DNA of 45,588 nt, taken from positions 1 to 45,588 of the forward strand of contig JAJEBZ010000037.1 of the NCBI GenBank assembly GCA_022822275.1, given 5' to 3'. The stretch is from Candidatus Poribacteria bacterium (lineage in GTDB: Bacteria > Poribacteria > WGA-4E > WGA-3G). The position numbers and the translations under genes are program-made. The notes under the pieces were generated by a model, which was not told the DNA's origin, did not search any database, and was given only the letters and a program-made list of their open reading frames with translations. Shown one piece after another: positions 1 through 45,588 of the stretch; positions within the stretch are counted from its first letter, which is position 1; the number at the start of each line of letters is the position of its first letter.

Positions 1-123
1 AAATTTGAGACTTAATTTTCTATACCAGATACCGCGACGATACCTGAAAATACCCCATGCAAGTGTAATACAGATTAGGATTAGATTAATTAATAACCAA
101 GCTATCGCTCTATCTGGTGTCAT
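1..123 (-). CDS. Partial membrane protein, N-terminal end only
   Basis: The first 41 codons of a minus-strand gene run off the left edge of the window without a stop. It starts at an ATG whose first base is 123 and has a GGAGA ribosome site 8 bases upstream. The visible peptide begins MTPDRAIAW, continues as one hydrophobic helix (about residues 7-26), and then turns basic (RYRRG). This fits a protein with one N-terminal membrane segment or the first helix of a larger transporter. The family cannot be told from this fragment. A good promoter lies upstream at 205-234, which supports it being a real gene. Confidence 0.5.
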   Translation of the reverse strand, partial: MTPDRAIAWLLINLILICITLAWGIFRYRRGIWYRKLSLKF

Positions 124-204
124 AATTGTTGTCTCCACAGATAAAATTAATGCCTTGTTTCTTCAATAACAACACATACTGTAAGGTTTTATTGCTCTAT
201 AAAT

Positions 205-234
205 AGAATACAATATTATTCTTGTCATTGTCAA
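205..234 (-). promoter_or_regulatory. Sigma70-type promoter for the leftmost minus-strand gene
   Basis: Read on the minus strand there is TTGACA (234-229), an 18-base spacer and TATTCT (210-205), about 80 bases before the ATG of the partial membrane protein. The -35 is a perfect consensus and the -10 matches at four of six positions. Confidence 0.45.
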
Positions 235-320
235 GGCAATAAGAGTTTTGCAGAATCAATTGATTTTCATAAGAAAATGTGATACCTTGAATATGTGATT
301 AAAACTAAATGGGAAGCTTA

Positions 321-1259
321 ATGAAAAACTCAGAAACCTTTCATATTCTTGCATTAGATGGTGGCGGTACACGCGGCATTTATACTGCTCAATTACTGGC
401 TAAAATAGAACATGAACTTGGTGTGCGAATCAAGGACTGCTTTCATCTCATTGCTGGAACAAGCACTGGTTCAATCATTGCTGGTGCAGCAGTTTCGGAT
501 ATAAATATGGATGAAATCGTTGAGCTCTTTGAATCTGAAACACATGAGATATTTCAAAAGAAATGGTATCGTAATCCGCTATTATTCAGCAAATATTCAA
601 ACGCAAAACTGTTGCAAATAATCGCTAAACATATCCCCAAAACGCCTTTGTCAGAAATAGTTACACCTTTGTTAATAACAAGCTCAGAAATTACTAAAAG
701 TGAGTTGCATGTTTTTAGATCGAACTATGCTGAAAAGCTGAATGAATCTGATCATTCAAAGGAAAATGTGTGTTTACTTGATGCAATCGTTGCATCATGC
801 GCTGCGCCAACATTTTTCGCACCGAAAATAGTGCATGATAAGTTGTTAGCAGATGGAGGGTTATGGGCAAATAATCCTTCAATTGCAGCTTATGTAGAAG
901 CACTTACAATTTTTGGGAAAAAGGTATCGCAAATAAGGATTCTGTCAATAGGCACGGGACACTCTACATCTATGTATCGTAACAAGAACAGATGGGGTTT
1001 TCTTTCTGGTTGGGGTGGTGTGAAATTAGTCTCGTATGTGATGACTTTACAATCTCATTCATCCGCTAATATGATGACACGCCTATTGCAAGACAATTAT
1101 TTGCGGATAGATCCAGAAATAGATTTTTGGGATATAGATACAGTTGTGCATTTAGAAAAGTTGAAAACACTCGCTGAAAGAGATTTCACCGAAAATGTTT
1201 CAAAAATAGAAGCATTTATTTGTCAGTCAAGAAATTCGCTAACAGCTGCGGCAAACTGA
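321..1259 (+). CDS. Patatin-like phospholipase
   Basis: A 312-residue patatin-family acyl hydrolase, expected to cleave acyl ester bonds of membrane lipids with a Ser-Asp dyad. The glycine-rich oxyanion motif DGGGTRG is at residues 13-19, the nucleophile elbow GTSTG at 46-50 (Ser48) and the catalytic Asp in ADGG at about 178. These are the three family hallmarks in the right order. No signal peptide is seen, so it is probably cytosolic. I chose the ATG at 321 over the one at 309 because GGGAAG sits 4 bases before it. Its last 37 bases overlap the 3' end of the convergent hydrolase gene. Such proteins can be housekeeping lipases or defence effectors (CapV-like), but there is no cyclic-nucleotide synthase nearby, so a defence role is not supported. 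Confidence 0.85.
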   Translation: MKNSETFHILALDGGGTRGIYTAQLLAKIEHELGVRIKDCFHLIAGTSTGSIIAGAAVSDINMDEIVELFESETHEIFQKKWYRNPLLFSKYSNAKLLQIIAKHIPKTPLSEIVTPLLITSSEITKSELHVFRSNYAEKLNESDHSKENVCLLDAIVASCAAPTFFAPKIVHDKLLADGGLWANNPSIAAYVEALTIFGKKVSQIRILSIGTGHSTSMYRNKNRWGFLSGWGGVKLVSYVMTLQSHSSANMMTRLLQDNYLRIDPEIDFWDIDTVVHLEKLKTLAERDFTENVSKIEAFICQSRNSLTAAAN

Positions 1260-2317
1260 TCAGGGCAATCGTCAAATATAAAATGTCCAGCAATAGAAGT
1301 TGTATCGGAACAGCCGATAGATACAAACTTTGCATTTGGAATAAACGTCTCGTATTCCTTGCTACCATTCAGCGAAATATCATCGTCATCTCCGTTCAAA
1401 ATTAGGGTGGGTGCTGTGATATTTATAACAGCATCTCGGTAATCTGGTGATTTGCCAGTGCTGAAGTAAACCGCGAATGAACTCCACCCGCCTGGAGTAG
1501 GCGGCGCATCCATAAGAGAAATATCATATCCCATCCCCTTCAGTAGATAGTGCCCTACTTGCGTATGTAAATCTACAAGATCACTATCCGATTTAGAAAA
1601 AATGTCTCCAAAATTGAAGTATTCTTTTACGAGCGAATCATACTCAGCTTGTTTTTTTACAGGGATTCTGTCCCGAACAGCATTAAATATGTTGTTTTCC
1701 TTCTGTGGTGGTGTCAGCATACCAGCGGGTGCAATAAGAATCATCTTTTCCACCTGCTCAGGAAATTCTGCTGCGTAAAGTGCGGCGATAAAACCTCCGA
1801 AGGAATGTCCGATTAACAATAATTTCTCTTCATTGAGGATACGGCGGATTCGTTCTATATCTGCAATCTGTGCCCCGATGCCAAGCGTTTGCTCAAGTTC
1901 TGTCATATTTTTCGGATAATTTTTTGATTCGAACCGGTTGATCGGTCTGGTTGAGGCCCCCGCACCTCGTTGATGGTAATAATAGAATGTATATTGTGCC
2001 TCTAACGATTTTAACCCTTTCCATGCGTTTGCATAAGGGATCCCTGGTCCCCCGTGAACAATGACGACAGGTCTGCCTTCACCATAAGTGTTGAAGTGAA
2101 GCGATATATCGGACTCCACGCGCCACACTGACGAATCAGTTTGTTCTGGTGGTTCCAACGGGGCTCGTAAGTTCTCACCTGCACTGACAGAACCAAATGT
2201 ATAGAGAGGTTGTCCCATTTGCCAAAACATATAAGCTACAGCGATGGCTATTACTACCATAATTGCCACTACACCTATTAGCACAAATTTGATAAATTTT
2301 TTCATATTTATCCTCAT
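1223..2317 (-). CDS. Membrane-anchored alpha/beta hydrolase, proline iminopeptidase-like
   Basis: A 364-residue alpha/beta-fold hydrolase. Residues 9-31 form one hydrophobic N-terminal anchor, so the catalytic domain is probably outside the cytoplasmic membrane. The HGGPG oxyanion motif is at 88-92 and the nucleophile elbow GHSFGG at 170-175 (Ser172). A likely acid lies in LNGDDDD and the His in IAGHF near the C terminus. The HGGPG motif is typical of proline iminopeptidases and related esterases; the substrate is unknown. A second ATG 12 bases downstream also has an AGGA site, so the start is uncertain by four residues. It is the last gene of the minus-strand run that contains dapA and dapF, 107 bases after dapA. 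Confidence 0.8.
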   Translation of the reverse strand: MRINMKKFIKFVLIGVVAIMVVIAIAVAYMFWQMGQPLYTFGSVSAGENLRAPLEPPEQTDSSVWRVESDISLHFNTYGEGRPVVIVHGGPGIPYANAWKGLKSLEAQYTFYYYHQRGAGASTRPINRFESKNYPKNMTELEQTLGIGAQIADIERIRRILNEEKLLLIGHSFGGFIAALYAAEFPEQVEKMILIAPAGMLTPPQKENNIFNAVRDRIPVKKQAEYDSLVKEYFNFGDIFSKSDSDLVDLHTQVGHYLLKGMGYDISLMDAPPTPGGWSSFAVYFSTGKSPDYRDAVINITAPTLILNGDDDDISLNGSKEYETFIPNAKFVSIGCSDTTSIAGHFIFDDCPDQFAAAVSEFLD

Positions 2318-2424
2318 TAATTTCCCTGGATTTTACAGAACACTAAATTCACAAGCAAAGTCCAAACATGTGTCGGGCATCTATGGGATTCCTCATGTGT
2401 TCACATTTTGAAATTACATTTGCA

Positions 2425-3300
2425 TCAAATCAATCCTGTTTCCGTAAGCGTTCTTCGTAGGGATTCAAGATTCGCAGGAACCATCGGGGCGAGTGGGAGT
2501 CGGACTTTTCCGTTTAGTTTTCCCATTAACATGAGGGCAGTTTTGGCAGGGATTGGATTTGTCTCTATAAATAGATTAACTGCCAACGGAAAGGTCTTAT
2601 AATGGATTTTTCTTGCAAGGTCAAGATTACCAGCATGAAAAACATTACACATTTCCGCTACATCTGCGGGTGCAATGTTAGCTACAACGGAGATTACACC
2701 TTTACCACCTACAGCCAAGATTGGAAGTGTGTTAACATCGTCTCCAGATAGTACAACAAAGTCTTCGGGGCACATGTTGACGACCTCACTTGCTCGTTTG
2801 AGTTCCCCCGTTGCTTCTTTTAATGCGACAATGTTAGGATGCTCTGCGAGACGCGCAATCGTTGGTGATAGAATGTCAGTACCACACCGTCCGGGGACGT
2901 TGTATACTACAATTGGGATGTCGACTGAATCTGCAATTTTCATGTAATGAGCGTACAGTCCATCTTGTGTGGGTTTATTGTAATATGGGGTAACAATGAG
3001 TGCTGCGTCTGCTCCCGCTGCTTTTGCGTGTTTTGTAGCGCGTAGTGTTCGCGTCGTAGAATTTGAACCAGTACCAGCGATGACAGGTAATTTCCCATTT
3101 ACTGTATCCACGGTGATTTCAATAACTCTGTCGTGTTCAGTTTCGGAAAGAGCGGGTGATTCTCCGGTTGTGCCACACGGGACGATGCCGTGCGTTCCGC
3201 CTTCAATCTGAAACTGAATCAGTTCTCTTAGCTTTCCTTCATCTAACGATTCATCGTCCTTGAAAGGTGTAACGAGTGCAACAAAAGACCCCTCAAACAT
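2425..3300 (-). CDS. dapA: 4-hydroxy-tetrahydrodipicolinate synthase
   Basis: A 291-residue class I aldolase of the DapA family. It condenses pyruvate with aspartate semialdehyde, the first committed step of lysine and meso-diaminopimelate synthesis. The pyruvate-binding GTTGE is at 43-47, YYNKP at 106-110, the catalytic Tyr at 133 (VVYNVPGR) and the Schiff-base Lys at 161 (ALKEATG). The length is standard for the family. The ATG at 3300 has a perfect GGAGGA ribosome site. It follows dapF by 46 bases on the same strand, so two steps of one pathway are adjacent. N-acetylneuraminate lyase is a relative, but the motif set and the dapF neighbour favour DapA. Confidence 0.93.
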   Translation of the reverse strand: MFEGSFVALVTPFKDDESLDEGKLRELIQFQIEGGTHGIVPCGTTGESPALSETEHDRVIEITVDTVNGKLPVIAGTGSNSTTRTLRATKHAKAAGADAALIVTPYYNKPTQDGLYAHYMKIADSVDIPIVVYNVPGRCGTDILSPTIARLAEHPNIVALKEATGELKRASEVVNMCPEDFVVLSGDDVNTLPILAVGGKGVISVVANIAPADVAEMCNVFHAGNLDLARKIHYKTFPLAVNLFIETNPIPAKTALMLMGKLNGKVRLPLAPMVPANLESLRRTLTETGLI

Positions 3301-3346
3301 GTATTCCTCCTTGATGATTATTTTATGATCGTGTATATTTTCCTGA

Positions 3347-4180
3347 CTAATAATTCCATGCGGCTGCTGTAAGTTCTCCAGCGAAAATTACTCTGGCATC
3401 CCCTTCAAGATACACGTTTTTTGCTTCATTTTCTTCTAAAGTGAAATGGATTTTCAAGGCAACGCCGCTTGCAGTTTTCACAGAAACTGGTGATTCTACC
3501 TTACCCAAAGTTGCTGATACAATTGCTGATGCGATAGATCCCGTGCCGCAAGCGAGTGTCTCATTTTCAACACCCCGTTCATAGGTGCGTATTTCAATTA
3601 ATTCTTCTGAATGAACTGTGATAAAATTGGCGTTTGTACCTGCGGGTTTGAAGTCATTGTGATATCGAGTTTGCTGTCCAAGATCAAAAACATCGGTAGA
3701 TTTCAAATCGTCCACTAAGAAAACAACGTGTGGGACCCCACTATTCGCGAAGCCAACTGTATGTACGCCATCTTCAAGTTGCAGTGGTACATTTATGCGT
3801 AAATCTGTTGGATCACTCATACGTACTTTAACGTTGTCACCAACAATTTCTGCTTCATATATCCCTGCATTTGTTAAAAATCGCATCTGTTTTGGTACGA
3901 TTCCATTTAAGAATGCAAATTTAGAGATACAACGTGCGCCGTTACCACAGGTTTCAGCTTCACCGCCATCCGCATTGAAATAACGCATCCGAAAATCAGC
4001 ATTTTCTGTCGGTTCTACGAGTAGGATTCCATCTGCACCTACGGACATTCGACGTTGACATATTTTAGTGACAAAACTCAAAAATTCTGAATTAGTGCTA
4101 TCAATGATGTGGTTAAGGTTGTTTATAATAACGAAGTCGTTCCCCGCTCCACTAAGTTTCATAAAAGGTATCTTATCCAT
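3347..4180 (-). CDS. dapF: Diaminopimelate epimerase
   Basis: A 277-residue cofactor-independent epimerase converting LL- to meso-diaminopimelate for lysine and peptidoglycan. Both catalytic cysteines are present: Cys78 in ETCGNGARC and Cys211 in LACGTGS. The opening KLSGAGNDF motif is also typical. The start is ATG 4180, preceded by AAGGA. It lies between dus (50 bases upstream) and dapA (46 bases downstream), consistent with one transcript. The presence of dapF implies that the organism makes meso-DAP by the LL-DAP route. Confidence 0.95.
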   Translation of the reverse strand: MDKIPFMKLSGAGNDFVIINNLNHIIDSTNSEFLSFVTKICQRRMSVGADGILLVEPTENADFRMRYFNADGGEAETCGNGARCISKFAFLNGIVPKQMRFLTNAGIYEAEIVGDNVKVRMSDPTDLRINVPLQLEDGVHTVGFANSGVPHVVFLVDDLKSTDVFDLGQQTRYHNDFKPAGTNANFITVHSEELIEIRTYERGVENETLACGTGSIASAIVSATLGKVESPVSVKTASGVALKIHFTLEENEAKNVYLEGDARVIFAGELTAAAWNY

Positions 4181-4230
4181 ATCAATTCCTTACATTTATA
4201 TTTGTAGATACTGAATGAACAATGAAGTCA

Positions 4231-5268
4231 TTATATCAAGGCATTTTTATATTGAAACTGGTTCATCAAATACTGATTAGATGTATTCTGAAAACGATAT
4301 GCATGTGTGCGAATTTCTTCAACGATATCTAATACGCCATCATAACTATCACAGGTGACCAAACGTGTTCTAAAGGGTTTAATGTGAGGTATACCTTTAA
4401 AATAGTTGGAATAGTGCCGTCTCATCTCAAGAAGTCCGAGGGTTAAACCTTTCCATTTAACAGAAAATTCCAGGTGTTTTCTAAAAACAGAAATACGTTC
4501 ATCAATTGATGGGGGTTGAAGCATTTTACCTGTTGCGAAGTAATGTTTTATCTCATTGAATATCCAAGGGTATCCAATAGCAGCCCGACCAATCATGATG
4601 CCATCTACGCCATATTTCTGTCGCATTTTTTGTGCTTTTTGCGGACTGTCTACATCACCGTTGCCAAAAACTGGGATAGTCATTTTAGGATTATCTTTAA
4701 TTTTCCCTATAAGTGTCCAATCTGCTTCACCTTTATACATCTGTTTTCGTGTTCTGCCGTGGATTGCAATTGCCTGGATACCGACATCTTGAAGTCTCTC
4801 AGCAACTTCAACGATATGCTTCGTATTGTCATCCCATCCTAAACGCGTTTTGACAGTCACTGGTAATTCTGTTGCTCTCACCATTTCTGCAGTCATTTTG
4901 ACCATCTTTGGAATGTCTTGTAAGATACCTGCGCCCGCTCCTTTACAAGTTACTTTTTTAACCGGACATCCGTAGTTTATGTCAATGATGTCAGGATGGA
5001 CACGTTCAGTGATTTCAACAGATTCACGCATGACCTGGATATCATGTCCAAAAATCTGGATACCGATGGGTCTTTCATATTCAAAGATGTCTAATTTTGC
5101 GACACTTCGTGCCGCATCTCTAATGAGTGCTTCAGAAGAGATGAATTCGGTATACATGATATCTGCGCCGTTTTCTTTGCATACGGCGCGAAATGGCGGA
5201 TCGCTGACATCTTCCATCGGTGCCAGTAATAGTGGAAAATCTTGTATGTTTAGGTTGCCAATTTTCAT
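4231..5268 (-). CDS. dus: tRNA-dihydrouridine synthase
   Basis: A 345-residue FMN-dependent Dus enzyme that reduces specific uridines of tRNA. Family motifs appear in order: LLAPMEDVSDPPFR near residue 14, NYGCP with the catalytic Cys at 101, TVKTRLGWD, AIHGRTRKQMYKG, FGNGDV and MIGRAAIGYPWIF (flavin phosphate binding). I place the start at ATG 5268. The reading frame extends to an upstream TTG at 5280, but that would overlap the end of the preceding gene, whereas the ATG lies one base after the stop codon of that gene, which suggests translational coupling. The Dus subtype (A, B or C) cannot be fixed by eye; it looks DusB-like. Confidence 0.92.
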   Translation of the reverse strand: MKIGNLNIQDFPLLLAPMEDVSDPPFRAVCKENGADIMYTEFISSEALIRDAARSVAKLDIFEYERPIGIQIFGHDIQVMRESVEITERVHPDIIDINYGCPVKKVTCKGAGAGILQDIPKMVKMTAEMVRATELPVTVKTRLGWDDNTKHIVEVAERLQDVGIQAIAIHGRTRKQMYKGEADWTLIGKIKDNPKMTIPVFGNGDVDSPQKAQKMRQKYGVDGIMIGRAAIGYPWIFNEIKHYFATGKMLQPPSIDERISVFRKHLEFSVKWKGLTLGLLEMRRHYSNYFKGIPHIKPFRTRLVTCDSYDGVLDIVEEIRTHAYRFQNTSNQYLMNQFQYKNALI

Positions 5269-5269
5269 A

Positions 5270-6937
5270 TTACTTTTCAAGTGTTACATTACGTAAGTAT
5301 TTCCAATTCAATGGATGAAGCTTTAGGTTTTTGACCTTCTTATTAATGACTAAAACTTGTTTTGCATGTGCTAAAGGTACCCATGGAACGTCTTTGTGGA
5401 ATATCCGTTGGGCATCCTTGTATAAGGATGTCCGTTTATCCTTATCTGTAGTTGCTCTTGCTTTTTCCAAAACATTTTGCATTTCCTCACTACGATAAAA
5501 CGCTATATTTGCAGCGGGTTTCTCTGCTGAAGTTTTGCTCAATAGTACATATAAGAAGTTATCGGGGTCTCCAAGGTCAGCACTCCACCCCAACATTGCC
5601 AAGTCATGCTCACCGTTTTTTGTTTTCTCAAGGTATGTGCCCCAGTCATAAGTTAGGATTTTTGCATCAATTCCGATATTTCGGAGTTCAGATTGAATTA
5701 CTTCTGCCAAAGCGCGCCCATCTGGAATGTATGGACGTGGAACAGGTAGTGCCCAAAGTGTCGTGCTAAATCCATCGGGATATCCTGCCTCAGTTAGGAG
5801 TTTTTTCGCTAATTTTGGATCGTAAGGATAGTCCTGAATTGAATCGTCATAGCTCCAAAGTGTCGGTGGGATTGGATTTTTTGCGGGTATACCTAATCCT
5901 TGATATAGGTGTTCAATAATAGTTTTTTTATTGATTGCATGGTTAATCGCCAGTCTAACCTTTTGGTTATTCAATGGGGTTTTATCTAAGTTCATTGCTA
6001 AATAACCGATGTTCATACCGGGTTGTGTTAGCAAAGTAAGTTCGTCGTCTTCTTGGATCTGCTGTAAATCATCTGGATTTGGAAATTCCATCACATGAAG
6101 ACTGCCGCGTTGTGCTTCAATCAATCTCACGGCATTGTCTGGAATAGAACGGAAGACCACTCTATCCAGCTTTGGTCTTCCTCCCCAATAGTTCTTGTTT
6201 GCTTCCAGTACAATTTTATCTCCTCTATCCCATTGAACAAACTTAAAGGGACCTGTACCAACTGGATTATTTGCGAATGTCTCTGACTGATTTTTGTATT
6301 TTTTTACCGCAGTTGGGCTGACGATGGCAAAAGGAGTGATGGCGATTGTATAGATAAAAGGTGCATAAGAAGTATTGAGTTTTATCTGCACGGTAAACTC
6401 ATCAATTGCAGTTATTTCATCTACGATCTCTGCCAATCCAGTAGCTACCCAATAAATATAGGATCCTCCTTCTTTATGGAAATCATGAGTTTTCTCGTGC
6501 TGTCTATTGAGAGAGAACAGAACTGCTTCTGCATTGAAAGGGGTACCGTCATGAAATTTGACACCTTTTCGTAGGTAAAAAGTCCAAGTGAGTCCATCCT
6601 TAGAACTTTCCCAACGCGTTGCAAGACCAGGTTCAATTTCTGTACTACCATCCTTATACTGAACAAGCGTATCGTAAATGTTATCACATACTTTGAAGGA
6701 TTCACCATCTTCTTCAAAAGCTGGATCTAATCCGACAGAATCGCCTCCACGTCCAAAGATCAAAGTTCCACCAATATCATGTGCATCTGCATAAGTATAG
6801 GCGGGTAATATTGTCATAGAGAGTGCTATCGTGGCTACGACAGAAAGGAACAATAATGCTCTTTGTAGATGAGTACAAAGGCAGTTTAATCTCACAAAAT
6901 ACATTTTATAAACAATAGCAAAAAACTTACTTATCAT
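5270..6937 (-). CDS. ABC transporter substrate-binding protein, peptide/nickel family 5
   Basis: A 555-residue extracellular solute-binding protein of family 5 (DppA/OppA type), which captures peptides or related solutes for an ABC importer. After the N-terminal export signal (hydrophobic core about residues 28-46, likely cleavage after TYA near 50) come the typical features: GGTLIFGRGGDSVGLDPA, WTFYLRKGVKFHDGTPFNAEAV, NPVGTGPFKF and the C-terminal WVPLAHAKQ. The start ATG 6937 is chosen because it has a GGAG site 7 bases upstream; an open frame continues further upstream without one. No permease or ATPase gene is adjacent, so it is an orphan binding protein that must work with a transporter elsewhere. 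It leads the dus-dapF-dapA run. Confidence 0.88.
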   Translation of the reverse strand: MISKFFAIVYKMYFVRLNCLCTHLQRALLFLSVVATIALSMTILPAYTYADAHDIGGTLIFGRGGDSVGLDPAFEEDGESFKVCDNIYDTLVQYKDGSTEIEPGLATRWESSKDGLTWTFYLRKGVKFHDGTPFNAEAVLFSLNRQHEKTHDFHKEGGSYIYWVATGLAEIVDEITAIDEFTVQIKLNTSYAPFIYTIAITPFAIVSPTAVKKYKNQSETFANNPVGTGPFKFVQWDRGDKIVLEANKNYWGGRPKLDRVVFRSIPDNAVRLIEAQRGSLHVMEFPNPDDLQQIQEDDELTLLTQPGMNIGYLAMNLDKTPLNNQKVRLAINHAINKKTIIEHLYQGLGIPAKNPIPPTLWSYDDSIQDYPYDPKLAKKLLTEAGYPDGFSTTLWALPVPRPYIPDGRALAEVIQSELRNIGIDAKILTYDWGTYLEKTKNGEHDLAMLGWSADLGDPDNFLYVLLSKTSAEKPAANIAFYRSEEMQNVLEKARATTDKDKRTSLYKDAQRIFHKDVPWVPLAHAKQVLVINKKVKNLKLHPLNWKYLRNVTLEK

Positions 6938-7022
6938 ATATAACTCCAATGACCAAAATATATATGTTTGCATGATATAGATTTTTTTAGCAAAAGTCAA
7001 GTGAAATTAATAATCCGAGAAA

Positions 7023-7229
7023 GGGTGTGTAAAGTTTTTGTCACCCAGAATCGCGGATTACGCGGATTACATGGATTACGCGGATTACATGGATAAGATA
7101 CCGGCCTGAGGTCACCCGGCAGCGGATAAGTGTTCTCTAAGCAATACAATTAGATGCAGAGGTCTTATCCGTGAAATCCGCGTAATCCGTGATTCCGTAC
7201 ACAAAGGGTGACGAAAACTTTACATACCC
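7023..7229. mobile_element. Family A non-coding inverted-repeat element, copy A1
   Basis: About 207 bp bounded by inverted termini: GGGTGTGTAAAGTTTTTG on the left and the complement GGGTATGTAAAGTTTTCG from the right end. A further GTCACCC is shared on each side, giving 22 of 24 matching positions. A second inner inverted repeat built from blocks like AATCGCGGATTACGCGG and their complement means that the single strand could fold into one very long hairpin. No coding frame is convincing. Copies A2 (13939) and A3 (44885) share the termini and the core. No clear target duplication was found. Confidence 0.75.
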
Positions 7230-7336
7230 CAAAGTTATGAGTGTGTAAAGTTTTTGCACAGGACATATTTTTGCCCGTTTTTTGGCGTAGTGTAAACATC
7301 ATTTTGCATGCAATTTTTCGTTAGCTCAGATTCACC

Positions 7337-7380
7337 AAAACATACCACGTGGTATGAAATAACATACCGTGGTATGTTTT
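7337..7380 (+). repeat. Conserved double CATACC palindrome inside B1
   Basis: CATACCACGTGGTATG is a perfect 16-base palindrome, followed six bases later by CATACCGTGGTATG, with AAAA and TTTT flanks that pair as an outer stem. The same 44 bases occur unchanged in B2 at 40326-40369, although nearby sequence has diverged. It could be a dimeric protein-binding site or an RNA fold. Confidence 0.6.
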
Positions 7381-7389
7381 GAAAATTGG

Positions 7390-7431
7390 CTTTTAGTCCA
7401 GTCGTAGTATGGGCTGAAAGGTGTTTTTTTT
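7390..7431 (+). terminator. Terminator-like hairpin with T run inside B1
   Basis: CTTTTAGTCC pairs with GGGCTGAAAG (10 pairs, two of them G-U) across an 11-base loop and is followed by eight T. The G-U pairs favour a structure formed in RNA made from the plus strand. The same hairpin is present in B2 at 40379-40418. This fits an intrinsic terminator of a short transcript starting inside the element. Confidence 0.4.
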
Positions 7432-7569
7432 CCAAAACACAATTTTTTTCTGAGTTTTTCGTATTTCTGTTTTTTATTTGGTTTCGTTGCTTTATGTTTT
7501 ACTCCTTTTTTTGTTCGGTTTTTGGTTTGCATAACATGCTTGTTGTGTGCTTATTTTTTGTATATATTA

Positions 7570-7722
7570 ACTCAAGTTGTTATCTATAGAATTTCAGACC
7601 AGCCAACACTGTTTCTAATAGAGAATAATTCATTTTTCGCAAGATTTTGTAGCACAAACTGTCAGTTTGTGTGCTAAGATGCACAATCTAAATGATTGTG
7701 CTACATAGGTGGCAACTTAGGT
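7570..7722 (-). mobile_element. Family C element C1, inserted into B1
   Basis: A 153-bp element with ends ACTCAAGTTG and, from the other side, ACCTAAGTTG. It is flanked by a perfect 7-bp duplication TATATTA (7563-7569 and 7723-7729). Removing the element and one duplication restores the sequence seen in B2 around 40510-40525, so B2 is the empty site. Internally it carries the hairpin based on GTAGCACAAACTG. It is in reverse orientation relative to C2 at 17836. Confidence 0.75.
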
Positions 7723-7993
7723 TATATTATAAGTGATTTTTCATGCGTTTTGTAGTTTTTTGGGTGTCTGTTTATTGGGATTTCCAATATATATCCAATA
7801 GGTTTTGGGTAAGGGTAAATCATGCGTGATTCAGAATCGCGGTGTGCACAAATTTCTTGATTTGGCGATTCTGACAACATCATGCCAAAAACTTACCACA
7901 TACGATTTTTCTCAAAAATGTATCTAAGTTCTAATTGAAATCGTTTTATTATTGGTAAGATTTACACTCGCGACACTGTTCAGAAGTTACTTT

Positions 7994-8019
7994 TTGCAGA
8001 ACTTCTTCACATTCTGCAA
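7994..8019. repeat. Short inverted repeat before the HEAT/TPR gene
   Basis: TTGCAGAA and TTCTGCAA form an 8-bp stem over a 10-base loop, about 42 bases before the start at 8061. It could be an operator or a leader hairpin. It may also be chance, and no promoter could be assigned with confidence. Confidence 0.25.
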
Positions 8020-8060
8020 AATTCAACTAAGAAATCTCAGAACCTACATAAAAGACAACA

Positions 8061-9938
8061 ATGGCATCAATAGAAAGATTGACAGAGAATCTAATAGATA
8101 CAACACAGCCGGTTGCTACCCGTCGAGCTGCAATCATGGCTATCGCTGAGATTGGTGGCGAACAAGCACTTCCTTTTCTCTTGAATGCGTTGCGAGATAA
8201 TGCCCCCAGCGTAAGACGTGAAGCTGCAAGCGCATTACAGCAATACTCTCTACAAGAGGTTACACCTGCCTTATTAGATGCAGTAATGTCTGAAGAAAAT
8301 GATTTAACACTCTGGACGCTGATTGAGGTGATTGGGAACATTGGGACTTCAGAGGTGCTTCCAACCCTAAATCAACTTTTTAACAGATCGCTTTCACCTT
8401 TGACACGTAGGGAAATACAAAAGAGTATTGACCAGATAAATGTCAGGATATCAGAAACCGATGAGTTAGTTGAGCCTGATCAAAATACTACTAATGATGA
8501 TGTTGTTGATAAAGTTGATAATCAAGTATCCGATCCAGAACAACAAAATGATTTAAACCAAGAAAATTCTAATGTCATTGTTGAAATTAGTGACAGTTCT
8601 CATGACTCAGAACAGGCCGCTGAAATTTCTGTTGAGGATACAAATGAAACTAATCACAATGTTGAAGAAGAGAGAAAAACCGATGAAATTGAAGTGCCAA
8701 CCCTTGAAGTGAATGAAGAACAGGAATCAGATAGGTCAAATACTGAAGTATATAATGAAAATGTTGTTCCTTTAGAAGAATCAAACAGAACAGATGGTGA
8801 AATGGATTCCGATGATGGTTTGACAAGCGAAATTGGAGCAATTCAGCGACTCGGTACAACACCTGCGTTGCCAGTACTAGTCCCCAATACTTCAGTTGTA
8901 ATTTATGAACAGGAAGATACACATTATAAACCGAGTATTTTTGCAATGGTATTGCGACCTAACACCTATCTATCGAAACGTTGGGTTTCACGGACGCGTC
9001 TCTTTATCGTATTGTTATGTCTTTTGATAGGATCGACAGTAGGCTTAGTCTATTCACAAGTACAACGCATGCCTCGGTCCCCCTATCATCAGGGGTATGA
9101 TAGCGATTTTCTTAAAAATCCACAACTTTATCTGGCAGAAGGTAGTTTCTCTATTCAACAGGCAGATTATCGTAGTGCAATTGAAAAGTTTGAACTAATT
9201 AGGGGCAATGAATCGATTGATCCTGAATTATTTAGGGAATTAGGGTATGCCTATTTTCAGGAAAAACTATATGCTTCGGCTGTTGAAGCTTATGAATATT
9301 ATTTACAGTCAAGAACTACAAATTCTTATCAACCATTTGTAGCAGAGGCATCAATTCCATTAAGTGGACTTGATTCTGAGTTGAGCCGTTCTTCTGACTA
9401 TATGATATATAATATTCTTGGAATAGCATATAAGAAGTTGGGGCAATTCCATAAAGCTCGAATTGCCTTTGAAACTGCGATCTTTTTTGAGCCAAACGAA
9501 GCGGAAGCATATAGTAATCTCGCTCAACTCTATTCTGAGAACTATCAACAGAAAAATCTATTAGCTGAAGTACTTGCATACACATCAGTTGGTCGCCGAC
9601 CCGAATTGGCAAAGTATCACGATACTTTAGGGTGGCTCATTAGTAAGAACGGACGTTTAAACAAAGCTACGAATGATTTGGAACAGGCAATCCGCTTGCA
9701 AAGTGATTATGTTCCCGCACATTATCACTTATCAGAGGTCCTTCATAAAATAAAGAATCCAATAATAGCTGAAAAAACTTTCCATAATGATATATTAAAG
9801 AAGGTGATTGGAAAAAGGAATCCACAGCCAGGAATATTAAGTTTCCTTTCCTATATGCATGAGAAAGATATCCAAAAACTTCCAAGATTATACACATCAT
9901 TGCTGGAGAATTGGGGTTTAAATCAACCCATCTGGTAA
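8061..9938 (+). CDS. HEAT-repeat and TPR single-pass membrane protein
   Basis: A 625-residue protein with three parts. Residues 1-130 hold HEAT-type helical repeats (RRAAIMAIAEIGGEQALPFL and similar). Residues about 135-265 are very acidic, rich in E, D, N and S, and probably disordered. One membrane helix lies at about 313-333. The C-terminal 270 residues contain TPR-type units (YRSAIEKFELI, YASAVEAYEYYL, HKARIAFETAIFFEPNEAEAYSNLAQLY). This suggests a scaffold with a cytosolic HEAT domain and an exported TPR domain. There is no catalytic motif. The ribosome site before ATG 8061 is weak. A clear terminator follows at 10019. The family is not one I can name. Confidence 0.8.
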   Translation: MASIERLTENLIDTTQPVATRRAAIMAIAEIGGEQALPFLLNALRDNAPSVRREAASALQQYSLQEVTPALLDAVMSEENDLTLWTLIEVIGNIGTSEVLPTLNQLFNRSLSPLTRREIQKSIDQINVRISETDELVEPDQNTTNDDVVDKVDNQVSDPEQQNDLNQENSNVIVEISDSSHDSEQAAEISVEDTNETNHNVEEERKTDEIEVPTLEVNEEQESDRSNTEVYNENVVPLEESNRTDGEMDSDDGLTSEIGAIQRLGTTPALPVLVPNTSVVIYEQEDTHYKPSIFAMVLRPNTYLSKRWVSRTRLFIVLLCLLIGSTVGLVYSQVQRMPRSPYHQGYDSDFLKNPQLYLAEGSFSIQQADYRSAIEKFELIRGNESIDPELFRELGYAYFQEKLYASAVEAYEYYLQSRTTNSYQPFVAEASIPLSGLDSELSRSSDYMIYNILGIAYKKLGQFHKARIAFETAIFFEPNEAEAYSNLAQLYSENYQQKNLLAEVLAYTSVGRRPELAKYHDTLGWLISKNGRLNKATNDLEQAIRLQSDYVPAHYHLSEVLHKIKNPIIAEKTFHNDILKKVIGKRNPQPGILSFLSYMHEKDIQKLPRLYTSLLENWGLNQPIW

Positions 9939-10018
9939 ACTGACTTTGACCTGAGGAAGTCTGAAAGGCCGTTTGGGCGTTGATTTTTAAATTCATTAGT
10001 ATTTATACAAAGATGCAA

Positions 10019-10047
10019 CCCCAAATACAGTGTGTATTTGGGGTTTT
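10019..10047 (+). terminator. Rho-independent terminator
   Basis: CCCCAAATAC pairs with GTATTTGGGG (10 bp) over the loop AGTGT and is followed by TTTT. It lies 80 bases after the HEAT/TPR gene and just before the groL promoter, so it separates the two transcription units. Confidence 0.75.
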
Positions 10048-10095
10048 CAGTTAATTCCTTATGGGTAAATTGGTATAGATAACTATTGAAAAAAG

Positions 10096-10124
10096 TTGAC
10101 TTCCTCTCATGTCTATGCTATAAT
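10096..10124 (+). promoter_or_regulatory. Sigma70 promoter of groL
   Basis: TTGACT (10096-10101), a 17-base spacer and a perfect TATAAT (10119-10124), 56 bases before the groL start codon. No CIRCE-type inverted repeat was seen around it, so HrcA control is not indicated. Confidence 0.75.
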
Positions 10125-10180
10125 TTGTCACAGAATTATTTTTATCAAAGTCTCTAATAAATATTTTTAGGAGGAATTTA

Positions 10181-11809
10181 ATGCCCGCAAAGCAATTAAT
10201 TTTTGACGAAGAAGCAAGAGTGGCTTTAAAACGTGGTGCTGACGTTCTTGCCAATGCCGTCAAGGTAACTTTAGGTCCCCGTGGACGAAATGTGGTCATA
10301 CAAAAACCTTATGGTGCACCGATCGTTACTTGTGATGGTGTCACCGTTGCCAATGAGATTGAACTTGAAGACCCTTATGAGAATATGGGGGCACAATTGT
10401 TGGAGTCTATTGCAACTAAAACAAACGATGTTGCAGGAGATGGAACCACCACTGCCACTTTGTTAGGACAAGAAATTTTACATGAAGGTCTAAAAAACGT
10501 AACTGCTGGAGCAGACCCCATGCAGTTGAAAATAGGTATAGATAAAGCTGTTGTCGCTGCAGTAGATGCAATTACTGCACAGAGTCGTGAGGTTAACACC
10601 CATGAAGAGATTGTCCAAGTTGCGTCAATCGCAGCCAACGATCCTGCAAACGATAGTGATATCGGCACAATCATTGCTGATGCTATTGAGAAAGTTGGAA
10701 ATGACGGGGCAATAACCATAGAAGAGGGTAAAACATCCGAGACCAATGTTGACGTTGTTGAAGGCATGCAGTTTGACAGAGGTTTTTTATCTCCTAATTT
10801 TGTTACTAACCTCAAAGAACAGACCGTTGAACTTGAGAATCCATATATTCTAATTAATACTGGTAAAATATCTTCAATCTCAGACTTAGTGCCAATATTA
10901 GAAAAGGTTATGCAACTGAGTCGTCCGTTGCTGATTATTGCTGAAGATGTTGAAGGTGAAGCGTTATCAACTTTAGTAGTTAACAAGTTGAGAGGCAACA
11001 TGCAAGTTGCTGCAGTGAAAGCACCTGGATTCGGTGATAGACGTAAAGAAATGTTAGAAGATATAGCAGTATTGACTGCGGGACAGGTTGTTTCTGAAGA
11101 TAGTGGTATTCGTATAGAAAACATTGTTGTAGGGATGTTAGGTACTGCGCGCAGCGTTAATATTGACAAAGATACCACAACCATTGTGGGCGGTTTTGGT
11201 TCTACTGAAAGCATTGAAGGGAGAGTCGTTCAGATACGTAGGCAGATTGAAGATACGACATCAGAATATGACAGAGAAAAACTTGAAGAACGTTTGGCGA
11301 AGCTCGCTGGAGGTGTGGCGGTTGTCAATGTTGGTGCTGCAACAGAGATCGAAATGAAAGAAAAAAAGGCAAGATGTGAAGATGCCCTTGCTGCCACACG
11401 CGCCGCTATAGAGGAAGGGATCGTTCCCGGTGGCGGTACTGCCTTGTTGCGTGCTATCTCAAGTATCAAGAAACTTGAATTAGATGGCGATCAAAATACG
11501 GGTCGTAATATTGTTCAGGCAGCATTGCGATCTCCGGTTCGCGCTATTGCAGAAAATGCTGGCTTAGAAGGTGCGGTTGTTCTTGCAAAAGTTGAAGAAG
11601 CAGATGTTAATTTTGGATTCAACGCTGCAACAGAAGAGTACGGGGATATGCTTGAATATGGAGTGATTGATCCTACAAAGGTTGTTCGGTCTGCTCTACA
11701 GAATGCATCCAGCATTGCGGGTTTACTATTGACAACCGAAACTTTAATCACTGAAATTGAGGAACCACCAGAATTACCAGATGCTGATATGCATGATGAC
11801 TATATGTAA
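10181..11809 (+). CDS. groL: Chaperonin GroEL
   Basis: A 542-residue Hsp60 chaperonin that folds client proteins in an ATP-driven double ring. The apical, intermediate and equatorial segments read through without a break: [12 protein letters not shown] near residue 28, the ATPase motif GDGTTTA at 86-92 (Asp87), and [16 protein letters not shown] and [15 protein letters not shown] in the second equatorial part. AGGAGGA precedes ATG 10181. Two things are unusual. No groES lies next to it, so the co-chaperonin gene must be elsewhere. Also, the tail ends in acidic residues ([10 protein letters not shown]) instead of the common Gly-Gly-Met repeat. This could be a second groL paralogue. Confidence 0.95.
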
Positions 11810-11812
11810 GCG

Positions 11813-11869
11813 TAGCACAAACTTTTAGTTTGTGCTGTCCGAGGCCGCAAACTAAAAGTTTGCGGTACA
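11813..11869. repeat. Paired REP-like hairpins after groL
   Basis: Two adjacent palindromes: AGCACAAACT/AGTTTGTGCT (within 11814-11836) and CCGCAAACT/AGTTTGCGG (11845-11865). Near-identical pairs occur at 40728-40782, and a single relative is at 34477-34506. Their position just after a stop codon suggests that they can end transcription or protect the 3' end of the mRNA. Confidence 0.6.
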
Positions 11870-11961
11870 AAGACTTAGACCGAGTTCACGTTACATAATT
11901 ACTAAAACAATCGGTATGTCTAATTACCTAATATGAAGGTGCGATATTCACTTTATCGCAC

Positions 11962-12429
11962 CTAAGTTCTGTAACGTGCTACCATCCCACTATCCCAATC
12001 ACAATCTAAACAGAACATATCTGAAGGACTTAAGTACTGTATTTTTTTACTTCGGCATGCAGGACATTCTGATAGATTGTTTTCCAATTCAGCTCTCTCT
12101 GACTGTTGAAAAATGTTGAGATGGTATATCTTCATGGTACCTGAGTAGTGATGACCAAGCGGACACCGAATTAAATTTGTATTTTCCTTCTCAAAACGAT
12201 CAATTAATTCGCGGAGAAACTTTAGTGGATGTCTACAGATTGGACACGGATTCGGTATCAGTTCTTTTACAACGATTATATCCGTATCCTCTGAACGTAC
12301 AGAAATAGGCAACGCGAGGTGATGCTCAAGTCTTAGTGATTCAGAGAGATGAGTTTCAATGTTATCAAGGTGTTCGGATGTTACTGTAGCAAAATTATCA
12401 GGACTTAACACCACCCCTGTTGGAACCAT
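11962..12429 (-). CDS. Zinc-ribbon protein of unknown function
   Basis: A 155-residue protein with several CxxC-type metal sites: Cys62 and Cys65 (CPICRHP), Cys89 with His93/His94 (CPLGHH), Cys122 and Cys125 (CPACRSK), and Cys140 and Cys143 (FCLDCDWDSG). This fits two small zinc ribbons. The first 55 residues are free of cysteine. A GGGTGG site precedes ATG 12429. It could bind nucleic acid or serve as a structural adaptor, but no family could be named. It is convergent with groL. The next gene on this strand starts about 500 bases away and may share a transcript. Confidence 0.6.
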   Translation of the reverse strand: MVPTGVVLSPDNFATVTSEHLDNIETHLSESLRLEHHLALPISVRSEDTDIIVVKELIPNPCPICRHPLKFLRELIDRFEKENTNLIRCPLGHHYSGTMKIYHLNIFQQSERAELENNLSECPACRSKKIQYLSPSDMFCLDCDWDSGMVARYRT

Positions 12430-12596
12430 AGTTCCACCCTTTAAACTTGAGATGAGTCTATATATACGTTCTAAAATGATTCATACCTCCGAAATCAATT
12501 GAAGTGACAGGTGAACCGAATGAGGATATCTGCGATACTATGCTATGTAGTAAAATACATCATCTGACTAATTTTAATAGTTTTTCACAAGGTATC

Positions 12597-12971
12597 TTAA
12601 TTTGCTTTCGGTTCAGCAGACAATAAGTCTTCACGAGTTATTGCTAGCTGTGAACTACTACGTTTTGAACGATATACATCATCTGGTTGGTTGCGAACAA
12701 TGATTATATCATCACCATCACGTTCTATTGCATCACCCGACATTAACATGCTTTCAATTTTTCTCATACTTGTAATGAAATTTATTGTAATTTTTCCTGT
12801 ATCAAGTATATTTATCCGCCACCCATTATCAGTTTTGACACGGGTGAATCGTTGGTTAATATCAATTGATTGCAACTGCATAATGTTTAAGATGATACCA
12901 CTTTCTGGCGTTTCATTGTTTGAATTGTTTGAATTTTCGGTTGCTTGGTCCATTCCATTTTCCTCTGCCAT
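12597..12971 (-). CDS. Small hypothetical protein
   Basis: A 124-residue protein with a polar, Asn/Glu-rich N terminus (ENSNNSNNETPESG) and a compact middle: IDINQRFTRVKTDNGWRINI then ITINFITSMRKIESMLMSGDA. The ATG at 12971 is preferred because GAGGAG lies just upstream; the ATG at 12986 overlaps that site. No cysteines, membrane segment or known motif were seen. The family is unknown. Confidence 0.55.
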   Translation of the reverse strand: MAEENGMDQATENSNNSNNETPESGIILNIMQLQSIDINQRFTRVKTDNGWRINILDTGKITINFITSMRKIESMLMSGDAIERDGDDIIIVRNQPDDVYRSKRSSSQLAITREDLLSAEPKAN

Positions 12972-13171
12972 TGATTGTCTCCTCATAATAAGAAAGTAAT
13001 TCTGATATAATTCTACCTAAAGGTATTAATGTTTGTCAACCTATTTTTGTACATAGGTGCTATTGTAAGGTTTTGTCCCCCTTTGAGCGGGAATAGTTTC
13101 AATACGGTAGTAAACCCCTTTGCAAAGGCAAATATGACGAGAAAAGAAAATTAAATTAACGGAATATCAAT

Positions 13172-13825
13172 CTAAATATTTCGTTCAATTGACCAGTGTC
13201 TATCTGAACTTTGAACAACCACCGCCCCAGTCATATCTGTTTGACATAACATCTCTTTGACTTCTTCGATTGTAAAGGACGCAAGGAAAGAGTCGTAATA
13301 AAGTTTCTGTTGGTAAGGGGTATCTTCAGAAGCATAAGTATCTACAAATCTTTGGGCATCAGCAGAAGTTTCTGGTCGGATTAGATCGCGAATTAATATG
13401 ACACCGTTAGGTTTTACAACTCTACCCATCTCTTTTAGAGCAGTTAACGCATCGTGTATATGATGTACAATGCTGTTAGAAATTAGTCCATCAAAACAAT
13501 TGTCAGGATAAGGCAGGTCTTTGGCATCAATATGTTCGAGTTTTATCTGTCTGGAGAGATCAGAATCTCTTACATGTTGTTCAGCAATTTTTAACATTTC
13601 TTTAGATAGGTCAATTGCTGTAATCTTGACATTTGGACACCGTGTTGCAAATAGGATAGGTATCTGTGCCGGTCCTGTACCAACATCAAGGAAATGCCCA
13701 CTTCTTGCACCGAGTTCAATCACACGATCTACAAATGCTTCGTCAACTTCTTCATGTTCCATTGCATCATAGGCTTCGGCGGCTTCAACTGTGTCCATTA
13801 CCTCTGGTTCTGTTATTCTTTTCAT
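13172..13825 (-). CDS. Class I SAM-dependent methyltransferase
   Basis: A 217-residue Rossmann-fold methyltransferase (Methyltransf_11/25 type). Motif I DVGTG is at 47-51, motif II ITAIDLSKEML about 25 residues later, then the D of HIDAKDLPYPDNCFD, and SNSIVHHI as motif IV. The acceptor is unknown. The start ATG 13825 has AGGAAA 7 bases upstream; the longer frame starting at 13882 has no ribosome site. It is a stand-alone gene. Confidence 0.82.
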   Translation of the reverse strand: MKRITEPEVMDTVEAAEAYDAMEHEEVDEAFVDRVIELGARSGHFLDVGTGPAQIPILFATRCPNVKITAIDLSKEMLKIAEQHVRDSDLSRQIKLEHIDAKDLPYPDNCFDGLISNSIVHHIHDALTALKEMGRVVKPNGVILIRDLIRPETSADAQRFVDTYASEDTPYQQKLYYDSFLASFTIEEVKEMLCQTDMTGAVVVQSSDRHWSIERNI

Positions 13826-13938
13826 GTATATTTCCTGTGTCAGATTTATAAGAACAAAATTTCTGTATAACTGAAAACTCAATGTAGCAAATGATTATAT
13901 ATGGCAATATGAAATTAGTCAACTGAAAAGATCAATAA

Positions 13939-14162
13939 GGATGTGTAAAGTTTTTGGCATGTGTGTTGTCTGAATCACGGATTACACAGATTACACGGAG
14001 GACGCGGAGAAGATACCCGCATGAGGGTGTATAGCATAGGATAAGTGTTCTCTAAGCAGGACGATTAGATACAGAGGTCTTATCCGCGTCCTCCGTGTAA
14101 TCCGCGATTCCGTACACACGCCGCGTAATCCGCGATTCTGGGCAACAAAACTTTACACACCC
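13939..14162. mobile_element. Family A non-coding element, copy A2
   Basis: About 224 bp with ends GGATGTGTAAAGTTTTTG and the complement of CAAAACTTTACACACCC. The core shares GATAAGTGTTCTCTAAGC and AGAGGTCTTATCC with A1 in the same orientation. Inner blocks ATTACACGGAGGACGCGGA and their complement give a long hairpin. It lies between the divergent methyltransferase and APS kinase genes. Confidence 0.75.
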
Positions 14163-14320
14163 TGCTGGAAATATAAATTTGCACTTCACACCTACATTTG
14201 ATATACTATTTAATTAAGCGTCTATATAATCAATCAACTTCAAGCACAATGTCTTGAAAATATAATTTAGAACTTTTTACTTATATCAAAGAAGTATCAG
14301 GAAATCACGAGGACTAACTA

Positions 14321-14938
14321 TTGGCAGAACAGAAATCAACTAATATTACGTGGCATTCAACAACCGTCACAGTAGAAGATCGGGAACAATTACTAAACCA
14401 AAAAGGGTGTGTCGTTTGGTTCACCGGTCTGTCAGGTTCAGGAAAGTCAACTTTAGCAAATGTCGTAGCACATTTATTGCACGAACGTAACCATCACACT
14501 TATGTACTTGATGGAGACAATGTCCGTCATGGATTGAACAAGAATTTAGGTTTCTCACCTGAGGACCGGGAAGAAAACATACGACGAGTCGGCGAAGTGG
14601 CTAAGCTATTTGTAGATGCAGGCACGATTGTAATGACAGCATTTATTTCCCCTTACCGCGCCGACCGTGATCAAGCAAGAGAACTAATCTCTGATAACAG
14701 ATTTGTGGAGGTTTTTGTTGATTGTCCGATTGATGTATGTGAAGAACGCGACCCTAAAGGGTTATACAAAAAAGCACGGTCTGGAGAAATCAAGGAATTT
14801 ACGGGTATTAGTGCACCTTACGAAGCACCAAAAAAACCAGAGATCGTCTTAAATACGGCGGAACTCTCTATTATAGAATCTGCACAGAAAGTTATCACAT
14901 TTCTTGAAAGTGCCTCTTTGGTACCGTCTGAAAAATAG
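14321..14938 (+). CDS. cysC: Adenylylsulfate kinase (APS kinase)
   Basis: A 205-residue kinase that phosphorylates APS to the sulfate donor PAPS. The P-loop GLSGSGKS is at 36-43, followed by [10 protein letters not shown], the [17 protein letters not shown] segment, [29 protein letters not shown] and GISAPYE. All are classic CysC motifs. The start codon is TTG at 14321, with GAGG 8 bases upstream. It is the first gene of a four-gene operon; the next gene starts 12 bases after its stop. No ATP sulfurylase genes are nearby. Making PAPS fits either sulfate assimilation or sulfation of polymers, and a sulfatase gene sits 20 kb away. Confidence 0.92.
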
Positions 14939-14950
14939 TCTTGGAGAACT

Positions 14951-15904
14951 ATGAAACTGATCCAATTTCATTTGCCTAATTTAGGTCCGCGAGTCGGGGT
15001 TGTCACGCGTGAATACCAAGTAATTGATGTAACAAGTGACGAGTCACCGAGTGTTTTAGATGTGCTAAAACTTGCACACGAAGAACGGATATCCCTCGGT
15101 GTGCTCCTTGCTGATATACAAGAAAAGGTGTCTGCACCGCCACCGATGCGACTTACAAAATTTCACGATAGCGAACCAGAAATTGAGGAAGACTACGGAT
15201 TATCTTTAGAGAAATTGGATGTTCATCCAGACAAAAATATACCGCACCTACTTGCTCCAATAGATGCACCAGAGGTATGGGGATGTGGCGTTACTTACAA
15301 ACGTAGTGCGGACATGCGCGATGACGATTCAGAACAAGATATATACAGTCGCGTATATCAGGCGGACAGACCAGAAATTTTCTTCAAAGCAACCCCATCC
15401 CGTACAGTCGGCCCGAACGGCTTTATCGGTATCCGCAGCGACTCCAAGCTAACAGCAGCAGAACCGGAACTCGCTTATATTCTTGACACCGAAGGTGAAA
15501 TACTGGGGTATACGTTATGCAATGATGTGTCCGCTTGGGATATTGAGCGCGATAACCCATTATACCTACCTCAATCAAAGGTTTTTTACGGGTGTTGTGC
15601 ACTCGGGCCGATGTTTCTTACGACCACTGAAGTTGATGATCCATACAATCTTGAAATGAAATGCACGATCCTTCGCGGTGAAAAGGAAATCTATTTAGGT
15701 GAAATCAACACATCACAAATAAATTGGAAGTTTGAACAACTTACAGAGTTCTTGATGCGTGATAATCCAATCCCATTCGGGACTGTTGTTTCCACTGGGA
15801 CTGGCATTATTGTACCGAATGACTTACCACTTGCGCCAAACGATGTGGTTAAGATAGAAATTGAAGGTTTCGGAACGCTTTCGAATCCCGTCCAACAACT
15901 GTAA
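14951..15904 (+). CDS. FAH-family protein, 2-keto-3-deoxy-sugar-acid dehydratase-like
   Basis: A 317-residue fumarylacetoacetate-hydrolase-fold enzyme. The divalent-metal motif is present: Glu171 and Glu173 (AEPELAYILD) and Asp192 (CNDVSAWDIE). The stretches RPEIFFKATP, IGIRSDSK and NPLYLPQSKVFYGCCALGP resemble the sugar-acid dehydratase branch (2-dehydro-3-deoxy-D-arabinonate dehydratase type) more than true fumarylacetoacetase. That assignment is from memory of the family and so is tentative. GGAG precedes the ATG. It sits 12 bases from genes on both sides, which suggests pathway linkage with the PLP enzyme that follows. Confidence 0.82.
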   Translation: MKLIQFHLPNLGPRVGVVTREYQVIDVTSDESPSVLDVLKLAHEERISLGVLLADIQEKVSAPPPMRLTKFHDSEPEIEEDYGLSLEKLDVHPDKNIPHLLAPIDAPEVWGCGVTYKRSADMRDDDSEQDIYSRVYQADRPEIFFKATPSRTVGPNGFIGIRSDSKLTAAEPELAYILDTEGEILGYTLCNDVSAWDIERDNPLYLPQSKVFYGCCALGPMFLTTTEVDDPYNLEMKCTILRGEKEIYLGEINTSQINWKFEQLTEFLMRDNPIPFGTVVSTGTGIIVPNDLPLAPNDVVKIEIEGFGTLSNPVQQL

Positions 15905-15916
15905 GAGGTGTTAGAT

Positions 15917-17047
15917 ATGCACGCCACCGAGCATTATATCGGTAGACATAAGACGGAATTAGATACCCCCGCACTGTTAATCGATCTGGATAAAATGGAA
16001 GCGAATATTCAGAAGATGGCGGATTATTTTGCTACAGTAAATGCCAATCTAAGACCTCATGTCAAAACACATAAAACACCGATAATCGCACATAAACAGA
16101 TAGCAGCTGGAGCAATTGGTGTAACTTGCGCAAAATTGGGAGAAGCAGAAACTGTTATTCATGCAGGTATCCGTGATGTACTCATCGCAAACCAAATTGT
16201 TGGCACACAAAAAATTGCACGTCTTGTTAACCTCGCGAAACATTCCGATATAATGGTCGCAGTAGACGATGCTCAAAATATACAGGACTTATCTGAAGCA
16301 GCATCAACTAAAGGTGTAATGATAAGGATTTTAGTTGAAATTAATATTGGCATGAATCGTTGTGGTGTTGAACCCAGAGAACCAGCTCTGGCTTTAGCAC
16401 AACAGGTTACCAAAAGTCCAAATCTTAAGTTTGAGGGATTGATGGGTTATGAGGGACATCTCATTACACAGAATGGTAAGTATTATAGAGAGAATAATAC
16501 ACGGCTTGCAATGTTAAGTTTATTTAGCACAGCAGACCATCTCATGAATAACGGTATTGAAGTTTCAATTCTGAGTGGTGGCGGAACCGGAACTTATGAC
16601 ATAACTGGCAGTATACCCGAAATAACAGAAATACAGGCTGGATCTTATGTTTTTATGGATGCTAACTATCGCGGCGTGCAAGGAGTCGGAGATAAATTTG
16701 ATTGCGCTTTGACAGTTCTATCAACTGTCGTCAGCTGTCCAGCACCAGATCGTATCATAGTTGATGCGGGGATGAAAGTCCTTACGAAGGAGTTCGGAAT
16801 TCCACAACCGATTGATTATCCGGAACTTGAAATGGTAGAACTATCGGAAGAACATGGTAAAATGCAGGTATCTAACGGAGATATTCCATTGAAACCGGGA
16901 GATATTCCATTGAAACCGGGAGATAAACTGGAAATTTTACCAACACACTGTTGCACAACTGTTAATCTTCATGACAAGTACTACGGGATACGCGACGAAA
17001 TCGTCGAATCTGTGTGGTACATAACTGCAAGAGGGAGTTCGCAATAA
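15917..17047 (+). CDS. D-threonine aldolase / D-serine dehydratase-like PLP enzyme
   Basis: A 376-residue fold-type III PLP enzyme with an alanine-racemase-like N-terminal barrel. The PLP lysine is most likely Lys50 in LRPHVKTHK. The C terminus has the DSD1-type metal site, His344 and Cys346 in THCCTTVN. Enzymes of this group act on D-3-hydroxy amino acids such as D-threonine or D-serine. ATG 15917 is preferred over GTG 15908 because AGAGG lies 8 bases before the ATG. A 21-bp tandem duplication at 16877-16918 repeats the heptapeptide GDIPLKP near the C terminus. The stop codon overlaps the next ATG by one base. Confidence 0.85.
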
Positions 17048-17367
17048 TGATAACGACAACAACAAACTCGGTTGAAGGTAGAGATATAGGTCAATACCTC
17101 GGTTTAGTCACCGGCGAGGCGATCATGGGAGCAAATATCTTTCGTGATTTTATGGCTGGTATTACTGATATGATTGGCGGGAGATCAAAAACCTACGAGA
17201 GCAAACTTGAAGATGCGCGGGAGACCGCTATAATGGAAATGCAGGAAATCGCACAACGGAAAGGGGCTGATGCAGTCGTCGGAATTGATATTGACTATCA
17301 AGTACTCGGTTCAAACAACGGCATGTTGATGGTTACAGCTACCGGCACTGCAGTAAAACTCAAATAA
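17047..17367 (+). CDS. YbjQ/UPF0145-like protein
   Basis: A 106-residue protein of the YbjQ (UPF0145, putative heavy-metal-binding) family: [20 protein letters not shown] at the N terminus, an Ala/Gly segment, a helix with [24 protein letters not shown], and a closing strand with [11 protein letters not shown]. The length matches the family. The ATG overlaps the stop codon of the PLP enzyme gene (TAATG), so translation is probably coupled. The biochemical role of the family is unsettled. It ends the cysC operon. Confidence 0.85.
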
Positions 17368-17430
17368 GCTGATATTGTCCGTATTTTTGTTTTTACATAA
17401 TTAACCTAAATTGTACTTTGTAGCACAAAC

Positions 17431-17656
17431 TTCATGAAGATTAAAAAATAATTTCGGTAATTTCTTTAGTCCCGTAGGGACGATATGTAGATACCCCATG
17501 ACAAGTGCTATAAACATAGCGTCCCTACCAAATCAACGCCAGAAGCGCGTATGGTTTCTGGCGGGACTAAAGAGGGCGTTTATTTCGTTTTTCTATAAAC
17601 ATAGCGTCCCTACCAAATCAACGCCAGAAGCGCGTATGGCTTCTGGCGGGACTAAA
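17431..17656. repeat. Family D palindromic cluster D1
   Basis: It begins with ATGAAGATTAA and TTTCGGTAATTT and then carries TTTAGTCCCGTAGGGAC and two copies of a roughly 62-base unit (about 17511-17572 and 17595-17656). Each unit contains GCGTCCCTACCAAATCAACG and the hairpin CGCCAGAAGC/GCTTCTGGCG; the first copy has a T in place of one stem base. Related clusters occur at 25438 and 44487. The unit spacing is irregular and the units are palindromic, so it is not a CRISPR array. Confidence 0.65.
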
Positions 17657-17710
17657 TATGGGACAATCTCAATAATCATGCGTATTTAGAGGTGTTCACA
17701 ACAACCCAGA

Positions 17711-17821
17711 TATTTTCTTAAATTGACGCTTATGAGTATGTCAGAATACGCGTATGGTATTTTGAATTGGTTAGGAAACCGCACCTACCGTCGAAAATAA
17801 GATAAATCCCGTTAATTGGGT
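17711..17821 (-). repeat. Partial family E element, right end only
   Basis: The stretch from CTTAAATTGACGCTTATGAG through GGTATTTTGAATTGGTTAGG to CCCGTTAATTGGGT matches the right end of element E1 (40872-40968). The other terminus was not found in the intergenic space, so this is a solo end or a decayed copy. It lies 14 bases before element C2. Confidence 0.5.
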
Positions 17822-17835
17822 ATTAGATTAATATA

Positions 17836-17989
17836 ACCTAAGTTGCCACCTAATGTAGCACAATCTGTTAGATTGTGCATCTTAGCACACAAACTGACAG
17901 TTTGTGCTACAAAAACGGACGAAAACTGTATTATACACTATTAAAAACAGTGTCTGCAGGTCTAAAATCCTATAGGTAGCAACTTGAGT
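17836..17989 (+). mobile_element. Family C element C2
   Basis: A 154-bp element with ends ACCTAAGTTGCCACCTA and, from the right, ACTCAAGTTGCTACCTA. It is flanked by a perfect 7-bp duplication TAATATA (17829-17835 and 17990-17996). Inside is the hairpin around TAGCACACAAACTGACAG. The right-hand duplication ends exactly where the GGAGG ribosome site of the gene at 18008 begins. Confidence 0.75.
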
Positions 17990-18007
17990 TAATATAGGAG
18001 GATTTTA

Positions 18008-19177
18008 GTGAAGAACCAAAATTTGTCATATCAATATAAAACACAACGGAAGCATGTATACTTATTGGTAATTCTTACTGTCTGCCTTTTCACATTGACA
18101 CAATTAAGTACTGATGCATACATCTCCAGACCTTATACGATCACTGAACTTGTCAGTGAGAGCACTAACATTGTCTTTGCAACGATCTCAGATGTTAATA
18201 CCAAACGAAAAACCGCTGATTTTAAAGTTGAGGAAAACATCAAAGGCAAAAGCGAATTTGATGTAATAAAAATCCGCTATGACGTATTTAAAGGTGAAAA
18301 AGATCATAGGAAAGAGATAGACACATTGCTCAAAAAAGGTGAACCCATAATTGTCTTATACTTGAAAGAAGGTGGACGCATTGATAGTCTTGCACATACA
18401 AGAGGAAAATGGTTCCAACTCCAGGTAGCAAAAGATAAGAATAGAGGATGGGTGAGATGGAGTTTCACGCATACCGAAGTAAAACTAAATCAATTCAAGG
18501 TTTCAAGAAGAGACTCTACCCCCGAACTTCAGAAAGAATTGCGTGCACTGCTAAAAGGCGGAGTTATCCGTCTATTTCTATTGAACAGAAGAAATTATCA
18601 GGAAGAACATTCAGTTATTTCTGGTATCAATAGAGTAGGAGACCGTTGGCTTGCATGTGAACAGACAACAGAAGGTGACTTGTCAGAACTTGAAAAAACT
18701 GATATATTATGGCTTGGGTATCGTGCAATTGATGATGGTAGGTACCACCTTAATAAAAATCAGGAAAAACAGATAAGAGATTTCGTCAAAAATGGCGGCA
18801 TTGTGATTGTCTCCGGTCAGGATAGTGACGATAATCGTCCTTGTGGTAGCGGCTGGTTAGCAGAACCTTTGAAAGGTGTTGAAAGTAGTGTCAGAAACGA
18901 TTTTCAACCCACAGCGAAAGCAGGGAATCTTTTCAAATCACCACATCGCATCCGTTCTGGGCAACTTTCACTTGATGATTCTTGGAGTGGGTGGAACGAC
19001 AAATTTGAAGTACTTGCAACTACCAATAACGGTAAAGAGATCGTTGTAGCAAAATTAAAATACGGTAAAGGTATGTATCTCATTACAAACATGCGTAACG
19101 ACAATAAATCAAATACTTCAAAAAACCGGCCATTGATCGAGAATCTTACACGTTATGCTGTAGCTGCTCTGAAATGA
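18008..19177 (+). CDS. Exported protein with glutamine-amidotransferase-like domain
   Basis: A 389-residue protein with an N-terminal signal or anchor (YLLVILTVCLFTLTQLSTDAYA-like, residues about 18-38). The middle, residues 45-170, is beta-rich. The C-terminal half, from about 185, looks like a class I GATase-like fold: VIRLFLLN, a TDILWLGYRAIDD strand, QIRDFVKNGGIVIVSGQD and YGKGMYLITNM. The nucleophile Cys expected of a true amidotransferase is not obvious, so it is probably a non-catalytic relative. The start is GTG 18008 with GGAGGA 6-7 bases upstream. It is followed 26 bases later by the PQQ-propeller gene. Confidence 0.7.
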   Translation: MKNQNLSYQYKTQRKHVYLLVILTVCLFTLTQLSTDAYISRPYTITELVSESTNIVFATISDVNTKRKTADFKVEENIKGKSEFDVIKIRYDVFKGEKDHRKEIDTLLKKGEPIIVLYLKEGGRIDSLAHTRGKWFQLQVAKDKNRGWVRWSFTHTEVKLNQFKVSRRDSTPELQKELRALLKGGVIRLFLLNRRNYQEEHSVISGINRVGDRWLACEQTTEGDLSELEKTDILWLGYRAIDDGRYHLNKNQEKQIRDFVKNGGIVIVSGQDSDDNRPCGSGWLAEPLKGVESSVRNDFQPTAKAGNLFKSPHRIRSGQLSLDDSWSGWNDKFEVLATTNNGKEIVVAKLKYGKGMYLITNMRNDNKSNTSKNRPLIENLTRYAVAALK

Positions 19178-19203
19178 TGCAGCCTAATTGGAGTTGAAAT
19201 CCT

Positions 19204-20739
19204 ATGCAAAAAACCTTATGGTTACTAACGCTAAGTCTTTTATCAGTTCCTGTCTGTTTTGCATCACCAGCAAACGCTGTTATACCGCAGCTGATTGGTC
19301 CTTTGACCGCACTGCTGAGTATCATTCCACAGATACTTGCATTTGTCGGTGTTGCAATCGTCACATCACTTGTATTCGCCCGCGACTCAACCAAGATGGT
19401 CTTTTACAAAGTCCGGGATTTCTTTACAGTCCGCAGAACTATCCTTTCAGTTGTTAGTCTTGTTGTCCTAATTGCACTTGCAGTAATTACTTTCCAATTA
19501 GTTGAAAGGGGAATTGATCGTAGTAAACCCACTGTAGATGTAGGTACGCAACAACAAAATGAAAACAAACTGAGAGCGGGTAGTTCATGGTATACATTTA
19601 GAGGCGATGCAAATCGTACTGGCAATGTTGATGGATTACCCGGGCCAGCAAATGGAACTCTATTCTGGGTATTCAGTGCACAAAATAGAAAAAAAGTTCT
19701 ATTCTTTTCATCACCCGCTGTGGTCGGCAATCGTCTATATATCGGTGCTGCACTTGGCGGAATTTTTTCTGCCAGCGGGGCAACCTACTGTATAGACACT
19801 GATACAAAAGAAATTGTCTGGCAACATGATTCAGACATCCCTATCGCATCATCCCCCGCGGTTGTTGCTGGTAGAGTCTACATCGGTGAAGGTTTTCATG
19901 AAGATAGCGGTTGTCGACTCCGATGTCTTGATGCACAAACAGGCGACCCAATCTGGAGTTTCCCAACTGCAAGCCATGTGGAGTCAACCCCGTTCATCAC
20001 GAAAGGCCGACTATACTTCACAGCAGGTGCTGATGGCATTTACTGTATTGATGCACTCGCTGGTGAAGAGATTTGGCACTTCCCCGCTGTACACGCAGAC
20101 ATGTCCCCGCTGGTAAAGGATGGTAAGGTTTTCTTCGGCACCGGCTACGGGGATTACAGAGTCTATGCTGTAGATGCAGATACAGGTAAGGAAATCTGGT
20201 CGCAACCCATGCCATACTCCGTTTGGGGAAATCCAAGCTCACATCAGAACTTAGTCTATTTTGGACTTAGCACAAGTAATTTTGCAGAAAGCGGTCCAAA
20301 TCCTAAAGGTAAAGTTGTCGCCTTTAATATAGAAAACGGGGATATTGCTTGGGAACATGAAGCAGGTGACGGAGTACTCACTGCGGTTGTTGTTCACGAT
20401 GATTATGTAACTTTTGGTTCTCGTGATGGACACGTATATACCCGCCATGCGAAAAATGGAGGGCAACACTGGGAAAAAGATCTGGGTAGTCCTGTCCTTT
20501 CATCACCTGCTGTAACAAAAGATGCAATGTATGTTGCCACAGAAGATGGCATGATCTATTCCCTAAATATCGCAAATGGAGATGTATTGTGGGAATATAA
20601 TGCAAGGACTATTAGATCAGGATTGAAATTCATCTCTTCACCAGCAATCGCAAACGGTAAACTATACATCGGTTCAAGCGACAGATATATTCTCTGTGTA
20701 GGCGGTGATGAGGTAGACCAAACAATTGAAGATCGTTAA
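19204..20739 (+). CDS. Membrane-anchored PQQ-like beta-propeller protein
   Basis: A 511-residue protein. The first 21 residues look like a signal (LLTLSLLSVPVCFASPANA). Two more hydrophobic helices follow at about 32-61 and 78-100. From about 130 to 505 there are repeated PQQ-type blades, each with a pattern such as YCIDTDTKEIVWQHDSD...SSPAVVAGRVYIG. The fold is that of BamB-like and PQQ-dependent dehydrogenase propellers, but no dehydrogenase active-site motif was seen, so a binding or scaffold role is likelier. The ribosome site is weak (GGAG 13 bases upstream). The close spacing to the preceding gene suggests one transcript. Confidence 0.82.
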   Translation: MQKTLWLLTLSLLSVPVCFASPANAVIPQLIGPLTALLSIIPQILAFVGVAIVTSLVFARDSTKMVFYKVRDFFTVRRTILSVVSLVVLIALAVITFQLVERGIDRSKPTVDVGTQQQNENKLRAGSSWYTFRGDANRTGNVDGLPGPANGTLFWVFSAQNRKKVLFFSSPAVVGNRLYIGAALGGIFSASGATYCIDTDTKEIVWQHDSDIPIASSPAVVAGRVYIGEGFHEDSGCRLRCLDAQTGDPIWSFPTASHVESTPFITKGRLYFTAGADGIYCIDALAGEEIWHFPAVHADMSPLVKDGKVFFGTGYGDYRVYAVDADTGKEIWSQPMPYSVWGNPSSHQNLVYFGLSTSNFAESGPNPKGKVVAFNIENGDIAWEHEAGDGVLTAVVVHDDYVTFGSRDGHVYTRHAKNGGQHWEKDLGSPVLSSPAVTKDAMYVATEDGMIYSLNIANGDVLWEYNARTIRSGLKFISSPAIANGKLYIGSSDRYILCVGGDEVDQTIEDR

Positions 20740-20859
20740 TCTTTATATTGTTGCCGTTTAGCAACAAACATGTTAAAATATAAAACTATAGTAATATTGC
20801 ATACTGCCAATGGCTCATGCAATCTGAGATATACATTGAGGTATAAACTAAGGAGATAA

Positions 20860-21696
20860 ATGATGAGAAAGTTTTTAATTGTAATTACACTATTGCTTTT
20901 GATTACAAGCATAACTGCACATGCCCAATGGCGTAGTGACACACATGACGTTTACAACGCACTCAAAAAACCCGCAGACATCACAATCGATGGTGAACTT
21001 GATGACGATGAAGGCTGGGAAGGTGTCATTGAATCGGTTACTGGCACTGACGGAAAAACCTTCTGTGGTGTAGAATTTGAAAATAAGGGTGCTTTTGAAG
21101 AATATAATGGTGGAAAATGGAGTGGTCCAGAGGACCATGAAACCTGCTTCGCGATTGTTTGGGATCCTGATGCTATATATATTGGTATCAGCGTTACCGA
21201 TGATGAGCATGAACACCAAGCAGGTGCTGTTCATGAAGGTGATTCCGTTCAACTTGCTTTTGAGCCGACTGGTAAACGTGAACCAGTAAGAAACGATATA
21301 CTAATTAACATAGCGTTAGATCATGAGGCAAAGAATATTCTATTGCTAAATGAGGAGTTGCGCGGCAATACCGGACTTGTAGCAGGAGAGGATGTTGCGA
21401 TTGTACGTAATGAAAATGAAAATGAAACTTATTATGAAATCAAAATTATTCCCGATACTCTCGGCATAAATGGTGATTTTGAAGAAGGTTACGAGTTCGG
21501 ATTTAGTATCTGTACGAATGATGGTGATTCCGATACTCCAGGTCAAAAAGGTTGGAGTGGATGGTATCCGCACTCAATTGTATTTGGGAAAAGTCCAGAT
21601 AAAACAGGACTCGTCAGGCTTTCTGCTGATGAACTCGCTGTGGAAGCAAAAAACAAACTAACAACAACATGGGGTAGACTGAAATCTACACACTAA
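20860..21696 (+). CDS. Secreted CBM9-like carbohydrate-binding protein, first tandem copy
   Basis: A 278-residue exported protein with a clear signal peptide cleaved near AHA-QW (residue about 23). The rest resembles one family-9-like carbohydrate-binding (DOMON-related) domain: ITIDGELDDDEGWEGV, CFAIVWDPDAIYIGISVTDDEHEH, DSVQLAFEPTG and CTNDGDSDTPGQKGWSGW. AAGGAG lies 5 bases before the ATG. The next gene is a paralogue with about half of the residues the same by eye. Likely role: binding of polysaccharide outside the cell. No catalytic domain is attached. Confidence 0.78.
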   Translation: MMRKFLIVITLLLLITSITAHAQWRSDTHDVYNALKKPADITIDGELDDDEGWEGVIESVTGTDGKTFCGVEFENKGAFEEYNGGKWSGPEDHETCFAIVWDPDAIYIGISVTDDEHEHQAGAVHEGDSVQLAFEPTGKREPVRNDILINIALDHEAKNILLLNEELRGNTGLVAGEDVAIVRNENENETYYEIKIIPDTLGINGDFEEGYEFGFSICTNDGDSDTPGQKGWSGWYPHSIVFGKSPDKTGLVRLSADELAVEAKNKLTTTWGRLKSTH

Positions 21697-21815
21697 CAAG
21701 TCTTAGTAAGTTGACATCACCTTATTAACCGTAGTGAATAAATTCGCTACCTATTCTGATTGGGCAGTACTTCTCTGCCCAAAAAACAAACATCAAACAT
21801 TATAGGAGATTTTTT

Positions 21816-22655
21816 ATGAAAAAATTTGTTGTGATCATTATTGCACTATTTGCAACTCTCTCTTTGTTAACAATCAATAATGCTGATGCCCAATGGCGCA
21901 GCCCAACACACGATGTTTACGAAGCACCAACAGGTGTTGAAATTGAAATTGATGGAAATCTTGACGATTGGGAAGGGGTTTTAGATTCTGTAACGGGTAC
22001 CGATGGAACTACTTTTTGTGGTGTAGAATTTGAAGGTAGAGACGGGGTCGTTAAAGTTTGGGAAGATTTAGGAGGCACCTGGAGCGGTCCAGAAGACCAT
22101 ACAACATGCTTCATGATCGTATGGGATGCCGATGCAGTCTATCTTGCTATTGATGTCACCGATGATGAGCACGAACATGCTGCTGGCGGTGCATGGGATG
22201 GCGATGGGGTTCAACTCTCAGTTGTTCCAAGCGGTATAAGAGAATCTAATTCTACTTTCTTTCTATATAATGTCGCATTAAGGGATAATGGAGACCTTAT
22301 CCTAAATAATGAATCAACGCACGGTCTACCTGGACTTACCAATGCCGATTTTGCTATTGTTAGAGACGACGATGCTAAGAAAACCTCCTATGAGTTCAAG
22401 TTTACACCTGCAAATTTCGGTCAAAGTACCGCGTTGACCGAAAATCTTGAAATCGGATTGGGCATCTGCGTCAATGATGGTGATAAAGACGCACTTGGTC
22501 AAAAGGGTTGGAGCGGTTGGAATCCGCATGCTATTGTTCACACCAAACATCCGCATAAGGTCGGGCTTGTTGTACTCACTAACACACATGTCACATCCGT
22601 TGACCCTAAGGATAAGTTAACATCAACTTGGGGCAGAATAAAATCTGTTTGGTAA
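21816..22655 (+). CDS. Secreted CBM9-like carbohydrate-binding protein, second tandem copy
   Basis: A 279-residue paralogue of the preceding gene. It shares the mature start QWRSxTHDVY, WEGVxxSVTGTDGxTFCGVEFE, the VTDDEHEH stretch and LGQKGWSGWxPHAIV. The signal peptide spans about residues 1-25 (ADA-QW). TAGGAG precedes the ATG. A small stem (TTGGGCAG/CTGCCCAA, 21760-21782) lies in the gap between the two copies and might tune the ratio of the two products. A strong hairpin at 22682-22717 follows the gene. Confidence 0.78.
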   Translation: MKKFVVIIIALFATLSLLTINNADAQWRSPTHDVYEAPTGVEIEIDGNLDDWEGVLDSVTGTDGTTFCGVEFEGRDGVVKVWEDLGGTWSGPEDHTTCFMIVWDADAVYLAIDVTDDEHEHAAGGAWDGDGVQLSVVPSGIRESNSTFFLYNVALRDNGDLILNNESTHGLPGLTNADFAIVRDDDAKKTSYEFKFTPANFGQSTALTENLEIGLGICVNDGDKDALGQKGWSGWNPHAIVHTKHPHKVGLVVLTNTHVTSVDPKDKLTSTWGRIKSVW

Positions 22656-22681
22656 GAAAAGTAGGTTATACCTTACAAACA

Positions 22682-22717
22682 AAGCCCAAAGCCGCCAATC
22701 TTGGCGGCTTTGGGCTT
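22682..22717. terminator. Hairpin between convergent genes, likely terminator
   Basis: A perfect 17-bp inverted repeat (AAGCCCAAAGCCGCCAA and its complement) with only TC between the arms, placed between the converging CBM9-like and DUF3500 genes. On the minus strand it is followed by TTTGTTTGT, so it probably ends the minus-strand transcript and may serve both. Confidence 0.65.
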
Positions 22718-22728
22718 CCGCTTCTCGT

Positions 22729-23748
22729 CTAATGATCATGATGGTCGGTTTTGTGATAGTGCTGCCGAAGCAGGTCCAAACCAAAATCGTCCTCAATGTG
22801 TCGCCAAACAGAGTGGATATGGTTTGCGTTGTTCTGTGTATTGTCGTATTCAACAAAGAAAAACGGCCCGTGAATTCTATAATAGTGAGGTGTTCTGCGT
22901 TCTTCCCCACCCGCCCACGCAAAATGAATGTCGTTGATACTACCATCTTGGAGTTTTTGACGTTCTATCTTGGCAACCTCATCCGGTAACCGATCAATAT
23001 ATTCATGAACTAATTGCACAAGAAGTTCGCGCTGATAGGTTTGCATATTCTCTGCCGCAAATCCTTCAACCGCATCAAACTCAACCTTTGGTGTATTGCG
23101 TGTGAGAATATCTGCAGGTGCTTCTGTATTGATAACAGCATGTGTTTTCTGGTAAGGTGTGAAACTCGCTAATAGTTGTCGTGCCAGTTCCTCTTCAGCA
23201 TATAGTACACGTAATCCTTTTTCCTTACCCTCAAGTACCTCTGCTGGATTTGAACCGAAGAAAAACGGTGTCGGTGAAATCAGTTCACGATTCACAACCG
23301 TAAAGTTAAGTGAGACATGATGTCCTTCTGCACGCCACCCCCAGGCACCGTTCCCAGTCGGATCACCAAAAATAGTAAAATAGTAAAATTCTGGATTGCG
23401 TTCAAGTTTTGTATCACCCGTTTTTTTCTCAATCGCCCCGAGTATCTTCTCTAAGTTGATTATTGCACGTGCTTTCTCATATCCATTGGAACTCAACCCA
23501 CTTTGCATCAGGGAAAACGCTGCTTCTTGTTGTTTCGTATTTAATTCTATCAATGAAACACCCTGACGTTCCCACATCTCAATAGGAATGTAGTGCCATC
23601 GAAACCTTTCGTTGCCATCAAATGGTTGGCAAGCTTTTTCTCGCAATTCAGGAGTCAGAACGTCCAACAAATTCGCTGCTGCGTTAGTCATCTGTTCTGC
23701 TGTTTCTGATGCTGGAATCACTGTCGGTTTTGCTTGTGTGTTTGCCAC
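22729..23748 (-). CDS. DUF3500 family protein
   Basis: A 339-residue protein that I recognise as DUF3500-like from GWRAEGHHVSLNFT, TPFFFGSNPAEV and the spacing LYAEEELARQLLASF. The biochemical function of the family is unknown. It has no evident signal peptide here. The C-terminal tail is His/Asp-rich (YHKTDHHDH) and could bind metal. Several conserved His and aromatic residues in the centre suggest an enzyme. It is divergent from the Gfo/Idh/MocA gene at 23951. Confidence 0.75.
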   Translation of the reverse strand: MANTQAKPTVIPASETAEQMTNAAANLLDVLTPELREKACQPFDGNERFRWHYIPIEMWERQGVSLIELNTKQQEAAFSLMQSGLSSNGYEKARAIINLEKILGAIEKKTGDTKLERNPEFYYFTIFGDPTGNGAWGWRAEGHHVSLNFTVVNRELISPTPFFFGSNPAEVLEGKEKGLRVLYAEEELARQLLASFTPYQKTHAVINTEAPADILTRNTPKVEFDAVEGFAAENMQTYQRELLVQLVHEYIDRLPDEVAKIERQKLQDGSINDIHFAWAGGEERRTPHYYRIHGPFFFVEYDNTQNNANHIHSVWRHIEDDFGLDLLRQHYHKTDHHDH

Positions 23749-23850
23749 GGATTATATACCTCCACAAATACTGTTTTGTATTATTTTATCTGATTTTGAA
23801 TGATAATACAATATAATTTCTTACTCAGATGATTACTTTTGACTAAATCC

Positions 23851-23878
23851 TTGACAAAAATCTGTAAACACCTATAAT
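23851..23878 (+). promoter_or_regulatory. Sigma70 promoter
   Basis: Perfect TTGACA (23851-23856), a 16-base spacer and perfect TATAAT (23873-23878), 72 bases before the Gfo/Idh/MocA start. It is the strongest consensus promoter in the window. Confidence 0.75.
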
Positions 23879-23950
23879 TTTGAGTAGCAATTACAACAGA
23901 CTCATTATTGAATCAATTTTTAGCACTAATACCCGTTAAGGAGCATTATA

Positions 23951-25195
23951 ATGGCTAAACGGATAAAAATCGGACTAATCGGTTGTGGTATGATCTCCGG
24001 TTCACATATCAACGGATACCTTGCACACCCACAACACGCTGAAATAGTCGCGGTATGTGATACCGTAGACGAAAACGCGAAACGTAGAGCAGCACAAGTA
24101 CTCGCAGGTGCGGAAACACGTGCAACCGAGGCAACTGCAAATGCCAAAAAAGCAGATGCTGCTGAAGCGCGTGAACGACTGAATGAGAACGCCGCGCGAT
24201 GGGCAGAATATAAAGAAAATGGTGTCAAAATATATAATGATTACAACGAGATGCTGAAGGCATGTGAGTTAGACGCAGTAAGTCTTGCTACTCCGCCTTT
24301 CGTTCATGAAGCACCGACTGTCGCAGCTGCAGCAGCTGGTAAGCATGTCTTCTGTGAAAAACCTATGGCACGCACAGCAACTGAGGCAAGGAGCATGCGC
24401 GACGCTTGTGATAAAGCTGGAGTGAAACTTGCATATCAGAGTGGCGGAACATGTCTTGACCCGAGGAGTTATGCTATCCGAGAATATGTTACATCGGGAA
24501 AAATCGGTGATGTCTACTATGGGCGTTTGACAAGCTATCGTGTTCGTGGAAGGCCGAATGTTGATATGTTTGGATTCGGAAGATGGTTTCTTAATTCAGT
24601 TTATAGCGGTGGTGGCACAATTTATGACATCGGTGTTTACGCAATTAACCGCACGCTTTATTTGCTCGGTTCACCACAACCTGCAACCATAAGCGGTATT
24701 GCCTATCGTGGCATGTTACCAGAATATACCGGTGAAGAAATCAACGATGTTGAGGAGCATGCATCTGTTTTTGTCCGCTTTACTAATGGCATGTCATGCA
24801 CTTTTGAAAATGGTTGGTCAAGTAATATGGCAGGACAACCACAAGGTTTATTCATCTTCGGTTCAAAAGGGTCGTTTAGCAATGATAAACTCTACCTTGA
24901 AAAAGGAGAATGGGACACTGATGACAAGGGTAATCGAAGACGTTATCGCGAAAATCTGGTTGAGACTCCGTTGGAGCTGCCTGATAGACACTTTCCCGAT
25001 AAGTTCCGTGATTTTCTCAATGCATGTAATAGTGACGCACAACCCGTTAGCAATGGGGATATAGGTTTGAATGTAACAGAGATTATGAGTGGCGCGCTCT
25101 TATCAGCAAAACTCGGACGTGAAATTACCGTAGATGAACTCTATGATATTGAAGCACTCCGTTCTGAACCTACACCTGGATGGCCAATTCCATAG
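23951..25195 (+). CDS. Gfo/Idh/MocA family oxidoreductase
   Basis: A 414-residue NAD(P)-dependent dehydrogenase of the glucose-fructose oxidoreductase / inositol dehydrogenase family. The nucleotide motif IGLIGCGMISGSH is near residue 6, the EKPMA signature near 139, and the C-terminal alpha/beta domain begins with RGRPNVDMFG. The substrate is probably a sugar or cyclitol. Between the first strands and the conserved NDYNEML segment there is an extra Ala/Glu/Lys-rich helix of about 45 residues (residues 42-90) that most members lack. TAAGGAG precedes the ATG, and the promoter at 23851 is clear. Confidence 0.9.
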   Translation: MAKRIKIGLIGCGMISGSHINGYLAHPQHAEIVAVCDTVDENAKRRAAQVLAGAETRATEATANAKKADAAEARERLNENAARWAEYKENGVKIYNDYNEMLKACELDAVSLATPPFVHEAPTVAAAAAGKHVFCEKPMARTATEARSMRDACDKAGVKLAYQSGGTCLDPRSYAIREYVTSGKIGDVYYGRLTSYRVRGRPNVDMFGFGRWFLNSVYSGGGTIYDIGVYAINRTLYLLGSPQPATISGIAYRGMLPEYTGEEINDVEEHASVFVRFTNGMSCTFENGWSSNMAGQPQGLFIFGSKGSFSNDKLYLEKGEWDTDDKGNRRRYRENLVETPLELPDRHFPDKFRDFLNACNSDAQPVSNGDIGLNVTEIMSGALLSAKLGREITVDELYDIEALRSEPTPGWPIP

Positions 25196-25315
25196 ATATT
25201 TAACACCCTTCTGTCAAATCCCATGCTTTAGCTTGCGGGATGTAGTCAAGTCATAGTACCCACAGTTTTTATTTGTCAAAAACACTTGACTTTGCGTATG
25301 ATATGAAGTATTATA

Positions 25316-25769
25316 ACCCAAGTTGCTACCTATAAGTTTTAGACTTGGAAATGCTGTCTCTAATGAAAAAAATGCTGATACTTAACCCATATTTTGTAGC
25401 ATAAACTTCCAGTTTGTGCCCGGACGACACAATTTGGATGAAGATTAATTTTTTAATTCGGTATTTTTTCATTATGCATATTCGAAACATTTTAAGTGCT
25501 CTTTAGTCCCGTAGGGACGCTATGTTTATAGATCATGACTGAATACGGTGTCTTTAGTCCCGTAGGGATGATATGTGTAGGTGTAACGGTATTCTATAAA
25601 CATATCGTCCCTACCAAATCAACGCCAGAAGCGCGTATGGCTTCTGGCGGGACTAAAGAGGGGGCGGAACGTTTTGTTATAAACATATCGTCCCCATGGG
25701 ACTAAAAAAATTACCGAAATATTTTCTTAATCTTCATGAAGATTGTGCTACTTATGTGGCAACTTGAGT
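25316..25769 (-). mobile_element. Family C element C3, with nested D2
   Basis: 454 bp with ends ACCCAAGTTGCTACCTA and, from the right, ACTCAAGTTGCCACATA. It is flanked by a perfect 7-bp duplication TATTATA (25309-25315 and 25770-25776). It is about 300 bp longer than C1 and C2 because a family D cluster sits inside. The ends show that it is inverted relative to C2. It takes up most of the gap between the two Gfo/Idh/MocA genes. Confidence 0.72.
25438..25737. repeat. Family D palindromic cluster D2, nested in C3
   Basis: Both ends carry the inverted motif ATGAAGATTAA with a nearby ATTTCGGTA/ATTCGGTA block, which suggests that D is itself a mobile unit. Inside are several TTTAGTCCCGTAGGGA blocks and one copy of the roughly 62-base unit with the CGCCAGAAGC hairpin (about 25595-25657), as in D1. 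Confidence 0.6.
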
Positions 25770-25879
25770 TATTATAGTATTTTGTATATGTGAAAAGCAA
25801 AAAAACAGATAAATCCCAAGAACTCCCCCATTCCATTTGTCTAAAATGGTATAATTTTTAGTTGAATTACGATTTTCCA

Positions 25880-25898
25880 GCGCGCTTACAAAGCGCGC
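25880..25898. repeat. GCGCGC hairpin repeat
   Basis: GCGCGCTT and AAGCGCGC with a 3-base loop, followed by CTACCG. A related unit (GCGCGGCGAAAGCGCGCCTAC) lies at about 40836. It is located 40 bases before the start of the next gene. Confidence 0.45.
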
Positions 25899-25940
25899 CT
25901 ACCGTATGTGTGTAAATCCTAATAAGAGAAAGGAATAGAA

Positions 25941-26942
25941 ATGGAAAAAACTTACAACGTTGCAATTATCGGATGTGGTGGTATTTCACACATGCATGCA
26001 GGATGGTATGTGAACGAACCGAGAACTACCATTACAGCAATTGCTGACCTTGACGAAGAACGACTAAACTCGTTCGGTGAAAGACATAACGTAGAGAAAA
26101 AATACACTGATTATATTGAGATGCTTGAAACAGAAGATGTTGACTTTGTTTCTGTCTGCACGCGCCCAAAACATCATGCCCCGATTGTGGTTGAAACTGC
26201 GAAACACGGTGTGAAAGGCATTTTGTCTGAAAAACCGATGGCAGAAAACCTTGGACAAGCAAAAGCAATGCTTGAAGCATGTAAAGAACACGGTGTAAAA
26301 TTAGCAATAGATCATCAAGTACGCTTTAGTACTCCCTATCAGCATGCCCGACAATTGATTGCTGACGGTGTAATAGGAGAAATCTATCGCATTCACGGAA
26401 TTTGTGGTGGTGGAGACCTAAAGGACAACGCGACACATACAGTCGATCTTATGTTGTATGTCTATGGCGATCGACCTGTCAGTTGGGTTATAGGACAAAT
26501 AGAAAGAATCGGTACACCGACAAAATATGATTTACATTCCGAGGATTTTGCCATCGGTTATTTCAAGTTTGAAGATAACGTAAGAGGAATTATTGAATCT
26601 GGGAATGATACGGCACCGGGTTATCATCACATTTACTGTTATGGAACAGGTGGTGAAATTGAACTCGCCGCACCAGGTGGTCCTGGAATTCGTTTACGAA
26701 ACGCAGAATCCAATGGTGAATGGGTGTCTCCAGAATTGCCATCTGGCAGCAATCCCGTGCGTGATATGATAGAAACCGTTGAAGAAGATAGAGAACACCG
26801 TTCAAGTGGCTATCAAGGATATGCAACGTTGGAATTGCTCATGGCAATATATGAATCATCACGGAAAAGGCAACGTGTAAGATTACCAATGGAAGAGATG
26901 GAATCCCCATTAACATTAATGATTGAGGATGGATGGGTTTAA
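25941..26942 (+). CDS. Gfo/Idh/MocA family oxidoreductase
   Basis: A 333-residue NAD(P)-dependent dehydrogenase: AIIGCGGISHMHAG at the N terminus, ISVCTRPKHH-like strand 4 (VSVCTRPKHHAP), SEKPMAEN near residue 96 and a C-terminal domain with GGGDLKDNATHTVDLMLY. This belongs to the same superfamily as the genes at 23951 and 45192 but is not a close copy of either. GAGAAAGGA precedes the ATG. Probable substrate: sugar or inositol derivative. It is followed 42 bases later by a membrane protein gene. Confidence 0.9.
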   Translation: MEKTYNVAIIGCGGISHMHAGWYVNEPRTTITAIADLDEERLNSFGERHNVEKKYTDYIEMLETEDVDFVSVCTRPKHHAPIVVETAKHGVKGILSEKPMAENLGQAKAMLEACKEHGVKLAIDHQVRFSTPYQHARQLIADGVIGEIYRIHGICGGGDLKDNATHTVDLMLYVYGDRPVSWVIGQIERIGTPTKYDLHSEDFAIGYFKFEDNVRGIIESGNDTAPGYHHIYCYGTGGEIELAAPGGPGIRLRNAESNGEWVSPELPSGSNPVRDMIETVEEDREHRSSGYQGYATLELLMAIYESSRKRQRVRLPMEEMESPLTLMIEDGWV

Positions 26943-26983
26943 GTGATACTGATGACTTGAACGTAAGCCATAGGAGAAAATAA

Positions 26984-27616
26984 ATGGGCATCTATTTTCG
27001 CATATTTTTAATTATGTTCCCCATTCAAATTGGACTTGCGGCAGCCTATTTTTTGATAACTGGATTACGCGGTATCATAACACAGCGGCCTTTCTTACTT
27101 TCACTTAGGTGGCTGCTTGCACTCATGTTTTTAGGGTTTTTACCATTCATCTTACTGGCATTCTTTTTTGCGTTACCTGATGCGGATCACACGGAAATGG
27201 ATTTGATGGATTGGCTAAATCCTGCTACATTTACAGTTATTCTTGTAATAGCGTGTTTCACATTGAAGGGCTACGAAGCTTATGGCATTACCGATACATC
27301 GTTTCGTGAAGCACTCAGGGCAGCTCTCGAAAAACTTCAGTTGTCTTATGAAGAAACCCTCCCTATCATGCGATTAACATCTATTGATGCCGACTTACAA
27401 GTTTCCATTCAGCCATGGTTAGGAGCAGGAACGATTAAAATCAAACAACGTAAGCAACGTTACTTGCTTATTGAGATAGTGAGGGCAATGAATGAACATT
27501 TCAGCATATCGTCTGCCCCAACAAATCTCACTTCTTGCATTTTCAGTGTAGTTATAGGAGTGTTAATGGCCATTGGAGGAATTATGATAGTGTTTTCATT
27601 ACCAGAAATCCTTTAA
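26984..27616 (+). CDS. Small integral membrane protein, unknown
   Basis: A 210-residue protein with three N-terminal membrane helices (about residues 5-28, 40-66 and 76-95), a soluble domain of about 90 residues (SFREALRAALEKLQLSYEETLPIMRL...), and a final helix at about 188-208. The soluble part has no recognised motif. AGGAGA precedes the ATG. It lies 56 bases before a GT39 glycosyltransferase gene, so a role in the cell envelope is possible. That is inference from position only. Confidence 0.65.
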   Translation: MGIYFRIFLIMFPIQIGLAAAYFLITGLRGIITQRPFLLSLRWLLALMFLGFLPFILLAFFFALPDADHTEMDLMDWLNPATFTVILVIACFTLKGYEAYGITDTSFREALRAALEKLQLSYEETLPIMRLTSIDADLQVSIQPWLGAGTIKIKQRKQRYLLIEIVRAMNEHFSISSAPTNLTSCIFSVVIGVLMAIGGIMIVFSLPEIL

Positions 27617-27672
27617 TTAATACCGAGGGCAGTGAAAGAGCACTACTATTTCAAGTATTCAGGATGTGACAG

Positions 27673-29580
27673 ATGATTTCTGAAAACTCGTACGCAAAAA
27701 ATGAATCTATATCAATAAAAATTATCTTATGTTGTATTCTGATTGCATCCTTTAGTTTGGTACTGCGTAACCTTGGACACAGCAAGATTCACTTTTGGGA
27801 CGAAGGGTTTCATGCCATCGTCGCTCGTAATTTGACGAAACATCCGTTGAAGTTCACACTTTATGACCAACCGTGGCTACAATATGATTACAAAAGTTGG
27901 GGGGAAAACCATATATGGTTACATAAACCGCCTGTTGCCATGTGGAAAATCTGTGTCTCACATTTTATCTTCGGTATTAACGCTTTTGCACTCCGATTGC
28001 CATCAGCAATTAGTTTGGTTCTGTGTGCTTGGTTAACTTATAGAATTGCTTCTGATCTTTTTGATAAACGTGTGGGCCTCATTGCAGCCTTTCTTCAGGC
28101 GTTTAATCCGTTTCTGTTTGCATCTGTTCACGGTTATCGCTTTTCGGATCATATTGACATCGCGTTGCTGCTCTGGGTTCAAGTTTCGTGTTGGTTTCTG
28201 CTTCGTGCAGTCCGAACCGGGAAAAGACGAAATTACATCTTATCAGGCGTGGCGATGGGCATAGCCTATCTCTCAAAAAGTTATCTGGCACTTATCACTT
28301 TTGGTATAGCTTTTGTCGTCTGGTTTGTTGCATGGTACAAACGGAAAATTGATGTCTCATTAATTGATTTGATTGTTAGGCGTTTCAAATGGATAAAACG
28401 TCGTATCAAACCTAATACTGACAATGTTGTACCTGTTGAGACACAAAAATCTAATCATATTATGTCCGATGCGGAAGACATGCGAATTCGACTCAAAGAT
28501 GTCGGGTTGCTTCTTCTTGTTGGTATCGGGACTGTAGCACCTTGGGCAATCTATTGCTTGATAAGATATCCGAAAGAATATATATGGGAACATAGACGTG
28601 TTCTTGAACATCTTAACACAAACATTGAAGGGTGGAAGGCAAGCTGGGATAGACCTCTATTTGAATATATGCCGCTGTTCTATCCGTTTTTCTATGCCGC
28701 GCTTTTTGCTATTGTGTTGTGTCTATTGGTGGTGATGCTCAAACGTTGGCGATTACCGGAACTGTTTGTATTAGCATGGGCTATCGGTGTCATTGTGCCG
28801 CACACACTTGCACAAACGAAAACACCATCAGCTACGATGATTGCTGTGCCAGCTTTGTTAATATGTCTTGCTGCGGTTATCACTCAAGCATCGCAACAGA
28901 AAGATTGGCTTTACACATCAATCTGGGGGGCATCAATGCTCTCTATTTTTATCATCGCTACTTTAGCAAAAAGGACTAACGGACATGTCCGAATCCGCAA
29001 TGTGCTTCCGATTGATTGGATCAAGAGTTTCGCACCTTTTATGCATAGACATTTCTGGATAATTGAACAGCTCATTGGGTTTGGTGTCTTACTCGGTCTA
29101 TTTACTGGGGTGTATTTTCTCATACGTCAAAGAGATTGGCAAAGATGGGTATGGCTCGGTGTTCGTTATGCAGCACTCGTAATTACAATATTTTACACAG
29201 TGAGTTATGTTGAGGCAGCATACAAAGTTACACAACGTAATGAACAAATTCCCTTGTATGTCGTAAGCGGTAAACGTATTCAACAGGAAATGCCAAAAAA
29301 CGTTTGCTTTTTCCTTGATGATGAACGCACTGGTGCACATTTCGATCTGATGTATTATGCTGACAGATCAACTTATCAGATTAATAACGTTCACGCCAAA
29401 GCCCCACGTAATGTTGCACTGCAAGCAAGAGAAGCGCGCGCAGCTGGTGCAATTCCCTATCTTTTCTCTGTAAAGGAAACTGAGTACAGTTATCCACTAC
29501 TCATGGAAGGTGAGGTAGATATCGGAAATAATGAAAAACGAAGATATCGTATTTATGAAATCACAGAAACACATGACTAA
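27673..29580 (+). CDS. GT39-type membrane glycosyltransferase
   Basis: A 635-residue multi-spanning protein of the ArnT/PMT-like glycosyltransferase group (GT-C fold), which transfers a sugar from a polyprenyl-phosphate donor on the outer face of the membrane. The first large loop holds the acidic pair Asp43-Glu44 in HFWDEGFHA. It is followed by KPPVAMW, and LRLPSAISLVLCAWLTYRIA starts the next helices. About ten hydrophobic helices are seen; a cytosolic stretch at about 225-270 is basic. The acceptor is unknown (lipid or protein). Confidence 0.85.
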   Translation: MISENSYAKNESISIKIILCCILIASFSLVLRNLGHSKIHFWDEGFHAIVARNLTKHPLKFTLYDQPWLQYDYKSWGENHIWLHKPPVAMWKICVSHFIFGINAFALRLPSAISLVLCAWLTYRIASDLFDKRVGLIAAFLQAFNPFLFASVHGYRFSDHIDIALLLWVQVSCWFLLRAVRTGKRRNYILSGVAMGIAYLSKSYLALITFGIAFVVWFVAWYKRKIDVSLIDLIVRRFKWIKRRIKPNTDNVVPVETQKSNHIMSDAEDMRIRLKDVGLLLLVGIGTVAPWAIYCLIRYPKEYIWEHRRVLEHLNTNIEGWKASWDRPLFEYMPLFYPFFYAALFAIVLCLLVVMLKRWRLPELFVLAWAIGVIVPHTLAQTKTPSATMIAVPALLICLAAVITQASQQKDWLYTSIWGASMLSIFIIATLAKRTNGHVRIRNVLPIDWIKSFAPFMHRHFWIIEQLIGFGVLLGLFTGVYFLIRQRDWQRWVWLGVRYAALVITIFYTVSYVEAAYKVTQRNEQIPLYVVSGKRIQQEMPKNVCFFLDDERTGAHFDLMYYADRSTYQINNVHAKAPRNVALQAREARAAGAIPYLFSVKETEYSYPLLMEGEVDIGNNEKRRYRIYEITETHD

Positions 29581-29609
29581 TTGACTAAAGGGCAATCCTT
29601 TGGTATAGT
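29581..29609 (+). promoter_or_regulatory. Sigma70 promoter before the secreted-protein operon
   Basis: TTGACT (29581-29586), a 17-base spacer and TATAGT (29604-29609). Transcription would start near 29616, giving a leader of about 75 bases before the antitoxin-remnant ATG at 29692. Confidence 0.6.
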
Positions 29610-29691
29610 ATAGTAATACATAAGAATTATATCGCGCCGTATTCTAATGCAAAATGACAGCTTGAATTCGAATGTATCAAAACGAAAAACT

Positions 29692-29847
29692 ATGGACATT
29701 AAACCAAACAAAACTGAAGCAGATTGTAACGCTGCGCTAAAAAATATAGAACAATTTTGGGACGCGAATTACGGTTCACCAGAAGGTGGTAAATTAGATG
29801 AAGGTGTAATATACACTACACTACAAATTAGAGGTGAAGAAATATGA
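29692..29847 (+). pseudogene. Remnant of a HigA-type antitoxin N terminus
   Basis: A 51-codon frame. Residues 1-35 (MDIKPNKTEAD..AALKNIEQFWDA..GSPEGGKLD) match the conserved start of HigA-family antitoxins (typically IKPI-TEADYEAAL-IE-L-DAEPGTPEGD-LD). After that point the sequence departs from the family and ends at a TGA; the helix-turn-helix domain is absent. It can be a remnant or a captured leader peptide. The TGA overlaps the ATG of the next gene (ATGA), so it could still couple translation to that gene. No HigB-type toxin is adjacent. The homology is from memory and needs a search. Confidence 0.5.
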
Positions 29848-32800
29848 AATTACTGCGAAATAGTTTGTTAATTACGGTTATTGCTTTTACAGTACTATCT
29901 GCAAATGCAGCAGAAGAATGGGAAGCACTTGATGTCGGAAACCTTTCAAGTGCTATTTTCAATACAGGCGTTGTGGGGTTTCCAAGTAACCCTACACTGA
30001 ACCCCTCAGGATGGTGGCCCGCAGGGACAAATGACTCCTATATATATGAAGGAGACATCTGGATTGGTGCAAAAAAGAATGGGGAAGTTGGGGTAGCAGA
30101 GGCAGACGGTAGGCAAAGTGAAATATGGCCTATATCAATCACACATCCTGAAACGGGTGAGAGCGTGAATATATATTCACAAAAACCAGGCTTAACATCT
30201 AAAGGCACACAGGCACAACAAGTTATTAGATTCAAATGCACAGACACGAATACAGAAGTGAACAAAGATGTAGTCCTCGGTTTAGAGCTTGATGTCAACT
30301 GCTATCAATGGAGTTACGCACCACTTTACGACTTTTTTATCATTGAATACAACGTCAAGAATGTTGGAGAAGACATACTTGAAGATGTATTTATGGCATT
30401 CAGGTATGATGTTGATATCTCCAGTAACGAAACTGGAACAGCAAATTACTCAGCGGATGATTTCGTTGCATTAGATCAAACGGCTGATAGTCTCAATCCT
30501 GATAAACATCCGAACCGTTATCTTTCTTACGGTTTTTCTAATGCATCCGCACCCGGATATATCGGTTTACGCGTATTGGATGCTTATATGGGAAATGACG
30601 CACAAAATGCCGCAGCAAAAGTCCCTTTTACAGCACACAAACGCATCACTATTGACACGGATCCATCAACTGATGCAGAGATGTACGCTCTTATTAGCAC
30701 CCCAGGTATTGAACCACTCCCCGCAAACTATGATGACCAACGTTTTATCCAATCCTACGGTCCGGTTGAATCACTTGCTCCTGATGAGTCATTCACCGTT
30801 ATCATAGCAGTCGCTATCGGTGAAGGGCTTGCTGGTTTGCAAGTAGCAGCGGATGAGGCACAGAGATTGTACGATGACGATTATAGTGCAGCTGCACCGC
30901 CGCCCTCCCCGAAGGTAACAGCTTACCCCGCTAATGAACAGATAACCCTCATTTGGGAAAGTGAAGGCGGTTGGGTTGACGACGGTATCAGTAAGAATAT
31001 AGAAGAATATGCTGACCCATTCGATCGAGCGAAAGTATTTGAAGGTTATAGAGTTTATAGACTTGATACTGCTTACGATGAAAACACTGGCAAACCCATA
31101 GAAGAATGGAAATTGTTGATGGAGTTTGATAAACCGAGTGTTTCCCGTAATTACTTTTTTGTTGAACACGTTGGTAAACAGTCAGATGCAACTATTGAAA
31201 ATATGGGGGACGAACCCTTTTTTAGTGGTTTCTTTGAAAGTGCAACCTATGTTATTAAATTCAACTCCAGCACATCTTTTGAAGTGATTAACACTGAGCA
31301 ATGGGAAGTGTTGGCATATAATCCCGATTTTCCATCAGATGGGGGAGGGTATGTCGTCATCAAGGATCCAAATACAGGCGAACCTTATCCTGATGGAACA
31401 TACCGATCTGGTGAACAGATATATTTCGGTGGGTTGTATGTTACAATTACCGACGGTCCTTCTGGACCTCCAGTTGCTGGCGATTTATTCCAAGTAGCTG
31501 CCACCAAATCACAAGCACTCGGGGAAAATGGGGGTATAAAGAACTTCTATACGGACACTGGATTAACCAACGGAATTCAATATACCTATGCTGTCACGGC
31601 TTATGATACTGGTAATCCCGAAGGAGGGTTGCCCGTTATGGAGAGCAGTCAGAATGAAACAATGGTTCATGTCGTACCACGGGCACACCCAGCGGGATAT
31701 AAAGATCCTTCTGTAGAATTGTTGCCGAATGAGGATGTATCTGTCACCGTTGAACCGATGGTATTGGCACCTGACAAAGTCTTAGGACATCAATATAAGA
31801 TTGTCTGGTATGGTGCAAAACAGATTGGCACCGGTGCCTTTATTACAGGTTCCGGATACCAAGCACCTGCTTATGAAATCATTGATACCACTACCAACAA
31901 AACTGTTGTTGAAAAGCAAACGTTTGATTGGTATGACGTAGAACATCAAGAAGCGGTTGAAGTTCTCTCGCCAATGTTTGACGGCATTATTTTGAAGATA
32001 ACTGGGGTTGATGTATCTTATGATAGTCCCACAGCTAACTCTATCAATAAAGTTGAACTTACTAAAGGTTCAGTGTCTGGTTGGTCCGTGGATATCCAAA
32101 ATGAGGCAACCGGAGGTAGTACTACCACCGGCCCCAACATCTTTTGGATAACATATTATCGTCCACATACGTATTCAATCACCTTCATCGACGATACACA
32201 CATCAAAGTAATGGACGAAGATACAGGTGAGGAAGTTCAATTCAACCCAGAACGTGCTGATGGTTATGCTATATTCACAGCTTCAGGTTGGAGTGATGAA
32301 TACAACCCACAGGACACGGAAGGATTCATTAGAATATTCCTACGTGGTGCTTATGTCTATATCGTTGATCCAAATGGGGAAATATCTGCGGGGGATGTAT
32401 TTACTGTTGAAATGGGAGGTATCAGTGCTCCACAGGACGGTGATGAGCAACTGCTAACATCAGAAAAAGTAACACTTGAAGATGAAAATATCAAAAATGA
32501 CCTTGGGAAAATCCGCGTCGTTCCAAATCCATATTTTGTTACAAATAGAGCAGTAACCTCTGAAGGTACAGATAAGGTCTTTTTCACACGACTACCGCCG
32601 CGATGTACCATTCGGATATATACATTGGCAGGTGAATTAGTTCGTGAAATCAAACACGAGAGTAATACCAAGTTCAATTCGGAAGAACGGTTAGCACAAG
32701 GCGACAAAGGTGGTACTGCTGAATTTGATCTGCTCAACCGCTACAATCAAGCACTCGCAAGTGGTGTTTATATTTTCCATGTAGAAGCGAAAAATGAAGA

Positions 32801-32849
32801 AAACGATGTAATTGGAAACAAGATTGGTCGGTTTGCAATTATCAGATAA
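29844..32849 (+). CDS. Large secreted protein with FnIII-like region and T9SS/FlgD-like C-terminal domain
   Basis: A 1001-residue exported protein with a signal peptide of about 23 residues (LLITVIAFTVLSANA). Residues about 30-340 are beta-rich with W/Y-rich strands. A fibronectin III-like module starts near 358 (KVTAYPANEQITLIWES) and is interrupted by a long insertion before resuming near 560 (FYTDTGLTNGIQYTYAVTAYD). The last 105 residues have the pattern of a type IX secretion or FlgD-like sorting domain: IRVVPNPYF, CTIRIYTLAGELVREI, FDLLNRYNQALASGVYIFHV and GRFAII. The start overlaps the stop codon of the antitoxin remnant. A PorV/PorQ-type gene follows 25 bases later. Likely role: surface protein or adhesin. 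Confidence 0.8.
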   Translation: MKLLRNSLLITVIAFTVLSANAAEEWEALDVGNLSSAIFNTGVVGFPSNPTLNPSGWWPAGTNDSYIYEGDIWIGAKKNGEVGVAEADGRQSEIWPISITHPETGESVNIYSQKPGLTSKGTQAQQVIRFKCTDTNTEVNKDVVLGLELDVNCYQWSYAPLYDFFIIEYNVKNVGEDILEDVFMAFRYDVDISSNETGTANYSADDFVALDQTADSLNPDKHPNRYLSYGFSNASAPGYIGLRVLDAYMGNDAQNAAAKVPFTAHKRITIDTDPSTDAEMYALISTPGIEPLPANYDDQRFIQSYGPVESLAPDESFTVIIAVAIGEGLAGLQVAADEAQRLYDDDYSAAAPPPSPKVTAYPANEQITLIWESEGGWVDDGISKNIEEYADPFDRAKVFEGYRVYRLDTAYDENTGKPIEEWKLLMEFDKPSVSRNYFFVEHVGKQSDATIENMGDEPFFSGFFESATYVIKFNSSTSFEVINTEQWEVLAYNPDFPSDGGGYVVIKDPNTGEPYPDGTYRSGEQIYFGGLYVTITDGPSGPPVAGDLFQVAATKSQALGENGGIKNFYTDTGLTNGIQYTYAVTAYDTGNPEGGLPVMESSQNETMVHVVPRAHPAGYKDPSVELLPNEDVSVTVEPMVLAPDKVLGHQYKIVWYGAKQIGTGAFITGSGYQAPAYEIIDTTTNKTVVEKQTFDWYDVEHQEAVEVLSPMFDGIILKITGVDVSYDSPTANSINKVELTKGSVSGWSVDIQNEATGGSTTTGPNIFWITYYRPHTYSITFIDDTHIKVMDEDTGEEVQFNPERADGYAIFTASGWSDEYNPQDTEGFIRIFLRGAYVYIVDPNGEISAGDVFTVEMGGISAPQDGDEQLLTSEKVTLEDENIKNDLGKIRVVPNPYFVTNRAVTSEGTDKVFFTRLPPRCTIRIYTLAGELVREIKHESNTKFNSEERLAQGDKGGTAEFDLLNRYNQALASGVYIFHVEAKNEENDVIGNKIGRFAIIR

Positions 32850-32874
32850 CTGAACTACGATTTAGGAGAAATAT

Positions 32875-34092
32875 ATGGACAATAATATGAACTCAAAACA
32901 GAAAGAACTTCTGGGATTAGTAAGAATACTGAAGAATAATAGGTTAAACAACTACACTCCTCTTACTTCATTATTGTTTTTTGTGTCTTTTTTTATATCC
33001 TTGACATTTACCAGTTATGCGACAACGAATGTTGGTACTGCAGGTGCACAATTTCTCAAAATAGGTCCAGGCGCACGTGTGGACAGTTTAGGCGGAGCAT
33101 TCGGTGCAATCGCTAACGATGTCACGACTATTTATTGGAATCCTGCGGGGTTAAGCCAACTGGAAAAGACCAGTTTTTCAGATACACACACAATATGGCT
33201 TGCAGATGTCCGATACAACTATCTCGCGTTTGCTACGCCGATAGATAAAGTCGGTACATTAGGTGCAAGTGTCACCTTTCTTAACGTCCCTGATACAGAA
33301 ATAACGACCCTTGAAAAGCCTGATGGTACTGGACTTTGGTATTCCGCCTGGGACTCAGCGGTTTCGTTAGCATATTCAAGGGAACTCTATCAAAAGGAAT
33401 CTGGAACTAAGTTATCTCTTGGTATCAATCTGAAATACATACATCAACAGATACATCGTGCAAATGCAAGGGGTGTCGCAATTGATATAGGCACGTTATA
33501 CCATACAGGTTGGCGAAGTTTACGTATCGGTATGTCGTTCTCAAACTTCGGACCAGAGATGAGTTTTAGCGGTCCTGACCTTGAAGCCGGTGTTGAACAA
33601 GCTGGAGATGAACTAACCGCTGAATATCATCCCTTCCCAGATACAACAAATCCTGCACGAAAAGCTGAATTGGATACCATTGAGTATCCGTTACCCTCAA
33701 ATTTTCGTCTCGGTATCGCTTATGACCTAATTGATAATGACAACAACTTACTCACTGTTGCACTTGATGGTAACCATCCGAATGATAACAGCGAAAGGTT
33801 AAACTTAGGTTTTGAATATTGGTATAGAAAGGCTGCGGCTATTCGCGCTGGTTACAAATTCCGATTGGGGCCCGACGGGATTGAGTTTATCTGGCTTAAA
33901 AAGATAGCAAAAAGACTTGGTTGGGACAACTCCGATCCGATACCTAATCGTAGCGATGATGAAGAGGGGCTTACGCTCGGTTTAGGCATCCACCTAAAAT
34001 TCCGTGAAACAGTGCTTTCTCTTGATTACGCTTACGCTGATTTTGGCTATCTGCAAAATGCACATCGTGTTAGTCTGGGACTAAAGTTTTAA
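32875..34092 (+). CDS. PorV/PorQ-family outer-membrane protein
   Basis: A 405-residue beta-barrel protein. After an N-terminal hydrophobic signal segment (about residues 35-50) comes the family signature GTAGAQFLKIGPGARVDSLGGAFGA, ANDVTTIYWNPAGLS and alternating strands to a C-terminal strand ending in Phe (HRVSLGLKF), as expected for an outer-membrane barrel. PorV is the shuttle protein of type IX secretion. The signal is preceded by about 30 polar residues; an internal start could exist, but TTTAGGAG before ATG 32875 supports the long form. It forms a two-gene set with the upstream sorting-domain protein. Confidence 0.85.
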   Translation: MDNNMNSKQKELLGLVRILKNNRLNNYTPLTSLLFFVSFFISLTFTSYATTNVGTAGAQFLKIGPGARVDSLGGAFGAIANDVTTIYWNPAGLSQLEKTSFSDTHTIWLADVRYNYLAFATPIDKVGTLGASVTFLNVPDTEITTLEKPDGTGLWYSAWDSAVSLAYSRELYQKESGTKLSLGINLKYIHQQIHRANARGVAIDIGTLYHTGWRSLRIGMSFSNFGPEMSFSGPDLEAGVEQAGDELTAEYHPFPDTTNPARKAELDTIEYPLPSNFRLGIAYDLIDNDNNLLTVALDGNHPNDNSERLNLGFEYWYRKAAAIRAGYKFRLGPDGIEFIWLKKIAKRLGWDNSDPIPNRSDDEEGLTLGLGIHLKFRETVLSLDYAYADFGYLQNAHRVSLGLKF

Positions 34093-34115
34093 AGTGTGTG
34101 TTAGTAAAAATGAAA

Positions 34116-34144
34116 TTACCACATATCGTCAAATATGATATAAT
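34116..34144 (+). promoter_or_regulatory. Sigma70 promoter of the first 75-residue gene
   Basis: TTACCA (34116-34121), a 17-base spacer and perfect TATAAT (34139-34144). The block around the -10 (GATATAATTT) recurs before the second paralogue at 35970-35979. Confidence 0.6.
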
Positions 34145-34205
34145 TTACAACAATTCAGTAGTGTAGGTGAAGCATGCCATCACCCAACTGAAAAGGAGAA
34201 AAACA

Positions 34206-34433
34206 ATGACAAACGAACGTCTAACGATTGAGGAAATGGAGCAGAAATATCCTGACGAATGGCTGCTTATTGTTGATTATGAAATCAGCGAAAATACCGA
34301 ACTACTATCAGGAAGACTCATCGCACATAGTAAATCCCGGAAGGAGATACGGGATATTTCAATGAACTACACAGGACGAGTTGCTGTGCATTCCACACGC
34401 AAAACGCCAGAGGGTGTAGGGTACCTCTTATAA
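34206..34433 (+). CDS. 75-residue DUF5678-like protein, copy without protease partner
   Basis: A small acidic protein (TNERLTIEEMEQKYPDEW then LLIVDYEISENTELLSGRLIAHS). The KYPDEW-LLIVD core and the following IAHSKSRKEI helix resemble DUF5678-type proteins. ATG 34206 is chosen because AAAAGGAG is just upstream; the longer frame beginning at 34167 lacks a site. It is a paralogue of the gene at 36035 along its whole length. Unlike that copy it is not followed by an aspartic protease but by the sulfatase, 113 bases on. Confidence 0.72.
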   Translation: MTNERLTIEEMEQKYPDEWLLIVDYEISENTELLSGRLIAHSKSRKEIRDISMNYTGRVAVHSTRKTPEGVGYLL

Positions 34434-34476
34434 TGGCAAGTATATCATTTGATAGGACACAGCATTTTTGTGGTTA

Positions 34477-34506
34477 TGGGCGCAAACTGGAAAGTTTGCG
34501 CTACAA
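34477..34506. repeat. REP-like hairpin
   Basis: GCGCAAACT and AGTTTGCGC separated by GGAA, flanked by T-rich/TACAA sequence. It belongs to the same palindrome type as 11845-11869 and 40757-40782. It lies between the 75-residue gene and the sulfatase and could end the first transcript. Confidence 0.5.
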
Positions 34507-34546
34507 TGGGCTTTTATCAAACTCACGCTACTATTGAAACATCAAA

Positions 34547-35947
34547 ATGACAAACAAACCCAACATCGTTTATCTCCTTGCAGATCAGATCCGTGCTTGT
34601 TCACTGCCTGTTTATGGTGAAAAGCAGATTGATACACCACACATTGATCGGCTTGCACAAGAAGGTACAGTTTTCTCTAACGCAATTGCCACTGCACCTG
34701 TCTGCACACCTTATCGTTCCATGCTGCTCACAGGACGACACCCACAGACAACTGGACATCTCATCAACTTCGTCAATACCCGACACGATGAGATCGGAAT
34801 CGGTGATGTATTCAGTCGAAACGGTTATCGCACCGCGTGGGTCGGTAAGTGGCATCTGCACACAAGGTCATTCCCAGAAATCGGTGGACGTGATTATGTG
34901 CCTGAAGGACGTGACCGACTCGGATTCCAACACTGGCGGGGTTACAACTTTCATACAGATTATTTCAACGGCACAGTGAATCTGAACAATTGGAGAAACG
35001 AAAGATGGAAAGGATATGAAACTGACGCATTAAATAGATATGCCTTTCAGTTTATGGATAACATGGACGATGATATGCCATTTTGTCTGTTTATCTCTCC
35101 GCATCAAGCGCACTCCACACCTTATGACTTTGCACCGCAGAAATACTATGACCGCCTCCCCGAAAAACTACAACTACCTGAAAACGTTCCAGATAGGCAG
35201 CGAGAACAATCACTAAAAATCTACCGACACTATCTTGCTATGGTCTTAGCAGTAGACGATATGTTAGGGGAGTTGATGGACTATCTTGAGAAGACAGAAC
35301 GTGTTGAAAACACATTATTCGTTTTCGGTTCTGACCACGGCACGCAAGGTGGAGCACAAGGTATCAATTTCTGGGCAAAGAGAGAACCTTACGAGGACTC
35401 CATCAAAGTGCCACTTATTATGCGTTTACCAGGTGTTTTTGAAGGTAACCGTCTATGTGATACACTTACTTCACCTGTTGACCTATTCCCATCACTCTGC
35501 AGTTTGTGTGATATTCAAATACCGCGTACTGTGGAGGGTTATGATTTATCGACCTCTTGGCGAGGAGTAGCGGATGCATTTAAACAGGAAGCTGTCCTGA
35601 CGATGAACTTCGGTTCTACTTATGACTACCTTGTTGATGGCAACGAGTGGCGCGGTGTCCGCACAAAAACCCATAGTTACGCACGGTGGCTTAACGGCAA
35701 GCGGATGCTATACGACATAGTAGCAGACCCGCTGCAAATGAACAACTTGATTGACGATCCAAACGCAAAAACATTAGCAGATGAAATGGAGAACACCCTC
35801 CAAAATCTTATGGATACTCGAAACGACAAACTTCAACCTGCCACAAGCTACACGGATTGGTATGACGCACAACGTCGTATTGTCCGTAACGCACACGGTC
35901 CCCTCGGCGACCCCGAAGATGAACCTGATTGGTCGCTATTGAAATGA
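34547..35947 (+). CDS. Type I sulfatase
   Basis: A 466-residue arylsulfatase-type enzyme that removes sulfate esters, probably from sulfated polysaccharides. The formylglycine site is Cys53 in VCTPYRSMLLTGR (CxPxR, the Cys type). Other motifs are GKWHLH, HQAHSTPYD and GSDHGTQGG. The first metal motif reads LADQ in place of the usual ADDQ. No signal peptide is visible, so it may act in the cytoplasm. An anaerobic or aerobic formylglycine-generating enzyme must be encoded elsewhere. The last 100 bases of the gene recur at 39078-39177. Confidence 0.9.
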   Translation: MTNKPNIVYLLADQIRACSLPVYGEKQIDTPHIDRLAQEGTVFSNAIATAPVCTPYRSMLLTGRHPQTTGHLINFVNTRHDEIGIGDVFSRNGYRTAWVGKWHLHTRSFPEIGGRDYVPEGRDRLGFQHWRGYNFHTDYFNGTVNLNNWRNERWKGYETDALNRYAFQFMDNMDDDMPFCLFISPHQAHSTPYDFAPQKYYDRLPEKLQLPENVPDRQREQSLKIYRHYLAMVLAVDDMLGELMDYLEKTERVENTLFVFGSDHGTQGGAQGINFWAKREPYEDSIKVPLIMRLPGVFEGNRLCDTLTSPVDLFPSLCSLCDIQIPRTVEGYDLSTSWRGVADAFKQEAVLTMNFGSTYDYLVDGNEWRGVRTKTHSYARWLNGKRMLYDIVADPLQMNNLIDDPNAKTLADEMENTLQNLMDTRNDKLQPATSYTDWYDAQRRIVRNAHGPLGDPEDEPDWSLLK

Positions 35948-35977
35948 TTGGCAATATCCCTTGAAATACGATATAAT
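35948..35977 (+). promoter_or_regulatory. Sigma70 promoter of the 75-residue protein/protease pair
   Basis: TTGGCA (35948-35953), an 18-base spacer and perfect TATAAT (35972-35977), 58 bases before the ATG at 36035. The -35 hexamer starts right after the sulfatase stop codon. Confidence 0.55.
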
Positions 35978-36034
35978 TTTATGGACTTTAGCAGGTACCG
36001 TGATATTGATATCTTCGCAAAGGAGGAAACATAA

Positions 36035-36262
36035 ATGTCAAACGAACGTATGACCTTTGAAGAGATGACTGAGAAATATCCTGATCAGTGGTTGTTTATC
36101 ATTGATTGTGAACACAGTGAAAATACTGAACTTTTGTCAGGGATTGTTTTTGCTCATAGTGAAGCGCGAGATGTTATTTATGAAGTCTCTGGACAATATA
36201 ATGGCAGTGCAGCGATTCGTTATACAGGTGAACTACCGGAAGGAATGCATTACTTACTGTAA
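36035..36262 (+). CDS. 75-residue DUF5678-like protein, protease-linked copy
   Basis: Paralogue of the gene at 34206 with the same length and layout: SNERMTFEEMTEKYPDQW, LFIIDCEHSENTELLSG, and the ending LPEGMHYLL. AAAGGAGG precedes the ATG. Its TAA overlaps the ATG of the aspartic protease gene by one base, so the two are coupled in translation. The small-acidic-protein plus retropepsin-like arrangement resembles a toxin-antitoxin or protease-inhibitor pair. That is inference. Confidence 0.75.
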   Translation: MSNERMTFEEMTEKYPDQWLFIIDCEHSENTELLSGIVFAHSEARDVIYEVSGQYNGSAAIRYTGELPEGMHYLL

Positions 36263-36660
36263 TGGGACATATTTCGTTTAATCCCTCACAAAGGTTAATC
36301 AGATTGCCGATCAAAGTTGAAAGTATCAATGGTGGCAAATACCGAGATTTGATTGTTGCTTTAGATACAGGATCATCGAACACCTCGATTCCAACAAAAA
36401 TTGCTTCAGATTTGGGATACGATCTCTCAAATCCAAAACAGGTAGTACTGCTTACCACAGGCAGCGGTATTTTACCTGCAAAAATCATAACCTTACGTAA
36501 ATTAACCGCAATTGGAGAATCTGTAAAAAATATTGATGTCGTATGCCACGACTTACCTTTTGGGTCAACTATTGATGGGGTATTAGGCTTAAATTTCTTA
36601 TCACATTTTGATCTAAACATTTCATTTTCCACTGGAACTATTGAACTCTACTCATACTAA
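36262..36660 (+). CDS. Retropepsin-like aspartic protease
   Basis: A 132-residue clan AA aspartic protease. The active-site motif is ALDTGSSNTSIP (Asp35-Thr-Gly), followed by the flap region (VVLLTTGSGI) and the late GVLGLNFLSHFDLNIS segment typical of the retroviral-like fold. Such single-domain proteases work as dimers. No signal peptide was seen, so it is cytosolic. It starts inside the stop codon of the 75-residue gene. Possible target: the partner protein or a cell protein under stress. Confidence 0.85.
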   Translation: MGHISFNPSQRLIRLPIKVESINGGKYRDLIVALDTGSSNTSIPTKIASDLGYDLSNPKQVVLLTTGSGILPAKIITLRKLTAIGESVKNIDVVCHDLPFGSTIDGVLGLNFLSHFDLNISFSTGTIELYSY

Positions 36661-36794
36661 CATAACGAAAACAATTCTCGAATAAAAACACTAACTTAAC
36701 TGACTTAACTCAAAGTATATTCAACCAACATAAACGGAGCAGACAACAAAAAACAGATAAACAGATTTGAAAATTAATTGGAGGAACAATTGCA

Positions 36795-38366
36795 GTGAGA
36801 ATTTTATCAATAATAGTGATAGTTTGTATCCTAATCAGTATAGGATGTAGCAATGAAAAATCGAATTACGATGCAGGCATAGCAGCTTATGAACGCGGAC
36901 ACTACGCAGTAGCTTTGTCCAATTTTGAGTCAAGAGCAATGGAAGGTGATCCTGTCGCGCAGTTCTGCCTTGGTTATATGTACAAACACGGTAAGGGCGT
37001 AAGGGCAAATGATGAAAAAGCGAAGGAATCCTATGAAAAGGCGGTAGATCAAGGTTATCCCCCCGCAATGAACAATCTTGCCCAAATGTATGATGATGGA
37101 TGGCTTGATTCTAAAGGCGAGGAAGTTGATCCAGATTTCAAGAAAGCTGAGGAATTGTGGGAACAAGCATCGAAAAAGGGTAATCCTATTGCACAAACCA
37201 ACCTCGGTTTCGTTTATTTGGCTTTATCTATTTTGCCGAATCTCGAAGAGTTCGAGGAACACTGGGGGTTTGAAAAAACTGATAGATTATTACGCCTTGA
37301 AAAAGCCGAGAAATTGTTGAAGGCAGCATCCCAAGAACTGCCTCGAGCGTTACACCTCCTTGGTGTAGTGTACCAGATAAAAGCTGATGAGGCAGCTAAC
37401 ACCGGAGACTTTGAATTAGCCAACGAATTGTATAAAATGCAGGAGAATTCATATAAAGCTGCAGATAACATTGCCGAAGCTAAAGAGAAAGCTGCGGGGA
37501 AAGAGGAAAAGGATATAAAAGGCTATGCGCCAGCACAAAACGATCTCGGATCAATGTACTACAACGGTGAGGGAGTAGCACAGGCTCTCACTGAAGATGC
37601 CAGATGGAAAGAAGCTTTTGATTGGTACGAAAAGGCAGCAGACCAAGATTTTGCTGCTTCACAAAGCTCTCTTGCCTTTATGTACTATCTTGGTCGTGGG
37701 GTGGACAAAAACCCTAAAAAAGCGATGGAACTATGGCAAAAGGCAGCAAAACAAAGATATGGACCCGCACAGAACGCACTAGCTATAATGTATAGAGAAT
37801 TAGCAAAGAACCCGACTTTGTTTAAACAGAACATCATAGATCGTTTTCTGGAGTATTCAAGAAAGGATGGTGAAAAGGATAAAAAGGTGACCGAACTGTA
37901 CCATGAAATGGCTTCACGGTGGTTTTTCCACGCAGCACAGCAAGGCGAAGCTATTGCACAAGTTAACCTCGGGCGAAATTTTGAGATGGGACGTTATGGC
38001 GTGCCTCAGGATGACTCGGAAGCATACTATTGGTACGGTTTAGCACTTAGATATCCGGACCCTTCTGACTCTCTGAATAGTGGAGAAATTATTTTAGGTG
38101 AAACACCTGTCGAGAACTTTGCTGACAAGGTAACTGAATGGCATGAAAGTGTTGGCAACCATCTTAATGAAGAACAAAAAAAAGAGATTCAAGGACGAGT
38201 TGATAACTGGAAACCTAAAGATGATTTCTATAAAACGGGCAAAACGGGCACAGGATTTTATATTCATAAAAACTACATTCTAACCAACGCGCATGTTGTA
38301 ACTAAAGATGATAAAATGAAGAATAAATACGACGAATTCCGTATTTATTCTTCATTTTATCATTGA
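36795..38366 (+). CDS. SEL1-repeat lipoprotein with start of a fused serine-protease domain (truncated by UGA)
   Basis: A 523-codon frame. The signal ends in a lipobox (LISIGC, Cys18), so it is probably a lipoprotein. SEL1-type TPR repeats follow: DPVAQFCLGYMYKHGKGV, YPPAMNNLAQMYDDG, YAPAQNDLGSMYYNGEGV and others, to about residue 430. A trypsin/DegP-like domain then begins: GTGFYIHKNYILTNAHVV with catalytic His500. The frame stops at TGA 38364-38366, directly after a 24-bp perfect inverted repeat. The rest of the protease lies in the same frame after the stop (next entry). GTG 36795 is used as start, with GGAGG 10 bases upstream. Confidence 0.8.
   Translation: MRILSIIVIVCILISIGCSNEKSNYDAGIAAYERGHYAVALSNFESRAMEGDPVAQFCLGYMYKHGKGVRANDEKAKESYEKAVDQGYPPAMNNLAQMYDDGWLDSKGEEVDPDFKKAEELWEQASKKGNPIAQTNLGFVYLALSILPNLEEFEEHWGFEKTDRLLRLEKAEKLLKAASQELPRALHLLGVVYQIKADEAANTGDFELANELYKMQENSYKAADNIAEAKEKAAGKEEKDIKGYAPAQNDLGSMYYNGEGVAQALTEDARWKEAFDWYEKAADQDFAASQSSLAFMYYLGRGVDKNPKKAMELWQKAAKQRYGPAQNALAIMYRELAKNPTLFKQNIIDRFLEYSRKDGEKDKKVTELYHEMASRWFFHAAQQGEAIAQVNLGRNFEMGRYGVPQDDSEAYYWYGLALRYPDPSDSLNSGEIILGETPVENFADKVTEWHESVGNHLNEEQKKEIQGRVDNWKPKDDFYKTGKTGTGFYIHKNYILTNAHVVTKDDKMKNKYDEFRIYSSFYH
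38308..38363. repeat. Perfect 24-bp inverted repeat inside the protease coding region
   Basis: Arms 38308-38331 and 38340-38363 are exact complements around an 8-base loop ACGAATTC. The right arm ends one base before the in-frame TGA. Both arms are AT-rich and code for charged residues (MKNKYDEFRIYSS). This is far longer than chance pairing in coding sequence. Confidence 0.9.
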
Positions 38367-38987
38367 CGCGTGGAATTGATTGCCTGGGATCCAGACATTG
38401 ACTTGGCACTTTTGTATGACGAACGTGGAAATACGAATACTGCAACGTTCAGAAACACTCCTATTTATATGGGAGAAGAAATAGTTTCGTTTGGATATCC
38501 ACTGAGCGTTTGGTTATCTTACGAGGGCAACCGCACAGAGGGTACTGTCAGCGGCCCCTTTGGAACGCTGGAAGGGAATCTTTATTCTGATCCCGAAAAT
38601 TACTTTCAACATACTGCACCAATCCAAAAGGGCAACAGTGGCGGTCCTATGTTTGATCTTATGGGGTATGTGGTTGGAGTCACCACATATAAGATAAAAA
38701 ATCAATATGCCCAAAACGTTAATTTCGCCATCAAATTTGATGTCATTAAAGAGTTTCTCCGAAAAAATGGTTTCAAAAAGGATTCAAAAAATTCTATTGA
38801 GAAAGAGAAAATTTACAAAGTTCTTGATATTTCAAAAAATAGTCTTTCCGACCAAGTGAATGTATCAGAGAAGGCTGAAAAATTTACGGTGCCCGTGTTA
38901 AGCTTCAAGAACAAAGATGAGAAAGTTTTTGAAACTGATTATGGCACTAAGGATATCGGAATTCATAATCTGAACGGTGAGCATTAG
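38367..38987 (+). pseudogene. Remainder of the serine-protease domain, cut off by in-frame UGA
   Basis: This continues the frame of the preceding gene without any shift. It supplies the other two triad residues: Asp in WDPDIDLALLY (codon 536 of the joined frame) and Ser in QKGNSGGPMF (codon 615). Together with His500 this makes a complete DegP/trypsin-like protease. A GTG at 38370 could act as a restart, but no ribosome site is visible before it (the upstream bases are the hairpin). Either the gene is broken by one nonsense change, or the UGA is read through. The last 60 residues are polar and of unknown role. Confidence 0.7.
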
Positions 38988-39077
38988 CGGAAATATTATC
39001 TGCCGCAACCGACCTGCCTATTTCTCAAACATTATGCGTTCGTTATGTGTGATTCGTTTGCGTGCTGTTCCCGTAAA

Positions 39078-39177
39078 CTACAGGGATTGGTATGACGCAC
39101 AACGTCGTATCGTCCGTAACGCACACGGTCCCCTCGGCGACCCCGAAGATGAACCTGATTGGTCGCTCTTGAAATGA
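39078..39177 (+). pseudogene. Duplicated 3' end of the sulfatase gene
   Basis: 100 bases match 35848-35947 with three differences, in the same frame, ending at the same TGA. They encode YRDWYDAQRRIVRNAH... to WSLLK, the exact sulfatase C terminus. Two of the three differences are silent. Upstream of 39078 there is no similarity to the sulfatase. This is a fragment of a second sulfatase copy whose body has been lost. Confidence 0.85.
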
Positions 39178-39235
39178 AGTGCCGACTATCAAAGTATAGT
39201 TACGACTTTCAATATAGAATGAATTATTTTCCTAC

Positions 39236-40138
39236 CTATTCCAAGCCCCACTGTTTTTTAGCTTCCTCGAAAGAGATTTTCTGTCCTCCTGTGTGAGATA
39301 TTGGATTTTTTCCGACCCATCGTTCATCAATAGGATGTTCAGCTGGTTGAAACCGGATATCACAACTGATACGCCACCGATCCGATAGATTCTTTGTTGA
39401 AGTGTGCATTGTGTGCATTGTGAAGACGATGATATCCCCCATTTCAAAATCCGCTGTCTGCCATTCTCCACCGTATTTTTCACTGATTGCCATTGGGTCG
39501 CGACCAAAATGACCGGGTGTACCATCCTTGTCAACATCAGTTTTTCCGTAAGTATCACGGACGGGGGCAAAACTGGGTAGGTTATGCGAACCGACAAGAA
39601 CTGTCAACGTACCCATTGTTGCAGGAACATCACCGAAAGGGATCCAACAGGTATGTAGTTGTTTTGATCCTCTCCCCATGTAGACGAAATCAAAATGTGG
39701 TCCTGACCAGCCCTCGGGGCGTACAAATCGAAGCCACTTGTAGTCAAAGGTGCGGGTATCCCCTCCAAAGAATTTTCGGAAAAAGGCAAAAAGCTCGTCT
39801 CCCTCCAAAACAGGCAAGACATCTGGGTGATGCGTAACATTTTGCGCTCCCATTGTCCGCCCCGGACTTCCAGAACCTGCGACAGCATCCATCATCTCTG
39901 TTCCCGATTTAAATACTTCATCTTTTCCGTGCTCTTTAGCATGTTCAAGAATAGCACGGCGTGCAGCAATAATTTTATCTTTGTCTATCAAGCCACGGAC
40001 GAGTAAATACCCATCTTCTGCTATTTGTTGATGCAGTCCTTCTGCTGATTCCAGCACTGCATTGCAATCCCGCAACACACCAAGGTGTGGTCCTGGAAAT
40101 GTAACTTCATGATCTCCTACAAAAACGGTTTCCGCCAT
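39236..40138 (-). CDS. Phytanoyl-CoA dioxygenase (PhyH) family protein
   Basis: A 300-residue Fe(II)/2-oxoglutarate-dependent oxygenase. The iron ligands are His148 and Asp150 in SGPHFDFVYMG, with the distal His in FTMHTMHTSTKN near 241-244, followed by RWRISCDIRFQP, whose Arg would bind 2-oxoglutarate. LHTCWIPFGDVPATMGTLTVLVGSH is typical of the family. GGAGGA precedes ATG 40138. Substrates of the bacterial members are diverse, so the target is unknown. Confidence 0.88.
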   Translation of the reverse strand: MAETVFVGDHEVTFPGPHLGVLRDCNAVLESAEGLHQQIAEDGYLLVRGLIDKDKIIAARRAILEHAKEHGKDEVFKSGTEMMDAVAGSGSPGRTMGAQNVTHHPDVLPVLEGDELFAFFRKFFGGDTRTFDYKWLRFVRPEGWSGPHFDFVYMGRGSKQLHTCWIPFGDVPATMGTLTVLVGSHNLPSFAPVRDTYGKTDVDKDGTPGHFGRDPMAISEKYGGEWQTADFEMGDIIVFTMHTMHTSTKNLSDRWRISCDIRFQPAEHPIDERWVGKNPISHTGGQKISFEEAKKQWGLE

Positions 40139-40325
40139 TGTGTTCCTCCGATTTTATTGTGTGTAACTTTTTTGTGCAACAATATATTAGCAAAATCCAA
40201 AAATTGATACAATAAGATTATAGGGGTGAGGTGTGTAAAGTTTTTGGACACTATATATTTTTGTTCGTTTTTTTGCGCTGCTTAAATAGAATTATGCATG
40301 CAATTTTCGTTATCTCAGACTCTCC

Positions 40326-40369
40326 AAAACATACCACGTGGTATGAAATAACATACCGTGGTATGTTTT
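40326..40369 (+). repeat. Conserved double CATACC palindrome inside B2
   Basis: The same 44 bases as at 7337-7380, with no difference seen: CATACCACGTGGTATG, six bases, CATACCGTGGTATG, with pairing AAAA/TTTT flanks. Confidence 0.6.
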
Positions 40370-40378
40370 GGAAATTGG

Positions 40379-40418
40379 CTTTTAGTCCAGTCGTAGTATG
40401 GGCTGAAAGGCTTTTTTT
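40379..40418 (+). terminator. Terminator-like hairpin with T run inside B2
   Basis: CTTTTAGTCC/GGGCTGAAAG stem followed two bases later by seven T, as in B1 at 7390. Stem and loop are unchanged between copies although the tail differs. Confidence 0.4.
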
Positions 40419-40615
40419 CGAAAACACAATTTTTTTTCTGAGTTTTTTGTATTTCTGTTTTTTATTTGGTTTTTGGTTTTGCATAACGTTCTCGTTGTGT
40501 GCTTATTTTTTATATATATTATAAGTGATTTTTAATGTGTTTTGTAGTTTTTTGGGTGTCTGTTTATTGGGATTTCCAATATATATCCAATGGGTTTGGG
40601 GTAAGGGTGAATCAT

Positions 40616-40968
40616 ACCAAATTAACGGGATTTATTTTGTTTTGTTGGCTATAAGTGCGGTTAGGAAACCGCACCATAGGCATCAATTTAGTGTATACTT
40701 TAATATGATTTGACCTGTTCTTGTGTAGCACAAACTTTTAGTTTGTGCACCCGTGTACCGCAAACTAAAAGTTTGCGGTACAAAGAAAGTTCCGTGATTT
40801 TATAAATCCGATAATCCTGATTCAGACACGCCTGGTGCGCGGCGAAAGCGCGCCTACAAGGAAGCAAAATGTCTTAAATTGACGCTTATGAGTATGTCAG
40901 AATACGCGTATGGTATTCTGAATTGGTTAGGAAACCTCACCTACCGAGACGGATCGCGTTAATTTGGT
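40616..40968 (+). mobile_element. Family E element E1, inserted into B2
   Basis: 353 bp with ends ACCAAATTAACGGGAT and, from the right, ACCAAATTAACGCGAT. It is flanked by a perfect 5-bp duplication ATCAT (40611-40615 and 40969-40973). B1 has a single ATCAT at the matching place (7819-7823) and continues without the insert, so it is the empty site. Inside are the hairpin GTGCGGTTAGGAAACCGCAC, a REP-like pair (40728-40782) and a GCGCGC hairpin. Confidence 0.75.
40728..40782. repeat. Paired REP-like hairpins inside E1
   Basis: AGCACAAACT/AGTTTGTGC followed by CCGCAAACT/AGTTTGCGG, the same two-hairpin layout as after groL (11813-11869), with a different short linker. Confidence 0.6.
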
Positions 40969-41072
40969 ATCATACGTGCTTCAGACAAAAACTTTACACA
41001 TCCGTAGTAGTACAGTAGTTGACAAACTTTAGGAATTGTGGAAAACTTAAGAAAAAATATAGAAAGGATGTA

Positions 41073-42173
41073 ATGAATATGGCAGAATATGAAGATAAAG
41101 GTTCTCAAATTCGTGTGACGAACCTTGAAGCGTTTCCAATGGGTGCAAAAGCATACGTCAAGATTGAAACCAACATGGATGTTACGGGTTGGGGTGAGAT
41201 CAACAATATGGAGACAAATGTCACTTGTGAATTGGCGCGTTCTCTTTCGCAAATGATTATAGGAGAAAACCCTACACGTATTGAACATCACTGGCAAAGG
41301 ATGTTTCGATCGCATCGTAATATACGTGGTGGTGGCTTGATGGTGCATACGATCTCTGCAATTGATATGGCACTGTGGGATATTGCGGGGAAACTTTGGG
41401 GTGTCCCTGTGTATCGCTTGTTAGGAGGTCCCTGTCGGGATAAGATTTGGAAATATCCGAGCCCAAAAGCAATAAAGACTGGACCAGGGGGTTCAAAACC
41501 GTTCGCTGGTACACCCGATGAAATTGCAAATATGGTGCAACGCGTGCATGATACGCGTGAAAAAGTCGGAACTGATGGTGCGGTAATGTTTGACGCGCAT
41601 AGCTGCCTGCCACCTCCTATACTAAAACAATTTGCAGGACACTTGAAATCTGATGATCTTCTGTTTCTTGAGGAAGCGTGGGTGCCAGGTAACATAGAAG
41701 TGATGCGTAAAATACGTGAATTCGTACCTGTTCCTTTGGCTACCGGAGAACGTGACCGCACAATATGGGAGGTGCGGGAAATTCTTGAAGCACAAGTGAT
41801 TGACATTCTCCAACCAGATGTTGGGCATGGGGGTGGTATCACACAGGTCAAGAAGGTCGCTGCACTGGCGGAGGCACATCACGTACCAATAGCACCACAT
41901 TGCACAATGTCTTATCTTGGTCTAACTGCAAGTTTTCATCTATCCGCTTCCGTGCCTTTTTTCCTCATTCATGAAGGGTATGACAACGTCCTACCAGCTG
42001 GGGTCGCACATAAGACATGGGAAATGGATGCAGATGGTTACGTTTCGCTACCTGAGGGCCCTGGATTAGGTGTAGATGTTGATGAGGCGAAGGTCATTGA
42101 AGTCAGTAGTGCAGGTAGAGGGTTTAGTTGGCCTAATAGTCGTTTAACTGACGGTTCTGTTGCCGATTATTAG
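41073..42173 (+). CDS. Mandelate racemase/muconate-lactonizing type enolase-superfamily enzyme
   Basis: A 366-residue enolase-superfamily protein, likely an acid-sugar dehydratase. The three metal ligands are in place and regularly spaced: Asp174 (VMFDAHS), Glu200 (FLEEAW) and Glu226 (TGERD). The catalytic His276 is in IAPHC, and QPDVGHGGGITQ is typical of the D-galactonate dehydratase-like branch. Substrate identity cannot be read from sequence. The start is ATG 41073 or 41079, both after AAAGGA; the frame is open to 41019 but without a site. A neighbouring role in sugar-acid catabolism fits the FAH-family and Gfo/Idh/MocA genes. Confidence 0.88.
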   Translation: MNMAEYEDKGSQIRVTNLEAFPMGAKAYVKIETNMDVTGWGEINNMETNVTCELARSLSQMIIGENPTRIEHHWQRMFRSHRNIRGGGLMVHTISAIDMALWDIAGKLWGVPVYRLLGGPCRDKIWKYPSPKAIKTGPGGSKPFAGTPDEIANMVQRVHDTREKVGTDGAVMFDAHSCLPPPILKQFAGHLKSDDLLFLEEAWVPGNIEVMRKIREFVPVPLATGERDRTIWEVREILEAQVIDILQPDVGHGGGITQVKKVAALAEAHHVPIAPHCTMSYLGLTASFHLSASVPFFLIHEGYDNVLPAGVAHKTWEMDADGYVSLPEGPGLGVDVDEAKVIEVSSAGRGFSWPNSRLTDGSVADY

Positions 42174-42183
42174 TGCTTTCACA

Positions 42184-42594
42184 CTATTCACCTAACAACT
42201 CAATTCTATATTCATCAACAATAGATGCCAATACGGTATCAGGGATAGTTTCTAACTGCGCTGCTAATTCTTCTTCAACATTGACCATCATACTGTGGTC
42301 AAAAGTTTCGCGTTCAGCACAAGGATCAAATGTTGTGTTGTGTCTGTCAAGCATTTTAACTAAACGTGCTGGTGTCAACCCCTCTGAGATACCGTGCAAA
42401 CCCCAGGCGGTACCGCGGTACCCTTTTTCATAATCTCCACCGAGATGTTTTTGGAGGATTGTTTCCCTTTCAGTTCCCTGTGCATGACTTTGATCGAGTT
42501 CTGCTGCAGCAGCAATTGCATGTGGATCCAATTCTATTTGGAATGCCGTTGATGCGTCTGCGGCTGCAACAGCGTAGATTTTATACATTTTCAT
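42184..42594 (-). CDS. Hypothetical protein of 136 residues
   Basis: An unknown protein: IYAVAAADASTAFQIELDPHAIAAAAEL, then GGDYEKGYRGTAWGLHGISEGLTPARLVKML and an acidic C-terminal helix. There is no signal peptide or cysteine cluster. GAGGT precedes ATG 42594. It begins 6 bases after the nnrDE stop codon, so the two are almost certainly co-transcribed, and it ends 10 bases from the convergent enolase-family gene. Confidence 0.65.
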   Translation of the reverse strand: MKMYKIYAVAAADASTAFQIELDPHAIAAAAELDQSHAQGTERETILQKHLGGDYEKGYRGTAWGLHGISEGLTPARLVKMLDRHNTTFDPCAERETFDHSMMVNVEEELAAQLETIPDTVLASIVDEYRIELLGE

Positions 42595-42600
42595 TTTACC

Positions 42601-44226
42601 TCACAAATTGGTTTTTTCAAGTATCAAAGAAGATATTGCTTGTGGTACTGCCCTTAACACGTTACTGGCAGTGAGACCATGCATTCCTAACTTTTTAGCA
42701 GCGGCATCACCAGCTAATCCGTGTAAATATACACCGAGTGTTGCAGCGTTTCGACTTGGTACTTTTTGTGCTATTAAACCGGCAATAACCCCTGTCAACA
42801 CATCCCCCATTCCCGCGCTCGCCATGCCTGGATTACCTGTGGAATTGATCCATATATCACCGTTCGGATGTGTAATTACTGTGGGGGCACCTTTCAGTAC
42901 AAGTGTTACATCATAGTTTTGCGTGAATTCAACTGCTACACGAATTCTGTCTGTTTTTAATTCTTTTATAGTGTAGTTCGTTAATCGTGCCATCTCACCC
43001 AAATGTGGTGTAAGTACGGCATTCTTACTAATTAAATGGATTAGTTCTGTCTCTTGTGCCAAAGCATTCAGACCGTCAGCGTCAATAACAAATTTTAGTC
43101 CAAGTTGTTCATTATGGTTTGTGCTAATCAATTGGTGGACAAGTGAAAATGTTTCAGGATGTTGAGATAAACCCGGACCGATAGCAATTACAGACCTATT
43201 TTCTGCTGCATAATCAAGGATTTGATCCGCTGCTGATTCTGACAGACTCCCAGTTTCTGTTTCAGGTAAAGGCAATGTCATGACTTCTGTAAGTTTTACT
43301 TCCATAATATTGTTTAGACTTTTTGGGATAGCAAGTGTGGCCAAACCTGCACCAGTACACAGTGCTGCTTCACTTGTAAGTGCTGCTGCCCCTGTCATGC
43401 CTCTTGAACCTGCGACAACAAGCACCCGTCCATAAGTGCCTTTATGAGAAGCTGGTGAACGTGTCGGCATCCACTTTGCTGTTTCTCTTTTCGTTGTCCA
43501 ATTACACTTAATATCTTGTTCCTCAATGACTTTTGTCGGGAAACCGATATCTACAACCTCTATTTTACCTGCAAGTTGTGCCCCTGGATGCAGCAACAAT
43601 CCTCTTTTTGGCAAACCAATCGTAATCGTCCTATCTGCTTGTACACACGTTCCCAATGGTTGTCCGGTATCCGCATCTAAACCGGAAGGCAAGTCAACTG
43701 AAAGGATAGGTTTGTTCAGTTTATTAATTGTGTTAATTATACTTGCAATAGGTTCTCGTACTGCACCTTTCAATCCAGTTCCAAAAATTGCATCTATTAG
43801 TAAATCACAACTTGCAATTCGGCTTTGTAGAATCTCTGATAATTCTCTCTCTGTTTTTAATGTGTCCTGCTCGTGAACATCGCTCAGTCCATCGTCTGTC
43901 AATGCTTCTTCAATATGTAACCCCAGTTTTCGTACAATTTGCAGATTGGTAAGTGCTTCTCCAATGAAACTATCCGCAGGCGAGACAAGAAAGATATATA
44001 CTTTGCATCCAATGTGTGCAAGTTGTCGTGCCATGACAAGCCCATCTCCACCGTTATTGCCTTTCCCTACAAGGATTCCGACTCGGTGCGCGTTTGGATA
44101 ATGCAGTTTAACATGACGTACGATTTCGTTCCCCGCAGTTTCCATGAGAACAATCCCGGGTATGCCGATACCTTTTATGGTTTCTATGTCAATCTTTCGC
44201 ATTTCCGCAGCAGTTACAACTTTCAT
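42601..44226 (-). CDS. nnrDE: Bifunctional NAD(P)H-hydrate epimerase / ADP-dependent NAD(P)H-hydrate dehydratase
   Basis: A 541-residue fusion that repairs hydrated NAD(P)H. The N-terminal YjeF_N domain (about 1-215) has MKVVTAAEMRKID, VGKGNNGGDGLVMARQL and DAIFGTGLKG, the epimerase. The C-terminal ribokinase-like domain (about 235-541) has KGTYGRVLVVAGSRGMTGAAAL, VIAIGPGLSQ, VLTPHLGEMARL and SAGMGDVLTGVIAG, the dehydratase. The length is usual for the fusion. I use ATG 44226; a GTG three codons earlier is also possible, and neither has a strong ribosome site. Confidence 0.92.
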   Translation of the reverse strand: MKVVTAAEMRKIDIETIKGIGIPGIVLMETAGNEIVRHVKLHYPNAHRVGILVGKGNNGGDGLVMARQLAHIGCKVYIFLVSPADSFIGEALTNLQIVRKLGLHIEEALTDDGLSDVHEQDTLKTERELSEILQSRIASCDLLIDAIFGTGLKGAVREPIASIINTINKLNKPILSVDLPSGLDADTGQPLGTCVQADRTITIGLPKRGLLLHPGAQLAGKIEVVDIGFPTKVIEEQDIKCNWTTKRETAKWMPTRSPASHKGTYGRVLVVAGSRGMTGAAALTSEAALCTGAGLATLAIPKSLNNIMEVKLTEVMTLPLPETETGSLSESAADQILDYAAENRSVIAIGPGLSQHPETFSLVHQLISTNHNEQLGLKFVIDADGLNALAQETELIHLISKNAVLTPHLGEMARLTNYTIKELKTDRIRVAVEFTQNYDVTLVLKGAPTVITHPNGDIWINSTGNPGMASAGMGDVLTGVIAGLIAQKVPSRNAATLGVYLHGLAGDAAAKKLGMHGLTASNVLRAVPQAISSLILEKTNL

Positions 44227-44320
44227 GTAGTTCACTTTGAAATCGTAGATATAGGTTTAATTATACATTATAGACAGGGTTATTTATGGTGAAGTTTGAA
44301 AATAATTACACACGTCATCC

Positions 44321-44384
44321 GTAGGAGCGATCTCCGAATCGCGACGAAATGTTTTTATAGTCGGGAATCGGAGTTCCCTCCTAC
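44321..44384. repeat. Imperfect hairpin repeat after the nnrDE promoter region
   Basis: GTAGGAG...CCGAATCGCGAC pairs with GTCGGGAATCGG...CTCCTAC across an ATGTTTTTATA-type loop. This is a single copy of a GTAGGAG/CTCCTAC palindrome; no second copy is seen in the window. Confidence 0.45.
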
Positions 44385-44486
44385 CGTTCAAAATGTGTAA
44401 TTAATTCCATAAGTTACCATAGTTTTCAATATTTTTGATAATTCTTTGTTATGGCGTTAATTTTACATGTTGCCATCTTGTCCGTG

Positions 44487-44646
44487 TCTTTAGTCCCATA
44501 GGGACGATATATTTATAGAAAAATGTTGTCCACCCCTCTTGAGTTCTGTAGGAACGACATAGAAGGATAAACATATCGTCCCTACGGGACTAAAGAAGGT
44601 GTTTATAACGTATTTCTATAAACATATCGTCCCTACGGGACTAAAG
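44487..44646. repeat. Family D palindromic cluster D3
   Basis: Several blocks of TTTAGTCCC(G/A)TAGGGACGATAT and the complement, with ATAAACATATCGTCCCTACG twice. It lacks the CGCCAGAAGC hairpin units of D1 and D2. Confidence 0.55.
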
Positions 44647-44884
44647 AAGCGTCTTAACTAATGAAAAATGCTTACAACGTTCTTTTTATGAAAAACAATA
44701 TTTAACAATAAGTTATTTAGCACAACTCGTCAAAATAAGTAAATAGTAGCACTAACATTTGTGATAAAATCTATCCGAAAAACTTAAAACTAAATAACCC
44801 TGGAAAAAGTATATTGAGTAACAATCTGAATTGTGATACATTATAGCATTGATTTTTTCAAAGGTCAACCTCTAACAGGACTAT

Positions 44885-45088
44885 GGGTGTGTAAAGTTTT
44901 TGGGATAGTGTTTCAGAATCGCGGATTACGCGGATGACACGGAGAGCGCGGATAAGACTTATGCAATTGACCACATTGCTTAGAAAACGTTTATTCTCCG
45001 CAATAAAACCTCATGCAGGTATCTTATCCGCGTCCTCCGCGCAATCCGTGTCATCCGCGATTCTGTACGCCAAAAACTTTACCCACCC
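44885..45088. mobile_element. Family A non-coding element, copy A3
   Basis: About 204 bp with ends GGGTGTGTAAAGTTTTTG and, from the right, GGGTGGGTAAAGTTTTTG. The core is in the opposite orientation to A1 and A2 (CCTCATGCAGGTATCTTATCC reads as their complement). Inner blocks around GAATCGCGGAT pair with ATCCGCGATTC. It lies about 100 bases before the last gene. Confidence 0.75.
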
Positions 45089-45191
45089 CTGGGACGATTG
45101 CAGATCAAACAATATAGTTATTAGTCATAAACGATCTATTGATTGTAATAAAGAATACAAATATCTTTGGATCACAACGAAGGAAATATTA

Positions 45192-45588
45192 ATGGCAACA
45201 TTTAAAGCAGGAATGATAGGTTGCGGTGGGCGTGGACGCGCTCACGCCAATGGGTATAAAGCTTCTACTGATGTGGAAATAGTGGCATGTGCAGATCCTA
45301 TTGAAGAATCTCGGAATAAATTCTCAGAACAGTTTGATGTACCACGTACTTATGAAGATTACCATGAGATGCTTGAAAAGGAATCACTTGATTTTGTTAG
45401 TGTGTGTACGTGGATTGCATTACACAAGGACATGGTGATTGCAGCTGCCAATAGCGGTATAAAAGCGATACATTGTGAAAAACCGATGGCACCGACATGG
45501 GGAGAGGCGAAAGCACTTTACCAAGCGTGTGTGGATAATGATGTCGTCATAACGTTCTGTCATCAACGTCGTTTTGGTGCACAATTTA
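45192..45588 (+). CDS. Gfo/Idh/MocA family oxidoreductase, 5' part
   Basis: The first 132 codons of a third member, open at the right window edge. It reads MATFKAGMIGCGGRGRAHANGY, then VEIVACADP, YEDYHEMLEKE, VSVCTWIALH and HCEKPMAPTWGEA, which gives the Rossmann motif and the EKPM signature. GAAGGA precedes the ATG. It is more like the gene at 25941 than the one at 23951, as it lacks the long Ala-rich insertion. Confidence 0.88.
   Translation, partial: MATFKAGMIGCGGRGRAHANGYKASTDVEIVACADPIEESRNKFSEQFDVPRTYEDYHEMLEKESLDFVSVCTWIALHKDMVIAAANSGIKAIHCEKPMAPTWGEAKALYQACVDNDVVITFCHQRRFGAQF

What the first reader, a model, noticed from the sequence alone, without database searches (positions are those of the whole stretch)
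7239..7903. Reciprocal empty sites: two copies of one non-coding element each carry a different nested insertion
B1 (7239-7903) and B2 (40230-41003) are copies of the same element. B1 contains C1 (7570-7722) with a TATATTA duplication where B2 runs through unbroken. B2 contains E1 (40616-40968) with an ATCAT duplication where B1 runs through unbroken at 7819-7823. This shows directly, within one contig, that C and E are mobile, and gives their exact ends. It also dates B before both.
Basis: seen in the sequence. Interest (0 to 1): 0.8.

Follow-up and report, generated by a model that had tools for sequence, protein, structure and literature searches.

The report
Nested mini-transposons in a sponge bacterium
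Two copies of one short non-coding jumping element in a sponge-associated Poribacterium have each been hit by a different second jumping element, and the three families appear to depend on different kinds of transposase, one of which places its elements just upstream of gene promoters.

Summary
B1 and B2 are about 91% identical copies of one element. B1 carries C and B2 carries E; each site runs through unbroken in the other copy and in about ten further copies. All three are MITE families dispersed through a Candidatus Poribacteria genome. C is 153 bp with a 7-bp TANNNTA duplication, and its ends match an IS982 element in a congener. B has ISKra4 ends (GGGTGTGTAAAGTTTTTG, 8-9 bp duplications); a complete congener genome holds intact ISKra4 elements with the same ends. 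The homology of B1 and B2 also stops at 7822; their right tails differ. ISKra4 and IS982 transposases are undetected in this assembly, so the MITEs look orphaned, or the transposase genes were not assembled. Two things go beyond the finding. ISKra4-type ends lie 14-18 bp upstream of outward sigma70-like promoters (53 of 240 ends; other windows 1-12; C and E ends 0-2), matching published ISKra4 targeting. B also carries a covarying two-hairpin core, absent from Rfam, that occurs outside B across the genus. Kind known; details new.

The parts
7239..7903 (+). B1: ISKra4-type MITE copy, left terminal repeat GAGTGTGTAAAGTTTTTG, degenerate right end CAAAAACTTACCACATACG
   Evidence: more than 300 copies of the terminal repeat in the genome
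7563..7569 (.). left 7-bp target duplication TATATTA of C
7570..7722 (+). C: 153-bp IS982-type MITE nested in B1, ends ACTCAAGTTG...CAACTTAGGT
   Evidence: family alignment and duplications; partner IS982 in L158
7723..7729 (.). right 7-bp target duplication TATATTA of C
7329..7437 (+). two-hairpin core of B1
   Evidence: covariance model hit 112 bits; covariation test
40230..41003 (+). B2: second copy of the ISKra4-type MITE, ends GGTGTGTAAAGTTTTTG and CAAAAACTTTACACATCC
40318..40426 (+). two-hairpin core of B2 (a-a'-a-a' hairpin, then a second hairpin followed by a T run)
   Evidence: folding z -8.05; covariation; model hit 114 bits
40612..40614 (.). left 3-bp target duplication TCA of E
40615..40969 (+). 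E: 355-bp MITE nested in B2, ends TACCAAATTAACG...CGTTAATTTGGTA
   Evidence: corrects 40616-40968
40970..40972 (.). right 3-bp target duplication TCA of E
41019..41024 (+). outward -35 box TTGACA, 15 bp beyond the right end of B2, upstream of the enolase-superfamily gene; the -10 at 17 bp spacing (AAAACT) is weak
   Evidence: sequence
7023..7229 (+). D: neighbouring MITE with the same ISKra4-type ends but a different, hairpin-rich interior

Best explanation
B, C and E are three unrelated families of MITEs: short, non-coding, non-autonomous DNA transposons moved in trans. B is moved by an ISKra4-group (Mutator-superfamily) transposase, makes 8-9 bp duplications, and is placed about 15-17 bp upstream of sigma70-like promoters. 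C is moved by an IS982 transposase into TANNNTA. E is moved by an unidentified transposase that duplicates TNA. B inserted first, before the split from the sister species Plut_88891. Later C entered the A+T-rich interior of B1, and E entered the tail of B2. Shown: the alignment, empty sites, duplications, terminal repeats shared with full IS elements in congeners, and the promoter offset. Inferred: that these transposases actually move the MITEs, and the identity of E's transposase family.
For: Reciprocal empty sites, with about ten further unoccupied copies at each site. C: duplications of the form TANNNTA on most of 28 intact copies; an IS982 element (NF033520, 156 bits against a cut-off of 130) in congener G003 bounded by ACCTAAGTTGCCACCTAT / ACCCAAGTTGCTACCTAT; a further IS982-type locus in the genus shows a 7-bp TATATTA duplication (L151). 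B: 328 terminal-repeat hits in the genome against 0 for the reversed pattern; in complete congener G010 two intact elements with the same ends encode ISKra4 transposases (NF033572, 226 and 239 bits against a cut-off of 205), one of them 1466 bp with a 9-bp duplication; 8-9 bp duplications on MITE copies; a promoter 14-18 bp outside 53 of 240 ends, against 1-12 in other 5-bp windows and 0-2 for E and C ends, as published for ISKra4-group elements (PMC3942029). E: 3-bp TNA on 30 of 37 elements, and a clean empty site in the window at about 21.69 kb for an 88-bp E-type insertion in the sister species.
Against: No ISKra4 or IS982 transposase was found in this genome itself, so the partners are known only from congeners; the draft assembly may have lost multi-copy IS genes. 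B1 and B2 keep no target duplication. The E site in the sister species' B2 copy is rearranged, so its lack of E does not prove a clean pre-insertion state. E's autonomous element was not found.
Confidence: 0.9

Rival explanations
1. The differences between B1 and B2 are deletions or recombination products between related repeats, not insertions of C and E.
For: The B tail is mosaic, B copies differ by large internal indels, and an element at the B1 site shrank to a two-ended remnant in the sister species.
Against: C and E are flanked by duplications that follow a family-wide rule, occur at many unrelated sites, and are missing from nearly all B copies at exactly those points.
Confidence: 0.04
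2. B is not primarily a transposon but a structured non-coding RNA or operator module that ISKra4 ends have picked up and spread.
For: The two-hairpin core covaries (score 0.247 against 0.132 shuffled and at most 0.098 slid), folds with z -8.05, and occurs in intergenic spacers of congeners without ISKra4 ends.
Against: No expression data; variable palindrome arms fit a DNA-level palindrome as well as an RNA; other ISKra4-type MITEs such as D lack the core.
Confidence: 0.2
3. E is an IS630/mariner-type MITE with a TA duplication, or has the 5-bp duplication given by the first reader.
For: Most copies have AT next to ACC...GGT, and ATCAT is literally repeated at B2.
Against: Counting across 37 elements: 2-bp 1/37, 3-bp 30/37, 5-bp 0/37 with ends at TACC...GGTA. 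The 5-bp reading fits 2 of 13 elements, within the control maximum. The B consensus at the empty site, GAATCATACGTG, agrees with a 3-bp TCA duplication.
Confidence: 0.04

Closest known systems
ISKra4 family (p-MULT 4, Mutator superfamily; Guerillot et al. 2014, PMC3942029)
   Same: terminal repeat starting GGG, 8-9 bp duplication, insertion 13-17 bp upstream of sigmaA/70 promoters; full elements with identical ends in a congener
   Different: B and D encode no transposase, and no ISKra4 transposase is detectable in this genome; B carries a structured core
IS982 family
   Same: C ends match a full IS982 element in a congener (one end base for base over 18 bp); other IS982 loci in the genus show 7-bp duplications
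   Different: C is 153 bp, non-coding, with two internal hairpins; no IS982 transposase detected in this genome
3-bp (TNA/TWA) duplication elements such as IS5-group ISs and PIF/Harbinger MITEs (partly from own knowledge)
   Same: 3-bp TNA duplication, short inverted repeats, A+T-rich targets
   Different: no transposase with E ends found; terminal sequence TACCAAATTAAC not matched to a known IS here
Nested MITEs and transposons in general
   Same: element within element with target duplications
   Different: two sibling copies in one contig each carry a different nested element, so each is the other's empty site

Membership tests
ISKra4-derived MITE (B) | terminal inverted repeats shared with a full ISKra4 element | tested here: met
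   GGGTGTGTAAAGTTTTTG in G010 elements L208 and L212 and in B, D and other MITEs
ISKra4-derived MITE (B) | 8-9 bp target duplication | tested here: inconclusive
   met on about 10 of 36 own-genome family pairs against about 0 in the control, and on L208; not preserved at B1 or B2 themselves
ISKra4-derived MITE (B) | insertion just upstream of sigmaA/70 promoters (some ISKra4 members) | tested here: met
   53 of 240 ends at 14-18 bp; B2 has TTGACA at 15 bp with a weak -10
ISKra4-derived MITE (B) | mobilisation in trans by the transposase | not testable with these tools
   needs a transposition assay; no partner gene in this assembly
IS982-derived MITE (C) | terminal repeats shared with a full IS982 element | tested here: met
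   L158 and L159; NF033520 above cut-off for L158
IS982-derived MITE (C) | target duplication of constant length | tested here: met
   7-bp TANNNTA on most intact copies
IS5-group-like MITE (E) | 3-bp TNA duplication | tested here: met
   30 of 37
IS5-group-like MITE (E) | autonomous element with the same ends | tested here: not met
   pattern search over 18 congeners and fetched candidates gave no transposase-bearing element; not filed as a member
Rfam RNA family (B core) | match at gathering score | tested here: not met
   0 matches in the window; nothing significant on the core of B2

The most novel reading that the evidence does not exclude
B is a promoter-seeking MITE that carries a conserved, covarying two-hairpin module, either an undescribed structured RNA or a palindromic operator array. 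ISKra4-type targeting drops it directly upstream of many promoters, so it could spread a regulatory element through the genome.
Probability: 0.15. Interest if true: 0.75.

Novelty: new member of a known kind. Interest (0 to 1): 0.5.

Why it matters
The pair gives exact ends for three MITE families at once and a relative order of insertion. Comparison with congeners links two of them to named transposase families and shows that a short element without a transposase gene keeps ISKra4's unusual promoter-upstream targeting. It makes Candidatus Poribacteria a usable natural system for studying how MITEs without a detectable partner persist, nest and accumulate beside promoters, and it exposes a conserved structured module with no Rfam entry.

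Tried and rejected
IS256 (PF00872) as partner of B, suggested by the end sequence: 0 matches in own genome and only terminal-repeat-free fragments in one congener. IS630/TA duplication for E: rejected by duplication counts. The IS630 found between ISKra4-type ends in G010 (L210) has different ends and is itself nested in a broken ISKra4 element. A 1566-bp element with E ends in G004 (L380) has no transposase-sized ORF. My first duplication scans of ISKra4-type ends used a wrong boundary and showed almost none; corrected. Rfam gave only below-threshold microRNA look-alikes on a hairpin inside E. Phage and plasmid collections: no match to the core or to B. A gene next to the core in some congeners is only weakly DUF2280-like. 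The held literature has no paper joining Poribacteria and MITEs; subscription journals are not covered.

Full report
The window and its organism. The window is contig C50 of a 4.53-Mb, 320-contig assembly. A protein next to B2 has its closest relatives in sponge MAGs of Candidatus Poribacteria (98% identity in isolate Plut_88891). Congener G007 is that MAG: its contig is also 82,777 bases and carries the same loci.

Observation. B1 and B2 align in six blocks with 350 of 384 bases identical. C interrupts B1 only, and E interrupts B2 only. In the own genome and G007, at least 11 other B copies run unbroken through the C site, and about ten run unbroken through the E site. The pair is therefore a genuine reciprocal empty-site pair, far beyond chance. 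The homology of the two B copies ends at 7822: the last 80 bases of B1 are a tail shared with other elements that have the same terminal repeat, whereas B2 has a short tail.

C. Thirty copies were read. Most of the 28 intact ones have a perfect 7-bp duplication of the form TANNNTA, with ends ACYCAAGTTGCTACC / ACCTAAGTTGCCACC. The own genome has no match to the IS982 domain model PF13612, but congeners do. In G003 (L158) and G017 (L159) elements of about 0.93 kb carry C's terminal repeats, and the L158 protein passes the curated cut-off for IS982 transposases. Another IS982-type locus in the genus shows a 7-bp TATATTA duplication (L151). C is an IS982-type MITE.

At B2 this means 355 bp at 40615-40969 with TCA on both sides, and removing it restores the B consensus GAATCATACGTG. 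The sister species has an 88-bp E-type insertion with duplicated TTA where this window reads CTTAGTAAG at about 21.69 kb, a clean inter-species empty site. The E end pattern occurs in 17 of 18 congeners, but no transposase-bearing element with these ends was found. An IS5-like origin is inferred from the TNA rule alone.

B. Its terminal repeat GTGTGTAAAGTTTTTG has 328 hits in the own genome at up to one mismatch, against none for the reversed control. It bounds elements with different interiors, for example D at 7023-7229 and others at 13.9 and 44.9 kb. In the single-contig congener G010, elements with the same ends encode ISKra4-family transposases; L208 is 1466 bp with a 9-bp duplication. 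MITE copies show 8- or 9-bp duplications. Own genome and G007 have no ISKra4 match. Published ISKra4-group elements insert 13-17 bp upstream of sigmaA promoters (PMC3942029). The same holds here: 53 of 240 distinct ends have a sigma70-like promoter reading outward with its -35 box 14-18 bp away. Other 5-bp windows give 1-12, the 12 coming from the adjacent 19-23 bp window. C ends give 2 of 121 and E ends 0 of 92 in the same window (earlier count). End sequence, duplication and target choice thus point to the same transposase family. B2 has TTGACA 15 bp beyond its right end, before the enolase-superfamily gene, with a weak -10.

Age. In the sister species B is present at the B2 site (about 78% identical in the main block) without E, but the tail is rearranged, so E's absence is not a clean excision. 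At the B1 site it has only a remnant of about 50 bp with both terminal repeats and the same right-hand sequence. Both B insertions therefore predate that split. C and E are younger than B by nesting alone.

Structured core. Positions 40318-40426 and 7329-7437 form a long hairpin with repeated palindromic arms (CATACC...GGTATG twice) followed by a second hairpin and a T run. The fold is far more stable than shuffles (z -8.05). On 17 sequences from the genus the structure is supported by covariation: score 0.247 against 0.132 (shuffled) and at most 0.098 (slid), with 15 pairs changed on both sides. The structure was derived from one of these sequences, which helps it against the slid controls. 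The module also lies in intergenic spacers of congeners outside ISKra4-type ends, with quite different arm sequences, and has no Rfam match. Whether it acts as RNA or DNA is not shown.

Verdict. The finding is real and ordinary in kind: nested bacterial MITEs. It is unusually clean. Two of the three partners were identified in congeners, one stated end was corrected, and a promoter-proximal insertion rule was recovered. The most novel reading is that the promoter-seeking MITE carries a conserved structured module.

Noticed in passing
44885-45091: ISKra4-type MITE absent in sister species G007, where the site reads GGACTAT GGACTAT; the window also has a (degenerate) copy on each side, so G007 may hold an excision footprint that kept both target copies.
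   Followed up: partly
44271-44802: 532-bp element ending CAGGGTTATTTA...TAAATAACCCTG, missing in G007; the same ends flank part of a different insertion in G007.
   Followed up: partly
11812-11892: 81-bp double-hairpin unit (GTAGCACAAACT...AGTTTGTGC) absent in G007; similar hairpins sit inside C and E, suggesting a shared short palindromic unit.
   Followed up: partly
about 21690, G007 counterpart in L316 19347-19434: E-type 88-bp insertion in G007 with a TTA duplication where the window is empty.
   Followed up: yes
17464-17988: Composite intergenic block: tandem CCAGAAGCGCGTATGGCTTCTGG hairpins, an E-like end and a second C copy with TATATTA duplications; G007 has unrelated sequence at the same place.
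   Followed up: partly
L141 1460-2290, L128 40-869, L145, L182, L194, L211: In congeners the two-hairpin core lies directly upstream of a gene starting MKLQEHHKEFAVKCFA (weak DUF2280 similarity) or of remnants that look like it; the palindrome arms differ between copies as if a binding site were changing.
   Followed up: partly
L005, L012, L019, L139: Longer B copies carry a second palindrome (CCGTACC...GGTACGG) that B1 and B2 lack.
   Followed up: partly
L210 454-2293: In G010 an IS630 element with 36-bp inverted repeats sits inside a broken ISKra4 element: another nested case.
   Followed up: partly
29844-32849: 1001-aa open reading frame with no Pfam match.
   Followed up: no

What the first reader, a model, noticed from the sequence alone, without database searches (positions are those of the whole stretch)
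38308..38366. A 24-bp perfect palindrome followed by an in-frame UGA splits a SEL1-repeat/serine-protease fusion
The frame before and after the UGA is the same, and the catalytic triad (His500, Asp536, Ser615) is complete only when the stop is bridged. Exact complementarity over 24 bases with an 8-base loop is unexpected in coding DNA, and the stop is the next codon. Options: a template-switch (quasipalindrome) mutation that made the arms identical and created the stop; UGA read-through controlled by the hairpin; or an amplification or assembly artefact, which single-cell or metagenome data are prone to.
Basis: partly seen in the sequence, partly recalled or inferred. Interest (0 to 1): 0.7.

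Follow-up and report, generated by a model that had tools for sequence, protein, structure and literature searches.

The report
Copying-error hairpin breaks a protease gene
In one sponge-associated type of bacterium (candidate phylum Poribacteria), a known kind of DNA-copying slip appears to have written a short stretch of a gene backwards next to itself, making a perfect hairpin ending at a stop codon that cuts a protease gene in two; it is a tidy example of a known mutation, not a new control system.

Summary
Two 24-nt arms (38308-38331, 38340-38363) are perfectly complementary around an 8-nt loop. TGA (38364-38366) follows at once, and the frame continues unbroken from 36795 to 38987. The gene is a Sel1-repeat lipoprotein-like protein fused to a trypsin-like protease (His500/Asp536/Ser615). 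Codon shuffles of the gene never gave an arm longer than 11.

Comparison with relatives settles the direction. All 12 homologous genes in 10 other genomes of the same family are single open frames. They keep the left arm and, where it can be aligned, a motif such as DEFRI-PYR-RVELIAW. Only the right arm is new: "PYR" is replaced by "YSSFYH*", the left arm copied backwards. A 6-nt inverted seed (AATACG/CGTATT) lies at the junction.

[quoted passage not shown] The stop is one extra C-to-T type change exactly at the return junction, opposite G38307. The downstream half shows no extra decay, so the lesion is young, or else a library artefact; raw reads are needed to tell.

Programmed read-through or selenocysteine is unlikely, although the genome has tRNA-Sec and SelA: the hairpin is on the wrong side of the UGA and relatives lack Cys there. 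Known kind of mutation; low to modest interest.

The parts
36795..38366 (+). 5' part of the gene: lipoprotein-like N terminus (LSIGC-type), Sel1 repeats, protease start with catalytic His500; ends at the premature TGA (523 aa)
   Evidence: homologs of the same genus and family continue past this point
38308..38331 (+). left arm, ancestral and the source of the copy (colinear with homologs)
   Evidence: 47/54 identity to G016 through CGTATT
38332..38339 (+). loop ACGAATTC
38340..38345 (+). CGTATT, native bases complementary to AATACG 38326-38331: the 6-nt seed at which the switch probably began
   Evidence: CGT ATT conserved in G016 and G024; seed shown
38346..38363 (+). derived segment TATTCTTCATTTTATCAT, the reverse complement of 38308-38325, replacing the codons for PYR of the homologs (net about +12 nt)
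   Evidence: elsewhere in the genome only 2-mismatch matches
38364..38366 (+). in-frame TGA at the return junction; T38364 lies opposite G38307; the nearest homologs have Arg codons here
38367..38987 (+). 3' part of the gene: rest of the trypsin-like domain with Asp536 and Ser615, and the C-terminal TVPV segment, open for 206 codons

Best explanation
A short-range template-switch (quasipalindrome) mutation in an accessory Sel1-repeat/trypsin-like protease gene of a Poribacteria genome. Shown: the left arm and both flanks are ancestral, and the right arm is a reverse-complement copy of the left arm that replaces the conserved PYR codons. Inferred: during replication the new strand, having just copied CGTATT, folded back on its own AATACG just upstream (or switched to the other template strand), copied 18-19 bases backwards, then returned to the original template at the arginine codon, giving a net insertion of about 12 nt in frame. 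A single C-to-T type change at the return junction, made during the switch (T opposite G) or later, turned that codon into UGA. The product is a 523-aa Sel1 lipoprotein-like fragment without Asp and Ser of the triad, i.e. a dead protease. The downstream half has not yet decayed, so the lesion is young or a population variant caught in the assembly.
For: All 12 homologous genes in 10 other genomes of the family are uninterrupted, and so are 14 distant homologs between His and Ser. The nearest, in G016, reads TKDDDMKYEFDEFRI-PYR-RVELIAW against TKDDKMKNKYDEFRI-YSSFYH*-RVELIAW. Identity to G016 is 47/54 on the left flank and 23/27 on the right, but the new 18 nt match G016 only 9/18 on the same strand and 13/18 in reverse complement. 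The chance that 18 given bases match the reverse complement of the neighbouring arm is about 2e-10. A 6-nt inverted seed lies at the entry point. The arm sequence occurs nowhere else in the genome with fewer than 2 mismatches, so it is not a dispersed element. dN/dS against G016 is about 0.53 before and 0.44 after the stop, and relative rates do not differ (Fisher p 0.44): no decay of the downstream half. The mechanism is established in E. coli (PMC7202029) and described by the four-point model (PMC7954356).
Against: One genome only, a fragmented assembly (320 contigs) without reads, so an artefact with the same signature is possible. The exact pre-event sequence is inferred from a relative about 63-70% identical in protein. 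The stop needs one base that faithful copying would not give.
Confidence: 0.77

Rival explanations
1. Artefact: a snap-back or chimeric molecule made during amplification or library preparation, or low-coverage assembly, produced the inverted copy; the living cells have an intact gene.
For: The signature of self-primed synthesis in vitro is the same as in vivo; inverted-repeat chimeric reads made in library preparation are documented for nanopore ligation libraries (PMC13141652, abstract). The downstream half shows no decay, as expected if the gene is really intact. No second assembly of this species was available.
Against: The consensus at the site would have to come mainly from artefactual molecules. 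The arms (24 nt) are short for trapping an assembler (inference). No other perfect hairpin in a long open frame in 245 kb of the same assembly, so the library is not generally prone to it.
Confidence: 0.15
2. Programmed UGA read-through or selenocysteine insertion governed by the hairpin, giving two protein forms.
For: The genome has a tRNA-Sec above the Rfam cut-off (78.5 bits) and SelA (E 8e-163); the hairpin RNA is very stable (z -7.3); the frame is the same on both sides and the downstream half is not decayed.
Against: Bacterial SECIS elements lie immediately downstream of the UGA (PMC1088965), but this hairpin is upstream and the 47 nt from the UGA on fold no better than shuffles (z +0.4). 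Sec sites nearly always have Cys in homologs (same paper); here Arg or another non-Cys residue stands at the site. No homolog has a stop here.
Confidence: 0.03
3. A split gene in use: the truncated Sel1 protein works alone, and the protease half is restarted at GTG 38370, three bases after the stop.
For: A GTG lies at 38370; the downstream half is as constrained as the upstream half.
Against: Read by eye, no ribosome-binding site precedes GTG 38370 (inference); the second product would lack catalytic His and any signal sequence; no relative is split here.
Confidence: 0.04
4. Insertion of a small palindromic mobile element inside the gene, as with Rickettsia palindromic elements.
For: A perfect hairpin inside a coding region.
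Against: The left arm is native coding sequence shared with homologs; the arm sequence has no other close copy in the genome.
Confidence: 0.01

Closest known systems
Quasipalindrome-associated template-switch mutation (Ripley 1982; E. coli lacZ reporters and thyA hot spot, PMC7202029)
   Same: A short imperfect inverted repeat becomes a long perfect one by copying one arm into the other.
   Different: Here the copied tract extends about 18 nt beyond a 6-nt seed, replacing native codons and adding about 12 nt; classical hot spots correct only a few mismatches (own knowledge).
Short-range template switches, four-point model (PMC7954356), and hairpin creation by them (PMC8794818)
   Same: Three aligned fragments L->1, 2->3 (reverse complement), 4->R explain the change; one event creates a perfect stem.
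   Different: Those surveys treat great apes and RNA genes; this is a bacterial protein gene, and one junction base departs from the copy.
Bacterial selenoprotein gene with SECIS
   Same: In-frame UGA and a stable hairpin in coding RNA; Sec machinery present in this genome.
   Different: Hairpin upstream, none downstream; no Sec/Cys pairing in homologs.
Rickettsia palindromic elements (own knowledge)
   Same: Palindrome within a gene.
   Different: No other copies in the genome; one arm is native sequence.

Membership tests
Template-switch (quasipalindrome) mutation | Derived tract is the reverse complement of a nearby native tract | tested here: met
   38346-38363 = reverse complement of 38308-38325; homologs show the left arm is native and the right one derived
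Template-switch (quasipalindrome) mutation | Flanks on both sides remain colinear with the ancestor | tested here: met
   47/54 and 23/27 identity to G016 on the left and right flank
Template-switch (quasipalindrome) mutation | Pre-existing short inverted seed at the switch point | tested here: inconclusive
   AATACG/CGTATT present now; CGTATT conserved in G016 and G024, but AATACG differs in G016 (TTC for TAC), so its presence before the event is inferred
Template-switch (quasipalindrome) mutation | A real mutation in the cell, not made in vitro | not testable with these tools
   no reads and no second assembly of the species
Bacterial selenoprotein (SECIS-directed UGA) | Stem-loop immediately downstream of UGA | tested here: not met
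   z +0.4 for 38364-38410; the hairpin lies upstream
Bacterial selenoprotein (SECIS-directed UGA) | Cys (or Sec) at this position in homologs | tested here: not met
   Arg or another non-Cys residue in relatives; none has UGA
Bacterial selenoprotein (SECIS-directed UGA) | Sec machinery in the genome | tested here: met
   tRNA-Sec, SelA
Palindromic mobile element (RPE-like) | Multiple copies in the genome | tested here: not met
   only 2-mismatch matches of the 18-mer elsewhere; no DNA match to the region beyond itself
Trypsin-like (Trypsin_2) serine protease with Sel1 repeats | His-Asp-Ser triad in one chain | tested here: not met
   triad complete only across the stop; met in the relatives

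The most novel reading that the evidence does not exclude
The hairpin with its UGA is a recent switch that lets the cell make both a Sel1-only lipoprotein and, by leaky UGA read-through, a little full-length protease, kept by selection in this lineage.
Probability: 0.03. Interest if true: 0.6.

Novelty: new member of a known kind. Interest (0 to 1): 0.22.

Why it matters
If real, it is a clean natural example, in an uncultured bacterial phylum, of one replication slip rewriting a coding stretch and making a long perfect hairpin at one stroke; such cases are easily misread as regulatory hairpins or read-through sites. It also warns that a single metagenome-assembled genome cannot separate this from an in vitro snap-back artefact.

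Tried and rejected
Selenocysteine: the machinery is present, but the hairpin is on the wrong side, there is no downstream stem and no Cys homologs; rejected. Alternative genetic code: TGA ends 7 of 30 long open frames in the window and relatives have no TGA here; rejected. Dispersed palindromic element: no other copies. Rfam: only sub-threshold chance matches, mostly microRNA-type, to a perfect hairpin. Two genes fused by chance: relatives have one gene. Relaxed selection after the stop: not detected, but power is low at this divergence. The genome-contig scan gave only other Poribacteria and distant proteases, no second copy of this species (its own records may be left out there).

Full report
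Observation. The 24-nt perfect inverted repeat with an 8-nt loop and the adjacent TGA are in the sequence exactly as described. The open frame from GTG 36795 ends at 38366 and resumes in the same frame to 38987. Upstream are Sel1 repeats, downstream the rest of a trypsin-like domain. His500, Asp536 and Ser615 (invariant in the family alignment) confirm the split triad. The repeat is far beyond chance: codon-shuffled versions of the gene reach 11 nt at most (300 shuffles), and the expectation for 4.5 Mb is about 1e-6. In 618 kb sampled from this genome and two congeners, 28 perfect short-loop repeats of >=14 nt were found; this is the only one inside a long open frame.

Where it is. The window is contig 50 of a 4.53-Mb, 320-contig assembly. 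Homologous records in relatives are Candidatus Poribacteria metagenome-assembled genomes, among them contigs with the same lengths as those of the congeners searched here, so the window very probably belongs to that phylum. That the host is a sponge is general knowledge about the phylum, not shown here.

Comparison. Of 58 genomes searched in the family (the window's own included), ten others carry 12 homologous genes, all single uninterrupted frames. The nearest (G016, 756-codon open frame) reads NAHVVTKDDDMKYEFDEFRI-PYR-RVELIAWDSDVDLALL; the window reads NAHVVTKDDKMKNKYDEFRI-YSSFYH*-RVELIAWDPDIDLALL. Codon by codon the left arm, the loop and CGTATT align without gaps to G016 (47/54 bases), and the sequence from CGCGTGG on aligns again (23/27). 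The 18 bases between are unlike G016 on the same strand (9/18) but resemble its reverse complement (13/18) and are exactly the reverse complement of the window's own left arm. So the left arm is ancestral, the right arm is derived, and the change replaced three codons with seven (net +12 nt).

Mechanism. [quoted passage not shown] In four-point notation (PMC7954356): point 1 at or before 38345, point 2 at 38325, point 3 at 38308 or 38307, point 4 at the native codon now at 38364-38366. The strand just made ended in CGTATT, complementary to AATACG 38326-38331, so it could fold back with an 8-base loop and prime on itself; in E. coli such use of the nascent strand as template is established (PMC7202029). 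Creation of long perfect stems by one such event has been argued for RNA genes (PMC8794818). These steps are inferred; the footprint is shown.

The stop. Faithful copying of G38307, or return to a native arginine codon (CGA in G001, CGG in four others), would place C at 38364. The window has T, which stands opposite G38307 (the RNA fold pairs them as G-U). The stop therefore needs one more C-to-T type change exactly at the return junction. A misincorporation during the switch would explain the coincidence; a later transition is equally compatible. So 'the switch created the stop' is plausible but not shown.

Consequence. As assembled, the gene makes a Sel1-repeat lipoprotein-like fragment of 523 aa without two of the three catalytic residues. 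Divergence from G016 gives dN/dS of about 0.53 before and 0.44 after the stop, and lineage-specific changes are not enriched after the stop (Fisher p 0.44). The downstream half has not decayed: the lesion is young, is polymorphic, or is not present in the living cells.

Rivals. Artefact: in vitro snap-back would leave the same footprint, and no reads are available; the rest of the assembly sample shows no comparable coding hairpins. I give it 0.15. Selenocysteine or programmed read-through: the genome does have tRNA-Sec and SelA, but bacterial SECIS elements lie immediately downstream of the UGA and Sec normally pairs with Cys in homologs (PMC1088965); here the hairpin is upstream, the downstream RNA folds no better than shuffles, and homologs have Arg or other non-Cys residues. 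A dispersed palindromic element is excluded by lack of copies and by the native left arm.

Verdict. A clean, probably real instance of a known mutation type, with a truncated accessory gene as the result. New member of a known kind; low to modest interest.

Noticed in passing
window 39075-39177 and 35845-35947: The last 103 bp of the conserved sulfatase gene (34547-35947) are repeated at about 96% identity after the Sel1/protease gene, as an orphan tail. The sulfatase is present in 17 of 18 genomes of the genus at about 84-94% identity, while the Sel1/protease gene is accessory and sits by the same sulfatase in G016 and G001, suggesting an insertion hot spot with target-end duplication.
   Followed up: partly
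window 34167-34433 and 36034-36261: Two paralogous short ORFs (MTNERLTIEEMEQKYPD.. and MSNERMTFEEMTEKYPD..), the second followed by a retropepsin-like aspartyl protease ORF (36262-36660); DNA of this block recurs around the sulfatase locus across the genus.
   Followed up: partly
window 36759-36762: Many congeners share similarity that stops at 36759, and the Sel1/protease block of G016 and G015 begins at 36762: a sharp common boundary, as expected of a cassette edge.
   Followed up: no
window 40323-40372, 7336-7381; L060 207-254; L047 6853-6898: A recurrent hairpin outside long open frames (AAAACATACCACGTGGTATG..CATACCGTGGTATGTTTT) present in several copies; other families are TGTAGCACAAACTTTTAGTTTG and AGTCCCGTAGGGACG hairpins.
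   Followed up: no
L117 (G000:C63:2820-2909) and L125 (G000:C110:6145-7242): tRNA-Sec and SelA are present: this Poribacteria genome appears to encode selenocysteine insertion.
   Followed up: no
L145 (G008:C31) and L146/L147 (G007:C144): The otherwise conserved sulfatase has an in-frame TAA in G008 and is split between two frames with a TGA in G007.
   Followed up: no
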